From the NCBI RefSeq assembly GCF_006829085.1, contig NZ_BJTC01000010.1, positions 124,001 to 188,000 on the forward strand: 64,000 bases of DNA, given 5' to 3'. Origin of the DNA: Chryseobacterium sp. ON_d1 (GTDB lineage Bacteria > Bacteroidota > Bacteroidia > Flavobacteriales > Weeksellaceae). Under the pieces are notes generated by a model. That model did no database searches and had not been told where the DNA came from. It was given only the letters and a program-made list of their open reading frames with translations. Below are positions 1-64,000 of the stretch, piece by piece. Made by a program: the position numbers and the translations under genes. Positions within the stretch are counted from its first letter, which is position 1; every line of letters starts with the position of its first letter.

Positions 1-408
1 ATTGATGATTTTTTTAATTGATTTGGAAATTTCTTTTCCGCCTTCAATTTTTACAGCATGTGCCCCACCTTCTTTCATCATTCTTACCGCAGATTCCAAT
101 GCTTTTTCAGGATTACTCTGATAGGTCCCGAAAGGCAGATCCGCTACCACCAAAGCTCTGTCGGTTCCTCTTACCACACTTTGAGCATGATAGATCATTT
201 GATCCAGCGTAATGGGTAATGTAGTTTCAAAACCGGCCATTACATTCGCTGCAGAGTCTCCAATCAAAATAGCATCTACTCCGCCCGCATCTACCATCTT
301 TGCTGTGGTAAAATCATAAGCCGTAAGCATTGTTATTTTCTCCTTGTCGAATTTCATTTTACGCAAGGTTTCAGTCGTAACTTTTTTAATTTCAGAGTGA
401 ACAGACAT
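1..408 (-). CDS. panB: 3-methyl-2-oxobutanoate hydroxymethyltransferase, 5' part
   Basis: The first 136 codons of PanB, open to the left window edge, so the C-terminal half is not visible. PanB adds a hydroxymethyl group from 5,10-methylene-tetrahydrofolate to 2-oxoisovalerate, giving ketopantoate in pantothenate/CoA synthesis (cytosol). My translation reads MSVHSEIKKVTTETLRKMKF at the N-terminus, followed by the family hallmarks MLTAYDFTTAKMVD, ILIGDSAANVM and VVADLPFGTYQ. The GDS and DLPFG segments belong to the metal and ketoacid site of the family. The ATG at 408-406 is the only sensible start. The gene lies behind the terminator of the FNR-type regulator on the same strand. I saw no TAnnTTTG promoter in the short gap, so how it is transcribed is unclear. 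Confidence 0.93.
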   Translation of the reverse strand, partial: MSVHSEIKKVTTETLRKMKFDKEKITMLTAYDFTTAKMVDAGGVDAILIGDSAANVMAGFETTLPITLDQMIYHAQSVVRGTDRALVVADLPFGTYQSNPEKALESAVRMMKEGGAHAVKIEGGKEISKSIKKIIN

Positions 409-433
409 AATTTATCTATTTTTAAAAGTTAAA

Positions 434-453
434 AAGTCGGCCTGAGCCGACTT
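434..453 (-). terminator. Intrinsic terminator of the FNR-type regulator gene
   Basis: Stem AAGTCGGC / GCCGACTT with a CTGA loop, 16 bases past the regulator stop codon. On the minus strand it is followed by a T-rich run (TTTTTAACTTTT). Confidence 0.8.
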
Positions 454-469
454 AAGTTTTGTATGATTT

Positions 470-1183
470 TTATAAAACTACGTGACCGAGTTTCATGAGT
501 TTATCGTGATTTAAAATCTTGATATTTCTTCCGTCCACTTCAATCAGGTTATCCTGCTTGAATTCAGAGATCAGACGGATGGCACTTTCTGTGGCAGTGC
601 CGATAATGTTGGCAATTTCTTCTCTCGTCAATGAGATTTTGATGAACCCTTCAGGATCTACTCCCAGTTTCTGCTCCAGAAGCAGCAGGATTTCTGCCAG
701 TCTTTCTCTTACCGTTTTCTGAGCAAGGAAAGTAATGGTATTGGATGATTCTCCCAATTCGTAAGAAATTTTCTGAAGCATTACGAAAGACAGCTGTGGA
801 TCTACTTCCAGAAGATACATGAAGATATCAGCAGGTAAAAAAACACATTCGATATCTGTCATGGCTTCAGCTTTAGCCTGGAAATTTTCCCCGCAAAGCA
901 AAGAACGATAGCCAATAATATCCCCTTCTTTGATAAACCTTAAAATCTGGTCTTTCCCGAATGCTCCTGATTTTGAAAGTTTGGCAGCACCTTTTTCCAG
1001 GACAAACACTCCTTTGGGAGTTTCTCCATCCTCGAAAATGGTTTCATGTTTCTGAAAACTCAGTTTCTTTTTGCCATTAATATATTTTTCAAAATCTGCG
1101 CTAGAAAGTCTTTCCTTAAATGATTTATCATTAAAAACTCTGGCGAACCTCTCTTCAATTGCTATCTGTTGTTCCTGCGGCAT
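470..1183 (-). CDS. Crp/Fnr family transcriptional regulator
   Basis: 237 residues, the usual length for CRP/FNR regulators. An N-terminal cyclic-nucleotide-binding-like beta-roll (about 45-125) is followed by a long dimerisation helix (about 130-170) and a winged helix-turn-helix (about 184-230). In the recognition helix, E199 and R203 align with the Glu and Arg that CRP/FNR use to read the GA of their half-site. There is no N-terminal four-cysteine cluster as in E. coli FNR; the only two cysteines are C97 and C113, so an oxygen-sensing [4Fe-4S] centre of the FNR type is not supported. The gene is divergent from the cbb3 oxidase copper ATPase, and an FNR-box-like palindrome lies 5 bases from its own ATG. 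This suggests autoregulation and control of the oxidase cluster, which is inference. It could also respond to nitrosative or redox signals. Confidence 0.9.
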   Translation of the reverse strand: MPQEQQIAIEERFARVFNDKSFKERLSSADFEKYINGKKKLSFQKHETIFEDGETPKGVFVLEKGAAKLSKSGAFGKDQILRFIKEGDIIGYRSLLCGENFQAKAEAMTDIECVFLPADIFMYLLEVDPQLSFVMLQKISYELGESSNTITFLAQKTVRERLAEILLLLEQKLGVDPEGFIKISLTREEIANIIGTATESAIRLISEFKQDNLIEVDGRNIKILNHDKLMKLGHVVL

Positions 1184-1188
1184 TTTAT

Positions 1189-1202
1189 ATGATATTTATC
1201 AC
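1189..1202. promoter_or_regulatory. FNR/CRP-box-like palindrome
   Basis: ATGATATTTATCAC matches TTGAT-N4-ATCAA at 12 of 14 positions counting the free spacer; only the two outermost bases differ. It sits between the divergent regulator gene (ATG at 1183) and the copper ATPase (ATG at 1267). The neighbouring Crp/Fnr protein is the obvious candidate to bind here. Confidence 0.5.
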
Positions 1203-1244
1203 AAAAATAGAACTTTTTAACGCGATAAACAAAAAAAATTGTTA

Positions 1245-1252
1245 TAATTTTG
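1245..1252 (+). promoter_or_regulatory. Putative -7 promoter element of the copper ATPase
   Basis: TAATTTTG fits the Bacteroidetes -7 consensus TAnnTTTG, ends 14 bases before the chosen ATG, and lies about 43 bases downstream of the FNR-like site. No convincing -33 TTTG was seen. Confidence 0.4.
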
Positions 1253-1266
1253 TAGTTCAATATTTT

Positions 1267-3651
1267 ATGGTGGTGAACGAGAACTGTTTTCATTGTGGTC
1301 AAGGTATAGAAAAAGAGAGAATTTTATTTGATGAGAAGACTTTCTGTTGCAATGGCTGCAAGTCTGTTTATGAAATTCTGAATACAAATAACTTAAGCAA
1401 TTTTTATCAGCTTAACAAAGGGGCAGGAATTCGTCCGAGTGATGAAAATTCTACCCAGTTTGACTATTTGGATACTCCTGAAATTTTTGAAAAAGTAACC
1501 GATTTCTCTGAAGGAAACACCAGCCTTGTCACATTCAAAATTCCTGTAATCCACTGTTCTTCCTGCATCTGGCTATTGGAAAGCCTCCATACATTAAATC
1601 AGCACATCAAATATTCTCAGGTTAATTTCACGAGGAAGACCTTACAGATTTCATTCAATCATAATGATTTGAAATTAAGCGAACTAGCTAATTTTTTAAC
1701 CAATCTGGGATACAAACCTGTCATCAGTCTTGAAACTGCTGATAAAAATGAAGACCATCTTGACAAATCTTTATTAGTAAAATTTGCCATTGCCGCCTTT
1801 GCTTTTGGTAATGGAATGTTCCTTGCCTTTCCCGAGTACATTGGAGGGGAAGATTATTGGATGGAACATTATAAAGGTTTATTCAGAACCTTAATATTCC
1901 TCCTGGCAACACCTGTTGTATTTTATTCAGCTTCAGATTATTACAAATCTGCATGGTATGGTTTAAAAAATAAGATCGTCAACATTGATGTTCCGATTGT
2001 TTTAGGAATTCTTGTCCTATACGGAAGAAGTATCTATGAAGTGGTAACAGATTATGGCCCGGGATATTTCGATACACTTTGTGGACTTTTATTCTTCATG
2101 CTTCTCGGGAAGATCTTTCAGAAAAGAACATACAGTGCTCTTTCCTATGACAGAGATTATAAATCTTTCTACCCAATTGCTGTTACCAAGGTAGATTTTG
2201 AAGGAAAACAGGAAAACATCCTTCTTTCAGAGGTAAAAATAGGAGACAGAATTTTAGTTAGAAACCAGGAAATCATCCCTGTAGATGCCATTCTGATTAA
2301 CGGGGAAGGAAACATCGACAACAGTTTTATTACCGGAGAAAGCGAAAGCATCAGCAAACAGCCTGGTGATAAGATTTTTGCCGGAGGTAAGCAGATCGGA
2401 TCTTCTTTAGAGCTTGAAGTGATTAAAAACGTAGATCAAAGTTATTTAACTCAGCTTTGGAATAAAGAAGCTTTCAAAAAACATGAGACCGGGCTTGACA
2501 CCCTGACAAACAACATTAGTAAATATTTCACATTCATTATTTTAGGTATCGCTTTAATTTCCGGGATTTACTGGTCATTTATTGATCTAGAGAAAATGTT
2601 CCAGGTTATTTCAGCCATCCTTATCATTGCATGTCCCTGTGCGCTCGCACTATCTGCACCATTCACTTTCGGACATATCATGAGGATTTTAGGCCGAAAT
2701 AAATTTTACGTAAAAGATACTTTGACAATTGAAAAAATCGCGAAACTGGACACGATTGTTTTTGATAAAACAGGAACCATCACCCATAGAAAAAAATCAA
2801 ACATCAAGTACGAAGGATCTGAGATCAGCGAATTTGATTCTCTGAATATTAAGACTTTACTAAAGAACTCCAATCACCCGCTTTCAAAATCATTATATGA
2901 ATTCATCGAAGTAAATGATGATTATTTTCCGGTAGAAAATTTCGTTGAAATTTCAGGAAAAGGATATGAAGCCAGGGTAAGAGGAAATCTTTATAAGATC
3001 GGCTCTGCCCGTTACAATAATCAGAAACCTAAAAATCTTGAAACAGCAGTTTATATCAGCAAAAATAACGAATGCTTAGGTAAATTCATCTTTAAAAATG
3101 AATACCGTCCGAAGCTGAAAGAACTTTTCACAAAACTTACCCAATACAAAATATTTATCCTGAGCGGAGACAATTCCTCAGAAGAAAATCAGCTAAAAGA
3201 GCTTATCCCAAATTACAAAGGAATGTCCTTTAACCAAAGCCCGGAAGACAAACTGAATTATATTAAATCCCTTCAGGATCAGCACATGAAAGTAGCGATG
3301 CTTGGAGACGGTCTTAATGACGCCGGAGCCCTAAAACAGAGTAATGTAGGAATAGCCATTGCTGACGACACCAACAGTTTCACACCCTCTTCTGATGTAA
3401 TCATGAATGGTGAAAAAGTGGCTACCCTTGATAACTACCTGAATGTCTGCAAAGGGTCTATCACCATTGTGAAAATGACATTTATAATCAGTTTTCTGTA
3501 CAATATCGTTGGTTTAAGTTACGCTGTTACAGGACATATGCATCCGCTTTTTGCAGCAATCCTTATGCCAATCAGTTCGATCACAGTGGTTACCTTTACT
3601 ACACTTTCAACATGGATTTTAGGTCGCAAACATTTCAAAAAACAGGCGTAA
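1267..3651 (+). CDS. ccoI: CcoI/FixI-type copper-exporting P-type ATPase
   Basis: A P1B ATPase of the CcoI/FixI class, thought to move copper across the inner membrane for cbb3 oxidase assembly. I chose the ATG at 1267 (794 residues) because the open frame upstream has no homology-like sequence and overlaps the regulator. The N-terminus has a zinc-ribbon-like Cys set (C7, C10, C27, C28, C31), then a heavy-metal-binding domain with CSSC at 97-100. Next come membrane helices and the intramembrane metal site CPC at 456-458. The phosphorylation motif DKTGT has D500, and the hinge motif is GDGLND (D681, D685). It is followed 109 bases later by ccoS and the oxidase genes, which places it in the oxidase assembly group rather than general copper detoxification. 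Confidence 0.93.
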   Translation: MVVNENCFHCGQGIEKERILFDEKTFCCNGCKSVYEILNTNNLSNFYQLNKGAGIRPSDENSTQFDYLDTPEIFEKVTDFSEGNTSLVTFKIPVIHCSSCIWLLESLHTLNQHIKYSQVNFTRKTLQISFNHNDLKLSELANFLTNLGYKPVISLETADKNEDHLDKSLLVKFAIAAFAFGNGMFLAFPEYIGGEDYWMEHYKGLFRTLIFLLATPVVFYSASDYYKSAWYGLKNKIVNIDVPIVLGILVLYGRSIYEVVTDYGPGYFDTLCGLLFFMLLGKIFQKRTYSALSYDRDYKSFYPIAVTKVDFEGKQENILLSEVKIGDRILVRNQEIIPVDAILINGEGNIDNSFITGESESISKQPGDKIFAGGKQIGSSLELEVIKNVDQSYLTQLWNKEAFKKHETGLDTLTNNISKYFTFIILGIALISGIYWSFIDLEKMFQVISAILIIACPCALALSAPFTFGHIMRILGRNKFYVKDTLTIEKIAKLDTIVFDKTGTITHRKKSNIKYEGSEISEFDSLNIKTLLKNSNHPLSKSLYEFIEVNDDYFPVENFVEISGKGYEARVRGNLYKIGSARYNNQKPKNLETAVYISKNNECLGKFIFKNEYRPKLKELFTKLTQYKIFILSGDNSSEENQLKELIPNYKGMSFNQSPEDKLNYIKSLQDQHMKVAMLGDGLNDAGALKQSNVGIAIADDTNSFTPSSDVIMNGEKVATLDNYLNVCKGSITIVKMTFIISFLYNIVGLSYAVTGHMHPLFAAILMPISSITVVTFTTLSTWILGRKHFKKQA

Positions 3652-3725
3652 AAGCCCTTATTTAGACTGATTTTAAATTAGCTGAAATCGGCATTTCGTG
3701 ATGAATGTCATTATTTTTCACTAAA

Positions 3726-3753
3726 TTTGAACCCCGAAAATAGGTTAATTTTG
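3726..3753 (+). promoter_or_regulatory. Putative promoter of the ccoS-ccoNOQP operon
   Basis: TTTG at 3726-3729 and TAATTTTG at 3746-3753 are separated by 16 bases and match the Bacteroidetes -33/-7 consensus. The -7 element ends only 7 bases before the ccoS ATG, which implies a leaderless or almost leaderless transcript. Confidence 0.55.
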
Positions 3754-3760
3754 TTGTCCA

Positions 3761-3988
3761 ATGGATATTCTATATTTAATGATCCTCTGCAGTGTTTCTT
3801 TGGCTGCGATTTTCTTGGTCGTATTTATAGTGTATGCCCGAAAAGGACAGTTTGAGGATGATGAATCTCCTGCTGTCAGAATCCTTTTTGATGATGAAAA
3901 AATCAAAGAAAATGATGAAACTGGCGACAAAAATAAAGACGAGAAAGAAATAGGAGAAAATAATAAAATTGAGAAAAATAGTGAATAG
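3761..3988 (+). CDS. ccoS: cbb3-type oxidase assembly protein CcoS
   Basis: 75 residues. It has a single N-terminal transmembrane helix (about 4-26) followed by the family motif YARKGQFEDDESPAVRILFD. The rest is a charged, low-complexity tail rich in Glu, Lys and Asn. CcoS is a small inner-membrane factor needed to insert cofactors into the cbb3 catalytic subunit. Its position between the CcoI-type ATPase and ccoN, 5 bases before the ccoN start codon, fits this role. An opposite-strand frame over the same bases is a shadow. Confidence 0.9.
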   Translation: MDILYLMILCSVSLAAIFLVVFIVYARKGQFEDDESPAVRILFDDEKIKENDETGDKNKDEKEIGENNKIEKNSE

Positions 3989-3993
3989 TTGAT

Positions 3994-6255
3994 ATGGAAA
4001 CACAGAAGTTTAGTTATGACAACAGTATTGTCCGTGCGTTCCTATATGCGACCATTGTCTTTGGTCTTATAGGATTTACGTTTGGACTTACGGCGGCATT
4101 AATGCTTTTCTACCCAGAGTTACCTGAATTCTTTTTCGGGACAGATGATACAACCATTAAAAGTTTGGCATCAGGTAATATTCAAGGGTTAATAAACACA
4201 CATGGTGCATTTGGTTTTGGTAGAATCAGAATGTTGCACACCAATACCGTAATCTTTGCATTCGTTTGTAACATTGTTTACACGGGTATTTATTACTCAT
4301 TACAAAGATTATTAAAAACAAGAATGTACAGTGATACATTGTCTTGGCTACATTTCTGGACTTGGCAGTTTATGATCGTTGCTACGTTCATTACATTCTT
4401 TATGGGGATCAATACCTCTAAGGAATATGCTGAGCACGAGTGGCCGATCGACATATTGATCGCATTCTCATGGATCATTTTTGGTATCAATATGTTCCTG
4501 ACTATTTCGAAGAGAAGAGTGAGACACCTGTATGTTGCCATCTGGTTCTATATCGGTACCTGGATTGCAGTAGCAATGCTTCACATCTTCAACAACCTTG
4601 AAGTACCTTTATCTTTCACAGGCTGGAAATCCTATTCAGCATATGCGGGGGTAAAAGATGCTATTGTACAGTGGTGGTACGGACATAATGCGGTAGCATT
4701 CGTATTGACAACTCCGGTTCTAGGTTTAATGTATTACTTCCTTCCGAAGGCAGCAGACAGACCGGTATTCTCTTATAAACTGTCTATTATTCACTTCTGG
4801 TCATTAATTTTCGTATATATCTGGGCTGGTCCTCACCACCTTCAGTATACAGCTCTTCCGGCTTGGGCTCAGGCGGTAGGAACAGGTTTCTCTATCATGC
4901 TTATTGCACCATCATGGGGAGGTATGTTAAATGGTCTTCTTACCTTAAGAGGAGCTTGGGATAAAGTAAGAGAAAATCCTATCCTTAAGTTCTTCGTAGT
5001 AGCTGTTACATGCTATGGTATGGCAACGTTTGAAGGGCCGCTTTTGGCAACTAAAAACATCAACAAAATTGGTCACTTTACAGACTGGGTTATCGGTCAC
5101 GTACACTTAGGAGCTCTTGGATGGAATGGTTTCATGGCATTCGGGGTTATCTATTACCTGGTACCAATCATGTGGAGAACAAAACTTTGGTCTGTAAAAT
5201 TAGCTAACTGGCATTTCTGGTTAGGTACTTTAGGAATCATCTTCTATGCAGTACCAATGTATATTTCAGGATTTACACAAGGTTTAATGTGGAAGCAATT
5301 CAACCCGGACGGAACCCTATTATGGAAAAACTGGTTGGATACAGTAACGGCAATTATTCCTTACTTCAAAATGAGATTCGTAGGAGGTTTATTCTATATC
5401 TCAGGATCTATCCTAATGATCATCAATGTAATTGCTACAGTAAGAAAAGGATCATTCCAGAAAGAAGTTCCTGCTGAAGCACCTGCGTTGGCAAATATCA
5501 GTAAAAACAGAAAAGAAGGAGAAGGGACTCACCTTTGGTTAGAAAGAACTCCTGTATTATTAGGAATTCTATCTTTCATTACAATATCTATCGGTAGTTC
5601 AATTGAAATTATCCCTACACTATCTCTTAAGAAAAGTGTACCTACCATTTCTGCGGTGAAACCTTATTCACCACTGGAACTAGAAGGTAGAGATATCTAT
5701 ATCCGTGAAGGATGTAACGCTTGTCACTCTCAGATGGTAAGACCGTTCAGAGACGAGATTGTTAGATTTAACGGTAAAAACGGACAATACTCCAAAGCTG
5801 GGGAATTTGTATACGACAGACCATTCCTATGGGGTTCTAAGAGAACAGGACCGGATTTACATAGAGAAGGTGGTAAAAACCCAAGTTCTTGGCACTACAA
5901 ACACATGTATAACCCAAGATCTACTTCTGCAGGTTCCATCATGCCTCGTTATCCTTGGTTAATTGCGACTGATCTGGACAGATCTAAAATGGTAAGCAAA
6001 ATGAAGCTGATGAAAAATGTATTCGATGTACCTTATACCAAGGCTGAAATCGATTCTGCAGACAAATGGGCTAACAACCAATCAGCAAAAATTGTAAAAG
6101 ATATCTTCTCTGAAGCAAATGACCTTAAGCAGGCTTATGCTAAGAGACCTCAGGGAGAATTAGAGAAAAAAGAAATTGTAGCTCTTATTTCCTATCTTCA
6201 GAGATTAGGTACAGATATCAAAACAACTGAAATCAAAACAGCAAGTAATAACTAA
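3994..6255 (+). CDS. ccoNO: cbb3-type cytochrome c oxidase, fused CcoN-CcoO
   Basis: 753 residues fusing the catalytic subunit I (CcoN, about 1-490) to the haem-c subunit II (CcoO, about 540-753). The CcoN part has about twelve hydrophobic helices and the conserved His residues for haem b, haem b3 and CuB, for example in WWYGHNAVAFV, GPHHLQYTALP and HVHLGALGWNG. The CcoO part begins near GRDIYIREGCNACHSQM, with the haem-binding C574-x-x-C577-H578, and contains the family sequence GPDLHREGGKNPSSWHYKHM. M-P-R-Y downstream supplies the probable axial Met. The complex is a high-affinity terminal oxidase of the inner membrane that reduces O2 and pumps protons. In most Proteobacteria ccoN and ccoO are separate genes; the fusion is frequent in Bacteroidetes. 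The gene is cotranscribed with ccoS, ccoQ and ccoP. Confidence 0.96.
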   Translation: METQKFSYDNSIVRAFLYATIVFGLIGFTFGLTAALMLFYPELPEFFFGTDDTTIKSLASGNIQGLINTHGAFGFGRIRMLHTNTVIFAFVCNIVYTGIYYSLQRLLKTRMYSDTLSWLHFWTWQFMIVATFITFFMGINTSKEYAEHEWPIDILIAFSWIIFGINMFLTISKRRVRHLYVAIWFYIGTWIAVAMLHIFNNLEVPLSFTGWKSYSAYAGVKDAIVQWWYGHNAVAFVLTTPVLGLMYYFLPKAADRPVFSYKLSIIHFWSLIFVYIWAGPHHLQYTALPAWAQAVGTGFSIMLIAPSWGGMLNGLLTLRGAWDKVRENPILKFFVVAVTCYGMATFEGPLLATKNINKIGHFTDWVIGHVHLGALGWNGFMAFGVIYYLVPIMWRTKLWSVKLANWHFWLGTLGIIFYAVPMYISGFTQGLMWKQFNPDGTLLWKNWLDTVTAIIPYFKMRFVGGLFYISGSILMIINVIATVRKGSFQKEVPAEAPALANISKNRKEGEGTHLWLERTPVLLGILSFITISIGSSIEIIPTLSLKKSVPTISAVKPYSPLELEGRDIYIREGCNACHSQMVRPFRDEIVRFNGKNGQYSKAGEFVYDRPFLWGSKRTGPDLHREGGKNPSSWHYKHMYNPRSTSAGSIMPRYPWLIATDLDRSKMVSKMKLMKNVFDVPYTKAEIDSADKWANNQSAKIVKDIFSEANDLKQAYAKRPQGELEKKEIVALISYLQRLGTDIKTTEIKTASNN

Positions 6256-6271
6256 ACATTAAAAGGTTCAT

Positions 6272-6472
6272 ATGATTCCTCAGAACTTTAAAGATATATT
6301 ATCCAATACAGAAAATGCTGGCTTCTACCAGACACTGGCTCTGATTTTCTTTATGCTGTTCTTCATCGCTTTGGTAATCTATGTTTTTAGCAGACCTAAA
6401 AAATATTACAAAGAAGAAGAAGAGGCTCCTCTTGGGGATGATGAAGATGACGATTTTAATTTAAAAAATTAA
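6272..6472 (+). CDS. ccoQ: CcoQ/FixQ-like cbb3 oxidase small subunit
   Basis: 66 residues: a short polar N-terminus, one membrane helix (about 18-40), then the typical ending YVFSRPKKYYKEEEEAPLGD with an acidic tail. CcoQ stabilises the cbb3 complex. It lies 16 bases after ccoNO and 10 bases before ccoP, as expected. Sequence conservation in this family is low, so position and topology carry much of the call. Confidence 0.85.
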   Translation: MIPQNFKDILSNTENAGFYQTLALIFFMLFFIALVIYVFSRPKKYYKEEEEAPLGDDEDDDFNLKN

Positions 6473-6482
6473 ACTATTTTTT

Positions 6483-7364
6483 ATGAAACAAAGAACACCT
6501 GTTGTTATAAACATCTTAATAATAATCGGACTTTTAATAGTTTTTTATTATTTATTTGTACAGAGCTACGCGTTCCTTTCTTCACCTTACTTCTGGGGAA
6601 CTGTTGTGATCGCCGGTATCCTTGCCTACATTCATAGTGCTATCGGAGACCTTATTGAAAACAACAAATTCAAGAAATTATCTCCTGAAGAGAAGGCAGC
6701 TTATTTAGCTGAAAAGAAAGTTCCTTATTTCAAAAGATTGTACCAAAGTGCATTCAAAAAGCAATCTGCTTCTGAGGAAAAAGATATCCTTATCGACCAC
6801 GGTTTCGATGGAATCATGGAGTTGGATAACCAGTTACCGAAATGGTGGGTAGGTTTATTCTATTTTGGGACCGCTTTTTGTATTGTATATATTGCCGCTT
6901 ACTCTTTCACAGATTTCGCTCACCCGCTAAGCGAATATGAAAAAGAATATAAAGAGCAGTTGGCAAGTATTGAGGAATATCAGAAATCTCAGCCTCCTGT
7001 AACGATTGAAACAGCTAAATATTCAGCTGATAATATCGCAGAAGGTAAAGAATTATTCAAAACAAACTGTGCATCTTGTCACAAGGAAGATGGTAGTGGA
7101 GGTATTGGTCCAAACCTTACTGATAACTACTGGATCAACCAGCCTGAGAAGACATTATTCAAAAACGTATTCCATATGGACTGGAATGGTTCTCCAACTA
7201 ACCCTGCGATGAGACCATTCGGTAAGAATGGAGAAGTTTCAGGTGCTGAAATTGAAAAGATTGCAGCTTATGTATATCACATCAATCAGGAGCAGCCACC
7301 AGTGACTCCAGCTCAGGGAGGAGCAGCTCCTCAAGGAACTGAAGCGCATTGGGAAAAAGAATAA
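6483..7364 (+). CDS. ccoP: cbb3-type oxidase subunit III CcoP, single haem c
   Basis: 293 residues. It has two N-terminal membrane helices (about 7-50), a cytosolic linker, then the FixP N-terminal-type helix (about 120-145, preceded by MELDNQLPKWWVGLFYFGT). A periplasmic cytochrome c domain (about 180-272) carries one haem motif, CASCH, and GIGPNLTDNYW downstream. Classical CcoP has two CxxCH motifs; only one is present here, so the fused CcoNO plus this subunit would carry two c-type haems in total. An Ala/Pro/Gln-rich tail ends the protein. It is the last gene before a strong terminator. Confidence 0.94.
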   Translation: MKQRTPVVINILIIIGLLIVFYYLFVQSYAFLSSPYFWGTVVIAGILAYIHSAIGDLIENNKFKKLSPEEKAAYLAEKKVPYFKRLYQSAFKKQSASEEKDILIDHGFDGIMELDNQLPKWWVGLFYFGTAFCIVYIAAYSFTDFAHPLSEYEKEYKEQLASIEEYQKSQPPVTIETAKYSADNIAEGKELFKTNCASCHKEDGSGGIGPNLTDNYWINQPEKTLFKNVFHMDWNGSPTNPAMRPFGKNGEVSGAEIEKIAAYVYHINQEQPPVTPAQGGAAPQGTEAHWEKE

Positions 7365-7388
7365 TTTAAAAAATTAGAAAACATATGA

Positions 7389-7438
7389 AAAAAACATAAT
7401 TTGTTATTAGATTAAAATAGTAACGAATTATGTTTTTT
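7389..7438 (+). terminator. Intrinsic terminator after ccoP
   Basis: An 18-bp stem (7389-7406 with 7421-7438, one G-U pair) with a 14-base loop, ending in a T-rich run. It probably ends or attenuates the ccoS-ccoP transcript before ccoG. Confidence 0.85.
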
Positions 7439-7459
7439 CTTTTTTAAAACCTATTACAT

Positions 7460-8914
7460 ATGTCAGACATAGAAGAAATAGAAGTACGAGGCGGACAGGG
7501 ACAGGTTCTGGACCCTGAAACTTACAGAGATTCTATAGGGACAATGGAGCAATCCGGGAAAAGAAAATGGGTATTTCCAAGAAAACCCAAAGGAAAATAC
7601 ACCAACTATAGGAATATTGTAAGTTATCTGTTATTAATTATTTATTTTACATTACCTTTCATCAAAATCAATGGTAATCCATTATTGATGTTCAATGTCA
7701 TAGACAGGGAATTTTTCATCTTTGGACAGCCTTTCTATCCACAGGACTTTTTTATCCTTACTTTAGGTGCCATCGCATCTTTAATCTTCATTATTGTTTT
7801 TACGATTGCATTCGGAAGAATTTTCTGCGGGTGGATTTGCCCTCAGACAATTTTTATGGAATCTATCTTCCGTAAAATAGAATATCTGATTGAAGGTGAC
7901 AGAAATAAGCAGATGAAACTGGACAGACAGGAATGGAATAGTGAGAAAATCTGGAAGAGAAGTTTAAAATGGACTGTTTATATCATCATTTCATTGATCA
8001 TCACTCACTTTATGTTTATGTACATTGTAGGGTATGAAGAAGTATTTAAGATTGTTGGTGAAGGACCATTTGCCCATCCTACCAATTTTATTGTAATGAT
8101 TCTTCTTACTGCTGCATTTTATTTTGTATTTGCATGGTTCAGAGAGCAGGTTTGTACATTAGTATGTCCTTATGGAAGACTTCAGGGAGTACTGATTGAT
8201 AAAGATACCATCAATGTTTTCTACGACTTTAAAAGAGGAGAAAACAGAGCGAAATGGAGAAAAGGAGAAGACCGAAAAGCTGCTGGAAAGGGTGATTGTA
8301 TTGATTGCCATCAGTGTGTAGTGGTATGCCCTACCGGAATTGACATCAGGGACGGACAACAGCTGGAATGTATCAACTGTACAGCCTGTATAGATGCCTG
8401 TGATGAAGTTATGGAAAAAGTAGGTCTGCCAAAAGGACTGATCAGATATGCTTCTGAGAACGAAATTGAAAAAGAAACCCCATTCAGGTTTACCGGAAGA
8501 ATGAAAGGATTCTCAATATTCTTATTTCTACTGGTAGGTTTCTTAGGATATCTTCTGTACAGCCGTGGTGAAATGGAGGCTAAATTCATTAAACCGGCAG
8601 GAAGTACATTTTTTGTAAGAGACGGTAAAATTACCAATACCTATAATTATACTTTCCTTAATAAAACGAATGATAAGAAAATTGTTACGATCAAAGTAAT
8701 CGATCCTGCGCATGGTGAAATTACTTACAGTGCATCAAGTAAAATTCAGGTTGACAGAGATAAAATTTCCAAAGGAACAATCAATATCAGCTTCCCTGAA
8801 GATGAAATGAAGCTTTCTAAACAGAATATCACAATTGGTGTTTACGATATGAAGGGTAAACTGATTGATTCTTATCAGACCTATTTTGAAGGACCATTCA
8901 AACTGCAATTTTAA
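7460..8914 (+). CDS. ccoG: Cytochrome c oxidase accessory protein CcoG (FixG/RdxA)
   Basis: 484 residues. CcoG is a membrane iron-sulfur protein reported to act as a Cu(II) reductase in cbb3 assembly. Seen here: cytosolic N-terminus, membrane helices, FCGWICPQT and CTLVCPYGRLQGVLID (NapH-like cysteine pairs). Two [4Fe-4S] ferredoxin clusters follow in CIDCHQCVVVCP and CINCTACIDACD. A further helix (about 350-370) precedes the C-terminal Ig-like FixG domain. It lies 95 bases after ccoP across a terminator and is followed closely by fixH, starting the assembly part of the cluster. Confidence 0.95.
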   Translation: MSDIEEIEVRGGQGQVLDPETYRDSIGTMEQSGKRKWVFPRKPKGKYTNYRNIVSYLLLIIYFTLPFIKINGNPLLMFNVIDREFFIFGQPFYPQDFFILTLGAIASLIFIIVFTIAFGRIFCGWICPQTIFMESIFRKIEYLIEGDRNKQMKLDRQEWNSEKIWKRSLKWTVYIIISLIITHFMFMYIVGYEEVFKIVGEGPFAHPTNFIVMILLTAAFYFVFAWFREQVCTLVCPYGRLQGVLIDKDTINVFYDFKRGENRAKWRKGEDRKAAGKGDCIDCHQCVVVCPTGIDIRDGQQLECINCTACIDACDEVMEKVGLPKGLIRYASENEIEKETPFRFTGRMKGFSIFLFLLVGFLGYLLYSRGEMEAKFIKPAGSTFFVRDGKITNTYNYTFLNKTNDKKIVTIKVIDPAHGEITYSASSKIQVDRDKISKGTINISFPEDEMKLSKQNITIGVYDMKGKLIDSYQTYFEGPFKLQF

Positions 8915-8923
8915 TTAGAAAAA

Positions 8924-9376
8924 ATGAAGAACTTTAGTTGGGGACATGGTGTTGTCATTGCATTATTAGCATTTATTATCTTTATATTATCCATGATGTT
9001 TCTTTTTCCAAACGGACAGAAGAACTCTGAAATGGTAACGGATAATTATTATGAAGAAGAGTTGAAGTATCAGGACGTTATTGATGCGAAGAAAAAAGCG
9101 GATGAACTACAGGAAAAACCTGTATACAGCCAGGATACCAAGGGAATTAAAATTACTTTTCCAAAAGATTATAACAACTCCAATACTACGGTAAAATTTG
9201 TTTTAAACAGAACCGACGACCAGAATTTAGACATTAAAAAATCTGTACAGCTTGACGCCGGACAGTCTTTCACAATTCCTGCACAGGTATTGAAAGTAGG
9301 AAACTACACCCTGAGACTGAGCTGGACGAAAGATAAAACAGACTACAGAATGGATTATGATGTGATATGGAAATAG
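8924..9376 (+). CDS. fixH: FixH/CcoH family protein
   Basis: 150 residues with one N-terminal membrane helix (about 6-27), the typical motif TDNYYEEELKYQ at about 39-50 and a periplasmic beta-rich domain. FixH/CcoH proteins associate with the cbb3 complex and are needed for its assembly. It begins 9 bases after ccoG and overlaps the next gene by 10 bases, which suggests translational coupling. Confidence 0.92.
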   Translation: MKNFSWGHGVVIALLAFIIFILSMMFLFPNGQKNSEMVTDNYYEEELKYQDVIDAKKKADELQEKPVYSQDTKGIKITFPKDYNNSNTTVKFVLNRTDDQNLDIKKSVQLDAGQSFTIPAQVLKVGNYTLRLSWTKDKTDYRMDYDVIWK

Positions 9377-10092
9377 GACTTATTGTGTCGGCTATTGCTT
9401 TAGGCTTTGCTTCCGGTTTTCATTGCATCGGAATGTGCGGTCCTATTGCATTATCGATGGGATTAACCAAAAAACAGGCTGCCAATTTCTATCTTCAGAA
9501 CCTTACCTATCAATTCGGAAGAATTTTCACCTATTCGTTATTAGGTGCACTTCTGGGGATCATCGGTCAGGGATTTGAAATGGCGGGCTTTCAGAAATAT
9601 CTGACTATTACTGCCGGAGTTCTTCTGATTATCATGGCTGTATTTTCATTTGGAGGAAAAGATTTTGCTTCAAAAATTCCTTTTCTTTCTAAATTCCTGT
9701 ACAGCGTAAAAATGAATCTGGGAAGGCTTCTTCAGAAAGCAGACTACCGTTCAAGATTTACGACAGGACTACTTAATGGCTTCTTACCCTGTGGAATGGT
9801 TTATATGGCTCTTACCGCAAGTCTGGCAGGCGGAGGAATATGGCAGGGAGCTTTATATATGGCCTTATTTGGTCTGGGTACTCTTCCCTTCATGTTTGCC
9901 ATCGTCTTAGCCGGTAATCTCATGAATCAGGCCTTCAGAATAAAAGTTTTGAAAGCAGTCCCGGTGATTATGATTATTCTGGGAGGATTATTCATACTGA
10001 GAGGTCTTGAACTGGGCATCCCATACGTTTCTCCGAAAGCAGAAGCTATGACAATCGTTAAAGATCCGAACGGAGCTGTTAACTGCCATTAA
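9367..10092 (+). CDS. TauE/SafE (DsbD_2)-family membrane protein of the cbb3 cluster
   Basis: 241 residues with about six membrane helices. The N-terminal motif GFHCIGMCGPIALSMG and the mid-protein motif GFLPCGMVYMAL are each a cysteine-containing repeat of the DsbD_2/TauE-SafE superfamily. Members next to cbb3 clusters are thought to serve copper delivery or thiol reduction during oxidase maturation; that role is inferred from context, not from visible substrate residues. The start overlaps the end of fixH (ATATGGAAATAG). A small hydrophilic tail ends in NGAVNCH, with an extra Cys-x-His at the C-terminus. Confidence 0.85.
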   Translation: MEIGLIVSAIALGFASGFHCIGMCGPIALSMGLTKKQAANFYLQNLTYQFGRIFTYSLLGALLGIIGQGFEMAGFQKYLTITAGVLLIIMAVFSFGGKDFASKIPFLSKFLYSVKMNLGRLLQKADYRSRFTTGLLNGFLPCGMVYMALTASLAGGGIWQGALYMALFGLGTLPFMFAIVLAGNLMNQAFRIKVLKAVPVIMIILGGLFILRGLELGIPYVSPKAEAMTIVKDPNGAVNCH

Positions 10093-10110
10093 ATTTATAT
10101 TTACATAACC

Positions 10111-10848
10111 ATGAAGAAAATCATTGTCTTATTCCTGATAAGCCTTTTTATGATGCAGTCCTGCAGTGTGAATTCTGAAATTGTTTATCATAAGGATGCC
10201 GCTTCTACTTCTGTTACCGATATCGATACAAGAGAGTTTATGGCAGAAATGATGGCTATGACACCTGATTCATTAAAGGAGAAAGAATTTGGAGAAGTAG
10301 ATAAGCTTCCAACGATCTGGACAAGCATGTATGATCTTGCCAAAAAGGAAGGAAAATTAAAAACTGAAAATCCGGATTCCATCAGGATTATGAAAAAGAT
10401 CTTCATGAAGTCTGCAAAAGAGGACAATAAACTGGCTGGGTTTTCTTTTAAGATGGAACATTTTGCTCCAGATGATTATAAAGTACTGAAAAGTTTTACC
10501 AAAACCGAAAAAATACCGCTGGATCAGAATATTTACAATAACTGGGATGGAAAAACGCTGACAATTGATACTGAAAATTTCAATCTTAAAAGCATTGAAG
10601 AAGCGATCAAAACCAAAAGCTCAAAGGAAGAAGCTGAAAAAATTGCCGGTATGATGGTCATGTTTTTCAAAAAAATAGGCACTACTTTAAAGTTCGAGAA
10701 TCCCATACAATCAATTTCAGGGAAACATGACTGGCTGAAGCAGATTGATGATCATTCGATAAGGATAGAATATGATCTGAAAGCCATTTATGATAAAGAT
10801 GTAAAACTTAAAAACGCTGATAAAAAGATTATAATCATTACAGAATAA
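10111..10848 (+). CDS. Uncharacterised lipoprotein at the end of the cbb3 cluster
   Basis: 245 residues. A lipoprotein signal (MKKIIVLFLISLFMMQSC, lipid Cys at 18) is followed by a soluble domain with no motif I recognise. The domain is rich in Lys, Asp and Met, with MAEMMAMTPDSL near the N-terminus. It starts 18 bases after the TauE-like gene and ends at a strong terminator, so it is probably cotranscribed with ccoG-fixH. Its methionine clusters (about 43-50 and 183-191) could hint at metal contact, but that is speculation; it may simply be a passenger. Confidence 0.75.
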   Translation: MKKIIVLFLISLFMMQSCSVNSEIVYHKDAASTSVTDIDTREFMAEMMAMTPDSLKEKEFGEVDKLPTIWTSMYDLAKKEGKLKTENPDSIRIMKKIFMKSAKEDNKLAGFSFKMEHFAPDDYKVLKSFTKTEKIPLDQNIYNNWDGKTLTIDTENFNLKSIEEAIKTKSSKEEAEKIAGMMVMFFKKIGTTLKFENPIQSISGKHDWLKQIDDHSIRIEYDLKAIYDKDVKLKNADKKIIIITE

Positions 10849-10851
10849 AGC

Positions 10852-10878
10852 AAAACCCACCGGACTCCGGTGGGTTTT
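10852..10878. terminator. Bidirectional terminator between the cbb3 cluster and serS
   Basis: Perfect 12-bp stem AAAACCCACCGG / CCGGTGGGTTTT with a 3-base loop, between convergent genes. Confidence 0.9.
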
Positions 10879-10907
10879 ATAATAATATACTGAATTAAGT
10901 GATCCAC

Positions 10908-12176
10908 TTAGTTGATCACGTCAAATCTTGCATATTCTGCAATCTTTTTAGGAAGTTTGATACCTTCCGCAGTCTGATTATTCTCAAGTAATGCTGCCAT
11001 AATTCTTGGCAGTGCCATCGCAGAACCGTTCAAGGTGTGAACCAACTGAGATTTGCCATCAGCTTTATAACGGCACTTCAGCCTGTTCGCCTGGAATGTT
11101 TCAAAGTTAGACACAGAGCTTACCTCCAGCCACATTTCCTGAGCTGCACTCCACACTTCAAAGTCATAGGTCATTGCAGAGGCAAAACCTGTGTCACCAC
11201 CGCAAAGTCTCAATACTCTGAACGGAAGTTCAAGGTCTGTCAGGATTTCTTTGATGTGTTCTACCATTTCTTCCAGCACAGCATAAGAATTTTCCGGTTT
11301 CTCAATTCTTACAATCTCTACTTTTTCAAACTGATGAAGACGGTTCAGTCCCCTTACGTGAGCTCCATAGCTTCCTGCTTCTCTTCTGTAGCATTGAGAG
11401 AATGCTGTATTTTTAACCGGAAGATCTTTTTCATCAAACAAAACATCACGGTAAAGATTGGTTACAGGAACTTCAGCTGTAGGAATAAGATATAATTTAT
11501 CTTCATTGACATAATACATCTGCCCTTCTTTATCCGGAAGCTGTCCGGTACCAAAACCTGAAGCCTCATTTACCACGTGAGGAGGATTCACTTCCGTATA
11601 TCCTTTTTCCACGTTTTTATCCAGGAAATACTGAACCAAAGCTCTCTGTAATCTGGCTCCTTTTCCTAAATAAACAGGGAAACCGGCTCCGGCAATTTTC
11701 ACCCCCAATTCAAAATCGATAAGGTTATATTTTTTAGCCAGCTCCCAGTGAGGGATTGCACCTTCACCAAGTCCTTCTACAGGATGAGACTGGAAAATAA
11801 TTTCGTTATCATCAGCAGAAGCCCCACTCTTCACCAGTTCATTTGGAATATTGGGAAGCTGGTAAAGGATATTCAGCAAGTCATTTTCTTTAACTTCTAA
11901 CTGAGATTTCAATTCTGAGCTCGACTCTTTGTATTGTGCTGTTTTAGATTTTGCTGACTCCGCTTCTTCTTTTTTTCCTTCTTTCATCAAAAGTCCGATT
12001 TCTTTCGAAATTTTGTTGATTTCGGAAAGCTGGGAATCTAGTTCAAACTGGATTCTTTTTCTTTCGTCATCGGCAGCGATAGCCTCGTCTACCAACTCAA
12101 GATTTTTGAATTGTCTTTTCTTAAGACCTTCTAAAACGCGTTCTTTATTGTCGCGCAAAAAATTGACTTGTAACAT
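10908..12176 (-). CDS. serS: Serine--tRNA ligase
   Basis: 422 residues, normal for bacterial SerRS. The N-terminal coiled-coil arm that grips the tRNA-Ser long variable arm spans about 28-105. The class II core follows: TAEVP (233-237), motif 2 CYRREAG (262-268) and motif 3 with NGSAMALPRIMAALLEN (near 385-402). It charges tRNA-Ser (and tRNA-Sec where present) with serine in the cytosol. A TAnnTTTG promoter lies upstream, and a 7-bp inverted repeat lies in its leader. It is monocistronic, ending at the shared terminator with the cbb3 cluster. Confidence 0.97.
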   Translation of the reverse strand: MLQVNFLRDNKERVLEGLKKRQFKNLELVDEAIAADDERKRIQFELDSQLSEINKISKEIGLLMKEGKKEEAESAKSKTAQYKESSSELKSQLEVKENDLLNILYQLPNIPNELVKSGASADDNEIIFQSHPVEGLGEGAIPHWELAKKYNLIDFELGVKIAGAGFPVYLGKGARLQRALVQYFLDKNVEKGYTEVNPPHVVNEASGFGTGQLPDKEGQMYYVNEDKLYLIPTAEVPVTNLYRDVLFDEKDLPVKNTAFSQCYRREAGSYGAHVRGLNRLHQFEKVEIVRIEKPENSYAVLEEMVEHIKEILTDLELPFRVLRLCGGDTGFASAMTYDFEVWSAAQEMWLEVSSVSNFETFQANRLKCRYKADGKSQLVHTLNGSAMALPRIMAALLENNQTAEGIKLPKKIAEYARFDVIN

Positions 12177-12202
12177 TTTATTGAGATGTTAAATATTAGA
12201 TG

Positions 12203-12223
12203 GTTAGCTTACAATCAGCTAAC
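12203..12223 (-). repeat. Inverted repeat in the serS leader
   Basis: GTTAGCT / AGCTAAC with a 7-base loop, 26 bases before the serS ATG and downstream of its promoter. No T-run follows, so it is not a terminator; its role is unknown. Confidence 0.4.
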
Positions 12224-12230
12224 ACTTGTA

Positions 12231-12238
12231 CAAATTTA
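12231..12238 (-). promoter_or_regulatory. Putative -7 element of serS
   Basis: TAAATTTG on the minus strand matches TAnnTTTG and gives a leader of roughly 50 bases. Confidence 0.5.
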
Positions 12239-12242
12239 AAAA

Positions 12243-12761
12243 TTATTTTGTGATCGTAACAGTATTTATCGAAGTAGGAGCATCAGCATCTTTTGAAAAT
12301 ACCTGAACCCTGTTATACAAAACTTTTGAAACCTGAAATACCGTTGGTGTATTCCGATACTGAACCTCCAAAGTATCTATAACATTATCATTTGCATTCG
12401 TACTTTTCGTATAGGTAATCTGCATTCTGGAATAGTAAGAAGTTCCTGTTCCCGGATTGTCAGGGCTTATAGAATCCAGTCTTCTTCTTTTGGCACCTGC
12501 CAGATATTCCATATAAAACAGGGAGTCTGTTGTCATTTTCAACGGAATACTTACCGGAGAAATGTCTTTGGTTCCAAAAATATCATTCACGGAATACCCA
12601 GTATAAGATCCTGTTTTCTTGCTGTTCAGCAAATCCTGACCGGCACTGTTCTTCATGTAGATATTCAGCAGCTGATCTATTCTCTGCAAAGAATCATCAT
12701 CATTTTTGCAACTTATCAGTGCAAAAACCGCAACAAGTATACTCCAAAAATATTTCATCAT
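12243..12761 (-). CDS. Uncharacterised lipoprotein
   Basis: 172 residues. The lipoprotein signal MMKYFWSILVAVFALISC has its lipid Cys at 18, then KNDDD; an Asp-rich sequence after the Cys is common in Bacteroidetes lipoproteins. The remaining domain is beta-rich, with no motif I recognise. It has its own TAnnTTTG element 5 bases before the start, so it may be a leaderless gene. A second Met directly follows the first; either could be used. Confidence 0.7.
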   Translation of the reverse strand: MMKYFWSILVAVFALISCKNDDDSLQRIDQLLNIYMKNSAGQDLLNSKKTGSYTGYSVNDIFGTKDISPVSIPLKMTTDSLFYMEYLAGAKRRRLDSISPDNPGTGTSYYSRMQITYTKSTNANDNVIDTLEVQYRNTPTVFQVSKVLYNRVQVFSKDADAPTSINTVTITK

Positions 12762-12766
12762 GACTA

Positions 12767-12774
12767 CAAAGGTA
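12767..12774 (-). promoter_or_regulatory. Putative -7 element of the 172-residue lipoprotein gene
   Basis: TACCTTTG on the minus strand, ending 5 bases before the ATG. Confidence 0.4.
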
Positions 12775-12799
12775 AAATATTAATCTTTAGGCTCCTCCT

Positions 12800-14698
12800 T
12801 TATTTTTCAAAATATTTCTGATACCATAGCTCAAAAGTTACCAGCTGCCATATTTTTACCCAATCATATTCGTGCTCCTGATGATTCCACCACTCATCAA
12901 TTACAGAAGCATTGAAGAAATTTCTCTTCTTTAACCTTTCAAGATTTTCAACAATAAAGTCTCTTACTTTTTTTTCGTTTTTAATAAAATAATTGACAGG
13001 AAATGAAAATCCTTTTTTAGGCATATTCAAAACTGATTCGGGAAGATATTTTTCTGCAGTTTTACGCAATAAAGGTTTATTCTGATTTCCATTAAATCTT
13101 ATGTTCTCAGGCAGCGCTGACACATAATCTATCAGGCTGTTGCTCAGATAAGGATAACGAAATTCGACACTGTATTTCATGGCACTCAGATCATCCCGGA
13201 AAACATGATGGGAGGACAGCGAATATTTCATGTCATATTCAAAATAACCGGAATAGCTTTTTGTTTCTGAAAGATGATATTGGGAAAGGTCTGAATGAAT
13301 TGTTCTGTAAATATCCTGTTTTATAAGGGTTTTAACTTCCAAAGGCATCATACTGACCTGATTCTGTCTGAAAAAATCAAACATATCATCCTTAGAGAAA
13401 TAATTTTTTACCCGTTGTGAAAATTTATCTTTTGTAAAGATAAGTGGACCTAGAAAATTAAAATTCCTCATCAGAAGCCACTTATTTAGCTTCAGCGTAT
13501 GGGAATAGCCTGCAAAAAGCTCATCAGCTCCATTTCCGCTTAGCACGACCTTAAAATCTTTATCATGGGCATATTTCGCTGCATTGATCAACACTTCAAT
13601 GCTACTGTAGGGTTCTTCAAAATGCTGGATATTTTCCTTAAGCTGTTCCAAAGCTTCTTCATCACTTACTTCTTTCACCTCATGCGAAACACCAAAATAG
13701 TTAGCCGCTATAGATGCATTTTTCACTTCTTCTTCAGAAAACGGATAGGATATAGTGTATGTGTTAATATCAGTATTGAAAAATTTTGCTTTAGAAGCAA
13801 TTAAGGTAGAATCTATTCCTCCGCTCATCATAACCGCCACCGGAACATCTGCATATAATTGTTCTGAAATACTCTCAGAAATCAGCTCATCTATTATTCT
13901 TACAGCTTCCTCTTCAGAAATATTTTCTGTAGCTGGGAAAGGCAGTGTCCAGAATTTTTCTTTTATAATGTTTTTACTCTTCAGATCAACCGTCATAAAG
14001 GAAGCAGGTTCCAGAGAAAAAATTTGCTGAAAGCAGGTCTGCGGGCTCAGTGTTGTCTGAAAAAGAAAATTGGTATACACTCCATTCCAATTGATTTCAG
14101 GCTTTACAAACTCATTTTTCAGTAATGCTTTTATTTCTGAAGCCCAGACCAGTCCTTCTTCACTTTGATGATAAAACAAAGGTTTCATCCCTACTCTGTC
14201 TCTTGCCAGGATAAGCTTTTGTGAAATAAGATCCACAATACAAATGGCAAACATTCCGTCCAGCTTTTCAAAGGTGGCAGTCCCCCATTCTTCATAAGCC
14301 GCAAGGATAACTTCAGTATCCGAAGTGCTTTGGAAGGTATATCCTAAACTTTCAAGTTCTTTCCTTAGTTTTTTAAAATTATAAATCTCACCATTAAATG
14401 TGATGATAATCTGTTCATTTTCAGAAAGCATTGGCTGGTGTCCTTTTTCAGAAAGATCAATAATGGATAATCTGCGAAAACCCAGGGCAATCTGTGAAGT
14501 CTCATCCTGTAAAACCGGAAATTGCTTTTTTATCTTTTGGGTAGAATCATTGCCTGAAAAAGAGACTGCCCGTCCAAGGTCATACAGCCAGAACCCTTCA
14601 TCATCCGGCCCGCGGTGTCTGATCGCCTGATTCATTTCCATAATATTTGTAGAGGAAATACTTTTATGAAATGAATAATAGCCGCTGATACCGCACAT
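12800..14698 (-). CDS. asnB: Asparagine synthase (glutamine-hydrolysing)
   Basis: 632 residues. The class II glutaminase domain begins with the catalytic Cys2 in MCGISGYYS and carries FNGEIYNF (about 103-110). The ATP-pyrophosphatase synthetase domain has the PP-loop MMSGGIDSTLIA. It converts aspartate, glutamine and ATP to asparagine. Next to it lie a flippase and a glycosyltransferase, so it may instead be the amidotransferase paralogue often found in polysaccharide loci, which amidates uronic or amino sugars. The sequence alone does not separate these roles. The order asnB - flippase - glycosyltransferase on one strand, with short gaps, suggests cotranscription from the glycosyltransferase side. 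Confidence 0.9.
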   Translation of the reverse strand: MCGISGYYSFHKSISSTNIMEMNQAIRHRGPDDEGFWLYDLGRAVSFSGNDSTQKIKKQFPVLQDETSQIALGFRRLSIIDLSEKGHQPMLSENEQIIITFNGEIYNFKKLRKELESLGYTFQSTSDTEVILAAYEEWGTATFEKLDGMFAICIVDLISQKLILARDRVGMKPLFYHQSEEGLVWASEIKALLKNEFVKPEINWNGVYTNFLFQTTLSPQTCFQQIFSLEPASFMTVDLKSKNIIKEKFWTLPFPATENISEEEAVRIIDELISESISEQLYADVPVAVMMSGGIDSTLIASKAKFFNTDINTYTISYPFSEEEVKNASIAANYFGVSHEVKEVSDEEALEQLKENIQHFEEPYSSIEVLINAAKYAHDKDFKVVLSGNGADELFAGYSHTLKLNKWLLMRNFNFLGPLIFTKDKFSQRVKNYFSKDDMFDFFRQNQVSMMPLEVKTLIKQDIYRTIHSDLSQYHLSETKSYSGYFEYDMKYSLSSHHVFRDDLSAMKYSVEFRYPYLSNSLIDYVSALPENIRFNGNQNKPLLRKTAEKYLPESVLNMPKKGFSFPVNYFIKNEKKVRDFIVENLERLKKRNFFNASVIDEWWNHQEHEYDWVKIWQLVTFELWYQKYFEK

Positions 14699-14763
14699 AG
14701 TAATACTTAATAGATTTGTAAAAATAAGAAAATGACATTATTTTCTTTGCGTCTGCGAAAGAA

Positions 14764-16017
14764 TTATTTCTTCAGAAGTTTTTCTTTTAAAAGCTGTATT
14801 TCTTCTTTTGAAACAAAATAGTCTTTCAAACTAAATGCTGTAGAGCGATAAAATTTTTGAAACAACAGGAAAGCTGAAACCAAATAGGATGACGTAGTGG
14901 CAATACAGGCTCCTAAAATTCCCCATCCGGGTATTGCAATAAAAGAAAACACCACTGTAACTGCCAGCCCAACAATTGATTTAATATTAAGGATCTTCAG
15001 GTCTCTCATTCCTGAAAAGTAATGTCCAATCATATCACTTAAGGCTATGGCAAAAATTCCTGGAGATAAAAGAAGCATAATTTCTTTGGTATCTCTGAAT
15101 TCTTTCCCAAAAATCATCTCATAAATCTGTGACGGGATAATAATAATCCCCAAAATGAAGCCTATCATTAGGGTAAAGGTCAGCTTTAAAGACTCTTTGG
15201 TTTTTCTTATAGATTCTTCCCGGCTTTTACTATTGACGACATCTGAATATAAAACGACAGCAATACTTCGGGTAATAGTCCATATGGCCTCTGAAAATGT
15301 AACTCCAATGGAAAATATTCCTACACTGGCAATCCCTTCAAAATGTTCTAAAAAATAAAACGAGAGCCTGTAATTGAGAAACTGAATAAACGCGCTCAGC
15401 TGCGTTTTCCAGCCATATTCAAACATATTCTTAGCAACATCTTTACAGAATGATATTTCAGAAATCCTACATTTTTTGATCATGTGAAAAAAACTGGAGA
15501 TAAAAAGAAGAGCCAGACAGCTGATCTGTGCAAGAAAATAGACAGAAACATCTTTCTTCCCACACCCATACACCAGTATTCCTAAAAAGATAATATGAAC
15601 AAGCTGTTGTAAAACCGTATAAAGATTAAACTTTTTAATATCCTGTGTTCCAATAAATAAACTGACATTAGTAGATAAAAGCGAAGAAAAAACGGAGATT
15701 CCGATAAGATAGAAAAGGTATTCTCCCTGAATAGAAGCCAGACTGAATAAAAAAGGAATTAAAAGTCCTGTCAGAAGTGACCAAAGATAAGCATAAAGTA
15801 AGATTTTTTCTATTTTGAATCTTGAAGCAAAATAAGAAGCGCTGCTCCCTGAAAAAATATTACTGAAGAAACTCACTGCAGCTGCATTCGCAATTACGAT
15901 GGAAATAGTTCCCTTACCCTCACTTCCCCACATATTCGTAGAATAGATCACCAGCCCGAAACTGAGGATCAGAATAAGAAAACGTGAGACAAATGTTTTA
16001 ATGATAGTAAGCTGCAT
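14764..16017 (-). CDS. Oligosaccharide flippase / polysaccharide export protein (Wzx/MATE-like fold)
   Basis: 417 residues, almost entirely hydrophobic, with about 12 membrane helices and short basic loops, matching the polysaccharide biosynthesis (Wzx-like, MOP superfamily) class. The N-terminus MQLTIIKTFVSRFLILILSF and the early segment NMWGSEGKGTISIVIANAAA resemble that family. It would move lipid-linked oligosaccharide across the inner membrane. Five bases separate it from the upstream glycosyltransferase. The specific sugar cannot be inferred. Confidence 0.8.
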   Translation of the reverse strand: MQLTIIKTFVSRFLILILSFGLVIYSTNMWGSEGKGTISIVIANAAAVSFFSNIFSGSSASYFASRFKIEKILLYAYLWSLLTGLLIPFLFSLASIQGEYLFYLIGISVFSSLLSTNVSLFIGTQDIKKFNLYTVLQQLVHIIFLGILVYGCGKKDVSVYFLAQISCLALLFISSFFHMIKKCRISEISFCKDVAKNMFEYGWKTQLSAFIQFLNYRLSFYFLEHFEGIASVGIFSIGVTFSEAIWTITRSIAVVLYSDVVNSKSREESIRKTKESLKLTFTLMIGFILGIIIIPSQIYEMIFGKEFRDTKEIMLLLSPGIFAIALSDMIGHYFSGMRDLKILNIKSIVGLAVTVVFSFIAIPGWGILGACIATTSSYLVSAFLLFQKFYRSTAFSLKDYFVSKEEIQLLKEKLLKK

Positions 16018-16022
16018 GGTGA

Positions 16023-17156
16023 TTATTTATCAATGGATTTTTTCACAAAATCAACAAAGGAATATTTTATCATCTCCCAATTGTATTTTTCTTTAAATTC
16101 TTTTACAGCATTGAGCGCATGAGCGTGATACAACTCAGGATTCCTGATATAATTAATAATAACATCCGAGATCCCATCAGCATTATGAGGATCTACCAAG
16201 CTCCCAAAAGAAAGTTTTCCCATATGTTTCCGGATCCCTTTCAGATCTGAATAAATTACCGGTTTACCTGCTCCCATAAAATAAAACAGCTTTATCGGCA
16301 GAGAATGGTTGTTTTCAAAGTTGATTTCACGAAGATCAAAACAGATATCTGCATCAGCCAATTCTTCTGTAAACTGTTCAAAAACCGTTGGTTTTCTTAT
16401 CTCAATATCATCGAAATTATATTTCTTCAGTAACGCTGAGAAATAAAGTTTATCCCTTTCTTCTACAGCGGACCCGATGATCAGGATTCTGATATGAAGC
16501 GAAGAAGCTTTTTGGCGGAGTTTATCTGCAGTCTTAAAAAAATTATCAATTCCTTTATCTTTAGAAATCTGACCGGTATAGCAAAGGGTAACTCTACCCA
16601 GTTCAAGCTGTTTAACACTTTCTCTAATGTAATGGGTATCCGGATAATAAGGAAGAACCATCTGCTTTTTAAATCCGAAAAAATAGGCTAAAGGGAACTT
16701 TTTTGTAGTTTCTCCAAAAATAAAACGGGTACTCAAAAATCCTGCATACAGCTGAATAAAAGTAAATTTCACGGCCTGAAAAATTTTAACAGGAAACCGG
16801 TACTTTTGGAGCATTGACATGGAAGGATACCATTCTGTAACATCATAAATACAAGCTGCTTTATGCTGCCTTACAAATTTTCTTACTGCTGCCACTGCAA
16901 GAGGTTCGGAGCAAATGATACACTGAGGCTGAAACGTATGGCAAACCTTTCTGAAAGTTTCCATTTTCTTTTCAATACTTTCTTCCAGCACAGCATAAGA
17001 TTCTATGTCAATGCCATCTATACCACCGCTGTAATCTGTATATAAACTGCATATCTTTACTTCATACCCATTATCTCTAAGAGCTTTTGCCTGATGATAG
17101 AAAATACGGTCATCATTATAGCTGTGGGATGTCGTTAAAAAAAGTACTTTAGGCAT
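16023..17156 (-). CDS. Glycosyltransferase, GT-B (GT4-like)
   Basis: 377 residues. The N-terminal Rossmann-like domain starts MPKVLFLTTSHSYNDDRI. The second domain begins near LCYTGQISKDKGIDNFFK and carries IRILIIGSA and GAGKPVIYSDLKGIRKHMG, the donor-binding region of retaining GT4-like enzymes. It would transfer a sugar from a nucleotide donor in the cytosol for a surface glycan. It heads the three-gene polysaccharide group and has a TAnnTTTG element 21 bases upstream. Confidence 0.85.
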   Translation of the reverse strand: MPKVLFLTTSHSYNDDRIFYHQAKALRDNGYEVKICSLYTDYSGGIDGIDIESYAVLEESIEKKMETFRKVCHTFQPQCIICSEPLAVAAVRKFVRQHKAACIYDVTEWYPSMSMLQKYRFPVKIFQAVKFTFIQLYAGFLSTRFIFGETTKKFPLAYFFGFKKQMVLPYYPDTHYIRESVKQLELGRVTLCYTGQISKDKGIDNFFKTADKLRQKASSLHIRILIIGSAVEERDKLYFSALLKKYNFDDIEIRKPTVFEQFTEELADADICFDLREINFENNHSLPIKLFYFMGAGKPVIYSDLKGIRKHMGKLSFGSLVDPHNADGISDVIINYIRNPELYHAHALNAVKEFKEKYNWEMIKYSFVDFVKKSIDK

Positions 17157-17177
17157 TAGTCTCTACTCGAATCTACA

Positions 17178-17185
17178 CAAAGATA
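17178..17185 (-). promoter_or_regulatory. Putative -7 element of the polysaccharide group
   Basis: TATCTTTG on the minus strand, 21 bases before the glycosyltransferase ATG. No -33 element at the right distance was seen. Confidence 0.45.
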
Positions 17186-17197
17186 CATTAAAACAAA

Positions 17198-17222
17198 AAA
17201 GTGGAAATATATTTTCCACTTT
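17198..17222 (-). terminator. Terminator of the mlaD/Fe-S operon
   Basis: Perfect 10-bp stem AAAGTGGAAA / TTTCCACTTT with a TATAT loop; on the minus strand it is followed by TTTTTTGTTTT. It separates the operon ending at 17254 from the glycosyltransferase group. Confidence 0.75.
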
Positions 17223-17253
17223 ATGATTATTCTGCTGTATTGCTTTACAGCAG

Positions 17254-17742
17254 TTATTTTATAGAGGCCGCCCAGCTTTTCTCCAAAGGAAGAAGGAAGT
17301 GGCTCAAAAAATCCAGATAAGTATTTTTAGAGAAGTCAAAAACCTGGATATCATCTGAAAGTTCTCCGTTTCTCAGCTTTGTCTTGAAATCCATTAATTT
17401 TAAAGTTTTTACTTCACCATTCTCCACAAAACTTGCTTTCATTCTGTCGAAAAGGCCTAATTGATATTCTTCATCAATTTCTCTCATTACTTTTCCTAAG
17501 GCATCAATACTGCATCCCGAAGCCATTTCTTTTTCTTCGTCTACACATACGATGATAAACTGATTTTTTTCAATTTTAAATGAAGAAGAAAGGGGTTTTC
17601 CATGAGCTGCCCATGTTGCAAGGAAATCAAATAATTTTTCAGTAATGGCTTTTGCTTCTTTGGTTTCAAAAGGCCTTGAAGCCGGATATATAATGACTCT
17701 GTAGTCGTTGGTTTCTACAATATTAGATTCTTCGATTTTCAT
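17254..17742 (-). CDS. Uncharacterised small protein at the end of the mlaD/Fe-S operon
   Basis: 162 residues from the ATG at 17742; a TTG three codons upstream is a less likely start. No signal peptide or membrane helix is visible. Predicted alpha/beta character, with YPASRPFETKEAKAITEKL near the N-terminus and a hydrophobic C-terminal helix. Homologues in Flavobacteriia are often labelled 'ABC transporter ATPase', but I see no Walker A or ABC signature, so I do not accept that label. It is the fourth gene after mlaD and the two Fe-S genes. Confidence 0.7.
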   Translation of the reverse strand: MKIEESNIVETNDYRVIIYPASRPFETKEAKAITEKLFDFLATWAAHGKPLSSSFKIEKNQFIIVCVDEEKEMASGCSIDALGKVMREIDEEYQLGLFDRMKASFVENGEVKTLKLMDFKTKLRNGELSDDIQVFDFSKNTYLDFLSHFLLPLEKSWAASIK

Positions 17743-17844
17743 ATCCTTCAATTTAGACTGTAAAATTACGATTTTTTCTTCAGAGTAAATAAAAACAATA
17801 AACTCAGGATGACTCCTGAGTTTAAATCTGTATGTAAAAAGTTA

Positions 17845-18630
17845 TTATAAATCTTCTGCTTCAGCAAGAAGTTCAACGATATCTTTTACGGCTACTTCAG
17901 TATTTTTATTAAAGTGTTTTACCCCATCTGTCATCATGGTGTTGCAGAAAGGACATCCTGTAGCAATTACTTTAGGTTCAAAAGATAAAGCTTCTTCTGT
18001 TCTTTCAATATTGATGTCTTTATTTCCTTTTTCAGGTTCTTTAAACATCTGTGCACCTCCTGCTCCACAACAAAGCCCATTGGTCTTGCAACGCTTCATT
18101 TCCACAAGCTCCGCATCCAGCTTTTCAAGAAGCATTCTCGGAGCTTCATATTCATCGTTGGCACGGCCCAGATAACATGGATCATGGAAGGTAATCTTTT
18201 TCCCTCTGAATGCACCTCCTTCAATTTTCAGTCTTCCTTCTTCCATGAGGGTTTTAAGAAACTGGGTATGATGTACTACTTCAAAGTGCCCGCCTAAGCT
18301 TGGGTATTCGTTTTTAAGAGTATTAAAACAATGTGGACAAGCTGTTACGATTTTCTTTACTTCATAAGCGTTCAGTACTTCGATATTGGTAAGCGCCATC
18401 ATCTGGAAAACAAATTCATTTCCGGCCCTTTTTGCAGGGTCTCCGGTACAGCTTTCTTCCTGTCCCAGAACGGCAAATTCAACGCCTATTTTATTTAATA
18501 TCTTGCAGAATGCTTTTGTAATTTTCTTGGCACGGTCATCAAAACTTCCCGCACATCCAACCCAAAATAAAACTTCCGGTGCTTTTCCTTCGGCAGCATA
18601 TTCTGCCATTGTTTTTATATTGAAATCCAT
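17845..18630 (-). CDS. (Fe-S)-binding protein with two CCG domains (HdrD/EtfD C-terminal-like)
   Basis: 261 residues from the ATG at 18630; an upstream TTG at 18663 extends the frame by 11 residues but is unlikely. The N-terminus MDFNIKTMAEYAAEG precedes VLFWVGCAGSFDD. Two cysteine-rich CCG-type repeats follow: ACPHCFN for the first, and DPCYLGR, CCGAGGAQMF and TGCPFC for the second. These repeats bind a non-cubane [4Fe-4S] cluster in heterodisulfide-reductase-type enzymes. Together with the membrane protein encoded just upstream, it rebuilds the domain set of fused EtfD/GlpC-like quinone oxidoreductases. The electron donor is not encoded here. Confidence 0.87.
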   Translation of the reverse strand: MDFNIKTMAEYAAEGKAPEVLFWVGCAGSFDDRAKKITKAFCKILNKIGVEFAVLGQEESCTGDPAKRAGNEFVFQMMALTNIEVLNAYEVKKIVTACPHCFNTLKNEYPSLGGHFEVVHHTQFLKTLMEEGRLKIEGGAFRGKKITFHDPCYLGRANDEYEAPRMLLEKLDAELVEMKRCKTNGLCCGAGGAQMFKEPEKGNKDINIERTEEALSFEPKVIATGCPFCNTMMTDGVKHFNKNTEVAVKDIVELLAEAEDL

Positions 18631-18708
18631 CTTTTCAAATTTATCAATATGCTCATGTACCAATTTACCAATGATTGCTACATTGCTGCATTATTTTACT
18701 TTGTTATA

Positions 18709-20046
18709 TTAATTTTCATTGGCCCAGTTCAGACGGTCAGCCTGATTGTACTGCCAAGGGGCAGCATTGTTTTCCACATTGGTCATCATCAGGTTAAGTT
18801 CCTGAGGAGCAGCAGACTGTTCCATTACCAGGAATCTTCTCATTTCAAAAATAATGGAAAGCGGATCAAGTAATACCGGACAGGCTTCTGTACACGCATT
18901 ACATGTTGTACAGGCCCAAAGTTCTTCTTTTGTAATATAATCGTTTAACAGTTTTTTACCGTCGTCTACAAATTTTCCATTTTTATCTATGTTTCTTCCC
19001 ACTTCTTCCAACCTGTCTCTGGTTTTCATCAGGATTAGTCTCGGAGAAAGTTTTTTACCGGTAATATTGGCCGGGCACACTGAAGTACAACGTCCACATT
19101 CCGTACATGAATAGGCATTAAGCAATTGTACCTGGTTCAGATCAAAAACATCTTCTGCCCCGAATTTCGAAGGCACATCAGCTTCTGACCCTTCAGCCGG
19201 TGCAGCGTAAGGATCTGCATTTGGATCCATCATTAATTTGATCTCCTTTGTTACGGACTCAAGATTGTTGAATTTCCCTTTTTTCTCAAGATTTGCATAC
19301 CATGTACTCGGAAATGCAAGAATAATATGTAAATGCTTTGAATAATAAAGATAATTCATGAAGAAAAGAATCCCTACAAAGTGGAACCACCAGGCTGCTT
19401 TCTCTGTGAACATCAAAAATCCGTTATCAAAATTGAAGGTTTCCAAAAACGGAACCAATGTCATTTCACTGATCGGGAAACTTCCATGTACTGGTAAAAC
19501 GCCTCTTGACTGTAAAATAAAATCTGAAGCATTCATTTTAAAGAAAGCCATCATCAGGGCAAATTCAATGATAAGAATCCAGTTGGCATCTTCTTTTGGC
19601 CATCCGAAAAGTTCCTTCATTGTTAACCTTTTGACCCCGTAAAAATTTCTTCTGATGAAAAATATAACGACCCCTATTACAACCAAAAGTGCCAGGACTT
19701 CTAATGTAGCTGTAAAGAAACTGTAGAATCCGTGTCCCAAAACCGAGGCCAGAAAACGGTGAGTTCCAAACACTCCATCAACAATTATTTCAATGAGTTC
19801 TATATTAATGATAATAAAACCAACATAAACAAAAATGTGTAAAATTCCTGCAACAGGACGTTTTACCATCTTACTCTGGCCCATAGCTACATTGGCCATG
19901 GTACTCCAGCGTTCAGATTTTCTGTCATTTCTATTGATTTCACGACCCAGCCTGATATTTCTGTAGATCTTCTGCAGGCTTTTGGCAAACAGTCCAAATC
20001 CGGCCACTAATAAAATCAGGAAAATAATGTTATCGATGTACTGCAT
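18709..20046 (-). CDS. Membrane-bound 4Fe-4S dicluster oxidoreductase (HdrE/EtfD N-terminal-like)
   Basis: 445 residues. The N-terminal half has about five or six membrane helices with histidines suitable for b-haem (in GILHIFVYVGF, VLGHGFYSFF and WWFHFVGILFF). The C-terminal half has two [4Fe-4S] motifs, CTECGRCTSVCP and CTTCNACTEACP. This NarI-like membrane domain plus ferredoxin arrangement delivers electrons to the menaquinone pool in HdrDE, DsrMK and EtfD-type proteins. The CCG partner follows 78 bases downstream. In organisms without ETF-quinone oxidoreductase, an EtfD-type protein can take electrons from ETF; that role here is inference. Confidence 0.87.
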   Translation of the reverse strand: MQYIDNIIFLILLVAGFGLFAKSLQKIYRNIRLGREINRNDRKSERWSTMANVAMGQSKMVKRPVAGILHIFVYVGFIIINIELIEIIVDGVFGTHRFLASVLGHGFYSFFTATLEVLALLVVIGVVIFFIRRNFYGVKRLTMKELFGWPKEDANWILIIEFALMMAFFKMNASDFILQSRGVLPVHGSFPISEMTLVPFLETFNFDNGFLMFTEKAAWWFHFVGILFFMNYLYYSKHLHIILAFPSTWYANLEKKGKFNNLESVTKEIKLMMDPNADPYAAPAEGSEADVPSKFGAEDVFDLNQVQLLNAYSCTECGRCTSVCPANITGKKLSPRLILMKTRDRLEEVGRNIDKNGKFVDDGKKLLNDYITKEELWACTTCNACTEACPVLLDPLSIIFEMRRFLVMEQSAAPQELNLMMTNVENNAAPWQYNQADRLNWANEN

Positions 20047-20054
20047 AAGGTGTA

Positions 20055-21005
20055 TTAGTCTTTGTTATTTTTACCGAAAACCGAGAAGTTGATGTATCTC
20101 TTCGGATTCGCTTTCATATCTTCGATTAATGTATTCAGATTGGAAGATGCCGAATTCAGGTTGTTGTAAAGCTGATCATCCTTCATCAGTTTACCCAAAC
20201 TTCCTTCTCCTTTGTCTATTCCGCCAATCACCTGATTCAATTTTCCTACTGTAGCATCTAAACTTGCAATGGTAGCATTCAACTGTTTAGTGTCGATACT
20301 TTCTGCAAGGTGTCCGTATTTATCTAATGTTACTTTTCCGCTCTGCATGGTAAGGCTTGCATCATCCAGCACCTTTTGCAGTTTTGGATCATTATGTCCT
20401 ACCAGATTGTTTACACTTCCTGCTGTAGCCTGTAATGCACCAACCGTTTTGTTAAGGTTAGCTAACAAAGCCTTAATTTCAGCTCTGTTCTGAGCATCAA
20501 AAACCTGGTTTGCATTGGCCATCAGGGAGTCTACTCTATGAAGAACCACCTGTAACTGATCTTTTACAGGGCCTACCTGAGAAGAAAGGCTTCCCAGCGT
20601 CCCCAGTTTGAAAGCTCCTTTTAATGTATCACCGTCTTTTGCAGTCGGCCCTCCATACATAAGGTTTACTCTCATTTCTTTACCGGACATTAGTCCCGGT
20701 TCAAAGATCTCCAGTGATGAGTTTTTTGAAAATTCAAATTTATTGTCGACAGTAACTTTTACAACAAAATTAATTTTTCCATCTTTTGAGGTGATAGGAA
20801 TAATCTTGTCTACCTGCCCCACTTTAAGACCATTGATAGAAACTGCCGCAGACTGCGCCAGACCTTCTACATTGTCATATTTTGCGTAAAATATATTGTC
20901 GGTAGTAAAAAGGCTTTTCCCTTTCATAAACTGAAACAATACCACAAAGCCTACGATAGCTAGAAGTGCAATCACACCAGCTTTTAATTCTTTACTGAAC
21001 TTCAC
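20055..21005 (-). CDS. mlaD: MlaD-family (MCE domain) lipid transport protein
   Basis: 316 residues with a GTG start: no in-frame ATG precedes the signal anchor, and a TAG lies two codons upstream. An N-terminal membrane anchor (about 8-28) is followed by the MCE domain (about 37-115, with KYDNVEGLAQSAAVSINGLK). A long helical tail (about 140-300) could form the hexameric tube seen in MCE proteins. MlaD is the periplasmic substrate-binding part of the MlaFEDB transporter that moves phospholipids between membranes. Its likely permease and ATPase are at 38586-40147, not adjacent. It heads the operon with the Fe-S genes. Confidence 0.87.
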   Translation of the reverse strand: MKFSKELKAGVIALLAIVGFVVLFQFMKGKSLFTTDNIFYAKYDNVEGLAQSAAVSINGLKVGQVDKIIPITSKDGKINFVVKVTVDNKFEFSKNSSLEIFEPGLMSGKEMRVNLMYGGPTAKDGDTLKGAFKLGTLGSLSSQVGPVKDQLQVVLHRVDSLMANANQVFDAQNRAEIKALLANLNKTVGALQATAGSVNNLVGHNDPKLQKVLDDASLTMQSGKVTLDKYGHLAESIDTKQLNATIASLDATVGKLNQVIGGIDKGEGSLGKLMKDDQLYNNLNSASSNLNTLIEDMKANPKRYINFSVFGKNNKD

Positions 21006-21027
21006 TTGCTAATTTTTTTCTAATAAG

Positions 21028-21035
21028 CAAATATA
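21028..21035 (-). promoter_or_regulatory. Putative -7 element of the mlaD/Fe-S operon
   Basis: TATATTTG on the minus strand, 22 bases before the GTG start. Confidence 0.5.
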
Positions 21036-21083
21036 ATACATTTTAAATAAATCTTTTCCTTTATTATTCTGCGTTAAATACAA

Positions 21084-21113
21084 AAAAAGCGACAAAAAAA
21101 TTTGTCGCTTTTT
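21084..21113 (-). terminator. Terminator of the PpiD-like gene
   Basis: Perfect 13-bp stem AAAAAGCGACAAA / TTTGTCGCTTTTT with an AAAA loop, 20 bases past the stop; symmetrical A/T tracts. Confidence 0.88.
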
Positions 21114-21133
21114 ATATCATTGAAATGAATTTC

Positions 21134-23287
21134 TTATTGTTGCTGATTTCCCAGTTTGTTCCAGATCTCGATTCTGTAATCTTCGATATCTGCGTTGTCC
21201 TGAAGACTCTTCATCCAAGCCTGTCCGAACATTCCGGCATTTCTTTGAGTAAGAGATTCTGTAAACTGCTTAAGATCTCCAGGCTGTTTGTTGACTGTTT
21301 CTGATTTTTTGATCAGAACATAAACACCTGTTCCTCCTTCTACCGGATTGGAAAGCTTACCTTTTGCGACACCAAATGCTGCACCGGCAACTTTAGGTTC
21401 CATAGCACCAGCTACTGAAGGGTTCAGCAGGTTTACCTGAGCTGACTGTTTTGGAGCTGCAAATAACTTAGCAATCTGATCTAAGCTGGAAGCTTTTGCT
21501 GCTGTAATTTTATCAGAAATTTGTTTTGCTGCCAGTTTATTTTTAACGATAACTTCAATCTGATCTCTTACAGATTCAGGATCAGCAAGACCAGCTTCCT
21601 GTTTTCCATTCAGATAAACTACAATTTTATCACCTGTTCCATCTACTGTAAATAATTCAGTATCTCCTTTTGTTCTTTTTTTATCGAAAGCCCATGTAAG
21701 GATATCTGCATCTTTTTCGGTACCTAAGCCCTGAAGCTGACCTTCAAATCTTTTAGCTGCTTTTGGATTCGAGAACTGATAGTTATTTTTCTTAGCAATG
21801 TTTACGAAATCATTGAAAGATTTCCCTTGAACCTGCTGAATGAATTTTCTTGATTTTTTGTCTGTTTCAGCCTCAGTAGCATCAGAAGGTTTAATTGCTT
21901 TCACAAGATTAGCAACTTTATACCCCATTGATCCGGATTTTTTATCTTCAATATTAATGATATGGTAACCGAACTGAGTTTCCACTACTCCTGTAGCTCC
22001 TTTAGGATTGTTTGCAAGGTAAGCAAGGAATTCAGGAACAAAAGGTGTTTCCGCAGTGGTCCATCCAAGACTTCCTCCCTGAGCTGCAGAATTCGGATCG
22101 CTGGAAAGCTTAAGGAATTCTGTAAATTTGGCAGGAGTAGCCTTTACAATAGCACCAATTGAGTCTGCTAATTTCTTAGCTTGCTCTTTGGTTCTTGTCA
22201 CTCCTTCACCTGCAGGGCTTCCTTTGAATGCAATAAGGATATGTCTTGATAAAGTAGAGTCTGAAGGTCTTTTACCTACAAGCTTAGATACGACATAAAC
22301 ATCTTGCTCTTTATAAGGGCCAAAAGTCTGACCTACTGCTGCTGCAGTGATCTGATCTTTGATCGTTGGAGGCAATTGAGCAGGATTGACATATTGAGGA
22401 TTGAATGGCGCGTCAGAATTCGCCGTTACAAACATAGAGTCATTTTTGGTATTCTGGAAGTTTTCAGTACCTCCGCTTGCATCCGTACCCCCTGAATATA
22501 ATTTTGTAATTTCTTTCAGAGTTGCGGCATCATCTGCTGCACTAGGCTTAGATGGGAAGAATACAATCCCTATATTTCTGCTTGGCTCAGCTTTGAACAT
22601 TACAGGATGCTGTTTGATATAGTCAGCAAGATCCTGTGTAGTCACATTGATCTTTGTTTTTTGAAGGTATGCTGCATAATCTACTTTTACAAAGTCGATA
22701 TCTGCAAGCTGATCTCTCTGCTTCATTAATTCTTCAGCTTCTTTCTTTCCTGTAGTAATCCCTACTGAAAGATTAGTAAACACCTGTCTGGCCATTAGTC
22801 TGTACTCAATTGTCTTTCTGGTTTTCAGCCATTGAGCATATCCTTGTGGGTTGGTGTTTTGTAATGTTTCAATTTCTTTTTTAAGCTCTTGAGTTTTAAA
22901 GTTACCTTTCTCATCAAAGAACTGCTTATTCTGAGCAAACATCTGATCATACTGGATCTGATTCCAGAAATAATCATCAGTCATTTCAAAGCCCAGTTTC
23001 TCAAACTGTTGCTTGATAAGTTTAGATTGTACAAGTAACTGCCAAGCCTGCTCTTCAAGACCGTTTTTCGGACGACCTTGCTGTTCAGCCTGCTGTTGCA
23101 ACACGAAAAGCTGATCATTGAACTCTTCGCGGGTGATTTTCTCACCATTTACTTTTCCTAAAACATCAGGATTCTTACCAAAAACCTTGTCAATACTATC
23201 CGGGTTCACCAAAAACGCTAAAAGCGCTAAGGCTATTACTCCCATTAAAAGCCAAGGCTTACTCCTAATCTGTCCTAAAATTGCCAT
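21134..23287 (-). CDS. PpiD-like peptidylprolyl isomerase with SurA N-terminal domain
   Basis: 717 residues. An N-terminal inner-membrane anchor (about 13-28, preceded by MAILGQIRSKPW) is followed by a SurA-like chaperone region (about 40-210). A parvulin-type PPIase domain with SRHILIAFKG and GGSLGWTT (about 340-450) comes next, then a second helical/PPIase-like segment. PpiD anchors a chaperone/isomerase in the periplasm and helps outer-membrane proteins fold. The length is about 100 residues above E. coli PpiD. Monocistronic. Confidence 0.92.
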   Translation of the reverse strand: MAILGQIRSKPWLLMGVIALALLAFLVNPDSIDKVFGKNPDVLGKVNGEKITREEFNDQLFVLQQQAEQQGRPKNGLEEQAWQLLVQSKLIKQQFEKLGFEMTDDYFWNQIQYDQMFAQNKQFFDEKGNFKTQELKKEIETLQNTNPQGYAQWLKTRKTIEYRLMARQVFTNLSVGITTGKKEAEELMKQRDQLADIDFVKVDYAAYLQKTKINVTTQDLADYIKQHPVMFKAEPSRNIGIVFFPSKPSAADDAATLKEITKLYSGGTDASGGTENFQNTKNDSMFVTANSDAPFNPQYVNPAQLPPTIKDQITAAAVGQTFGPYKEQDVYVVSKLVGKRPSDSTLSRHILIAFKGSPAGEGVTRTKEQAKKLADSIGAIVKATPAKFTEFLKLSSDPNSAAQGGSLGWTTAETPFVPEFLAYLANNPKGATGVVETQFGYHIINIEDKKSGSMGYKVANLVKAIKPSDATEAETDKKSRKFIQQVQGKSFNDFVNIAKKNNYQFSNPKAAKRFEGQLQGLGTEKDADILTWAFDKKRTKGDTELFTVDGTGDKIVVYLNGKQEAGLADPESVRDQIEVIVKNKLAAKQISDKITAAKASSLDQIAKLFAAPKQSAQVNLLNPSVAGAMEPKVAGAAFGVAKGKLSNPVEGGTGVYVLIKKSETVNKQPGDLKQFTESLTQRNAGMFGQAWMKSLQDNADIEDYRIEIWNKLGNQQQ

Positions 23288-23521
23288 TTTATAAATTATA
23301 GTTTTTTATCAGTTTGCGAAAATACACATTTTTAAGAAATTACAGAAACAGAACTGCTTTATTTTGATTTTTAATGTAAAGATTATCTAAAAAAGGAAAT
23401 TTTGGCCGTATTTTTAAGTAAAAAACAAATGGCATAAGTATTGTGCATTTTTTAGATATTATAAGATGCCACACGTTTTCAGAGCATATTGTAAAAAATC
23501 CCTTTAACGATAAAAAACGAA

Positions 23522-23538
23522 AATGACAATTTGTCATT
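23522..23538. repeat. 17-bp palindrome directly upstream of lon
   Basis: AATGACAA-T-TTGTCATT, perfect 8-bp arms around one base, ending 9 bases before the lon ATG. It could be an operator or an mRNA hairpin; there is no T-run after it. The rest of the 23288-23547 gap shows no gene I can support. Confidence 0.45.
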
Positions 23539-23547
23539 CGATTGACT

Positions 23548-25953
23548 ATGACAGAATTTGAAGATATTAGTTTAGAAGAAATGATCAGTGACGGATTTGA
23601 TATCGTAACTGAAGAAATCAATCTTTCAGACTTTGCAGAGACTGATAAAAATTCCGAACAGAAGATATTCCCTATACTTCCCGTAAGAAATATGGTGATG
23701 TTCCCTAATGTGGTAATTCCCATTACTGCAGGAAGAAAAACCTCAATACAGCTTCTTGAAGAAGCCCAGAAGAATGGTGATTTTATAGGAATTGTAAGCC
23801 AGAAAAATTCGGATCTGGAACAACCTTCCGAAAAAGATATTTATACGACCGGCACATTGGCAAAGATCATTAAAATCATCAAGCTGCCGGAAGGTAATAT
23901 TACAGCGATTACCAAAGGATTTCATAGGTTTAAGATCAAAAAAATTGTTGAAAACCAGCCATATTTCAAAGCAGAAATATCAAAATTAAAAGATACCCGG
24001 CCCAAAGATCAGGAAGAATATGAAGCATTGCTGGAGAACATCAAAGACCTTGCCTTAAAGATCATTGAACTTGATCCGAATATTCCTAATGCCGCAAACT
24101 TCGCGATTAAAAATATTAATAATAATGATGATCTTCTGAATTTCATCTGCACCAACGCTAATTTTTCTTCGATAGCCAAGCAGAAGCTTCTTGAAGAGAA
24201 AAGCCTGATGACAAGAGCCAACCAGTGCTATGAGATGATGCATGAGGATTTCAGAAAGCTTGAACTGAGAAACCAGATTCACCAGAAAACGTCAAAAGAT
24301 CTTGACAAACAGCAAAGAGAGTATTTTCTGAACCAACAGATCAGAACCATTCAGGAAGAATTGGGTGGAGGCCCTGAAAGTGACGTTGAAGATCTGCTTG
24401 CAAAAGCCAAAAACAAGAAATGGAGCAAGGAAGTAGAAGAACATTTCCAAAAGGAAATCAGCAGGCTTCAGCGCCAGAACCCTAATTCTCCGGACTATAA
24501 TGTGCAGAGAAATTATCTGGATTTCTTTACTGACCTTCCTTGGGAAACCTACACAAAAGATATTTTTGATATTGCAAAAGCTGAGAAAGTACTAGATAAG
24601 GCACATTTCGGACTGGAAGATATCAAGAAAAGAATCCTGGAGCACATGGCTGTTTTAAAATTAAAAAACAACATGAAATCTCCTATCCTGTTATTGGTAG
24701 GGCCTCCGGGGGTTGGTAAAACTTCTTTAGGAAAATCCATCGCTGATGCTTTGGGAAGAAAATATGTAAGATTATCACTGGGTGGTCTCCATGACGAAAG
24801 CGAAATCCGCGGACACAGAAAAACCTATATTGGAGCCATGGCGGGCAGAATTTTGCAGTCCATCAAGAAATCCGGTACTTCGAACCCGGTAATCGTTCTT
24901 GATGAAATTGATAAAATCGGACAGGGTCTGCATGGAGATCCAAGTTCCGCATTACTGGAGGTCCTTGATCCTGAACAGAATAAGTCATTTTATGACAACT
25001 TCCTGGAAATGGGGTATGATCTATCAAAAGTAATGTTTATTGCTACGGCCAACTCACTTTCAACAATACAGACTCCTCTTCTGGACAGAACGGAAATCAT
25101 TCAGATTGCCGGTTATACGCTGGAGGAAAAGATTGAGATCGCTAAAAGACATCTGATCAAAAAGCAACAGGATGAAAATGGTCTGGATGCAAAATCATTT
25201 AAACTCGGAAACGCAGAGCTTAAACATATTATAGAAGCACACACTTCAGAAAGCGGCGTGAGAACCCTGGAAAAAAGAATTGCTGCCATTGCAAGATGGG
25301 TAGCTCTTCAGACTGCTCTGGTAAAAGAATATGATCCCAAAATTTCACTTGAAAAAGTAGATGAAATTCTTGGAGTACCAAGACCGAAAAGCCTGTCGGA
25401 AATCACGGGAGTTCCAGGTGTTGTAACAGGTCTTGCATGGACAAGTGTAGGAGGAGACATCCTTTATATTGAAAGTATTTTAAGCAATGGTAAAGGAGCA
25501 TTAACGATGACCGGAAACCTCGGAACGGTCATGAAAGAATCTGCTACTATTGCCCTGGAATATATAAAAGCAAAACATGACGAGCTGGGGATTCCGCAGG
25601 AAGACATGGATAAGAAAAACATTCACGTACACGTTCCTGAAGGAGCAACCCCTAAAGACGGGCCGTCTGCAGGTATCGCCATGCTGACTTCCATGGTTTC
25701 TTCATTTAAAAATAAAAAGGTGAAACCTCACCTTGCGATGACAGGAGAAATTACATTGAGAGGAAAAGTACTTCCTGTAGGAGGTATTAAAGAAAAACTG
25801 CTTGCGGCAACAAGAGCAGGAATCAAAGATGTTATCCTTTGTGAGGCTAACAGAAAAGATGTGGAAGAAATCAAAAAAGATTATCTGAAAAACCTGAGAG
25901 TCCATTATGTCAACAGAATGGAAGAAGTGATAGATATCGCCATCGAAGAATAA
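23548..25953 (+). CDS. lon: ATP-dependent endopeptidase La (Lon)
   Basis: 801 residues from the ATG at 23548 (a TTG two codons earlier is unlikely). The N-terminal LON substrate-binding domain spans about 40-245, with [19 protein letters not shown] (about 42-60). The AAA+ module has Walker A GPPGVGKT ending K391-T392 and Walker [12 protein letters not shown]. The C-terminal serine-lysine protease has S707 in DGPSAG and K750 in GGIKEK. Lon degrades misfolded and regulatory proteins in the cytosol. A perfect 17-bp palindrome lies just upstream and a terminator downstream, so the gene is monocistronic. Confidence 0.97.
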
Positions 25954-25984
25954 AACAATTTATAACATATCAACTTCTCATAAG

Positions 25985-26015
25985 AAAACACGTTCTGCAT
26001 ATCAGAGCGTGTTTT
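25985..26015 (+). terminator. Terminator of lon
   Basis: 13-bp stem AAAACACGTTCTG / CAGAGCGTGTTTT (one G-U pair), CATAT loop, followed by T residues. Confidence 0.88.
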
Positions 26016-26162
26016 TTCTTTCAGGAACAAAAAAGTGCAATTTTCCTGTTTAGGTGGAATAAAATTTGCTTCAATACAAGAAAATCCTGCAGGATTGAAT
26101 AATTTTTTTCAATTCACACGGGTTTTTCTTATTTTTATTCCACACTGCAGATTTTTTAAATT

Positions 26163-27275
26163 ATGAATTTTCTTAGACTTCCTTTCCTTGTCAAGCTAAC
26201 CCTTGTGGTAGTTTCTGTCATTGGTCTTGGCTATCTTCTGGCATTAGGACAGACTATTCTAGCCCCCTTTTTCCTGGCATTCCTTATGGCTATGCTGTTT
26301 TTACCGGCGGCCACTTTTATGGAAAGAAAACTAAGATTTCCGAGATCAATGTCTACAATGACTTCGGTATTCATTATGCTGATGATTTTGGGTGGTATTA
26401 TCTATTTCTTTACCAACCAGCTGTCTGATTTCAGTAAAGATCTTCCTCATCTTCAGGAACAGTTTACTACTGTTTTCAATAGTCTTCAGCACTGGGTTTC
26501 AAGAACCTTCAATGTAAAAGTGGATGAACAGGTAGATTATATCAATCAGGGATTGAATAAACTGTTATCTTCTTCAGGGATGATTTTAGGGTTTACTTTC
26601 GGAATTTTTTCAACAGGCTTTGGGTTTATTATATTTTTCACGCTGTTTTTTATCTTTATTTTAAATTACAGAAGACTGTTAAATAATTTTATTGTTACGG
26701 TTTTCAATGAAAGACATAAAGCAAGCGTAGTGGAAGCTGTAAATGAGATCCGTATTATGACCAAGAAATATATCTTCGGACTTTTTCTCCAGGTTATTAT
26801 CGTTTCCATTTTAACATCTGTTCTTCTTACGATTCTGGGAGTGAAATACGCCATTCTCTTAGGAGTTCTTACCGGGCTGTTAAATGTCATTCCGTATCTG
26901 GGGATTTTTATTTCTCTTTTAATCTCCTGCTTTATAGCATTTGCCACTTCTACTCCTTCAACATGTATTTACGTTGCATTGGGGTATATTGCCATTCATG
27001 CTGTAGACGGCAATATCGTTCTGCCATTTGTGGTGGGTTCTAAAGTAAAGATCAATGCCTTATTTTCTTTTATCGGCATTCTTTTAGGAGAACATCTTTG
27101 GGGAATTGCGGGTATGTTCCTTTGCATTCCGGCAATAGCTATTATAAAAATTATCTGTGAAAAGGTAGATGATCTCAAACCATGGGGAAGACTTCTTGGT
27201 GAGGAACAGAAAGCTAATAAGAAAAAGAAAAGTTATAAAATTTCCAAGAATATTACACTTAAGGAAATGGACTAG
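26163..27275 (+). CDS. AI-2E family transporter (PerM/TqsA-like membrane protein)
   Basis: 370 residues with about eight membrane helices in the AI-2E/PerM layout: helices at about 10-30, 32-50 and 60-82, a soluble segment (about 85-145), then a helix cluster. The late motif VLTGLLNVIPYLGIFISLL and HAVDGNIVLPFVVGSKV are typical of the family. Members export varied substrates (autoinducer-2 in TqsA, Na+/Li+ in others), so the substrate here is unknown. The basic C-terminal tail is cytosolic. Single gene; the following terminator is shared with the bacteriocin-like gene. Confidence 0.88.
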   Translation: MNFLRLPFLVKLTLVVVSVIGLGYLLALGQTILAPFFLAFLMAMLFLPAATFMERKLRFPRSMSTMTSVFIMLMILGGIIYFFTNQLSDFSKDLPHLQEQFTTVFNSLQHWVSRTFNVKVDEQVDYINQGLNKLLSSSGMILGFTFGIFSTGFGFIIFFTLFFIFILNYRRLLNNFIVTVFNERHKASVVEAVNEIRIMTKKYIFGLFLQVIIVSILTSVLLTILGVKYAILLGVLTGLLNVIPYLGIFISLLISCFIAFATSTPSTCIYVALGYIAIHAVDGNIVLPFVVGSKVKINALFSFIGILLGEHLWGIAGMFLCIPAIAIIKIICEKVDDLKPWGRLLGEEQKANKKKKSYKISKNITLKEMD

Positions 27276-27339
27276 AATATGAGTAATGAAAAATGAGTAA
27301 GAGTTGACATAACCCTACAACATTGTTTGTTTACCTCTT

Positions 27340-27379
27340 AAATAAAACGACCGCCTTTTTCAAGGCGGTCGTTTTATTT
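27340..27379. terminator. Strong bidirectional terminator
   Basis: Perfect 18-bp stem (27340-27357 with 27362-27379) with a TTTC loop and A/T tracts on both sides, between the AI-2E transporter and the bacteriocin-like gene. It touches the stop codon of the latter. Confidence 0.92.
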
Positions 27380-27624
27380 TATGATGAAATAGCACACAAA
27401 GGACTCATTCCATTTGGACAGGTTTCTGTACAGAAAATATACGTTTGGCTGTCCGGGCAGTATCCTTTATCCGGTTCAGGATTCCCACCTCCTCCACCCC
27501 CAAGGCAAGGATGCCCAGGTGGAATTTTACATGGACAGTCTATTGGCCCTATATCACATTTATCAATTCCTCCATGGATTTCTCTCAGATTTGTACGGTT
27601 TAACTTTTTAAGGTTTTTCAGCAT
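27379..27624 (-). CDS. Bacteriocin-like peptide with double-glycine leader
   Basis: 81 residues. The leader MLKNLKKLNRTNLREIHGG resembles the short LKKL-R-L-IxGG leaders of Flavobacteriia 'bacteriocin-like' precursors; cleavage after G19 would leave a 62-residue core. The core has eight cysteines (23, 30, 32, 40, 56, 65, 69, 77), a run of six Gly (42-47) and many Pro. An even number suggests four disulfides or modified Cys. A TAnnTTTG promoter and a perfect terminator frame it exactly, which argues for a real minus-strand gene rather than the overlapping plus-strand frames. No peptidase-containing ABC exporter, LanM-type or radical-SAM maturase is encoded nearby. Activity is unproven. Confidence 0.75.
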   Translation of the reverse strand: MLKNLKKLNRTNLREIHGGIDKCDIGPIDCPCKIPPGHPCLGGGGGGNPEPDKGYCPDSQTYIFCTETCPNGMSPLCAISS

Positions 27625-27649
27625 AATATTATTAGTTTAGTTTGCATTT

Positions 27650-27676
27650 CAAATATAAATAATAAAATTATTCAAA
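27650..27676 (-). promoter_or_regulatory. Promoter of the bacteriocin-like gene
   Basis: TATATTTG (27657-27650 on the minus strand) with TTTG at 27676-27673, 15 bases apart; 25 bases before the ATG. Confidence 0.55.
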
Positions 27677-27752
27677 ACACAACGTTAACCTTACATTAAC
27701 ATTAATTGCATATTTCTTATAAAAATATAATCAACGAATCCTATTTTTATTA

Positions 27753-27760
27753 TACATTTG
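27753..27760 (+). promoter_or_regulatory. Putative -7 element of the DoxX-like gene
   Basis: TACATTTG, 17 bases before the ATG at 27778. Confidence 0.5.
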
Positions 27761-27777
27761 ATATAAAATCATCAATC

Positions 27778-28155
27778 ATGAAAGTAATAAAATTCATCTT
27801 ATGCTTACTCTTCGGACTTATGTTTATTAATGCCGGATTAAACAAGTTTTTTAATTACATGCCGATGGAGAAACCGACACCTGAACAAATGAAACTTTTT
27901 TCTGCTTTTGGAGAAATCAGCTGGCTGATGCCTCTAGTAGGGACTGTAGAGGTGATCGGCGGATTATTATTCATTTTTCCTAAAACAAGAGCCTTAGGAG
28001 CTATCGTTATTTTACCTGTTATGGTAGGAATTGTTGCTCACGTCTTCACTTTGGACAAATCTCCAATGGGAATGGGTATTGCCGGAGTGATGTTTCTGAT
28101 CAACCTTTGGATGATTATTGATAATAGGGAAAAATATAAACACTTAGTTTCGTAA
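27778..28155 (+). CDS. DoxX-like small membrane protein
   Basis: 125 residues from the ATG at 27778; the frame runs open upstream through the promoter, so the longer version is not used. Four membrane helices: about 3-20, 48-68, 72-92 and 97-115. FGLMFINAGLNKFFNY and GTVEVIGGLLFIFPKTRALG match the DoxX/DoxD-like fold. The biochemical role is unknown. It is convergent with the acyl-CoA dehydrogenase gene; the 65-base gap contains a short GGTTGCA tandem but no clear terminator. Confidence 0.78.
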   Translation: MKVIKFILCLLFGLMFINAGLNKFFNYMPMEKPTPEQMKLFSAFGEISWLMPLVGTVEVIGGLLFIFPKTRALGAIVILPVMVGIVAHVFTLDKSPMGMGIAGVMFLINLWMIIDNREKYKHLVS

Positions 28156-28220
28156 GGTCACAGATGATAGGTTGCAGGTTGCAGTACCTACAACTTATTA
28201 CCTGTCATCCGACCTCTTCT

Positions 28221-29579
28221 CTATACAAAAGCACTGAAACCTGTAATCGATCGTCCAACGATGAGCGAGTTGATTTCTTTTGTACCTTCATAAGAATAAA
28301 TCGCTTCTGCATCAGCAACAAATCTGGCTACATCGTATTCCAGAAGGATTCCGTTACCTCCCATCACTTCTCTGGCCCTGGAAACGATATCTCTTGTTCT
28401 CAGTGTACAGAAAACTTTTGCCAGTGAAGCGTGTTCATCTTTTAAAATTCCTTCATCCTGCATTTCGGACAATCTGAAAACCATGGTCTGCATTGCGGTG
28501 AGGTTAGACAGCATTTCCACAAGATGCCCCTGAATCATTTGGAATGAAGCGATAGGTCTTCCAAACTGTTCTCTTTTTCGGGTATACTCCAGTGCACTTT
28601 CATAAGCTCCCCGTGCACAGCCTGTGGCCATCCATGCAACTCCGGCCCTGGTCATTCTGAGGACTTTTCCTGTATCTTTGAAGGAATTAGCATTCTGCAG
28701 ACGGTTTTCTTCAGTTATGAGACAGTCTTTTAAGGTGATCAAGCCGTTCTGGACAATCCTTAGAGCCATTTTTCCTTTAATCTTTTCTACAGAATATCCT
28801 GGATTATCTTTTTCCACAATAAATCCTTTTACCTCATCACTGTCCAGATCTCTGGCCCAGATAATGATCAGATCAGCAAAAGTGGCATTGCCTATCCATT
28901 TCTTCTGGCCGTTAAGCACCCACCCTTCAGTAGTTTTCTTACAGGTTACTGTAAGCCCGCCTGCAGCTCCTGAGCCAACCTCCGGTTCCGTGAGCCCAAA
29001 AGCTCCTATCTTTTCAAATTTCTGCATCTGCGGAAGCCATTTTTGTTTTTGCTCTTCCGAGCCACAGATATAAATAGATCCCATCGCCAGCCCTGACTGT
29101 ACTCCAAAAAATGTAGCAATTGAAGCATCAATTCTCGCCATTTCCATAGCAATAACACCCTCCATCAGGAAGGGCATTCCCGGGCAGCCATATCCTTCAT
29201 AGGTAACACCGCAGATGTCAAGTTTCTGGAACTTAGGGATCAGCTCGAAAGGGAATTCATCTCTGAGCCAGTAATGATTCACAAGAGGTTTTACTTCTTT
29301 TTCCATGAACGCCCTTACTTTAAGCTGAATTTCACGCTGTTCAGGGGTCAGTGTATGGTAAATATCATAGAAATCACCATCTATAGGCGGAAGTTCTTTT
29401 TTTTTCTTTTCCGGATCAAGCATTTTCATCAATCCTGAAAGCTGTTTGTCATCCAGCTTTGAAAAATTATGCATCAGCCTGGGCAGATCTACTTTTTGAG
29501 AAATAGCACTCAACTGATCAAAATCTATGGATGTAAATAATCCTATTGCGTCTCTGATTTTGGAAAACGTATTTGACAT
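28221..29579 (-). CDS. Acyl-CoA dehydrogenase (glutaryl-CoA dehydrogenase/ACOX4-like)
   Basis: 452 residues from the ATG at 29579; a longer reading to 29648 adds non-homologous hydrophobic residues. An N-terminal extension (1-80) precedes the acyl-CoA dehydrogenase fold. FAD/substrate segments IGAFGLTEPEVGSGA and WVLNGQKKWIGNA, and the C-terminal FGRPIASFQMIQGHL and REVMGGNGILLEYDVAR, are family hallmarks. The catalytic base is probably the Glu in YSYEGTKEINSLIVGR. It oxidises an acyl-CoA to the enoyl-CoA, passing electrons to ETF. The closest pattern is glutaryl-CoA dehydrogenase-like, but substrate residues cannot be settled by eye. Monocistronic. Confidence 0.9.
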   Translation of the reverse strand: MSNTFSKIRDAIGLFTSIDFDQLSAISQKVDLPRLMHNFSKLDDKQLSGLMKMLDPEKKKKELPPIDGDFYDIYHTLTPEQREIQLKVRAFMEKEVKPLVNHYWLRDEFPFELIPKFQKLDICGVTYEGYGCPGMPFLMEGVIAMEMARIDASIATFFGVQSGLAMGSIYICGSEEQKQKWLPQMQKFEKIGAFGLTEPEVGSGAAGGLTVTCKKTTEGWVLNGQKKWIGNATFADLIIIWARDLDSDEVKGFIVEKDNPGYSVEKIKGKMALRIVQNGLITLKDCLITEENRLQNANSFKDTGKVLRMTRAGVAWMATGCARGAYESALEYTRKREQFGRPIASFQMIQGHLVEMLSNLTAMQTMVFRLSEMQDEGILKDEHASLAKVFCTLRTRDIVSRAREVMGGNGILLEYDVARFVADAEAIYSYEGTKEINSLIVGRSITGFSAFV

Positions 29580-29712
29580 AGTGATAGATTGTAGTTTTGG
29601 TTTGTAAAAGATAAGCAAAAACTGCTCCGAAACCAATAGCAGGAACACAGATCTGTTTTACAAATAATTCAATTTCAATCCATTACAACTGAAAATTTAT
29701 TTACAAACTTTT

Positions 29713-29720
29713 TACTTTTG
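29713..29720 (+). promoter_or_regulatory. Putative -7 element of the DUF4349 gene
   Basis: TACTTTTG, 66 bases before the ATG at 29787. The remainder of the 29580-29786 gap shows nothing else I can support. Confidence 0.35.
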
Positions 29721-29786
29721 ATTTTCAAGCGTTACAAAAGATCCTGACTGAACTTTGGCTCAAGGAAAACATTTAAAATCAACGCT

Positions 29787-30698
29787 ATGAAAACCACTTA
29801 TATTACATTATCCCTATCAGCTGTTCTTTTATTAGGAATATACTCATGTAAAAAAGGAGAAGTTGCCACAACTGATCTTGATGCTTATGCCACCAGTGAT
29901 ACAACTGCCGCTGTTGTTTCAGACAGCATTTCATCAGTAGCCAGTATGAAGGTAAAAGACAAACAGTTCATCAAGACAGGAGACGTCAGTATGGAAGTAA
30001 AAGACGTATATAATGCAACCATCGCTATTGAAAAATCGGTGCAGGAACTCGGTGGTTTTGTTACCAACAGTAATCTTCAAAGTAATGTGGTTTCTGAAAG
30101 TACCTATAATACTTCTAATGAAGAAGCGATGCTTGTTAAAAAATATCAAACGGAAAACACAATGCAGGTTCGTATTCCCACTGAAAAACTGGGTGACCTT
30201 TTAACAGCCATCAATGCCAACAAATTATTCCTTAATTCAAGATCCATCAATGCGGAAGATGTGACAGCCAACATCAAATATTCTGAACTGGAAGGAAAAA
30301 GAAATCAAAAGACCGCCGAAAACATCAGCAAGCTGAAAACAAATAAAGATAAAGTAACGCTGGATAATGAGAATATGTCTGAAGGAAATCTTCAAAAGCT
30401 GCAAAGTATGAATATGACAGATGATCTGAAGTACAGCACAGTTGATATTTACATCAAAGAGCCTCAATTGCGTATTGCTGAAATTGCCGTTACCAATACT
30501 ACAAGCATTGATAATAAATATAAATACAATTTCATCTATGACGCAAAAGACGGTTTCATCTATGGGTTTTACCTTATCCAGAGAATTATCGTTGCTCTTA
30601 TCAACATTTGGCCGATCTTATTAATTGCAGCTGCTTTGATCTATTTTCTGAAAAAAAGAAAAACTTCAAAACCTGAACATTCAAAAATCCAGGAATAA
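29787..30698 (+). CDS. DUF4349-domain lipoprotein with C-terminal membrane helix
   Basis: 303 residues. The lipoprotein signal MKTTYITLSLSAVLLLGIYSC has its lipid Cys at 21. A DUF4349 region (about 60-270) starts with FIKTGDVSMEVKDVYNA and includes ENTMQVRIPTEKLGDLLTAI, with a coiled-coil stretch (about 165-210). A C-terminal membrane helix (about 270-290) precedes a basic tail. Being both lipidated and membrane-spanning suggests an envelope-anchored protein; the function of DUF4349 is unknown. Start ATG at 29787. Confidence 0.82.
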   Translation: MKTTYITLSLSAVLLLGIYSCKKGEVATTDLDAYATSDTTAAVVSDSISSVASMKVKDKQFIKTGDVSMEVKDVYNATIAIEKSVQELGGFVTNSNLQSNVVSESTYNTSNEEAMLVKKYQTENTMQVRIPTEKLGDLLTAINANKLFLNSRSINAEDVTANIKYSELEGKRNQKTAENISKLKTNKDKVTLDNENMSEGNLQKLQSMNMTDDLKYSTVDIYIKEPQLRIAEIAVTNTTSIDNKYKYNFIYDAKDGFIYGFYLIQRIIVALINIWPILLIAAALIYFLKKRKTSKPEHSKIQE

Positions 30699-30746
30699 AA
30701 GAATACTCATAACCAACTGGTTATCATCATAATTTTAGATTTTACA

Positions 30747-30766
30747 GCCTCCTTTTTTCGGGAGGT
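30747..30766 (+). terminator. Terminator after the DUF4349 gene
   Basis: Short G+C-rich stem CCTCC / GGAGG with an 8-base loop followed by a T-rich run. Confidence 0.65.
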
Positions 30767-30854
30767 TTTATTTTTTTGAAAAAAAAACTGTAACGATTAC
30801 AACTCCTGTTTTACCTACTGTTTAAAAGAACAGAGAATCAAAAAAATAACTACT

Positions 30855-31730
30855 ATGAAAAATTTAATAAAACTTGGATTCGCCGCATTATTATCAGTGA
30901 ACTCTTTGACTGCAAAAGCACAGAACACAAACAACGGAAAAGACAACAGTCTGCTTTGGGAAGTCTCGGGGAACGGTCTCCCTAAACCATCTTACATTAC
31001 CGGAACTTTTCATATCTTATGCAGTAAAGATTTTGAGATCAGACCTAAGGTTCTGAAAGCTCTTGAAAGCACAGAAAGCTTTATTATGGAAATTAACTAT
31101 ACAGATCCTGCTGAGATGGTATCACTGCAAAAAATGTTTCAGGCTGACAGCAAGATATCTGATCAGCTTTCCCCGGAAGAAGCTAAAGAATTAAATACAA
31201 TTCTTGCCAATTACGGAACTGATCTGAAAAGTGTTGATTCTTCAAGTCCCCAGTCACTTTATGCGCTGCTTTCCACCAAAGCGACTCCATGTCCAAAGAC
31301 TGAAGTAAAGCTTTATGAAATGGAACTTCTTCAGAGAGCAATGAAAGATAAAAAAAGCATCAAAGGGCTTGAAAAAGTAGAAGATCAGATGAAATCGATT
31401 AATAAGGCTTACGATCTTAAGAGCACCATTGCTCAATTGAAAATGGGCAGGGAATATCAAATATTATTCGGACAGATGATTGAAGCTTTTAAAAATGAAA
31501 ATGTGCAATCTCTTTACCGTCTTTTTAAAGTTGAAAGATTTATGAATTCCCAACAGGAAAAAGCAATGCTGACCGACAGAAATCAAAACTGGGTAAAAAT
31601 AATGCCTGCCATGATGAAAAAAGAAAGTTCTTTATTTGCTGTTGGAGCATCACACCTTATGGGTAAAAATGGAATTATCCCTCTTCTGCAAGCAAAAGGC
31701 TATACGGTAAAACCTGTATCAAACTTATAA
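30855..31730 (+). CDS. TraB/GumN family protein
   Basis: 291 residues with an N-terminal signal peptide (MKNLIKLGFAALLSVNSLTA, cut near KAQ). The family motif GTFHIL is near residue 51 (YITGTFHILCSKD) and the second conserved motif VGASHLMGKNGIIPLL is near the C-terminus. TraB/GumN proteins are distant relatives of metalloproteases (the GxxH motifs are proposed metal ligands); activity is unproven for most. It sits 23 bases upstream of an ECF sigma/anti-sigma pair and may be cotranscribed with it. Confidence 0.85.
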   Translation: MKNLIKLGFAALLSVNSLTAKAQNTNNGKDNSLLWEVSGNGLPKPSYITGTFHILCSKDFEIRPKVLKALESTESFIMEINYTDPAEMVSLQKMFQADSKISDQLSPEEAKELNTILANYGTDLKSVDSSSPQSLYALLSTKATPCPKTEVKLYEMELLQRAMKDKKSIKGLEKVEDQMKSINKAYDLKSTIAQLKMGREYQILFGQMIEAFKNENVQSLYRLFKVERFMNSQQEKAMLTDRNQNWVKIMPAMMKKESSLFAVGASHLMGKNGIIPLLQAKGYTVKPVSNL

Positions 31731-31753
31731 CTGTAACCAAACCATGAAAGATT

Positions 31754-32263
31754 GTGAGTAATTCAACAGAAACTGCTTTTTTAAAGCTTGTCAACCAGCA
31801 TAAAGGCATCTTATACAAAGCCTCGCGAATCTATGCGGATTCTGTAGAGGATCGGGAAGACCTGCAGCAGGAGATTCTTATCCAGCTGTGGAAATCTTAT
31901 CAGACTTTCAAAGGAAACAGTGAATTCTCCACCTGGATGTACCGGGTTGCAATCAATACCGCAATTACTTTTTTGAAAAAAGAAAAACAAAGATCTGATA
32001 ATCAAACGGATGCTCCCAGTTACTTTGAACTACAGCAGGAAGATTATAATCCCACCAAAGACAGGCAGTTGGAAGTTTTTTACAGCGCGGTTCACGAACT
32101 TAATTCATTAGAAAAAGCCGTCATATTTTATTTCATGGAAGGAATGTCACATAAGGAGATTGGAAACAATCTGGGCCTCAGCGAAGGTAATGCCCGGGTA
32201 AAACTCAACAGAACAAAAGAAAAAATACAGCAAATCATAAAAAAATCAGGTTATGAATTTTGA
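31754..32263 (+). CDS. ECF-type RNA polymerase sigma factor
   Basis: 169 residues with a GTG start (an in-frame TGA lies three codons upstream). Sigma region 2 (about 8-80) contains YADSVEDREDLQQEILIQLW and FSTWMYRVAINTAI; region 4 (about 110-165) contains MEGMSHKEIGNNLGLSEGNA. This sigma-70 subfamily directs polymerase to a small regulon under control of a membrane partner. The partner gene overlaps it by 11 bases. Confidence 0.9.
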   Translation: MSNSTETAFLKLVNQHKGILYKASRIYADSVEDREDLQQEILIQLWKSYQTFKGNSEFSTWMYRVAINTAITFLKKEKQRSDNQTDAPSYFELQQEDYNPTKDRQLEVFYSAVHELNSLEKAVIFYFMEGMSHKEIGNNLGLSEGNARVKLNRTKEKIQQIIKKSGYEF

Positions 32264-32858
32264 TCAATTAAAAGAACAATGGAATAAAGAAGACAATCAT
32301 GTCAACATTCCTGATACGATAGAACAGCTAAAGGAAAGCAAACACCCTATAGAAAGAATCCAAAAAAACATGAAAAAAGAATTTCCCATGCAGATTCTTG
32401 CCATCATTCTTATCGCTTTCTTCCCTTTTCAGTTTAAATTTCCTTCATCACAGTACATTATTTATTATGTATCCTATACCATGATGGTCGTTATATCTTC
32501 GTATTATCTGTTTGGATTTTATAAATTTTACAAACAGACAGAACTTTACACAGGAAATACCAAAAACAGCCTTTGGAAAATATATCATGAACTGCGTCTG
32601 AATATGGAACGATATCAGTCTTTCGGGTTTTTATTACTCCCTCACGTCCTTTTAACTATAGGACTGATCTTCTACAACACGATGAAAGAAAAGGGGAAAT
32701 CTTTAGCAGGATTTACCGACTCTTATCAACTGGGATTAATTATTATAGTGCTCATCGGAACTTTAGGATTCATAATAAGTATTGTATTATGGACAAAATA
32801 TGTCTATGGAAGAAGCGCCCGGCAACTGGAAAACATCCTGAACGAAATAGATGAATAA
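32253..32858 (+). CDS. Putative membrane anti-sigma factor
   Basis: 201 residues. A cytosolic N-terminus (about 1-45, MNFDQLKEQWNKEDNHVNIP) is followed by four membrane helices (about 47-63, 70-90, 128-145, 158-185). The overlap with the ECF sigma gene and this topology are the basis of the call. It does not show a zinc-binding HxxxCxxC anti-sigma motif, so it would be a non-ZAS type. How the signal is received is unknown. Confidence 0.7.
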   Translation: MNFDQLKEQWNKEDNHVNIPDTIEQLKESKHPIERIQKNMKKEFPMQILAIILIAFFPFQFKFPSSQYIIYYVSYTMMVVISSYYLFGFYKFYKQTELYTGNTKNSLWKIYHELRLNMERYQSFGFLLLPHVLLTIGLIFYNTMKEKGKSLAGFTDSYQLGLIIIVLIGTLGFIISIVLWTKYVYGRSARQLENILNEIDE

Positions 32859-32890
32859 GAGCAGAGCTTCTCTCATAAAAGACTTATTAT

Positions 32891-32917
32891 AAAACCTCAG
32901 ACCTGTTCTGAGGTTTT
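32891..32917 (+). terminator. Terminator of the sigma/anti-sigma operon
   Basis: Perfect 11-bp stem AAAACCTCAGA / TCTGAGGTTTT with a CCTGT loop and a long T run. Confidence 0.88.
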
Positions 32918-32977
32918 GTTTTTTTTAAAAAATCGTTATTTATCATCTCCAAATTTATCTGAGGTTTTATTTTTCCG

Positions 32978-32985
32978 TAAATTTG
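32978..32985 (+). promoter_or_regulatory. Putative -7 element of pgi
   Basis: TAAATTTG, giving a leader of about 70 bases before the ATG at 33064. Confidence 0.45.
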
Positions 32986-33063
32986 CAAATCAGAAATAAA
33001 TGATTATGGTTTGTTAGCTATATCATCCATAAATGATTTTCTGAACGATAAAAATTCTGTAAT

Positions 33064-34704
33064 ATGCTATCAAAAATAAATCCAACACAAACTAACAGCT
33101 GGAAAGCACTTGACGAACACTTCGCTGGAAATGACTTTGATCTTAGAACTCTTTTCCAGTATAACCCAAACCGTTTTAACGAGTTTTCCCTGCAAAAGGA
33201 CAACTATCTTTTTGATTATTCTAAAAATTTAATTGACTCAAGAACAAAAGATCTTTTATTACAATTGGCTGAAGAATGTCAGTTAAAAGATGCTATTTCC
33301 AAAATGTTCTCCGGAGATAAAATCAATGAAACGGAAGGAAGAGCCGTATTACACACTGCATTAAGAGATTTCTCAGACCGTGAGATCCTTGTAGACGGAG
33401 AAAACATCAAACCGCAGATCAAGAGAGTTCTTGAGCATATGAAATCTTTTTCAGAAAAAGTAATTTCAGGAGAGCATAAAGGTTTCAGTGGAAAAGAAAT
33501 TACAGATGTAGTCAATATCGGAATTGGAGGATCAGATTTAGGTCCCGTAATGGTTTGCTCAGCCTTAAAGCATTTTAAAACAAGATTAAACGCTCACTTT
33601 GTTTCCAATGTGGACGGAAATCATATCGCAGAAGTAGTGAAGGATTTAAATCCTGAAACTACTTTATTCATCATTGCTTCCAAAACATTTACCACTCAGG
33701 AAACAATGACCAATGCCAACTCCGCTAAAGACTGGTTCCTGAAAGCAGGAAAACAGGAGGATGTCGCGAAACATTTTGTAGCTTTATCTACTAATATTGA
33801 AGAAGTTAAGAAGTTCGGGATTGCAGAAGAAAATATTTTCGAGTTCTGGGATTGGGTAGGCGGAAGATATTCTCTTTGGAGTGCCATCGGGTTAAGCATT
33901 GTTCTTTCTGTAGGATATGAAAACTTTGAACAGCTTCTAAGAGGTGCTTTTGATACTGACCAACACTTCCAGACTGCAGAATTTTCTGAAAATATCCCTG
34001 TATTAATGGGGCTTTTAGGAATCTGGTACCGCAATTTTTATGCAGCAACTACATATGCAATTCTGCCTTATTCTCAATATCTGGACAGATTTGCAGCATA
34101 TTTCCAGCAGGGAGATATGGAAAGTAACGGAAAATGTGTGGACAGAAATGGTGAATTTGTAGAATATGAAACCGGACCTATCATCTGGGGAGAGCCAGGC
34201 ACGAATGGCCAGCACGCATTCTATCAATTAATCCATCAGGGAACTGAATTGATTCCGGCAGATTTTATTGCCTATGCAAAAAGCCCGAATAAAGTTTCCG
34301 ACCATCAGGATAAATTATTAGCTAATTTTTTCGCTCAGACTGAAGCACTTGCCTTCGGAAAACTGGAAGAAGAAGTGGAGGAAGAACTAAGAAATTCCGG
34401 CCAATCAGATGAAGAAATTGACCGACTGATCAATTTCAAGGTCTTCCATGGAAACACCCCTACCAACTCAATACTATTCAAGGAGTTAACTCCGTTTTCA
34501 CTGGGACAGCTTATCGCTTTGTATGAACACAAAATTTTTGTACAGGGAGTGATCTGGAATATTTTCAGCTTTGACCAGTTTGGAGTGGAATTAGGAAAAG
34601 TATTAGCCAATAAAATCCTTCCTGAACTTGAAAACAATGAAACAATAACCTCTCACGACAGTTCTACGAACGGCCTGATTAGTTATTATAAACAAAATAA
34701 ATAG
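33064..34704 (+). CDS. pgi: Glucose-6-phosphate isomerase
   Basis: 546 residues, normal for the long bacterial/eukaryotic PGI class. Seen: [14 protein letters not shown] (phosphate-binding, about 156-169), [17 protein letters not shown] and the signature [19 protein letters not shown], which contains the catalytic His. It interconverts glucose 6-phosphate and fructose 6-phosphate in glycolysis/gluconeogenesis. It is followed after 3 bases by a methyltransferase gene and then folD and queE, probably one transcript. Confidence 0.97.
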
Positions 34705-34707
34705 CAG

Positions 34708-35532
34708 ATGTCTGCATTAAGATCATATTATTATAAACTCCCTCCCGGTTTCAGGCTTCTAGGAAGAAAAATTTTTTACTTCCCTATAGATCTTTATGAA
34801 GGACTTATTGGAAAAAGAGCTAAAAATGAGCCCAAAAAGGGTGATATCTATGTAGGAAGCAGCGACTTTATTCCCCACGGAATCCGGCAGATGAATGTAT
34901 TAAAAAAATACATTTCACTCAGCAATACGGATCATGTACTGGATGTTGGATGCGGTATAGGAAGAACGGCTATAGCTTTAACGGGATTTATTGATAAAGG
35001 AACTTATGATGGTTTTGATGCTGTTGAAAAAGGAATTGTTTGGTGTGAAAAGCATATTCACAGAAAGTATCCTAATTTCAATTTTAAGTTCACCCCAATT
35101 TATAATGATCTGTATAACACCTACAGCCAAAAGGCTGAAGATTTTACATTTCCTTACGGAAACGAACTGTTTGATAAAGTCTTTCTGTTCTCGGTCTTCA
35201 CCCATATGCAGATCCCGGAGATCAGACAATACCTAAAAGAAATAAGCCGGGTTCTTAAAAACAACGGACAATGTCTGGCTACTTTCTTTCTGTATGATGA
35301 TTCTAAAAATGAGGAAGGAAGCATGTACTTTCCTCATCAGTATGAAGGATATAAATTAATGGATGATAAAGTAACTGCCGCCAATATAGCGGTAAGCTTA
35401 CCGTTGCTCAATCAGATGGCTTACGATGCCGGGATGAAAGTAACGGTTATAAAAGAAGGATTCTGGAGAAATGATGTAAATAAAGAAAATGCTGATGAAT
35501 TTCAGGATATCGTTGTATTCAATAAAATCTAA
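34708..35532 (+). CDS. Class I SAM-dependent methyltransferase
   Basis: 274 residues. The SAM-binding motif I is HVLDVGCGIGRTAIAL (about 76-91), followed by GFDAVEKGIVWCEKHI and FDKVFLFSVFTHM (motif IV-like). No membrane segment is certain; the N-terminus is hydrophobic and aromatic (LLGRKIFYFPIDLYEGLIGK). The substrate is unknown. A Ubi/Coq-like or glycan methyltransferase would fit the fold. It lies directly after pgi with a 3-base gap. Confidence 0.82.
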   Translation: MSALRSYYYKLPPGFRLLGRKIFYFPIDLYEGLIGKRAKNEPKKGDIYVGSSDFIPHGIRQMNVLKKYISLSNTDHVLDVGCGIGRTAIALTGFIDKGTYDGFDAVEKGIVWCEKHIHRKYPNFNFKFTPIYNDLYNTYSQKAEDFTFPYGNELFDKVFLFSVFTHMQIPEIRQYLKEISRVLKNNGQCLATFFLYDDSKNEEGSMYFPHQYEGYKLMDDKVTAANIAVSLPLLNQMAYDAGMKVTVIKEGFWRNDVNKENADEFQDIVVFNKI

Positions 35533-35552
35533 ATAAAAGTAAAAAAGTAAAA

Positions 35553-36437
35553 ATGGCAGAAATTCTTGACGGACTTAAAGTATCCAAGGAAATTAAAGCA
35601 GAGATCAAGGTTGAAGTAGAAAAGATTCTCGAAAGCAAAAGAAGAGCACCACATCTGGTAGCCATTCTTGTAGGAAATAACGGAGCGAGCAAAGCCTATG
35701 TAAACTCTAAAGTGAAAGACTGTGAGGAAGTAGGATTTCAATCCAGCTTAATCAAATTTCCAAGTACAGTTTCCGAATCCGAATTGTTGGAAAAAATTGA
35801 TGAGCTTAATAAATCTAAAGCAGTGGATGGGTTTATCGTACAGTTGCCTTTACCGGACCAGATTGACCAGGAAAAGATCATCAATGCTATTGATCCAAGA
35901 AAAGATGTGGATGGTTTCCATCCTGAAAATTTTGGAAAAATGGCTCTTGAAATGGATACTTTCTTACCAGCCACTCCTTTTGGTATTCTAACACTATTGG
36001 AAAGATATAATATTGAGACCAAAGGAAAAGACTGTGTAATTATCGGAAGAAGTAAAATTGTAGGAAGACCGATGAGTATCCTTATGGGAAGAAAAGATTT
36101 CCCCGGAAACTCTACTGTTACCCTTACCCATTCTTATACAAAAGACATCGAAGAATATACAAAAAAAGCAGACATCGTTATTACAGCTTTGGGAGATCCT
36201 CACTTCTTAAAAGGAGATATGATCAAGGAAGGAGCAGTAATCATTGACGTGGGTATCACAAGAGTAGACAATGATTCTCCGAAAGGCTATTATCTTGCAG
36301 GTGATGTAGATTTTGACAGCTGTGCAGCAAAAGCGAGCTGGATCACACCGGTACCTGGAGGAGTAGGCCCAATGACGAGAGCGATGCTGATGAAAAACAC
36401 CATCATTGCTTACAAAACTTCGGTCTATAACGACTAA
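35553..36437 (+). CDS. folD: Bifunctional methylene-THF dehydrogenase / methenyl-THF cyclohydrolase
   Basis: 294 residues, typical for FolD. Conserved parts: AYVNSKVKDCEEVG (with the catalytic Tyr and Lys), DGFIVQLPLP, CVIIGRSKIVGRPM (NADP-binding) and ITPVPGGVGPMTRAML. It interconverts 5,10-methylene-THF and 10-formyl-THF in one-carbon metabolism (cytosol). It lies between a methyltransferase and queE, with short gaps. Confidence 0.97.
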   Translation: MAEILDGLKVSKEIKAEIKVEVEKILESKRRAPHLVAILVGNNGASKAYVNSKVKDCEEVGFQSSLIKFPSTVSESELLEKIDELNKSKAVDGFIVQLPLPDQIDQEKIINAIDPRKDVDGFHPENFGKMALEMDTFLPATPFGILTLLERYNIETKGKDCVIIGRSKIVGRPMSILMGRKDFPGNSTVTLTHSYTKDIEEYTKKADIVITALGDPHFLKGDMIKEGAVIIDVGITRVDNDSPKGYYLAGDVDFDSCAAKASWITPVPGGVGPMTRAMLMKNTIIAYKTSVYND

Positions 36438-36445
36438 TTTTTACA

Positions 36446-37075
36446 ATGAATAAAGAAGAAGATATTTTATTAAAAGAAGGTAAAATGCTCCCTGTCATGG
36501 AGCATTTTTACACTTTACAGGGAGAAGGAGCGCATACCGGAAAAGCAGCCTATTTTATCAGGCTGGGAGGGTGTGATGTAGGATGTCACTGGTGCGATGT
36601 AAAAGAAAGCTGGGACCCTAAGCTCCATCCTTTGATGAATGCTGCAGAAATTGCAGAAACAGCAGCCAGACACTGTAAAACAATTGTGCTGACCGGTGGT
36701 GAGCCTTTAATGTGGAACTTAGATATACTGACCTCCAGACTGAAAGAGTTAGGATGCACAATTCATATCGAAACTTCAGGAGCCTACCCTATGAGCGGGC
36801 ATCTCGATTGGATTACACTTTCACCTAAGAAAACAGGACTTCCTAAAGAAGAGATTTATCAAAAAGCCAATGAACTTAAAGTAATCGTTTTCAATCAGCA
36901 TGATTTTACGTTTGCTCAGGAGCAGGCAGCTAAAGTTTCTGAAAACTGTAGACTTTATCTTCAGAGTGAGTGGAGCAAAAGAAATGATATGTATCCAAAG
37001 ATCACAGATTTCATTCTGGAACATCCGGAATGGCAGGCTTCAGTTCAGACACACAAATATCTGAACATACCGTAA
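36446..37075 (+). CDS. queE: 7-carboxy-7-deazaguanine synthase
   Basis: 209 residues. A radical-SAM enzyme that makes CDG for queuosine/7-deazaguanine synthesis. Seen: YTLQGEGAHTGKAAYFIRLG, then the canonical cluster motif C43-x3-C47-x2-C50 (CDVGCHWC), TGGEPLMWN and ETSG. The start at 36446 follows folD by 8 bases. No other queuosine gene is in the window. Confidence 0.93.
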   Translation: MNKEEDILLKEGKMLPVMEHFYTLQGEGAHTGKAAYFIRLGGCDVGCHWCDVKESWDPKLHPLMNAAEIAETAARHCKTIVLTGGEPLMWNLDILTSRLKELGCTIHIETSGAYPMSGHLDWITLSPKKTGLPKEEIYQKANELKVIVFNQHDFTFAQEQAAKVSENCRLYLQSEWSKRNDMYPKITDFILEHPEWQASVQTHKYLNIP

Positions 37076-37118
37076 AAAAGTGTAAATTAGCTGGTCTTAT
37101 CCGCTATAATACCGATAG

Positions 37119-38489
37119 ATGCAGAGAATTCGATACTCCAGATACCTGAAATCGATCATTATGTTGCTTGACCTCATGGTTATTGCATCTGTCTTTATAT
37201 TCTTTTTTATAAGCAGAAACGAAAGTTTAAAATACCATAAAGAAACCTGGTATCAGAATATTTTTTCTTTGATTCTGTTATTTTTATTCTGGGTGCTTTT
37301 GAGCGGCAGAACAAAAATATACAATATTCCGAGGAATCTCACCTATACCCTGTTTCTTGAACGCCTTTTAATTCATTTTCTATTTTTTATACTTGGCGTT
37401 CTGCTTATAGGAAAGGTAAGTAAGAATGTATTTTTCAATTCGGATATTTACTGGCTCTCACTTTATCTTTTTATTTTCATATTTCTGGCAAAGTCACTGA
37501 TCTATTTTTCGATCAAATATTTACGATCCCTGGGTGCCAACTACAGAAATGTAATGTTTCTTGGAGACACTCATTCTATAGAGATTCTTAAAAATATTTT
37601 TATCGACCGTAAAGATTATGGATACCGGATATTTGAATATGAAAACCCTCAGCTCAATATCAGTGAGCTGGTTTCTTTCTGGCAAAAAAACGGAATTCAT
37701 ACTTTGTTTCTATCCATGGAAAATTCTTATGATAAAAGGATTGAGAATGAAATTTTCAAGCTGGCAGAAGATCATAAGATTCATATCTCACTCATCCCAA
37801 GCATCACACAAAGTGATTTTTTCCTTTATGACCTTGGATATATACAGACTCAGCCGGTACTTAATCAGGCCCGGTATCCGCTGGATTATTATTCTAATTA
37901 CCTGATGAAAAGAACATTTGATATCTTCTTTTCTGCCCTTATACTTATTTTTATATGTTCATGGGTATTTCCCATCATCGCCATTTTAATCAGAACAACT
38001 TCCAAAGGCCCGGTTTTTTTCCTTCAGAAAAGGTATGGTTTTCACGAGGAAGTCTTCAATTGTATTAAGTTCAGAACAATGATCGTCAATGATGAGTCTA
38101 CCACCAAAACCACATCATTGAATGACTCCAGGATTACCAAAGTGGGTAGGTTTTTAAGAAAAACCAGTCTTGATGAACTTCCACAGTTCATTAATGTATT
38201 GAAGGGTGACATGTCTGTGGTAGGCCCACGTCCGCACATGCTGTCGGTTGATAATTATTATAAACCAAAGATCGGGAGATACAGCTTAAGAAGCATGGTT
38301 AATCCAGGCATTACGGGATTGGCACAGGTAAACGGGCTGCGTGGTGACTTAGGGGATGTGGAGGTAGAGATGAAGAAAAGAGTGCTGGCAGATACATTTT
38401 ATGTAAGGAACTGGAGTTTTGTACTGGATCTGGTGATAATTTTAAAAACTATTTTTTTGGTTATCGGAGGAGATAAAAATGCCAAGTAA
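37119..38489 (+). CDS. Polyprenyl glycosylphosphotransferase (sugar transferase, WcaJ/WbaP-like)
   Basis: 456 residues. Four N-terminal membrane helices (about 12-30, 44-62, 82-100, 112-130) are followed by a Rossmann-like region (about 145-230). After a fifth helix (about 270-290, after MKRTFDIFFSALIL) comes the catalytic sugar-transferase domain, with FKCIKFRTM-like NCIKFRTM, DELPQFINVLKGDMSVVGPR and PGITGLAQVNG. It transfers a sugar 1-phosphate to undecaprenyl phosphate, starting a surface polysaccharide. It is 43 bases after queE and well away from the other glycan genes at 12800-17156. Confidence 0.92.
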   Translation: MQRIRYSRYLKSIIMLLDLMVIASVFIFFFISRNESLKYHKETWYQNIFSLILLFLFWVLLSGRTKIYNIPRNLTYTLFLERLLIHFLFFILGVLLIGKVSKNVFFNSDIYWLSLYLFIFIFLAKSLIYFSIKYLRSLGANYRNVMFLGDTHSIEILKNIFIDRKDYGYRIFEYENPQLNISELVSFWQKNGIHTLFLSMENSYDKRIENEIFKLAEDHKIHISLIPSITQSDFFLYDLGYIQTQPVLNQARYPLDYYSNYLMKRTFDIFFSALILIFICSWVFPIIAILIRTTSKGPVFFLQKRYGFHEEVFNCIKFRTMIVNDESTTKTTSLNDSRITKVGRFLRKTSLDELPQFINVLKGDMSVVGPRPHMLSVDNYYKPKIGRYSLRSMVNPGITGLAQVNGLRGDLGDVEVEMKKRVLADTFYVRNWSFVLDLVIILKTIFLVIGGDKNAK

Positions 38490-38585
38490 AAACCGGATAA
38501 AGTATATAATTTTAATACAAAAAACCAAGCTTGAGTCTTATCCCTGACTCTAGCCCAATTAAATAAAAAAGTCTAATTTAGCAGT

Positions 38586-39338
38586 ATGTTAAAAAAGTTT
38601 TTCACAGCGATAGGGGAATACATTATCCTCTTGGGAAAATCCCTACAGAAACCTCAGAAAATGAGGGTTTTCTGGAAGCTGTTCATGAGAGAAATTAATG
38701 ATTTGGGAGTAAATTCTTTCGGGCTTGTAGTCTTTACATCAATATTTGTGGGGGCTGTAGTTGCTATTCAGATGTTCAATAACTTTGATGCTTCTTCATT
38801 TCCTATTCCTACTTCATTTGTAGGATACGCTACAAAGGCAGTATTGGTTCTGGAATTTTCACCAACTATTATCAGTCTGATTCTGGCAGGTAAAGTAGGA
38901 TCCTATATTGCATCCAGTATTGGAACGATGAGGGTTTCCGAACAGATTGATGCACTGGATATCATGGGAGTCAACTCCCCCAATTTTTTGATTCTCCCTA
39001 AAATTGCTGCCTGTATGCTCTTTAATCCGCTACTTATCGCCATCAGTATCGTATTTGGTATTGGCGGAGGATATATTGCCGGAATTCTGACCGGAAACTG
39101 GACCGAGAACGACTATATCGTAGGAATTCAAATGTATATGCCCAATCTGTTCATCTATTATGCATTTGTCAAAACAATCGTTTTTGCCTTCATCATTGCC
39201 ACAGTACCTTCTTATTTCGGATATAATGTGAAAGGAGGCTCACTTGAAGTAGGTAGAGCCAGTACACAGGCTGTAGTATGGACAATGGTATTCATTATCA
39301 TTTCCGAATTAATTTTAACCCAATTAATATTAAGCTGA
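38586..39338 (+). CDS. mlaE: MlaE-family ABC transporter permease
   Basis: 250 residues with about five membrane helices. Family-typical segments include FTSIFVGAVVAIQMF, VLEFSPTIISLILAGKVGS and GTMRVSEQIDALDIMGVNS. MlaE is the inner-membrane permease of the phospholipid transporter. Its stop codon overlaps the mlaF ATG (TGATG). The partner mlaD is at 20055-21005. Confidence 0.94.
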   Translation: MLKKFFTAIGEYIILLGKSLQKPQKMRVFWKLFMREINDLGVNSFGLVVFTSIFVGAVVAIQMFNNFDASSFPIPTSFVGYATKAVLVLEFSPTIISLILAGKVGSYIASSIGTMRVSEQIDALDIMGVNSPNFLILPKIAACMLFNPLLIAISIVFGIGGGYIAGILTGNWTENDYIVGIQMYMPNLFIYYAFVKTIVFAFIIATVPSYFGYNVKGGSLEVGRASTQAVVWTMVFIIISELILTQLILS

Positions 39339-40147
39339 TGATTGAGGTAAAAGATCTTAAGAAAAGTTTTGGAGATGTTGAAGTACTTAAGGGAATTTCA
39401 ACTTCATTTGATAAAGGAAAAGTAAACTTGATCATTGGGCAGAGTGGTTCGGGAAAAACGGTTTTTCTTAAAAGTTTATTGAATGTATACATGCCTTCAT
39501 CAGGAGAAATCCTGTTTGATGGAAAAGATATCAATACCATGACAAGAGATGAAAAACAGCATCTCCGCTCGGAAATCGGGACTGTATTCCAGGGAAGCGC
39601 ATTATTTGATTCTTTAACAGTAGAAGAAAATATTATGTTCCCTCTCGATATGTTTACCAACCTTACTTACAGAGAAAAAAAGAAAAGGGTTTTTGAGGTA
39701 ATAGGAAGAGTACATCTTGATAAAGCAGAAAGAAAATATCCTTCTGAGATCTCAGGAGGAATGCAGAAAAGAGTTGCTATTGCACGGGCCATTGTTAACA
39801 ATCCTAAATATCTGTTCTGTGATGAGCCCAACTCAGGGCTGGATCCATATACCTCAAAGGTAATTGATGATCTTCTGTATGAAATCACAAAAGAATACAA
39901 CACAACAACCATCATCAATACCCATGATATGAATTCGGTAATGACAATTGGCGAGAAAATTGTATACCTAAGATTAGGAATCAAAGAATGGGAAGGTAAT
40001 AAGGACATTCTGATCACAGCAGGCAATAAAAATCTGATTGATTTCGTTTATTCTTCAGAGCTCTTTAAAGAACTGAGAGAATATTTACTTGAGAATAATA
40101 AAACGATCGAGAATACAAAAATAGACGATAATGAAAAAGGTACTTAG
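39338..40147 (+). CDS. mlaF: MlaF-family ABC transporter ATP-binding protein
   Basis: 269 residues from the ATG at 39338, chosen because it overlaps the mlaE stop and starts the conserved MIEVKDLKKSFGDVEV. Walker A GQSGSGKT (34-41), ABC signature SGGMQKRVAIARA, Walker B YLFCDEPNSGLDP, and the H-loop in INTHDMNS. It powers lipid transport with MlaE and MlaD at the inner membrane. Confidence 0.95.
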   Translation: MIEVKDLKKSFGDVEVLKGISTSFDKGKVNLIIGQSGSGKTVFLKSLLNVYMPSSGEILFDGKDINTMTRDEKQHLRSEIGTVFQGSALFDSLTVEENIMFPLDMFTNLTYREKKKRVFEVIGRVHLDKAERKYPSEISGGMQKRVAIARAIVNNPKYLFCDEPNSGLDPYTSKVIDDLLYEITKEYNTTTIINTHDMNSVMTIGEKIVYLRLGIKEWEGNKDILITAGNKNLIDFVYSSELFKELREYLLENNKTIENTKIDDNEKGT

Positions 40148-40742
40148 TATAGCTTTAATAGGGTTTTCAATGTGTGCGTCTGCACAGATCTCTCTGGCAG
40201 GTAAGGCAAATTTAATTTTTCCTACAGGCTCTCCATCATGGTCCAACATCAAGGGAACAGTGAATGATGCCATTGAAGGGACAGGTAAAAATAATGTAGG
40301 TTTCAATGTTGGGCTTTCCTTAAAAGTAGGGCTTCCTACCTCATTGTTTGTGATGCCGGAAATCTATTATACTCACTTTAAAAATGAGTTTACTACAGAT
40401 AATACTACTTTTGATGTAAAAAGCAACCGTATTGATGTTCCGGTTCTTTTAGGATATAACCTTTTGGGGAATATGCTTGGGGTTTTTGTAGGACCCGTTG
40501 GAAGTTTTAACTTGAATAAAGACAATACTTACAACGATTTCAAAGAAAATGCTAAAAACGACTTTACAGTAGGATATCAGTTTGGCGCACAGCTTGAAAT
40601 CAAAAAGCTTATTGTAAATGCAAAATATGAAGGAGCTTTCAGTAAAGATCAGAGAAATTTTATCAACAGAGTTTCCGGTTCGGAAATCAGATATGATAAC
40701 AGACCCAACCTGTTTATGGTAGGTTTAGGATATAAATTCTAA
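40131..40742 (+). CDS. Outer membrane beta-barrel protein
   Basis: 203 residues. The signal peptide MKKVLSIALIGFSMCASAQ is followed by alternating hydrophobic/polar strands and a terminal aromatic strand (NLFMVGLGYKF), typical of a small PorT/OmpX-like barrel. It overlaps mlaF by 17 bases, so it is cotranscribed and probably translationally coupled with the lipid transporter. That makes it a candidate outer-membrane partner, but this is inferred only from position. Confidence 0.8.
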   Translation: MKKVLSIALIGFSMCASAQISLAGKANLIFPTGSPSWSNIKGTVNDAIEGTGKNNVGFNVGLSLKVGLPTSLFVMPEIYYTHFKNEFTTDNTTFDVKSNRIDVPVLLGYNLLGNMLGVFVGPVGSFNLNKDNTYNDFKENAKNDFTVGYQFGAQLEIKKLIVNAKYEGAFSKDQRNFINRVSGSEIRYDNRPNLFMVGLGYKF

Positions 40743-40766
40743 TTTAATATCGAAAATAACAACTTT

Positions 40767-40795
40767 AAACCCTCAAATTTTATATTTGAGGGTTT
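40767..40795. terminator. Bidirectional terminator after the mlaEF-barrel operon
   Basis: Perfect 12-bp stem AAACCCTCAAAT / ATTTGAGGGTTT, loop TTTAT, between convergent genes; it contains the stop codon of the minus-strand gene. Confidence 0.88.
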
Positions 40796-41091
40796 TTATT
40801 TTGTGCTTCAAGTTCAGCCTGACGTTTTGCAATTTCTGCAGCCTGTTTCTCAAGTTCTTCTTTGTCTTTCTGCAGCTGCTTGAATTCTTTTTTCTTCTGC
40901 TCTGCTCTGATAGCGCTGCCTTTACTTACATACCCCACCATTCCTCCAATGATAAGTCCTATCCCAACTCCTGCCATCATTCCCATAATGTGGGAAATTT
41001 TTATTTGTTCTACGGCAAAATCGGTCGTTAGATAGAAAAGTAATGCAGAAACAGCTAAAAGTATAAGTCCGGTAATTGATAAACTCTTCAT
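40780..41091 (-). CDS. Small membrane protein with coiled-coil tail
   Basis: 103 residues. Two membrane helices (about 4-21 and 33-55, glycine-rich GMMAGVGIGLIIGGMVGYVS) are followed by a strongly charged helix (about 62-97, with EQKKKEFKQLQKDKEELEKQ) that should form a coiled coil. Function unknown. Its stop lies inside the loop of the shared terminator. Confidence 0.7.
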   Translation of the reverse strand: MKSLSITGLILLAVSALLFYLTTDFAVEQIKISHIMGMMAGVGIGLIIGGMVGYVSKGSAIRAEQKKKEFKQLQKDKEELEKQAAEIAKRQAELEAQNKNPQI

Positions 41092-41121
41092 AATATTGTG
41101 TTTAGGTGGTTACATAAAAAA

Positions 41122-41154
41122 GCCTTACCAAATTTACTAAAAATTTAATAAGGC
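41122..41154 (-). terminator. Terminator of the M48 protease gene
   Basis: Stem GCCTTA / TAAGGC continued by AAATTT / AAATTT after a 2-base internal loop; on the minus strand TTTTTT follows. Confidence 0.72.
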
Positions 41155-41177
41155 CTTACTCAAGATTAAAATTCTAA

Positions 41178-41984
41178 TTATAGTTTTCCTCCTGCAGCCT
41201 TATAATATTCCAAAGCTTTGGGAAGATCTTTGTTGATATCTGAAATTCTTGTTTCAGGATTCGGGTGGGTAGATAAGAATTCAGGTTGTCTGGACCCTGA
41301 AGATGCTGCTTCCATTCTGTTCCAGAAAGGGATCGCTGCCCTCGGGTCATATCCTGCCATAGACATCAGATAAAGCCCCATTTCATCAGCTTCTGATTCC
41401 TGATTTCTTCCATATTTCAATAAAGCGACTTGTGAACCGATAGGATAAACCTTCTGGAAAACACTGGCCCATTGGGAATTTGAAATGGTGCCTCCCAGAA
41501 TAGCTCCTCCATACTGAGCTACCATTGCCTGAGAAATTCTTTCGTTTCCATGGCCTGCCAATGCATGGGAAACCTCATGTCCCATCACGACGGCAAGTCC
41601 GTTATCATCTTTTGTGATCGGTAGTATTCCTGTATATACTGCTACTTTACCTCCAGGCATACACCATGCATTGAGTTCATTACTCTGCAGAAGATTAAAT
41701 TCCCAGTTATAGTTGGCAAGATCTGCTGATCTTCCTATGCTCTGATAATATCTTTCCGCAGCACTTTTAATTCTGTTTCCTACATTTACCACTCTTTTTG
41801 CATCTGCTGTACCGGTAATAACTTTACCTTTGGACAATGTCGTTCTGTATTCCTGTGAAGACATTGTTAAAATTTCTGAATTGTTGGCCAGCTGTAAAGA
41901 AGATCTTCCCGTAATCGGGTTTGTAGTACAGGCAACGGCCGACAGAGCAATAGCTCCTATTCCTAATAGATGTGTAACTTTCAT
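41178..41984 (-). CDS. M48-family metallopeptidase lipoprotein (LoiP/BepA-like)
   Basis: 268 residues. The lipoprotein signal ends LSAVAC (lipid Cys 19). The peptidase domain has the zinc motif H136-E-V-S-H140 in VMGHEVSHALAGHG and the third ligand Glu in NQESEADEMGLYLM. A late HPNPETRISDI segment matches the family. It is likely a periplasmic envelope-quality protease attached to a membrane, like LoiP. Divergent from the DUF4251 lipoprotein gene. Confidence 0.92.
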   Translation of the reverse strand: MKVTHLLGIGAIALSAVACTTNPITGRSSLQLANNSEILTMSSQEYRTTLSKGKVITGTADAKRVVNVGNRIKSAAERYYQSIGRSADLANYNWEFNLLQSNELNAWCMPGGKVAVYTGILPITKDDNGLAVVMGHEVSHALAGHGNERISQAMVAQYGGAILGGTISNSQWASVFQKVYPIGSQVALLKYGRNQESEADEMGLYLMSMAGYDPRAAIPFWNRMEAASSGSRQPEFLSTHPNPETRISDINKDLPKALEYYKAAGGKL

Positions 41985-42043
41985 AGTTTGAGTGTTAATA
42001 ATTCAACCTTAACAATTTTTATTCCAAAATATTCCAGAAAGAA

Positions 42044-42051
42044 TATATTTG
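42044..42051 (+). promoter_or_regulatory. Putative -7 element of the DUF4251 gene
   Basis: TATATTTG, 38 bases before the ATG at 42090. Confidence 0.5.
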
Positions 42052-42089
42052 CATACATTTTGCTGTTTAAATTTAATAATTATATCATT

Positions 42090-42638
42090 ATGAAAAAGTA
42101 TATTTCTTTGCTGATGATTTTTGGATTCCTGTTCTTTTTTCAGAGCTGTGCGTCACAAGGTTCATTAGATCCGAAAACCGTGGACACTTTAGTAAGTTCT
42201 CAGGAATTTACCTTCCATGCAGAAAGAGCCAATCCTACGAATTATGATGTTATCAATGTTTTGAATTCAATGCCTAACGCTACTGCCACCAGAATACTTA
42301 ACCTGAGCGGAGATTATACCATTGATGTCAGCAAAAATACGCTTGATGTAGTGTTGCCTTATTTCGGAAGACTGTTCAATCCAACATACGGAAATACAAG
42401 TGATAACAGCTATAGATTTACTTCAAAAGATTTCACCGTAACGAAAACTCAGAATAAAAAAGGAACCTGGACATTAAAGTTCAAGCCTAATGATACAAGA
42501 AATGTGGATCAGATCAATATAGAAATTTTTAAAAACGGTAAAGCTTTAGTTTCTATGAGAAGTAATGACAGGCAACCGATTAGCTACGACGGATATATTT
42601 CAAAAATGCAGGAAAAAAAGGAAAAAGAAAAACCTTAG
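42090..42638 (+). CDS. DUF4251-domain lipoprotein
   Basis: 182 residues from the ATG at 42090; an upstream continuation of the frame crosses the promoter and is not coding. The lipoprotein signal is MKKYISLLMIFGFLFFFQSC. Then VSSQEFTFHAERANPTNYDV and VVLPYFGRLFNPTYGN, conserved in DUF4251 proteins. Function is unknown. A lysine-rich tail ends the protein, and the gene overlaps the convergent meaB by 4 bases. Confidence 0.82.
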   Translation: MKKYISLLMIFGFLFFFQSCASQGSLDPKTVDTLVSSQEFTFHAERANPTNYDVINVLNSMPNATATRILNLSGDYTIDVSKNTLDVVLPYFGRLFNPTYGNTSDNSYRFTSKDFTVTKTQNKKGTWTLKFKPNDTRNVDQINIEIFKNGKALVSMRSNDRQPISYDGYISKMQEKKEKEKP

Positions 42639-43627
42639 TCACTCTTTTTTCCCGATAAAAATTTTTCAACAAATAATTTTGCTTCAGTACTTGGATTAGA
42701 GATCATTGCTGAAGCATTTTTTTTGTGCATATCATAAGCCTCTTCCAAAGAATTGTCTTTTTTCATCAATGATAAAATATATTCCTGAACCCAGTATTCA
42801 AAACGTTTTTCAGCCTGCTGGACGCGGATTTCTTCAAAACGGCCGCTTTTCTTTTTCAGATCAATAAATTCAAATATTTTATCATAAACCTCCTGCAAGC
42901 CTTCATTATGAAGGGCCGAGCCCAGCAGAACAGGGATTTTCCAGCCTTTTTCCTTAGGAGGAATAAAGTCCAAAGCTCTTTTTAATTCAAGCCTTGTATT
43001 TTTTGCTTTCTGAAGATTATCCTGGTCTACCTTGTTGATGAAAATAACGTCTACCATTTCCATAATGCCGCGCTTTATACCCTGAAGTTCATCTCCACCT
43101 CCAATGATTTTAAGGAATAAGAAAAAATCAGTAATATCCGCCACGAGTACTTCCGATTGTCCTACTCCTACTGTTTCTATTAAAATGTAATCATATCCTG
43201 CGGCCTCACAGATCATCATGGTTTCAAAAGTAGTATTGGCTACTCCACCCAAAAAGCCTGAACTTGGGGAAGGACGTATAAAGGCATTTACTTCTTTGGC
43301 AAGCTCTTCCATTCTGGTTTTATCCCCTAGAATACTTCCTTTGTTGATTGCCGAGCTGGGATCAATAGCCAAAACAGCTACTTTTTTTCCCTGAGCAATA
43401 GCCAACCTTCCAAAATTTTCTATAAAAGTGGATTTTCCGGCTCCCGGAACTCCGGTGACTCCTACCCTCACAGAGTTTCCGGTAAAGGGCATGATCTTCT
43501 TCAAAAGTTCCTCTGCCTGTACCCTGTGTTCTGCTTTTTTACTTTCAACCAATGTAATAGCTTTTGCAATCAGGCGTTTGTTTCCTGACTGTATTCCTTC
43601 TATTAACTCTTCTGTAGAAAATTTCAT
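42635..43627 (-). CDS. meaB: Methylmalonyl-CoA mutase-associated GTPase MeaB
   Basis: 330 residues from the ATG at 43627 (the frame extends to a TTG at 43663, not favoured). G1 motif GVPGAGKST (59-67), then VAVLAIDPSSA, ETVGVGQSEV, and the NKVD specificity motif. MeaB loads and protects the B12 cofactor of methylmalonyl-CoA mutase. The mutase itself is at 49869-51989, 6 kb away. A TTG-N20-TAATTTTG promoter ends 5 bases before the ATG, so the mRNA is probably leaderless. Confidence 0.93.
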   Translation of the reverse strand: MKFSTEELIEGIQSGNKRLIAKAITLVESKKAEHRVQAEELLKKIMPFTGNSVRVGVTGVPGAGKSTFIENFGRLAIAQGKKVAVLAIDPSSAINKGSILGDKTRMEELAKEVNAFIRPSPSSGFLGGVANTTFETMMICEAAGYDYILIETVGVGQSEVLVADITDFFLFLKIIGGGDELQGIKRGIMEMVDVIFINKVDQDNLQKAKNTRLELKRALDFIPPKEKGWKIPVLLGSALHNEGLQEVYDKIFEFIDLKKKSGRFEEIRVQQAEKRFEYWVQEYILSLMKKDNSLEEAYDMHKKNASAMISNPSTEAKLFVEKFLSGKKSD

Positions 43628-43632
43628 TGATT

Positions 43633-43663
43633 CAAAATTAATAATTAAAATGGGAATGGTCAA
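43633..43663 (-). promoter_or_regulatory. Promoter of meaB
   Basis: Minus-strand TTG (43663-43661), 20-base spacer, TAATTTTG (43640-43633). Confidence 0.55.
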
Positions 43664-43796
43664 TAGCCGTCTTATATTGATAAGGCAAAAGGCGTAAATT
43701 GTCCTGATCTGATGTTAACAATTTTTTATCAAGGTAATTTTTATTTCTTCTAAATTAAAACTACAGCACCCTGCATCAAAGGCTTAAGGAATTTAT

Positions 43797-43804
43797 TACA
43801 TTTG
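43797..43804 (+). promoter_or_regulatory. Putative -7 element of the cytochrome c pair
   Basis: TACATTTG, 21 bases before the ATG at 43826. Confidence 0.5.
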
Positions 43805-43825
43805 TTATATATCAAAAAAAGAAAC

Positions 43826-44119
43826 ATGAAAAAACTCATCGCTGCGGCTTCGTTAACTGCTATCCTGCTGGTTTCCTGTACGCCGAAAGCTGCTACATCT
43901 ACTGCTGCTGCAGGAGCTTCAGGTTCTACTGCGGAACAGATTGCTCAGGGGAAAACTATTTTTGAAAATTCCTGCGGAAGATGTCATAAATTACCGGATC
44001 CTGCTTCACACAGTCCTGTAAAATGGGTAGGAATCATGAATTCGATGGCGCCAAAAGCTAAACTGACGGATGAACAGCATCAATGGGTTTATGACTATAT
44101 TGTTTCTGTGAAGAAGTAA
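43826..44119 (+). CDS. Small cytochrome c lipoprotein, copy 1
   Basis: 97 residues from the ATG at 43826. The lipoprotein signal MKKLIAAASLTAILLVSC leads to an Ala/Ser/Thr-rich linker, then a class I cytochrome c fold: GKTIFENSCGRCHKLPDP (haem motif CGRCH), a late Met in MNSMAPKAKLTDEQHQWVYDYI as possible axial ligand. It would be a monohaem electron carrier tethered to a membrane. The next gene is a close paralogue, 18 bases away. Confidence 0.88.
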   Translation: MKKLIAAASLTAILLVSCTPKAATSTAAAGASGSTAEQIAQGKTIFENSCGRCHKLPDPASHSPVKWVGIMNSMAPKAKLTDEQHQWVYDYIVSVKK

Positions 44120-44137
44120 TCAACAAACAAAAATAGT

Positions 44138-44425
44138 ATGAAAAAAATCATCTTAGCCGGTATCGCAACATCAGCATTTCTGGTATCATGCGGACCAAAA
44201 AGTGTGGCTGTAACAGGGCCAAAGTATACCTCATCAGAGCAATTGGCACAAGGAAAAACCATTTTTGAAAATTCCTGCGCAAAATGTCATAAACTGCCGG
44301 AACCAACCAAGCATGATGACAAAGGATGGATCAACACCTTAAGCAGGATGGCTCCAAAGGCTAAGCTGACGGATGACCAACATCAAATGGTATACGATTA
44401 TCTGATTTCCGTAAATAAAAAATAA
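44138..44425 (+). CDS. Small cytochrome c lipoprotein, copy 2
   Basis: 95 residues. The lipoprotein signal is MKKIILAGIATSAFLVSC, then GKTIFENSCAKCHKLPEP (haem motif CAKCH) and MAPKAKLTDDQHQMVYDYLI. It is very similar to copy 1 over the haem and C-terminal parts, so the pair arose by tandem duplication. The linkers after the lipid Cys differ. It ends at a palindromic terminator. Confidence 0.88.
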   Translation: MKKIILAGIATSAFLVSCGPKSVAVTGPKYTSSEQLAQGKTIFENSCAKCHKLPEPTKHDDKGWINTLSRMAPKAKLTDDQHQMVYDYLISVNKK

Positions 44426-44448
44426 GCTTTCAATTGAAAGCTTATTTT
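44419..44448. terminator. Bidirectional terminator between cytochrome c pair and the RNA-repair operon
   Basis: 13-bp arms around AATT (AAAATAAGCTTTC / GAAAGCTTATTTT), with the stop codon inside; between convergent genes. Confidence 0.82.
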
Positions 44449-44475
44449 CCTTTAATGATATCAGGTTAAAACAGA

Positions 44476-45003
44476 TTATTCTGTCTTTTTTACAGTTCCT
44501 GTTCTGGTTGTCTTTGATTTGATTAATTTTTCTCTATCTTCAATGAATTCAAGAGCAGCACGGCTGTAAGCAAACTTTTTGGCCTCTTTAAGGGTTGCTA
44601 AAGCTTTTTTGTACTCAAAGTTTCTTTCCTGCAGAAGCGACAGGCAGTTGAGAATTTCCGATCTGTCAATTCCTTTCAGCTTTAGAGCAAATTCAATCAG
44701 TTTCTCTGCTTCTTTATAATCTTCATTATTCAGGAGACACTCAATATAATATTTTGGAGTATTTACATTTCCAATGTTATTCTGCATTGCTTCATCAAAG
44801 TACTTCTTAGCCGTTTCATAATCCTTCAATTCTTCTGAATATACTCTTCCCATCAGACAAAGGCTGTCTGCATCTTCCGGTTCGTAGGATAAGGCATAGT
44901 TCAGCGCATCCATGCACTCCGCAAGGTTGAAAGGAAAGTAGTCCAGCGCTTCAAAATAATATTTACTTTTAGTTAAGGTCATTTCTGTAGTTTTTAAGTT
45001 CAT
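44476..45003 (-). CDS. TPR-repeat protein, last gene of the RNA-repair operon
   Basis: 175 residues with tetratricopeptide-like helices: NLAECMDALNYALSYEPEDA, DSLCLMGRVYSEELKDYETA and KKYFDEAMQNNIGNVNTPK, about three repeats over 20-130, then a basic tail. Such domains mediate protein contacts. The start at 45003 overlaps prfH by 35 bases; an internal ATG at 44982 would reduce this to 14. Either way the genes are coupled. The role in the operon is unknown. Confidence 0.75.
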   Translation of the reverse strand: MNLKTTEMTLTKSKYYFEALDYFPFNLAECMDALNYALSYEPEDADSLCLMGRVYSEELKDYETAKKYFDEAMQNNIGNVNTPKYYIECLLNNEDYKEAEKLIEFALKLKGIDRSEILNCLSLLQERNFEYKKALATLKEAKKFAYSRAALEFIEDREKLIKSKTTRTGTVKKTE

Positions 45004-45667
45004 TTTTCAAGGCATTCCTTTGTTTTTTGAATGTCCTGTCTTCATAATTCTTTTTAAAATCTGTTCCTGAGAATGTACGAACCGGATTCCCACGCTCTAT
45101 CTGCATCTGAAGAGACCAGGTTTCTTTCAGGTTTCTTTCCAAATTTTGCAGATAGGCAGCCATTACCTTTTCTTTGAGTCTGATAACGGAACGTTTTTTA
45201 TTTTCCAGCTGCGAACGGGAATCCTGTACAAAAACAGTTTCCTTAGTGGGAATATGGGTAGCACGCACGGCAGTATTCACCTTATTTACATTTTGCCCTC
45301 CACTTCCCTGGCTTCTCGCAGTCTGAAACCGGATATCTTTTTCATTGAAATCGATCATTTTTATATTTTCCAATTCAAAAATTCCAATAAACCAATTGCT
45401 TCTTTTATGCAGTTTCCTGAATGTACTCTTCCCTATCCAGCAAACACTTCCCAGCCAGTTTTTTAAGAAAAGATTTATTTCTTTTCCTTTCAAAAGGATA
45501 GTCACAGATTTTAATGTCAGGTTTTCATCACCGTTTTCACGATGAATGATTTCGTATTCTATTGTATTTTGTTTTGCCTCTTCAAGAAAGGTCTTCAAAA
45601 CCCTGGCTACTACCCACTGGCATTCCAAAGGACCTCTTCCTGAAGTGATCTGTATTAATTTTTCCAT
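44969..45667 (-). CDS. prfH: Peptide chain release factor-like protein PrfH
   Basis: 232 residues. It has the peptidyl-hydrolase motif GGQ (123-125) in [20 protein letters not shown], the class I release-factor domain 3. It lacks the stop-codon-recognition domain with PxT or SPF. The N-terminus EKLIQITSGRGPLECQWVVA is specific to PrfH. In the described E. coli RtcB2-PrfH pair, PrfH frees ribosomes whose 16S rRNA decoding centre was cut, so RtcB can reseal the RNA. Here a polymerase-beta-like nucleotidyltransferase gene ends 2 bases upstream and rtcB follows that one. The window's canonical RF1 (prfA) is separate. Confidence 0.92.
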   Translation of the reverse strand: MEKLIQITSGRGPLECQWVVARVLKTFLEEAKQNTIEYEIIHRENGDENLTLKSVTILLKGKEINLFLKNWLGSVCWIGKSTFRKLHKRSNWFIGIFELENIKMIDFNEKDIRFQTARSQGSGGQNVNKVNTAVRATHIPTKETVFVQDSRSQLENKKRSVIRLKEKVMAAYLQNLERNLKETWSLQMQIERGNPVRTFSGTDFKKNYEDRTFKKQRNALKNELKNYRNDLN

Positions 45668-45669
45668 TT

Positions 45670-46215
45670 TTATATTGGCATTTTACTTAATAAAGGGTGC
45701 CCCACCGGATCTATCCCTTTTTGTAATAAATCTTTTGCGGCCATTACTGCCCAGCATTTGTCACTGGAGTGAATATTTCTGTAAAATGAAAGTAAAATAT
45801 CAGGTCTCACAACGGTAAAATCATTGGCTTCAACTGTTTCAAGATCATCTTTTTCAAAGAAGTCAATGGTAATTCTGTGAAATTTTTCATTTTCCAGCTC
45901 AACTGTTTTTTCATATCTGCGAAAGTTTTCCTCACTGGGCAAATGATCATACCGGGTCCAGACTTTCTGAAATCCTTCCTTCTGAAGAATGATCACTACG
46001 TCTGCTATATTTTCTTTCTTTACAAAAACATCAATATCCTTATGGTCATGGGCATGTTTATATTCCATATGTCCTGTTTCTGACATAAAATGCCATGCCC
46101 AGCCACCTGATAAAATGACTTTATCTCTTAATTTATCTAAAATTTCAAGCCCTAACCGGATTCTGAATTCCGGCCAGACTTCACCGTATCTTTTTATGTT
46201 ATGTGGTGCTCCCAT
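45670..46215 (-). CDS. Nucleotidyltransferase-like protein of the RNA-repair operon
   Basis: 181 residues. The fold marker is GG (37-38) in LSGGWAWHF, then D60-x-D62 in HKDIDVFV and a third acidic residue D118 in RITIDFFE, the metal-binding triad of polymerase-beta/minimal nucleotidyltransferases. Such enzymes transfer nucleotides to RNA, proteins or small molecules; the target here is unknown. The gene stands between rtcB (73-base gap with a 14-bp hairpin) and prfH (2-base gap). A role in RNA end healing or modification would fit the neighbours, as inference. I do not recognise a HEPN toxin partner. Confidence 0.78.
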   Translation of the reverse strand: MGAPHNIKRYGEVWPEFRIRLGLEILDKLRDKVILSGGWAWHFMSETGHMEYKHAHDHKDIDVFVKKENIADVVIILQKEGFQKVWTRYDHLPSEENFRRYEKTVELENEKFHRITIDFFEKDDLETVEANDFTVVRPDILLSFYRNIHSSDKCWAVMAAKDLLQKGIDPVGHPLLSKMPI

Positions 46216-46240
46216 TTTTTTTTAAATATTTTATTTATTA

Positions 46241-46271
46241 AACCTTACAGGTTTTTGAAACCTGTAAGGTT
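46241..46271. repeat. 14-bp perfect hairpin between rtcB and the nucleotidyltransferase gene
   Basis: AACCTTACAGGTTT / AAACCTGTAAGGTT with a TTG loop. On the minus strand no T-run follows, so it is not an intrinsic terminator for the operon. It could be a dispersed intergenic palindrome or an mRNA stability element. Confidence 0.6.
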
Positions 46272-46288
46272 GTAAAATATCAGGTTGG

Positions 46289-47680
46289 CTACCTGTCCAT
46301 TCTCACAATTCTCGGCTGAAATGTTCCCAGGATATCTACCAGTTCACTCTGTGCATTCATCACTTCATTAATGTCTTTGTAGGCCATTGGTGCTTCTTCT
46401 GCATTTCCGCCCATCAGTGTGACATTTTTCAGTTTCAGTTCTTTTTTGATATCATGCTGAGTGAAAAGGTTTCTGCATTCTCCTCTTGAATGGGCTCTGC
46501 CCGCTCCATGCGATGCTGAGTTAAGGGATTCGGGGTTTCCTTTTCCGCGAACAATAAATCCTTTTGCCGTCATAGACCCCGGAATCATGCCCAGTTCATT
46601 TTCATTGGCAGGCGTTGCTCCTTTGCGGTGAACAATCACTTCTTTTCCATTATGGATTTCCTTCCATGCAAAATTGTGATGGTTCTCAATTCTGGCTTTT
46701 ACTCTTCCACCAACCGCTTTAACGAGCCTTCTGTGAATATCATCATGACAGGCTGAAGCATAATCTCCGGCGAGATTCATTGCGGTCCAGTATTCCAGTC
46801 CCAGATGAGTACTCAGATCCAGCCATGCGAAATTTTGAGCTTCTTTTGGCAACGGGCACTGTTCTACAGCCATTCTTGAGTAATATTGGGCAATCTCTGC
46901 TCCCAATCCTCTTGAGCCGCTATGAGAAAGAATCCCCAGATATTTTCCTTTTGGCAGGCCAATTTGTTCGTCTTCTTCAGTGATTTCCACTTCCCCGAAT
47001 TCTACAAAGTGGTTTCCGCCGCCCGAGGACCCCATCTGTTTGATCGCTTTTCCTTTTAATCTTCTTAAGATTGGAATCATATCAAATGTATCCCTGTCGA
47101 AAATCTCATGATCTATGTGAGATTTATGCGTTTCATACATCCCGAATTTTGTATGCTCAGCAAGCGCTTTTTCATACTTATCCCTTGCTCCTTCAAGATA
47201 AGAAACCGGTGTATCCAAAATACTAAGGCTCATTCTGCAGCCAATATCCATACCTACACCGTAAGGGATTACCGCATTTTCTACTGCCAGCACTCCTCCT
47301 ATGGGAAGTCCGTAGCCGCTGTGGGCATCCGGCATTAATGCTCCCTGAGTAGAAACAGGCAGTTTCAAAGCAGTATACAGCTGATTTTTTGCCTCTTCTG
47401 AGATATTAGTACCAAAAATCTGAAATGAAGCCCGCTGGGAATTCAGCATCCGCTTTTCAGTTTTTTTGGATGAAAGCAGGGTTTCTGCAATCTGTCCGAA
47501 GGTGAGATCTTTTTCAAATTCTTCCGGATTCAACAGGATTTCCTTTAAAAGAGATTTTACGTGGTGAATATTCTTCGTTGCAAAATTTCTTTTCATGACT
47601 TCCAATGCTACGTTTACGCTTTGGTTATTTGGATAGCCCAGTTTTAATATATCTTTTCCTTTTAGTTTTAAATTTCCCAT
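46289..47680 (-). CDS. rtcB: RNA-splicing ligase RtcB
   Basis: 463 residues. It joins RNA 2',3'-cyclic phosphate (or 3'-phosphate) ends to 5'-OH ends with GTP and Mn2+. Conserved active site seen: MPDAHSGYGLPIGG (116-129), GVGMDIGCRM with metal ligand C148, GGGNHFVEFGE (H224), HSGSRG (H253), VHRKGATPA (H351), and the guanylation motif with H391 in SASHGAGRAHSRGEC. It lies in an operon with a basic unknown protein upstream and nucleotidyltransferase and prfH downstream. This is the arrangement used for repair of rRNA or tRNA cut by ribonuclease toxins, rather than the rtcA-rtcB arrangement. Confidence 0.95.
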   Translation of the reverse strand: MGNLKLKGKDILKLGYPNNQSVNVALEVMKRNFATKNIHHVKSLLKEILLNPEEFEKDLTFGQIAETLLSSKKTEKRMLNSQRASFQIFGTNISEEAKNQLYTALKLPVSTQGALMPDAHSGYGLPIGGVLAVENAVIPYGVGMDIGCRMSLSILDTPVSYLEGARDKYEKALAEHTKFGMYETHKSHIDHEIFDRDTFDMIPILRRLKGKAIKQMGSSGGGNHFVEFGEVEITEEDEQIGLPKGKYLGILSHSGSRGLGAEIAQYYSRMAVEQCPLPKEAQNFAWLDLSTHLGLEYWTAMNLAGDYASACHDDIHRRLVKAVGGRVKARIENHHNFAWKEIHNGKEVIVHRKGATPANENELGMIPGSMTAKGFIVRGKGNPESLNSASHGAGRAHSRGECRNLFTQHDIKKELKLKNVTLMGGNAEEAPMAYKDINEVMNAQSELVDILGTFQPRIVRMDR

Positions 47681-47707
47681 TGTTTTTGTTTTAAATAACA
47701 GTTGGAC

Positions 47708-48442
47708 TTATTCGTCCTGTAAGCTTTCTGCAATCTCTGTTGCAGACATTGTGCAGGTCACATATTTCCTGCTTTTGATAAGTTTTCTTTGATACGTTTC
47801 TTTCCATGGATTTGACTTACATAAAATAGTCTTGTTCATAATCCCTATAACCTTATACTCTCCCAAATAGGAATCCAGCACTGCATATTCTTTTTCCAGC
47901 TCCAGATCCAAGGGTTTGTAATGAGTAATCATGTTGGGTTTTACTCTCAGAGTAAATCTCCACGGTTCAGTGAATTTATAGTAGGTTCCGAATATCTTAC
48001 GAACAGGGCAATAGTCTTCTTTCTTTTCAAAGTATTGTCTTTCTCTGTCGGTAAGCCCCAATTTCGGATCATTCCAGGAAAATGAAGTGATATACCTGAG
48101 CTTCTGTTCTCTTTCTACATATATCTTTCTTCCGAACTTTCTTTTCTTTTTGAGAAACTTGCGGTTTTCAGAATACGAATAGGTATTGATCTTCTTTAAA
48201 ATTCCTTCGAAAAAATCTCCATCTTTGGATTGCTTTACATCATCCCTCACTACAAAGAATCTTACAAATCCTTTTTGATAAGGTTTATCTAATGGAATCA
48301 ACGGAAGATTTCTTCTTATTTTCCAGAGTTCTCTACTACGTTTGTATTGTTTTCTTATCTGCTTTTCTACATCTTTTCTAATTGCTCTTTTTCTGCTTCT
48401 CATGCTTCTCAGCCGGGAAAACAGAAGGTTATTATTTTCCAT
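47708..48442 (-). CDS. Unrecognised, very basic protein heading the RNA-repair operon
   Basis: 244 residues. The N-terminal 60 residues are dense in Arg and Lys (SRLRSMRSRKRAIRKDVEKQ, then RKQYKRSRELWKIRR), and a second basic helix is KKKRKFGRKIYVEREQKL. The rest mixes aromatic and charged residues. No motif I know. Strong positive charge and the operon suggest RNA or ribosome binding, as inference. Its start lies 3 bases after a short inverted repeat. It ends 27 bases before rtcB, so the two are cotranscribed. Confidence 0.72.
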   Translation of the reverse strand: MENNNLLFSRLRSMRSRKRAIRKDVEKQIRKQYKRSRELWKIRRNLPLIPLDKPYQKGFVRFFVVRDDVKQSKDGDFFEGILKKINTYSYSENRKFLKKKRKFGRKIYVEREQKLRYITSFSWNDPKLGLTDRERQYFEKKEDYCPVRKIFGTYYKFTEPWRFTLRVKPNMITHYKPLDLELEKEYAVLDSYLGEYKVIGIMNKTILCKSNPWKETYQRKLIKSRKYVTCTMSATEIAESLQDE

Positions 48443-48445
48443 TGT

Positions 48446-48464
48446 TCACACAAGCCTGATGTGA
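48446..48464 (-). repeat. Short inverted repeat before the basic-protein ATG
   Basis: TCACA / TGTGA with a 9-base loop, 3 bases upstream of the start codon at 48442; could mask the start. A second repeat, TCAACT / AGTTGA, lies at 48497-48516. Confidence 0.3.
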
Positions 48465-48631
48465 GATCTTAATTTTTTATCTCGCACAGCTTTTAATCAA
48501 CTAAAATATCAGTTGAATGAATTAATAATAGACGAAATAGTTCTGAGGAATATTTCTCATCCTATTTTGCCTTTAATGACACTAAAAAAGATTTCGGGAA
48601 AACTTGAAGTTTGAAATATTGCGCAATAAAA

Positions 48632-48658
48632 AACCCGAAATCTCTACGACTTCGGGTT
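48632..48658 (-). terminator. Terminator/attenuator upstream of the RNA-repair operon
   Basis: 11-bp stem AACCCGAAGTC / GATTTCGGGTT (one G-U) with a GTAGA loop, followed by TTTTTT on the minus strand. The 3' arm GATTTCGGG can also pair perfectly with CCCGAAATC, which is the minus-strand reading of 48590-48598. Confidence 0.82.
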
Positions 48659-48682
48659 CTGATATTTCATTGTACTGTTATT

Positions 48683-48760
48683 CTAAGAATGTACCAAACC
48701 GCGAAGCCTTACCACCATAAGCGGTAATCCAACTGTAGAATTCTGATTTGTTCTGAACAT
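48683..48760 (-). CDS. 25-codon ORF in the leader transcript
   Basis: ATG at 48760, TAG at 48683. The predicted peptide starts MFRTNQNSTVGLPLM and ends VVRLRGLVHS. It lies between a near-perfect promoter and an intrinsic terminator, on the same strand as the RNA-repair operon. I do not recognise it. It may be a leader peptide, a small protein, or an accidental frame inside a non-coding RNA. A second 8-codon frame starts at 48670 and runs into the terminator hairpin. Confidence 0.4.
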   Translation of the reverse strand: MFRTNQNSTVGLPLMVVRLRGLVHS

Positions 48761-48800
48761 TGCTTCGTTGTTTTTAATTGTTAAACTTGATTTTCAGGTG

Positions 48801-48829
48801 CAAATATATACATTTTTCTGATAATCAAA
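48801..48829 (-). promoter_or_regulatory. Promoter of the leader unit
   Basis: Minus strand TTTG (48829-48826), 17-base spacer, TATATTTG (48808-48801). One of the best matches to the Bacteroidetes consensus in the window. Confidence 0.65.
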
Positions 48830-48839
48830 ATTATTTTTT

Positions 48840-49826
48840 TCACTTAAGGTGAATAATGCTGAGAAATATAGCGTCTATAACTTTTGTCATCCTATTGGTA
48901 TCCAGCGTTTCCAGAGTGTCAGTGGGTTCGTGATAGTTTTTATTTCTGAAGAAGGAAGAATCAGTGATCATAAGTGCAGGAAAATCAAAATTCCAATAGT
49001 TAAGATGATCAGAAAAATCCATTCCTGCCACAAATTTGGGGGCTGAGAAAGTTTCTGTTTTTATCTGTTCTGACCCTTTAAAATTTTCAATGAAATTTTT
49101 TACAAACGGACCTGCGCCACTGAATTTTTTGACCAAAGTAATAAAATCTCCTTTATCGCCATAGAACCAAGAAAGAAACCCTATAGGAAAACCCTGAGAA
49201 CCTTTTTCGTCACGGAAATAACCTATCATTTCTACACTGCCCATTCCATACACGTCGATCTTGTTATCCTTTAAATATTTTGCATGGACATAGCTTCCCA
49301 TATTTTCTGTTCTGAAATAAGGTGGTTCTTCCAACGTGTACGCAACTAGATCTACCCTGTACTTCAGCTTCTGCCCTTTCAGCATTCTTGCCAGTTCCAG
49401 GAGGGCAGTAACTCCGGTTGCGTTGTCGTCTGCTCCCTGCTGGTCTCCGCAAACATCATAATGCGCTCCAATAATAATCCTTTTGGTATTTTCTGTCCCG
49501 AAGGAAGTAATGACGTTTTTGTAGACTTTTCCGTCTACTTTATATTCCTGAAAAGAGGTACTGTCACCATAAGCAGCAAAGGTTTGATGAATGTAGTCTG
49601 CAACGGCATTAAGCTGATCAATATTTTTATGATTCCTGAATTGTGGAGTTTGGGTAAGTGCTGTTAAATGCTTTTTTACCAAAACGGTGTCTGCTACAAC
49701 CGGAGAGCTTTGTGCTGATAGATTATTCTTCCCCGAACCTACCAGAAAGAAACATATAACAATAAATAAGCCTACGAGAAGAAGTATTTTTTTCCTCGTA
49801 GGCTTTATAATTTTTTTCAGATTCAT
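48840..49826 (-). CDS. M28-family zinc peptidase
   Basis: 328 residues. An N-terminal membrane anchor or signal (about 13-30) precedes the M28 aminopeptidase-like fold. GAHYDVCG (first zinc His), GADDNATG (bridging Asp), TLEEPPYF (Glu base/ligand), and MDFSDHLNYWNFD (final His) are visible. It would remove N-terminal residues from peptides in the periplasm. The region encoding residues 8-20 contains an 11-bp inverted repeat. The gene lies after methylmalonyl-CoA mutase on the same strand (42-base gap). Confidence 0.9.
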   Translation of the reverse strand: MNLKKIIKPTRKKILLLVGLFIVICFFLVGSGKNNLSAQSSPVVADTVLVKKHLTALTQTPQFRNHKNIDQLNAVADYIHQTFAAYGDSTSFQEYKVDGKVYKNVITSFGTENTKRIIIGAHYDVCGDQQGADDNATGVTALLELARMLKGQKLKYRVDLVAYTLEEPPYFRTENMGSYVHAKYLKDNKIDVYGMGSVEMIGYFRDEKGSQGFPIGFLSWFYGDKGDFITLVKKFSGAGPFVKNFIENFKGSEQIKTETFSAPKFVAGMDFSDHLNYWNFDFPALMITDSSFFRNKNYHEPTDTLETLDTNRMTKVIDAIFLSIIHLK

Positions 49827-49868
49827 AGTTATGTTTTAATTTCCGTGCTGAAATTAAAACTTTTCTAT

Positions 49869-51989
49869 TTATTTCTCTAAAAATCTTTCCAGAATTTCTA
49901 CGGCACATTTCGGAAGATTGGTTCCAGGTCCGAAAATAAAGTCTGCACCGTTAGCATACAGGAATTCATAATCCTGCTGTGGAATTACACCTCCTACAAC
50001 AATGGTAATATCATCTGCTCCCAATTTGGATAATTCTTCCACAACCTGCGGCACCAATGTTTTGTGTCCTGCAGCCAATGAAGATACTCCTAAAATGTGG
50101 ATATCATTTTCTACAGCCTGTTTAGCTACTTCCTCCGGTGTCTGGAACAACGGAGCCACATCTACGTCAAATCCCATATCTGCAAATGCTGTTGCTACCA
50201 CTTTAGCTCCCCTGTCGTGCCCATCCTGTCCCATTTTAGCAACCATTAATCTTGGACGGCGTCCTTCCTCTTCTTCAAATTTCTGAGTCAGATGAAGAGC
50301 TTTTTCAAAATATTCGTTTTTACCGGCATTCATTGCGTATACCCCAGAGATTGTTTTAATATTAGCTTTGTATCTTCCAAAGGTTTCTTCCATAGCATCA
50401 CTCATCTCACCAAGAGTAACTCTCCTTCTTGCCGCTTCGATGCATAATGCCAGAAGATTTCCTTTTCCTGTTTTTGCGCTTTCACGGATCTCATTCAGGA
50501 TCTGCTCAACGGCTTCAGGATCTCTTTCTGTTTTAATCGTATTCAGCCTTTCGATCTGTTTTCTTCGAACTTCTGTGTTGTCAATATCTAAAATTTCTAT
50601 CTGGTCCTGCTTCAGTGAGGATTTGAATGAATTCACACCGATAATAAACTCTTCTCCGCTATCAATTTTAGCCTGTTTTTTAGCGGCAGCTTCCTCAATT
50701 CTCATTTTCGGAATTCCGGCTTCGATAGCCTTGGTCATTCCTCCTTCCTGTTCTACCTCATCGATGTATCTCATTGCTTCTTCAATCATCTGCTGGGTAA
50801 GGCTTTCTACAAGATTACTTCCGCCCATAGGATCTACCACATCACATATTCCGCTTTCCTGCTGAAGAATGATCTGTGTATTTCTTGCAATCTTTGCCGA
50901 ATAGTCTGTAGGTAGCGCAATAGCTTCATCCAGGGCATTGGTATGGAGGGACTGCGTTCCTCCTAATGCTGAAGATAAAGCTTCAATAGCTGTTCTTGTA
51001 ATATTATTAAAAGGTTCCTGCTCTGTCAGAGACCATCCTGAAGTCTGAGAGTGTGTTCTCAATGCCAGAGATTTTGGATTCTGAGGATTAAACTGTTTCA
51101 AAAGAGTTGCCCAGATGTATCTTGCAGCACGCATTTTAGCTATTTCCATGAAATGGTTCATCCCGATTGCCCAGAAGAATGATAACCTTGGTGCGAAATC
51201 ATCAACATTCATTCCTGCTTTGATTCCGGTTCTCACATATTCAAGACCGTCTGCCAGAGTGTAAGCCATTTCGAGCACTGGAGTAGCACCAGCTTCCTGC
51301 ATATGGTATCCGGAAATAGAGATAGAATTGAATTTTGGAATGTTTTGCGAAGTATATTCAAAAATATCTGCAATGATCTTCATGGAAGGTGCCGGCGGAT
51401 AAATATAGGTATTCCTTACCATGAATTCTTTCAGAATATCATTTTGAATGGTTCCTGAAAGCTGCTCCTGCTTTACACCCTGCTCTTCTGCAGCTACGAT
51501 GTAGAAAGACAAAATAGGAAGTACAGCACCATTCATGGTCATAGATACTGAAATCTGGTCTAACGGAATTTCATTGAAAAGAATTTTCATGTCTTCCACT
51601 GAATCAATGGCAACCCCCGCTTTTCCTACGTCTCCTACCACTCTTGAGTGATCAGAGTCATACCCTCTGTGCGTTGCTAAATCAAATGCGACTGAAAGTC
51701 CTTTCTGACCGGCAGCAAGGTTTCTTCTGTAAAAAGCATTGGATTCTTCAGCAGTAGAAAATCCGGCATATTGGCGGATCGTCCAGGGTTTCTGTACATA
51801 CATCGTAGAATATGGTCCTCTCAGATAGGGCTCAATTCCCGGAGAAGTCTGCGTTAAGGATTCATCTTTAACATCTTTTTTCTCATAGGATGATTTGAGT
51901 TCAAGCCCGTCTTTTTCAAAGTTATAAATCTCTTTTTCATGAGGTGATACACTAAAATCCGGTTTTTTCACAGAAATTGTCTTTCGCAT
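49869..51989 (-). CDS. scpA: Methylmalonyl-CoA mutase, large subunit
   Basis: 706 residues, B12-dependent. The TIM-barrel substrate domain has [19 protein letters not shown]-type sequence (from about residue 100) and [14 protein letters not shown]. The C-terminal cobalamin-binding domain has [20 protein letters not shown], with the D-x-H-x-x-G motif carrying the lower-ligand His, and [14 protein letters not shown]. It interconverts methylmalonyl-CoA and succinyl-CoA. A small subunit would be expected upstream in many Bacteroidetes but is not found here: the next gene is a metallopeptidase. MeaB is at 42635-43627. Confidence 0.95.
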
Positions 51990-52084
51990 TCCAATTATTT
52001 TTGTCCCCGTAAAGTTAATTTTTTTGAACGAAACATGAAACTTCTGTTAACATGCTGTTTTTCTATGTTTTAGTAAAAGAGAAA

Positions 52085-52104
52085 GGCCGGGCAAATGCCC
52101 GGCC
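52085..52104 (-). terminator. Terminator of the T9SS metallopeptidase gene
   Basis: 8-bp G+C-rich stem GGCCGGGC / GCCCGGCC, AAAT loop, followed on the minus strand by a T-rich run. Confidence 0.78.
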
Positions 52105-52127
52105 CTTCTTATTGGTAAATAGTCTGC

Positions 52128-55100
52128 TTATTTTTTGATAAGCTTCGTATTGTAGGTATTTTTGTCATCTTTTATCGTGATCACATACATACCTTTGATT
52201 AATGAAGCAACATTGATTCTTTGTCCGTCAATCTGTCCTTCCTGAGCTAATCTTCCGTCAGCAGTATAGATTTTATAATCTGCTTTTCCTTTAAGATTCT
52301 TCACTTCTACGAAAGTATCCGCTGGATTCGGGTAAATTGAAATTTCAGATGATTTTACATCTTTTGTTTCATCCACAGCAAGATTATCTGTTATCTTCAC
52401 AGAAAAATCTTTGAATGACCCCTGAGAGATAACCCCACCTCCCTGTACAGGAACTGATGGACTTCCACATGGACCGGTAGCAGCATTAAAGAAAGTATTT
52501 GCTACTCTCATCCTCAATAATTTATCTCCTGTATATGCAGTAGTAGGAACAGTAAATACAATCGTTCCTGTATATTGACCGCTTGAAGGAGGAATAGTTG
52601 TTTTAGAGCCTATTTTCTCTGAAGCTTCAAAAACTCCATTTCTGTTAAAGTCGATCCAAACTTCCATTCTGTCATTATACCCTGCTGTATTACCAACATT
52701 GAAATAAGATAACGTATACTGTGTTCCTTTTGTTAAATTAACTATTTTCGTTGCGTCTTCAGTAAAATCCTGATACGTACTGAAAATCGTTTTATATGTT
52801 AATTGAGAATAAGCCAGGTTAGCTAAGTTTAACTGGGCTAAGCCACTGTTAAAGCTGAAACTTGCAAAGCTATTTCCACCTGTTGTCATTAAACAATAAT
52901 CTGAACCAGTTCTCAAACCTTTTGTTTTGAATGTATAAGTAGAAGAGAATGCTCCAGGTACTGTATTCACTACTGCAGCTACCTGAACTTCATAGTTTGT
53001 TTCATCTTCAAGAGAATTCAATAATATAAAATTAGTGGTACTTGTAGCATTTGTCCAGTTTGTTTCCCCCAATTTTCTATATTTAACAGCATAAGTAGCC
53101 CCTGGGACACTATTCCATCCGATAGTAGCAGATGTTTTTAAGATTTCTGTTGCTATTGAACCCACTCCTGTTGGAGCATCTGTCGTTGAAGTTGGAGCAG
53201 CTCCCACTATAATTTTAGGAGATACAGCATAGAATACATTACCAATAGCTGAAATTCTCAATTTAATAGGACCTGTTAATCCAGAAGGCATTTGTGCTGT
53301 ATAACTTCCTGTATTAGGAGTAGAAGCTACAAGTTCAGTCCATGTTGATCCATTGACAAGATCTGTCGTATATTCGATCTTTACATTAGCTACATTATAA
53401 GGTGCAGTATTGGTATTAGCTACATCCCATGAAATTGTATTGGCTGCATTATTATATAATGTTTTGCTATCAATAAGACCATTAAATTTGAAAGGACCGT
53501 CATTTGTAACTGTTACAGTAGTTTCAGCGGATACAAGCATTGGCGTAGTAGCATTCTCATCTCTAACTGTTACTGCATATTTAAGTACTCTTGGAATATA
53601 AGAAACTGTTTCCCATTTAGTCTTATCAGTTAAAGATCCTCCCATTACTATTGGAAGGCTTGGGAAATACCTCCTTCCACTTGCAGTACCAAAATAAGAT
53701 CTTGTTAAAGCTCCCTGAGCATTATATCCCCAACCGCTGTCTCCTGAGATTGAATTATAAGAGTCAACACTGTCATATTGTTCCCATGTATATTTAACAG
53801 GATCATTATCTGTAGCTGTAGCATCAAGATAATACGCTGTTCCTTTTGGAATACTGTAGGTAGGAAGAAGTGAAATTACAGGAGCTGTATTCGTAGTTAT
53901 ATTTTCTGAGGTTCCACATCCAGGCTTGCTGTCTAAACTATTAAGAACCTGATTAATAGAGGAGTAATGAAAATAAGCATCAGTATAAGCCTGAACATTA
54001 TCTCCGGTAATTCCGGCATATCCCATGATAGTAGTTCCCCCTCCCGGTTCTATATTTACTCCGGAACCTTCTGAAACGTGCGAAAAAGTATGGTTGCCTC
54101 CCAACTGATGTCCCATTTCATGAGCCACATAATCTATATCAAAAGAGTCTCCAACCGGGTTTGTATTCTGTGTGAATGCAGATCCTTTTGCTAATGAAGT
54201 TGTAGTGGCGGGATCAACACATGTAGAGCCTATTGAACCAGCATTACCGTTACCTCCTGCAGCATTGAAAACATGCCCCATATCGTAATTAGCATTTCCT
54301 ACCGTGTTTGTTAAAGTTTGCTGAAGCTGTAAATTTAAGTTTCCTGTGTAAGGATCTGTTGCAGGGTCAAGGAATATGATATTAGGTAAATCCTGAATGA
54401 TCAGCTTAATGGCAAAATCTTTTTGAAAAATACCATTCACACGGGTCATCGTAGCATTCATCTGAATAACGGTGTTTGTGATTCCTCCAGCCGGATCAAA
54501 TTTCTTTGTATATTCTCCTGTGGTAGACAGTGCTAATCTATAAGTTCTGAATTTGGTACTTGCCGGTCTGTTCGTAATTCCTACATTAGAAAGACTTTTT
54601 TTTCCGTTGAATTCTAATGATTTTATATCCTTAAAGTTCTTTTCTTCTGTAGTACATTCGAATCCATGATCTCCAGCAGCTCTTTCAGTTTTATAAAAAA
54701 CCCCATAAACCTGTTTATCTGCGGTAATGGGTTCTATGAACTGAAATTTGCCATCTTTGATAATCATAGACTGCAACTCAGTAGGTGCAGTACTGAACCT
54801 TACATACTTACCCGGATCATCAACTCCTACCCCAACATAAGATCCTAGCTGGTACCTGTCCGCCATTGATTTTTCAACAACGGGATCACTGTATACTGCA
54901 AACTTTTCAATTTTCCCTTCTGCGGTAGGTAAAGAAACAATAACAGCCTGTGCACCTTTTCCTGTTTCTACAGCATTTTTTAAAACATCTCTTAAAGACT
55001 GTAAATCCAACCTATAAGAATACTGTACCTGTACCTCTTTTCTGATTTCAGATGTTTTTTGTGAGGCTGGCAGCCACCTCTGTGCATTGAAACTGGAAAA

Positions 55101-55142
55101 CCCAGCCGCCAGTGCACAAACCAGTAAAATTCTTTTTTTCAT
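52128..55142 (-). CDS. Secreted reprolysin-like metallopeptidase with T9SS sorting domain
   Basis: 1004 residues. Signal peptide (MKKRILLVCALAAGFSSFNA), a propeptide-like region (about 20-190), then a metzincin catalytic domain. The zinc motif HEMGHQLGGNH has H341, E342, H345 and H351, followed by the Met-turn GTTIMGYAG. Fibronectin-type III-like region (about 650-740), a GEVED-type domain (DFNRNGVFEASEKIGS), and a C-terminal type A T9SS sorting domain (ISIYPNPADTFVEV ... GMYVITIKD ... KLIKK). The protein should be exported across the outer membrane and cut at the C-terminus. Monocistronic. Confidence 0.93.
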   Translation of the reverse strand: MKKRILLVCALAAGFSSFNAQRWLPASQKTSEIRKEVQVQYSYRLDLQSLRDVLKNAVETGKGAQAVIVSLPTAEGKIEKFAVYSDPVVEKSMADRYQLGSYVGVGVDDPGKYVRFSTAPTELQSMIIKDGKFQFIEPITADKQVYGVFYKTERAAGDHGFECTTEEKNFKDIKSLEFNGKKSLSNVGITNRPASTKFRTYRLALSTTGEYTKKFDPAGGITNTVIQMNATMTRVNGIFQKDFAIKLIIQDLPNIIFLDPATDPYTGNLNLQLQQTLTNTVGNANYDMGHVFNAAGGNGNAGSIGSTCVDPATTTSLAKGSAFTQNTNPVGDSFDIDYVAHEMGHQLGGNHTFSHVSEGSGVNIEPGGGTTIMGYAGITGDNVQAYTDAYFHYSSINQVLNSLDSKPGCGTSENITTNTAPVISLLPTYSIPKGTAYYLDATATDNDPVKYTWEQYDSVDSYNSISGDSGWGYNAQGALTRSYFGTASGRRYFPSLPIVMGGSLTDKTKWETVSYIPRVLKYAVTVRDENATTPMLVSAETTVTVTNDGPFKFNGLIDSKTLYNNAANTISWDVANTNTAPYNVANVKIEYTTDLVNGSTWTELVASTPNTGSYTAQMPSGLTGPIKLRISAIGNVFYAVSPKIIVGAAPTSTTDAPTGVGSIATEILKTSATIGWNSVPGATYAVKYRKLGETNWTNATSTTNFILLNSLEDETNYEVQVAAVVNTVPGAFSSTYTFKTKGLRTGSDYCLMTTGGNSFASFSFNSGLAQLNLANLAYSQLTYKTIFSTYQDFTEDATKIVNLTKGTQYTLSYFNVGNTAGYNDRMEVWIDFNRNGVFEASEKIGSKTTIPPSSGQYTGTIVFTVPTTAYTGDKLLRMRVANTFFNAATGPCGSPSVPVQGGGVISQGSFKDFSVKITDNLAVDETKDVKSSEISIYPNPADTFVEVKNLKGKADYKIYTADGRLAQEGQIDGQRINVASLIKGMYVITIKDDKNTYNTKLIKK

Positions 55143-55218
55143 AATTACTTAATTAATTTAGAATTAATAAACTTTAAATATCCGCCATAAAAATAAGAAT
55201 TATAAACACAATAGAGCA

Positions 55219-55258
55219 AAAAAAACGACTAATTTTAAATAAAAAAAGCCGTTTTTTT
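55219..55258 (-). terminator. Terminator of the prolyl oligopeptidase gene
   Basis: 12-bp A/T-rich stem AAAAAAACGACT / AGCCGTTTTTTT (one G-U), 16-base loop; long A and T tracts. Confidence 0.6.
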
Positions 55259-55278
55259 GAATATTATATTTTTTATTT

Positions 55279-57381
55279 TTATTTTTTTATTCCCATCTCA
55301 TACAATGCAAATGATATAAGATCTGCATTTTCACTGATCACCTGATCTGTTGATCTTCCAGCTCCGTGGCCTGCATTCTTTTCAATTCTCAGCAAAATAG
55401 GATTCTTACATGCCTGCTTTTCCTGCAGCTCTGCTCCAAACTTAAATGAGTGAGCCGGCACTACCCTGTCATCATGATCACTGGTGATGATCATTGTTGA
55501 CGGATAACAAGTTCCTGCTTTTACATTGTGTACCGGAGAATAAGATTTAAGGTATTCGAACATTTCTTTGCTGTCTTCTGCAGTACCATAGTCGTAAGAC
55601 CATCCTGCTCCGGCAGTAAATTTATTATACCTCAACATATCCAGAACTCCTACTCCCGGAAAGGCTACTCTCGCAAGGTCCGGCCTCATTGTCATTGTTG
55701 CTCCTACCAGCAATCCTCCGTTTGACCTTCCTGAAAGTGCCATATATTGTTTTGAAGTATAGCCTTTATTTTGAAGGTACTCTCCGGCTGCGATAAAGTC
55801 TTCAAAAACATTTTTCTTCTGCTGTTTTGTTCCTGCATCGTGCCATTTCTTACCATATTCTCCTCCTCCACGGATGTTTGGAACAGCATAAATACCACCA
55901 TTTTCCATCCAGATAGCGTTGACTACAGAGAATGACGGCTGAAGGCTGATGTTGAAACCTCCATAAGAGTAAAGAATAGTAGGATTTTTACCGTCCAGTT
56001 TAGTTCCTTTCTTATAGTTGATCATCATAGGAACTTTTGTACCATCTTTTGAAGTATAGAATACCTGTTCCGAAACATAATCATCCGGGTTAAACTTCAC
56101 TTTTGGTTTCTGATAAACTTCAGATTTTCCTGAATCTACATTGAATTTATAAGTAGTTCCCGGGGTAATATAATTACTGAAAGAGTAATAAACATCTTTC
56201 TCTTTCTCTTTTCCTCCGAATCCTGAGATATTTCCTTTACCGGGAAGTGTAATTTCTCTGACCAGTTTTCCTGTCTTATCAAATTGCTTCACCTGGTCTA
56301 TCGCATCAATCATATAGGTTGCAAAGAAATACCCTCCACCAGAAGAAATCCCCAATACATTTTCAGTCTGCGGAATCACATCCTTCCATGTGGCAGGAGC
56401 TGGATTGCTTATCGTTGTTTTTACAAGACGCATATTAGGAGCATCTTTATCAGTAAAAATAAAGAGATCATCTCCCTGTGTATCAACAATACTGGCATTG
56501 ATATCAAACCCATTGACAATCTGCACAAAGTCTCCTCCTTTTTTAAGGTCTTTGATATACAATTCATTTCCGTTTGTAGCATTAGCCGCAGAAATGATAA
56601 GGTATCTCTGATCTTCAGAAACTCCGGCGCTTAGATACCTTCTTGGTGTTTTATCTCCTCCGAAAATCAATTGATCTTCAGATTGTTTTGTACCCAGTTT
56701 ATGGAAGTATACTTTATGCTTATCCGTCATTCCGGAAAGTACAGTTCCTTCTTTCGGTTTGTCATAGCTTGAATAATAGAATCCTTCATCCCACTGCCAT
56801 GAAATCCCACTGAATTTTACATCCACGATTGTCTCATCGATCTGTTTTTTGGTAATTGCATCAATGATAATGATCTTATTCCAGTCACTTCCTCCTTCAG
56901 AAATAGAATACGCTGCAAGATTTCCTTTTTTGTTGAATGACAGATTGGAAAGAGAAGTAGTTCCTTTTTCTGAAAATTTATTAGGATCTAAAAACACTTC
57001 CGTTGCATTGGTTTTGCTATGGGTTCTGTATAACACAGACTGAGCCTGCAAACCATCATTTTTATAATAATAGGTATAGTCTCCTTCCTTGAAAGGTGCT
57101 GAAATTTTCTCGTAATTCCAGATGTCTTTCAACTGGCTTTTAATTTTATCCCTGAACGGAATTTTAGAAAGATAATTCTGGCTGTAGGCAACTTCTTCAT
57201 CTACCCATTTTTTTGTAGCTTCAGAATCATTTTCCAGATCTCTGAAAGGATCAGAAACGGCAGTTCCGAAATAGGTATCTGTCTGGCTTCCTTTTAATGC
57301 TTTAGGATAATTCATTTTCTGAGAATAAAAAGATGCTGAAAATAACACTCCAGCAGTTAACAATATAGGTTTAAAATTCAT
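55279..57381 (-). CDS. Prolyl oligopeptidase family serine peptidase
   Basis: 700 residues with a signal peptide (MNFKPILLTAGVLFSASFYS). An N-terminal seven-bladed beta-propeller (about 90-430) gates the active site. The alpha/beta-hydrolase domain has the nucleophile S553 in GRSNGGLLVG, Asp in DHDDRVVPAH and His in NAGHGAG. It cleaves short peptides after proline; the signal suggests a periplasmic or secreted enzyme. A TATTTTTG element is 16 bases upstream. Confidence 0.94.
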   Translation of the reverse strand: MNFKPILLTAGVLFSASFYSQKMNYPKALKGSQTDTYFGTAVSDPFRDLENDSEATKKWVDEEVAYSQNYLSKIPFRDKIKSQLKDIWNYEKISAPFKEGDYTYYYKNDGLQAQSVLYRTHSKTNATEVFLDPNKFSEKGTTSLSNLSFNKKGNLAAYSISEGGSDWNKIIIIDAITKKQIDETIVDVKFSGISWQWDEGFYYSSYDKPKEGTVLSGMTDKHKVYFHKLGTKQSEDQLIFGGDKTPRRYLSAGVSEDQRYLIISAANATNGNELYIKDLKKGGDFVQIVNGFDINASIVDTQGDDLFIFTDKDAPNMRLVKTTISNPAPATWKDVIPQTENVLGISSGGGYFFATYMIDAIDQVKQFDKTGKLVREITLPGKGNISGFGGKEKEKDVYYSFSNYITPGTTYKFNVDSGKSEVYQKPKVKFNPDDYVSEQVFYTSKDGTKVPMMINYKKGTKLDGKNPTILYSYGGFNISLQPSFSVVNAIWMENGGIYAVPNIRGGGEYGKKWHDAGTKQQKKNVFEDFIAAGEYLQNKGYTSKQYMALSGRSNGGLLVGATMTMRPDLARVAFPGVGVLDMLRYNKFTAGAGWSYDYGTAEDSKEMFEYLKSYSPVHNVKAGTCYPSTMIITSDHDDRVVPAHSFKFGAELQEKQACKNPILLRIEKNAGHGAGRSTDQVISENADLISFALYEMGIKK

Positions 57382-57397
57382 ACTGATCGGTTTTTCT

Positions 57398-57405
57398 CAA
57401 AAATA
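57398..57405 (-). promoter_or_regulatory. Putative -7 element of the prolyl oligopeptidase gene
   Basis: TATTTTTG on the minus strand, 16 bases before the ATG. Confidence 0.45.
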
Positions 57406-57426
57406 CGTAAAGTATGTGAAATAAAA

Positions 57427-57450
57427 AAAGTCCCTTTAAATCGGGACTTT
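57427..57450 (-). terminator. Terminator of the 225-residue protein gene
   Basis: 8-bp stem AAAGTCCC / GGGACTTT, 8-base loop, with a T run on the minus strand. Confidence 0.82.
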
Positions 57451-57475
57451 CTATTCTTTATAAGCATGGCTTCAG

Positions 57476-58153
57476 TTATTCATTTGCTCCGAAACTTTCA
57501 AAGTAGAAATCGGTAAGGTTGGAAACAATTTCATCCGGACTGCCATTCCAATAATATATTTTACCGCCTTCCTTCAGCTCATATAGATTAAAATTCTGAT
57601 CGGTGATTACTGTTTTATCAGCATTTTTAAAATCCTGAGCTGCCTGAATCAAATATTTTTTCAGATCTTCAGCCTTTACTTTCTTCATATCTCCTTTAGG
57701 TCCGGATGTCAGCTTTGCCGGTACCTGAAAGCTTACGGTATAGCTTATTTCTGCAATTTTTTCCCCTTCGAGATATTCATTAGGAACAACTTTTACATTT
57801 TTAACGGTCAATTTTCCATTCTTAAAATTCCCGAACATGGCAATGAAATAGTCTTCCGCTTCTTTTTTACATGCTGAAGCAGTCGCTTTAGGAAAAGCAG
57901 AAAGGAAATTCTCAACACTGCCGTTTATCATTTCCTGTGAAGTTTCTTTAAAATCTACCTGATATGCATTCTGCCCTTCTACAGTAGGTTTTAAATAATC
58001 ATTTAGCTTATTCAATGCTGTTTCATCATTATTGACGAAAGTTCCGAAGAACAGTTCAAACGCTTCTTTAGGTTTCTTAACCTCAGTCTGAGCACTGAGA
58101 AGCTGTCCCATCATAGTAAGAAGCAACACTAAAATAATTCTGTAGTTTTTCAT
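57476..58153 (-). CDS. Uncharacterised exported protein
   Basis: 225 residues. Signal peptide (MKNYRIILVLLLTMMGQLLSA, cut before QTEV), then an alpha+beta domain with a pattern resembling NTF2/SnoaL-like or DUF4878-type folds (PKEAFELFFGTFVNNDETAL, AEISYTVSFQVP), which is only a guess by eye. One Cys (C95). It stands between prfA and prolyl oligopeptidase with its own terminator. Confidence 0.68.
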   Translation of the reverse strand: MKNYRIILVLLLTMMGQLLSAQTEVKKPKEAFELFFGTFVNNDETALNKLNDYLKPTVEGQNAYQVDFKETSQEMINGSVENFLSAFPKATASACKKEAEDYFIAMFGNFKNGKLTVKNVKVVPNEYLEGEKIAEISYTVSFQVPAKLTSGPKGDMKKVKAEDLKKYLIQAAQDFKNADKTVITDQNFNLYELKEGGKIYYWNGSPDEIVSNLTDFYFESFGANE

Positions 58154-58184
58154 AGTTTATATTGTATTTAGTATTTGAAAAAAT

Positions 58185-58210
58185 ACAGCCCCTGAAAAAT
58201 CAGAGGCTGT
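58185..58210 (-). terminator. Terminator of prfA
   Basis: Stem ACAGCC / GGCTGT continued by CTGA / TCAG after one mismatch; AAAA loop; TTTTTT follows on the minus strand. Confidence 0.8.
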
Positions 58211-58229
58211 GTTTTATTTATTTCGATTG

Positions 58230-59315
58230 TTAGTAATTTTCTTCTTCCCCCTTCATCTTTTCTGCATTTTCTGCCATGATTACGGCATCAATCATTTCAG
58301 AAATATCTCCATTCATATAAGCATCAAGGTTATACATGGACTTATTGATTCTGTGGTCTGTCACTCTACCTTGCGGGTAGTTGTATGTTTTAATTTTTGC
58401 TGAACGGTCTCCTGTAGATACCATTGTTTTTCTCTGAGCGGCGATATCTCCCTGAACTTCCTGAAGTTTGATGTCATATAGTTTAGCACGAAGCATTTCC
58501 ATTGCCAGTTCGCGGTTAGCCAGCTGAGAACGAGCCTGCTGACACACTACTACAAGTCCTGAAGGCTTGTGGGTAAGCTGAACTTTCGTTTCAACCTTGT
58601 TTACGTTCTGCCCTCCAGCACCACCTGAACGTGAAGTCTGCATTTCAATATCTGCAGGATTAATCTCTACATCCACTTCTTCAGCTTCCGGTAAAACCGC
58701 TACCGTAATTGCAGAAGTATGTACTCTTCCCTGAGATTCCGTTTCAGGGACACGCTGTACACGGTGAACGCCGGATTCGAACTTCATAATCCCATAAACA
58801 CCCTCACCTTCTACCTTCATGATCAATTCCTTATACCCTTTTGCCGCTTCATTAGAGTCTGTTACTTCATGTCTCCATCCTTTTGCCTTGAAATACATGG
58901 TATACATTCTGTAGATATCTTCCACGAAAATAGCAGCTTCATCACCACCTGTTCCCGCACGTAATTCTACGATAACGTTTTTGTCATCAGCAGGATCTTT
59001 AGGGATCAGCAATACTTTCAGCTCTTCTTCCAGTCCCGGGATTTTAGCCTGGGCTTCCAGCTTTTCTTCTTTAGCAAGATCTACCAGATCTCTGTCTGAA
59101 CCATCTGCGATGATTTCTTCAGATTCTGCGATACTATCTAAAGCACCTTTGTACTGATCGTAAACTCTTACAATTTTCCCCAAATCACTATATTCTTTGT
59201 TCAAAGAAGAATATCTTTTTTGGTCTGAAATGACATCAGGCTGTATAATAAGGTCTGCAACCTCATTATATCTTTGTTTTATAGCTTCTAATTTTGGAAT
59301 TAATGATTTAGACAT
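58230..59315 (-). CDS. prfA: Peptide chain release factor 1
   Basis: 361 residues, normal for RF1. The stop-codon-reading motif is P190-E-T192 in [13 protein letters not shown] (PxT type, so UAA/UAG recognition, not RF2). The catalytic G234-G-Q236 is in [11 protein letters not shown]. It ends translation by hydrolysing peptidyl-tRNA. A TATCTTTG promoter element lies upstream and a terminator downstream. This is the housekeeping relative of the PrfH encoded at 44969-45667. Confidence 0.97.
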
Positions 59316-59334
59316 TGTAGAAATTTTGTGGGTG

Positions 59335-59342
59335 CAAAGATA
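59335..59342 (-). promoter_or_regulatory. Putative -7 element of prfA
   Basis: TATCTTTG on the minus strand, 19 bases before the ATG. Confidence 0.5.
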
Positions 59343-59462
59343 AGAATTATTAATTCAAAATTAAAATTCCGAATCAGCATAAATTTTTGAGCATTAGGGG
59401 GAAAGGAGATGAAACGGCAAAAAGGCTGAATATCCAATTTGTTAATTCCCCTTTCTGCATCA

Positions 59463-60773
59463 TTAGGATTGAGTCTGAGATCCTTTAGAAAGTCTTCTGT
59501 CAATCAGATATAAAATAATTCCTACTGCGATAATTCCCAGTCCGATCAGGCTTTCTTTAGGATTATGAATGAATGTAAAATAAAGAATATACATACTGAA
59601 CAACAGAAAAACTGCCGGAAAAATGTGGAAAGCATTCGACTTAAAGATTTTTCTGTCTTTTTTCTTCAGAAAGAATACGGTAGAAATAGCCAAGCTTGCA
59701 AAAAGCTGTAAAATAAAGGCTGTATAGACAAAAATTTCTTTAAAACTGCCGGTTAGAATAATAATAGCTGCAATGACGGCATGGGCGAAAATAGCTCTTA
59801 CCGGAATTCCCTTTGCATTGCCCACTGACAATGGTTTCCAAATGGATGTATGTTTTGCAAAAGCCTGTGTTAATCTTGATCCTACCCACAGATAACCACT
59901 GATGGTTGCAATAAGCTGCAGAGCAATAAAAATATTGACGATCTTTCCAAAAGCAGGTCCCAGCATGTTGACAGCCGCTTCTCCCATCACATCTTCTTTT
60001 CCTGCCAATTGACTTACAGGAGCATGTTTCAGCATAATATAATTCACCAGAATATAGCTTACCGTCACAAAAACAGTTCCTATAATCAAGGATTTTGGAA
60101 GGTTTCTCTGAACTTCTTTTATCTCTCCTGCAATATAAGATGCAGAGTTCCAGCCTGTATAGGAATAGGTGACAAATACCAGCGATGTAGCAAATGCCGG
60201 AAGCATAATCTCATTCTTCCAGCTGTCACTGAAATTCAGGCTGTTGCCGATTTGTGGTGAATCTGCAAGCCCAACTCCCAGAATAATCAGGATAACAATA
60301 AAAGCTATTTTAATGAAAGTGAAAAAGTTATGAAACCGGCTGGATGTTTTCAGGCTGAATGATAATGTAACTGCAACCAGAAAAATGGCAGCAATCGCAA
60401 AACTGTTTCCGAAAGAATAATCGAATACAGAAAGATATTTTGACATAGCCAAGGCTGCCAAAGCTACAGGAGAAGAAAATCCTATGATCAGCGAAATCCA
60501 GCTTATAAGGTACCCAAACAACGGATGATAAGTTTCTTTAAGATAGATAAAATCACCTCCGTTTCCTTTAAAATGTGAGCCCAATTCAGCATAGCAAAAA
60601 GCCCCGAACAGAGCAAGGACTCCTCCAATGATCCATAGCAGGAAAATACTGTAGGTATTGGTAATATCGGATAGCTGAAACCCCAGGGTGGTAAAAATCC
60701 CTGTCCCGATCATATTGGAAACAACAATAGCTGTGGCTGTTTTCCAGCCTATCTGATGTGAGGTGGTACTCAT
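59463..60773 (-). CDS. APC-family amino-acid permease
   Basis: 436 residues, about 12 membrane helices. The APC signature is near the N-terminus: VVSNMIGTGIFTTLGF (unwound helix 1, GTGIF) and CYAELGSHF. The gene starts 7 bases after the TonB-dependent receptor and shares the SAM-I riboswitch, so the substrate is probably methionine or a compound that yields it. That substrate is inferred; the fold only shows an amino-acid/amine transporter. Confidence 0.88.
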   Translation of the reverse strand: MSTTSHQIGWKTATAIVVSNMIGTGIFTTLGFQLSDITNTYSIFLLWIIGGVLALFGAFCYAELGSHFKGNGGDFIYLKETYHPLFGYLISWISLIIGFSSPVALAALAMSKYLSVFDYSFGNSFAIAAIFLVAVTLSFSLKTSSRFHNFFTFIKIAFIVILIILGVGLADSPQIGNSLNFSDSWKNEIMLPAFATSLVFVTYSYTGWNSASYIAGEIKEVQRNLPKSLIIGTVFVTVSYILVNYIMLKHAPVSQLAGKEDVMGEAAVNMLGPAFGKIVNIFIALQLIATISGYLWVGSRLTQAFAKHTSIWKPLSVGNAKGIPVRAIFAHAVIAAIIILTGSFKEIFVYTAFILQLFASLAISTVFFLKKKDRKIFKSNAFHIFPAVFLLFSMYILYFTFIHNPKESLIGLGIIAVGIILYLIDRRLSKGSQTQS

Positions 60774-60780
60774 TTAATGA

Positions 60781-63225
60781 TTAAAAATTAAAATTAAGTC
60801 TTCCGAAGAAATAATTCCCCAGCGTTCCCATCTGAACCGGCGCATATTTAAATACTCCATAATATGAATTTTCATAAATCTGACGATCCGGGAAAACATC
60901 GAATACATTATTGGCTCCTACCGTAAAATTGATACTCTTAGTGATATTATAACCAACACTGATATCTGTAACTACCTTTGGTGAGAATTCCTGCACTCCT
61001 CCAAATGGATAGCCGTCTCTTATTACTTTACCAAAATAGGTATTTCTCACGAGAAAATTAAACTTCCCGATTCCATAATTTAGCCCTAATGAAGCTTTTG
61101 TTTTGGGAGACAGTGTTTCAATGATATTGATCTGATCCGGTCCAAAAAATTCATTCTGAGGGGTTCCCAGGTTTTCCGGAAAATGGAAATTTGTGATTTT
61201 CGTTTCTGTATAGTTTCCGGCAAGATTGATATTTAATTTTCCATTGCCAAGAATCCAGTCATAGGTTACTACGACATCTACTCCTTTCGTTTCGGTATCA
61301 ATAGCATTGGCAAAGAATCTTCCGCTTTCTACCTCATTTCCCTGTCCTACTACCGCTGGATCTGACAATCTTGGGTCTGTTATATTTCCAGTAATAACGA
61401 TTCTGTCTTTTACTTTAATGATATATCCATCTACGGTTATCAACAGTCCTTTTACAGGGTTTAAAGTAAATCCGGCACTTCCGTTTACAGAGGTTTCCTG
61501 CTTAAGTTTATCAAATCCAAGAATTTCAGCGGCTTTGCTGTCATTACTAAAAATTCCTTTTGTAACAATCTTCTCGCCGGAAGTAGAAATATCCGCATAA
61601 GAGTTATTAAAATACTGCTGCTGAAGGGAAGGAGCCCTAAATCCTGTTCCCACTGCTGCTCTTACTGCATAATTTTTTATAAACTCATATCGTACAGCCA
61701 GTTTTCCATTCAGAGTATTTCCGAAATCTGAATAATTTTCAAATCTCGCAGCAGCATCAATATTCAGTTTTTTATCCAGATCATAAGAAACATCTGCATA
61801 TACAGCTGTAGAACGCCTGTCTTTTTTCAATGCATTATTTGGAGAAAACCCGATAAAGGATTGAGATCCGCCCGCACCCAACACCGTTGCTCCTTCAGTG
61901 GCAATGTTTCCATTGATGTCATATTGGGAATAAGAAGCTTCATCACCGGCTTTGATCTGGTATTGTTCAAACCTGAATTCTCCTCCGAATGCGATGTTGA
62001 AACGGCTTATATTTTTGGAAACATCGAGGTTAACCGTATTTTGAAGAAAGCTGTGCGCGCCGGCGTAAAAACGTGTGGGTGATTTTGCCCCAAGTGAAGC
62101 ATTATTGGTATTGTTTACATTATAATTGAAAGTATTACTTCCAAAGGTATTGCTAAGATCAAAAAGCCAGTCATTGGCATTATATTTTGCTCCCACAGCA
62201 TAAGAAACATCATAGATCTGAGATGCCAGTGTGGGCTGAAAACCATTCGGGTAAATGGATGAAACGACATTAGATGTTTCGCTCGGAAGCCTTCTGAAAC
62301 CAAAACCTCTTCCTTCTTTGATGCTGAAACCTCCGAAAGAATACAGTTTGAAGTTATCGTTGAAAGGATATTCCGAATTGAAAAATAACTGCCCCTGTCT
62401 GATCTGAGCATCCCCGATCTGAAAATTAAAATCGTCGCGGGTCAATCCTCTTTTTTGAATTTCGGCATCATCCGCAGCTCTGGCCGCATCGGGATCATCT
62501 GCAAATGCATAAGCAAAATTATTCCCAAAAATATCCAGGTCATGATTTTGTGTTCTTGTTGTCTTTCCTCTGTGGCTTAACTGCAGTGAAAGGTTAATAT
62601 AACCGTCTTTCTTTCCTAATGAAGTTCCGTAGTTGGCTCCTGCCTGATAAGTATCACCATCGTTTCTTCCGCTTAATCCGTAAGTAAGGCTTGCCGAAGC
62701 TCCGGCATTTTTCTTAAGAATAATATTGATCACCCCTGCAATGGCATCAGATCCATATTGTGCAGCAGCTCCATCTCTTAAAACTTCTATTCTGTCAATT
62801 GCAATCACGGGAATAGTACTTAGGTCTGTTCCTACAGATCCATTCCCTACTGTATTCTGGTAGTTTACCAAAGAAGTAGAATGTCTTCTTTTTCCGTTAA
62901 GCAAAACCAAGACCTGATCAGGTCCCATGCCTCTCAGGGTTACGGGATCAATATGCTCTGTACCATCTGAAGCAGACTGCCTCACGGCATTAAACGATGG
63001 AATCACATAATTCAGAAGATCCTGAGCTGTCATCTGTGGAGCGCTTCTCTGGATTTTGTCAATATTAATCACATCTACCGGAACTGGTGTCTCCAGCTTT
63101 GTTCTTTTGACATTACGGTTTCCAACGATGACAATATCCTCAATCTGTTTTCCTTTCTCCTCGCTCTCCTGAGCAGCCACCAAAATTACTCCAAGCAGCA
63201 ATACGGCTGTACTTAATTTTTTCAT
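60781..63225 (-). CDS. TonB-dependent receptor under SAM-I riboswitch control
   Basis: 814 residues. Signal peptide (MKKLSTAVLLLGVILVAA), a TonB-box-like stretch (EDIVIVGNRNVKRTK), plug domain (about 45-165: VTLRGMGPDQVLVLLNGKRR, IEVLRDGAAAQYGSDAIAGV) and a 22-strand barrel ending in the outer-membrane Phe (FGRLNFNF). It is not a SusC type because the N-terminal carboxypeptidase-like domain is missing. The riboswitch upstream and the APC permease downstream predict active uptake of a methionine-related nutrient across both membranes. Confidence 0.93.
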   Translation of the reverse strand: MKKLSTAVLLLGVILVAAQESEEKGKQIEDIVIVGNRNVKRTKLETPVPVDVINIDKIQRSAPQMTAQDLLNYVIPSFNAVRQSASDGTEHIDPVTLRGMGPDQVLVLLNGKRRHSTSLVNYQNTVGNGSVGTDLSTIPVIAIDRIEVLRDGAAAQYGSDAIAGVINIILKKNAGASASLTYGLSGRNDGDTYQAGANYGTSLGKKDGYINLSLQLSHRGKTTRTQNHDLDIFGNNFAYAFADDPDAARAADDAEIQKRGLTRDDFNFQIGDAQIRQGQLFFNSEYPFNDNFKLYSFGGFSIKEGRGFGFRRLPSETSNVVSSIYPNGFQPTLASQIYDVSYAVGAKYNANDWLFDLSNTFGSNTFNYNVNNTNNASLGAKSPTRFYAGAHSFLQNTVNLDVSKNISRFNIAFGGEFRFEQYQIKAGDEASYSQYDINGNIATEGATVLGAGGSQSFIGFSPNNALKKDRRSTAVYADVSYDLDKKLNIDAAARFENYSDFGNTLNGKLAVRYEFIKNYAVRAAVGTGFRAPSLQQQYFNNSYADISTSGEKIVTKGIFSNDSKAAEILGFDKLKQETSVNGSAGFTLNPVKGLLITVDGYIIKVKDRIVITGNITDPRLSDPAVVGQGNEVESGRFFANAIDTETKGVDVVVTYDWILGNGKLNINLAGNYTETKITNFHFPENLGTPQNEFFGPDQINIIETLSPKTKASLGLNYGIGKFNFLVRNTYFGKVIRDGYPFGGVQEFSPKVVTDISVGYNITKSINFTVGANNVFDVFPDRQIYENSYYGVFKYAPVQMGTLGNYFFGRLNFNF

Positions 63226-63314
63226 TTTTTTGCCAATTAATCATTTACTCCAACGGATTCTTCCGCAGACACACAAGACTTCAAGAAATGGAATTCATAT
63301 AGAGTATTGATCTC

Positions 63315-63419
63315 ACTTATCTCCCCCTTTGGGTTGGAATTAGCACCTTTACACTTCTGGAACCGTGCAGGTTGCTAAGGTTTCACGGGGCCAAATCCCT
63401 CCACCTTTCTTGATAAATC
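63315..63419 (-). promoter_or_regulatory. SAM-I (S-box) riboswitch
   Basis: Minus-strand sequence with all S-box hallmarks: P1 GATTTATC / GATAAGT; the kink-turn AAGAAAGGTGGAGGGA; GGCCCCGTGAAACCTTAGCA; P3 closed by TTAGCA / TGCTAA; P4 CCC AAAG GGG. No terminator follows before the receptor ATG, so control may be translational; a small CGGA / TCCG hairpin lies at 63254-63265. Confidence 0.92.
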
Positions 63420-63424
63420 TACCG

Positions 63425-63455
63425 CAAAAGTAGACTATTTTTTTGAACTTACAAA
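63425..63455 (-). promoter_or_regulatory. Promoter of the SAM riboswitch transcript
   Basis: Minus strand TTTG (63455-63452), 19-base spacer, TACTTTTG (63432-63425); transcription would start right at P1 of the riboswitch. Confidence 0.65.
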
Positions 63456-63509
63456 AAAAGACAAATCTGCTGATCCGCAAATTTGCCTTTTTACTGTATT
63501 GTATTTATT

Positions 63510-64000
63510 TTATAGAATAATCATCTTTTGAATTACCATTCCTGTGTCTGATTTCAGCTGTACCAGATAGGTTCCTGCCGGATAATTGATTTTCACTTCG
63601 CGGATGCCATTTTCCTTTTCCAGTTTGAATGAACTCAACCTTTTACCAGTCATATCAAAAATGGAAATCTCTCCGTTTTTTGCTTGGTTGTAAATTAATT
63701 TAGCTGCCCCGTTCCGAATCGGATTATCTGCAATCAGAAGAGATAGCTTGTTAGCGGCATTGGTACCCGCTGTTGATAAAGCACCTGCATAATTACCGAA
63801 GATTCTGAACTCTCCCGGCTGCAGAGTGATTGGTGTTATTATAGAAACCACATTCAAAATACTGTCATCCATCAGATTCTGCCATTGACCCGTGTAAGGA
63901 AAATAAGGAATAACATTTTGTACAGAAGTAGCATAATTGGCCAATACCACTATATTTTTTATCCCTGTGGTAATAGCTGTATCATATAAATAAATCCTGG
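63510..64000 (-). CDS. T9SS-secreted protein, C-terminal part (possibly alpha-amylase-like)
   Basis: The open frame runs off the right edge with no stop, so only the last 163 or so residues are seen. They contain a beta-rich segment with VIPYFPYTGQWQNLMDDSIL and ITLQPGEFRIFGN, reminiscent of the C-terminal all-beta domain of GH13 alpha-amylases. A type A T9SS sorting domain follows (KNGEISIFDMTGKRLSSF, PAGTYLVQLKSD, ending QKMIIL). It is exported across the outer membrane by T9SS. The enzyme class needs the missing part. The GTG at 63950 is not a true start, since the frame continues upstream. Confidence 0.8.
   Translation of the reverse strand, partial: RIYLYDTAITTGIKNIVVLANYATSVQNVIPYFPYTGQWQNLMDDSILNVVSIITPITLQPGEFRIFGNYAGALSTAGTNAANKLSLLIADNPIRNGAAKLIYNQAKNGEISIFDMTGKRLSSFKLEKENGIREVKINYPAGTYLVQLKSDTGMVIQKMIIL

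Follow-up and report, generated by a model that had tools for sequence, protein, structure and literature searches.

A short open reading frame with competing RNA helices as a putative translation-controlled attenuator of the rtcB-prfH operon in Chryseobacterium and its relatives

The rtcB-prfH operon of Chryseobacterium sp. ON_d1 raises the question of when a cell transcribes its RNA-repair genes, and of what signal would lead it to do so. To our knowledge, the sensing of ribosome damage and the switching on of RtcB-PrfH have been little worked out outside Pseudomonas and Escherichia coli. In an E. coli strain, RtcB2-PrfH protects against colicin E3, as stated in excerpts of PMC9223846. The operon studied here lies within the window, that is, the whole stretch of 64,000 nucleotides that was analysed. 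The initial annotation described its leader as a promoter, a 25-codon ORF, and an 11-bp terminator hairpin with T6, followed by a 9-mer complementary to the 3' arm of the hairpin. These elements are all present in the sequence (Table 1), except that the T-run is not separate from the stem, in which two of its Ts are paired. Judged from the sequence comparisons set out below, the leader is very likely a ribosome-controlled transcription attenuator of the rtcB-prfH operon, that is, a form of translation surveillance. Very probably, the short ORF is a decoy gene which, together with competing hairpins, switches the operon on only when normal translation of this ORF has failed; the RNA-repair genes are thus probably transcribed conditionally.

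Table 1. Positions of the leader elements and of the operon genes in the window
Feature	Position	Strand	Basis or remark
Leader	between M28 peptidase gene (48840-49826) and operon (48442-44476)	minus	sequence
Promoter, TTTG-N17-TATATTTG	48801-48829	minus	sequence; Bacteroidota -33/-7 type
Segment 1, AACGAAGC	48762-48769	minus	last base 1 nt 5' of start codon; partner is segment 2 (helix 1:2)
Short leader ORF, MFRTNQNSTVGLPLMVVRLRGLVHS, 25 codons, ATG..TAG	48683-48760	minus	sequence
Segment 2, GGCTTCGCGGTT, antiterminator strand	48697-48708	minus	within ORF, codons 18-22; partners segment 1 or segment 3
Segment 3, AACCCGAAGTC, terminator 5' arm	48648-48658	minus	alternative partner of segment 2
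Segment 4, GATTTCGGGTT, terminator 3' arm	48632-48642	minus	pairs with segment 3; folding and sequence
T-run of intrinsic terminator, T6	48628-48633	minus	first two Ts also stem-paired
Segment 5, CCCGAAATC	48590-48598	minus	second partner of segment 4, 3' of terminator; T6 follows here
244-aa protein, first operon gene	47708-48442	minus	without Pfam or NCBIfam match at E<=0.001
rtcB-type RNA ligase gene	46289-47680	minus	Pfam RtcB, E 6.7e-80
Putative nucleotidyltransferase gene	45670-46215	minus	weak NTP_transf_5 match, below cut-off
prfH, peptide chain release factor H	44969-45667	minus	TIGR03072, 201.8 bits, cut-off 166.65
TPR-repeat protein gene, operon end	44476-45003	minus	Pfam search and gene context

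The terminator hairpin (48632-48658) consists of 11 bp, including one G-U, with the loop GTAGA. A program-made terminator scan of 47500-49500 listed none, though the hairpin is plain in both sequence and folding. The folding energy of the whole leader is better than that of 200 of 200 shuffles (z -3.1). Segment 2, which lies inside the ORF, forms a duplex of 11 bp with one bulged base with segment 3. It is also complementary to segment 1, so that the helices 1:2, 2:3, and 3:4 compete. Ribosome-controlled transcription attenuators classically have this layout. A strict scan of both strands of the window, requiring a promoter box, a short ORF, a terminator, and an antiterminator duplex together, found this architecture at a single place, the leader before the rtcB-prfH operon. 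The scan is low in sensitivity, missing some leaders that the model detects (for example, L246 and L249), and it also gives a few matches elsewhere in the 80 named loci discussed below (for example, in L244, L262, L282, and L300).

Other features of the locus can be recorded here. Directly past the terminator lies a palindrome, ATTGCGCAAT (48618-48627), which is strongly conserved in the genus, and another short palindrome, TCTAGA, is found near the same spot in several g35 leaders. In several of the loci L034-L070, a stretch resembling AGGAGCTATTTCCCGCTTTCCGCTATATCTTT recurs between the terminator and the operon and looks like a dispersed repeat. Among the operon genes, relatives of the 244-aa protein (35-46% identity) occur near RtcB in other genera and families, and the putative nucleotidyltransferase gene was not found in the operon of some relatives.

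The pairings are maintained while the sequences change. This was examined with a partner-swap test on 26 clade representatives, hand-picked from 62 distinct segment pairs, with 2000 permutations. The energies of native and swapped partners were -10.8 and -8.6 kcal/mol for helix 1:2, -14.4 and -11.1 kcal/mol for helix 2:3, and -16.1 and -11.9 kcal/mol for helix 3:4, and no swap out of 2000 was as good for any of them, a permutation count that is not a probability, the clades being related by descent and chosen by hand. Helix 4:5 is likewise preserved through compensatory changes (none of 2000 swaps as good), while the control pair 1:4 gave no signal (1238 of 2000). The 26 representatives thus show co-variation in all four helices. 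Specifically, helix 2:3 occurs as GGTT/AACC, GGCTT/AAGCC, GGACTT/AAGTCC, GCATT/AATGC, and GATTAC/GTAATC. In the window leader this duplex reaches -15.1 kcal/mol, which was matched by none of 200 shuffles of the same leader, and across the clades the native 2:3 energy was attained in 0-8 of 200 shuffles per clade. The segment tables hold 149 of 150 rows, with L099 omitted for want of the CTTC anchor. Segment 4 was cut too short in L053, L055, and L061, none of which is among the 26 representatives.

The existence of helix 2:3 also bears on how the leader could work. The initial annotation doubted that classic co-transcriptional antitermination would be straightforward because it saw the alternative partner in segment 5, the downstream 9-mer, and overlooked segment 2. 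That doubt is removed, as the alternative partner is segment 2, within the ORF, which is made before the terminator. The initial annotation suggested instead that segment 5 acts post-transcriptionally, with pairing 4:5 in the read-through RNA setting mRNA stability or processing. As the main explanation of the leader this is quite improbable. The compensatory change in helix 4:5 argues for it, as does the fact that most of the 26 clades have a plausible candidate for segment 5 (by eye it is weak in L123, L126, and L169), but segment 5 is made after the terminator decision and cannot replace an attenuator. A second terminator at segment 5 was considered and rejected: T6 follows CCCGAAATC in the window, but a T-run of at least four lies close behind in only 8 of the 26 clades (by eye), so that no second terminator is conserved. 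Segment 5 may add to attenuation rather than replace it.

The short ORF is as constant in its placement as it is variable in its product. In the genus, its length is 78 nt in all 69 aligned rows (55 distinct ORFs), which represent 69 of the 147 genus genomes with a leader match; L002-L004, which are not leaders, and L005, from the same genome as L073, had been removed before the alignment. Among the 26 representatives, which were partly chosen by requiring such an ORF, all have one of 19-29 codons that starts 53-66 nt 5' of the CTTC of segment 2, and in 24 it ends 15-24 nt past this CTTC. The stop codon is TAG in 17, TAA in 7, and TGA in 2. Up to segment 2, frame 0 contains no stop in 24 of the 26 clades, compared with 6 for frame +1 and 16 for frame +2; the exceptions, L122 and L123, have a stop just 5' of segment 2. 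Among 127 distinct leaders, frame 0 is open to segment 2 in 124, and the other frames in 13 and 83.

The leader peptide, in contrast, differs between genera (for example, MFKLNQFNTNNLPLSVVMLRAFTFS, MFNVSHLQIMNGFPTSGKS, MFVLNLTSQNIASGSDSVGMCLRGFSQS, and MTYIITRHYLSKTPGVFTGLLQDFTHT), and the recurring C-terminal LRG, LRA, and LRD reflect the RNA strand CTTCGTGG and its variants. Over codons 2-15 of the 26 clades, the most frequent residues are F (12%), S (12%), L (11%), T (10%), and N (9%), none of them dominant, and the runs of a single regulatory codon that characterize amino-acid biosynthesis attenuators are absent from these clades. Because the peptide is not kept between genera and no such codon run is present, the signal that is read is probably the act of translation and not the peptide.

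R-X-R sequences are arrest motifs for macrolides, and R-L-R stands at codons 18-20 in many genus leaders. The leader could therefore be imagined as a nascent-peptide arrest sensor of one drug class, such as macrolides acting on R-L-R, but this is scarcely credible. In relatives these residues become GLRG, LRA, LRD, RFG, or LQD, changing in step with the paired RNA strand. Additionally, two g17 leaders stop 5' of segment 2, and in constrained folding a stall at R-L-R would cover segment 2 and favour termination. Macrolide arrest at R-L-R was rejected on these grounds. The terminator 5' arm with its loop, GAAGTCGTA, resembles one strand of the 16S decoding site. A mimic of the decoding strand was also rejected, as these letters become GAAGTTG, GAAGACA, GAAGGAA, and others in relatives.

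The reading of the leader as a transcription attenuator suggests the following sequence of events. Transcription would start at about 48795. During translation at normal pace, segment 2 would lie under the ribosome throughout the synthesis of segments 3 and 4; with segment 2 covered, the 3:4 terminator would form and RNA polymerase would stop 5' of the operon, leaving it off. A ribosome held at the start or within about the first 13 codons would leave segment 2 free, and on the earliest codons it would also cover segment 1. Free segment 2 would then pair with segment 3, no terminator would form, and the repair operon would be transcribed. Of this, the arrangement of the elements, their linkage to the operon, and the compensatory changes are observed; we infer leader translation, termination, and read-through, and likewise the inducing signal, blocked or damaged ribosomes.

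Folding calculations fit this scheme for a ribosome within the ORF and are equivocal when the leader is untranslated and, in the window leader, when the ribosome sits at the stop codon. Before segment 3 is made, helix 1:2 has a probability of 0.81-1.00 in all 26 clades. Constrained folding used a ribosome footprint of -14 to +16 of the P codon, which was our choice, and 24-26 clades per codon. With the ribosome at codons 1-13, the mean probability of helix 2:3 was 0.78-0.98, and with the ribosome at codons 17-24 it was 0.00-0.06. Equilibrium folding without a ribosome favours helix 2:3 (mean probability 0.83), and the untranslated state may be on, unlike in the classical trp case. Helix 1:2 forms first but may be displaced, with heuristic displacement barriers of 1-13 kcal/mol. 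A ribosome on the stop codon of the window leader leaves helix 2:3 still formed (probability 0.95, compared with 0.52 at codon 25), and therefore termination would need a ribosome on about codons 16-24. The corresponding stop-codon values are 0.88 in L118, 0.73 in L119, and 0.00-0.02 in L034, L124, L159, L160, and L171.

Because there is no run of one regulatory codon, the signal is likely a general failure of translation. The initial annotation had proposed both that transcription into the operon is conditional and that the leader acts as a sensor. The comparison supports both proposals, and it is the nature of the operon genes that would suggest ribosome damage as the condition sensed.

If the leader serves the operon, the two should be found together, and this is the case. 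In the genus sample, 147 of 148 genomes gave a leader match, and the sole exception (G078) is without the leader and also without a match to first-type RtcB at E<=1e-10. In the family sample of 197 genomes, first-type RtcB occurs in 93, of which 49 (of 50 sampled) belong to the genus and 44 lie elsewhere. In each of the 93, the model finds a match at E<1e-8 that shares contig and strand with the matched rtcB and lies 92-1086 nt upstream of it. These family matches are not independent of the model, since 24 of the 45 leaders used to build it came from other genera of the family. The initial annotation had named the absence of the leader from relatives that keep the operon as evidence against its proposal; every one of the 93 keeps it. 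Four family genomes with second-type RtcB only (G189, G216, G251, and G254) gave no match below E 1e-8.

The leader also stays with whatever remains of the operon. The family search at E<1e-8 gave one match per genome in 96 genomes, 93 of them upstream of rtcB. In G213 (L222), rtcB has been lost and the leader precedes prfH-TPR; in G153 (L221), both rtcB and prfH have been lost and it precedes the TPR gene. In G147 (L062), the intact leader stands alone, the genes from that of the 244-aa protein through the TPR gene being gone from the site. The neighbours upstream of the leader vary freely among relatives. As candidates for other genes using the same leader, seven weaker matches were inspected by eye and rejected, resembling ordinary gene-end terminators. 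A similar 5' stretch elsewhere in the genome (L002) was also rejected, as the match adjoins an unrelated gene.

These data bear on the possibility that the leader is an independent small RNA, or a dual-function RNA encoding a micropeptide, that merely adjoins an operon with an undetected promoter of its own. Such an RNA would be expected to look in part as the leader does: with its own promoter and terminator it is about 170 nt long, it is strongly conserved (147 of 148 genus genomes), and G147 keeps it intact without the operon. A weak resemblance to a known small RNA points the same way. The best sub-threshold Rfam match on the leader strand is the Bacteroides sRNA BTnc005 (RF04178; E 5.6e-4), best aligned at the terminator, but its 26.5 bits are far under the gathering score of 174.8 and its middle is mostly unaligned. 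In Rfam 15, no family reaches its gathering score for the leader, and the whole window gives only an unrelated SAM riboswitch (RF00162, 78.9 bits, 63314-63419, minus strand). Despite these points the possibility is unlikely. The leader tracks the operon through the loss of upstream synteny and through partial loss of the operon itself and is present in 93 of 93 family genomes with first-type RtcB, its peptide varies between genera, and a co-varying helix 2:3 would be purposeless.

The promoter boxes lead to the same conclusion. The -7 consensus TAnnTTTG has been mapped in Flavobacterium psychrophilum, according to part of the text of PMC9723704. This box is found in exact form 5' of the short ORF in 21 of the 26 clade representatives, and between the terminator and the first gene in none of them, where shuffling expects 2.2. 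The statement in the initial annotation that no TAnnTTTG promoter lies between terminator and operon therefore holds across the clades, and an operon beside an independent RNA would have no exact -7 box there for its own transcription. Overall, an independent small RNA was rejected as the main reading since the leader follows the operon.

The attenuator-like leader extends beyond the family. Outside it, the order sample holds 24 first-type RtcB loci, of which 16 were examined (L159-L174). All 16 have a model match, and all except L165 have prfH in the stretch. In 7 of the 16 (L161, L162, L164, L166, L167, L169, and L172), a further gene lies between the leader and rtcB. None of the four second-type RtcB loci examined, out of 15 in the order sample (L175-L178), has the leader; L175 has a match on the opposite strand only, at E 0.09. 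The L165 leader was detected later and is outside the 26 representatives. By eye, its ORF and antiterminator (CAGTGCCGGGTT with AACCCGGAACTG) are unrelated in sequence and have the same layout. Leaders of unrelated sequence and the same layout are seen at L165, L247, L248, and L257, with peptides beginning MRLIKSTYQ, MRFIKSTYQ, or MRFTQSTYE; the stretch at these RtcB loci contains no prfH. Apparently, L165 and L257 come from one genome.

A further set of named loci comprised 80 loci among the matches listed, at least nine of which are genomes already present in the other samples. In 59 of the 80, prfH lies downstream, and 51 of these 59 have an upstream model match (E<=0.01), as do 7 of the 21 loci in which the stretch contains no prfH. 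Eight PrfH loci gave no model match; among them, the architecture is present by scan in the two from Aquimarina (L253 and L260), the locus is cut by a contig end in L273 and L287, and divergent leaders are visible by eye in L295 (Sphingobacterium siyangense) and L301 (Fulvivirga). The remaining two, L256 and L266, gave no leader match by the model at E<=0.01. Named carriers include Chryseobacterium, Epilithonimonas, Kaistella, Halpernia, Flavobacterium, Polaribacter, Tenacibaculum, Myroides, Zobellia, and Sphingobacterium puteale.

At the class and phylum level, 20 RtcB loci (L201-L220) gave no leader by the GAAG-based pattern, the model at E<=0.1, or a loose scan, and prfH is in the stretch in two of them (L209 and L211). 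Some of these loci carry structures of their own. L202 and L203 (family f22) have no prfH in the stretch but, as seen by eye and in an unrestricted scan, carry an attenuator-like leader of another kind about 230 nt 5' of rtcB, and the later part of its ORF (MLKQKETYRFELLNSDIRFMPWFFS in L202 and MLKQIGTYRFELPGSNIRFMPWFFS in L203) pairs with the 5' side of a terminator at -16.1 kcal/mol. In L209 and L211, very short ORFs (MTEQFYISSLFIAA and MKHLTSISPLSLIA) stand 5' of the RtcB-PrfH genes, with no terminator obvious by eye.

If the proposed control is real, a cell could produce these repair enzymes under conditions that block or damage its ribosomes. A bolder proposal can be made tentatively, and we consider it more doubtful than probable. 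The leader might be a direct, self-correcting gauge of ribosome integrity. Ribosomes with a cleaved or obstructed decoding centre would still initiate at the leader AUG but wait at the earliest codons, with segment 1 beneath them, and would thereby turn on the RtcB-PrfH that rescues and religates them; successful repair would restore normal translation and, with it, the terminator. Such a gauge would occur widely among Flavobacteriales, would have been rebuilt from unlike sequences in certain other Bacteroidota, and would parallel the case of Pseudomonas. The leader offers a concrete, small, and testable candidate switch with defined strands, conserved across a large environmental and host-associated order.

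In the open-access literature, which is part of the whole, no description of such a leader for Bacteroidota was found. A word search of the paper by Baranov and colleagues on the rtcB-prfH pair (PMC1586002) gave no match for attenuation or leader, and neither word was matched in the colicin paper (PMC9223846). Likewise, a word search of an attenuator survey (PMC2965389) gave no match for rtcB, prfH, Bacteroid, or Flavobacteri. For F. psychrophilum, leader-peptide attenuation has been proposed for amino-acid operons, and rtcB does not appear in the main text (PMC9723704).

The attenuators of amino-acid operons share with this leader an ORF and three competing helices. In those of the trp, his, and ilv type, the leader ORF is combined with the competing helices 1:2, 2:3, and 3:4. 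In contrast, the leader here is without a regulatory codon run, it precedes RNA-repair and ribosome-rescue genes rather than biosynthetic ones, and equilibrium folding predicts read-through also in the absence of translation. Another partial parallel is toiL of the E. coli topAI-yjhQ operon, a single uORF that, as described in excerpts of PMC12121999, responds to ribosome inhibitors of several classes, with stalling at different sites along it. A response of one uORF to ribosome inhibition is also what is proposed here. However, toiL acts on translation initiation and on Rho-dependent termination rather than through an intrinsic terminator.

The closest known case is PA5471.1-armZ-prfH of Pseudomonas aeruginosa. 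According to excerpts of two papers (PMC13041342, PMC12057347), the leader PA5471.1 attenuates armZ (PA5471, RtcB-like), which is adjacent to PA5470 (prfH). The leader is reported to be constitutively transcribed, its complete translation is said to lead to the 3:4 terminator, and ribosome-targeting drugs or an amber mutation at codon 3 lead to read-through. One of these sources states that the attenuation still needs confirming studies (PMC12057347, in part). In both systems, a short leader ORF precedes an RtcB-like gene paired with prfH, identified here as RtcB (Pfam) and PrfH (NCBIfam). They differ in phylum and promoter type, the peptide here varies by genus, and the likeness is one of layout rather than of compared leader sequence. 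ArmZ is described as an anti-repressor of MexZ, whereas nothing suggests such a role for the RtcB-type protein here, which is a predicted ligase. Leader-ORF attenuation of an RtcB-like and prfH pair has thus been reported from Pseudomonas, and what is new is the putative leader-ORF attenuation of rtcB-prfH in Bacteroidota, where it is widely distributed and follows a sequence logic of its own. The presence of such leaders before comparable gene pairs in two phyla suggests that this kind of control has been used for them either convergently or since ancient times.
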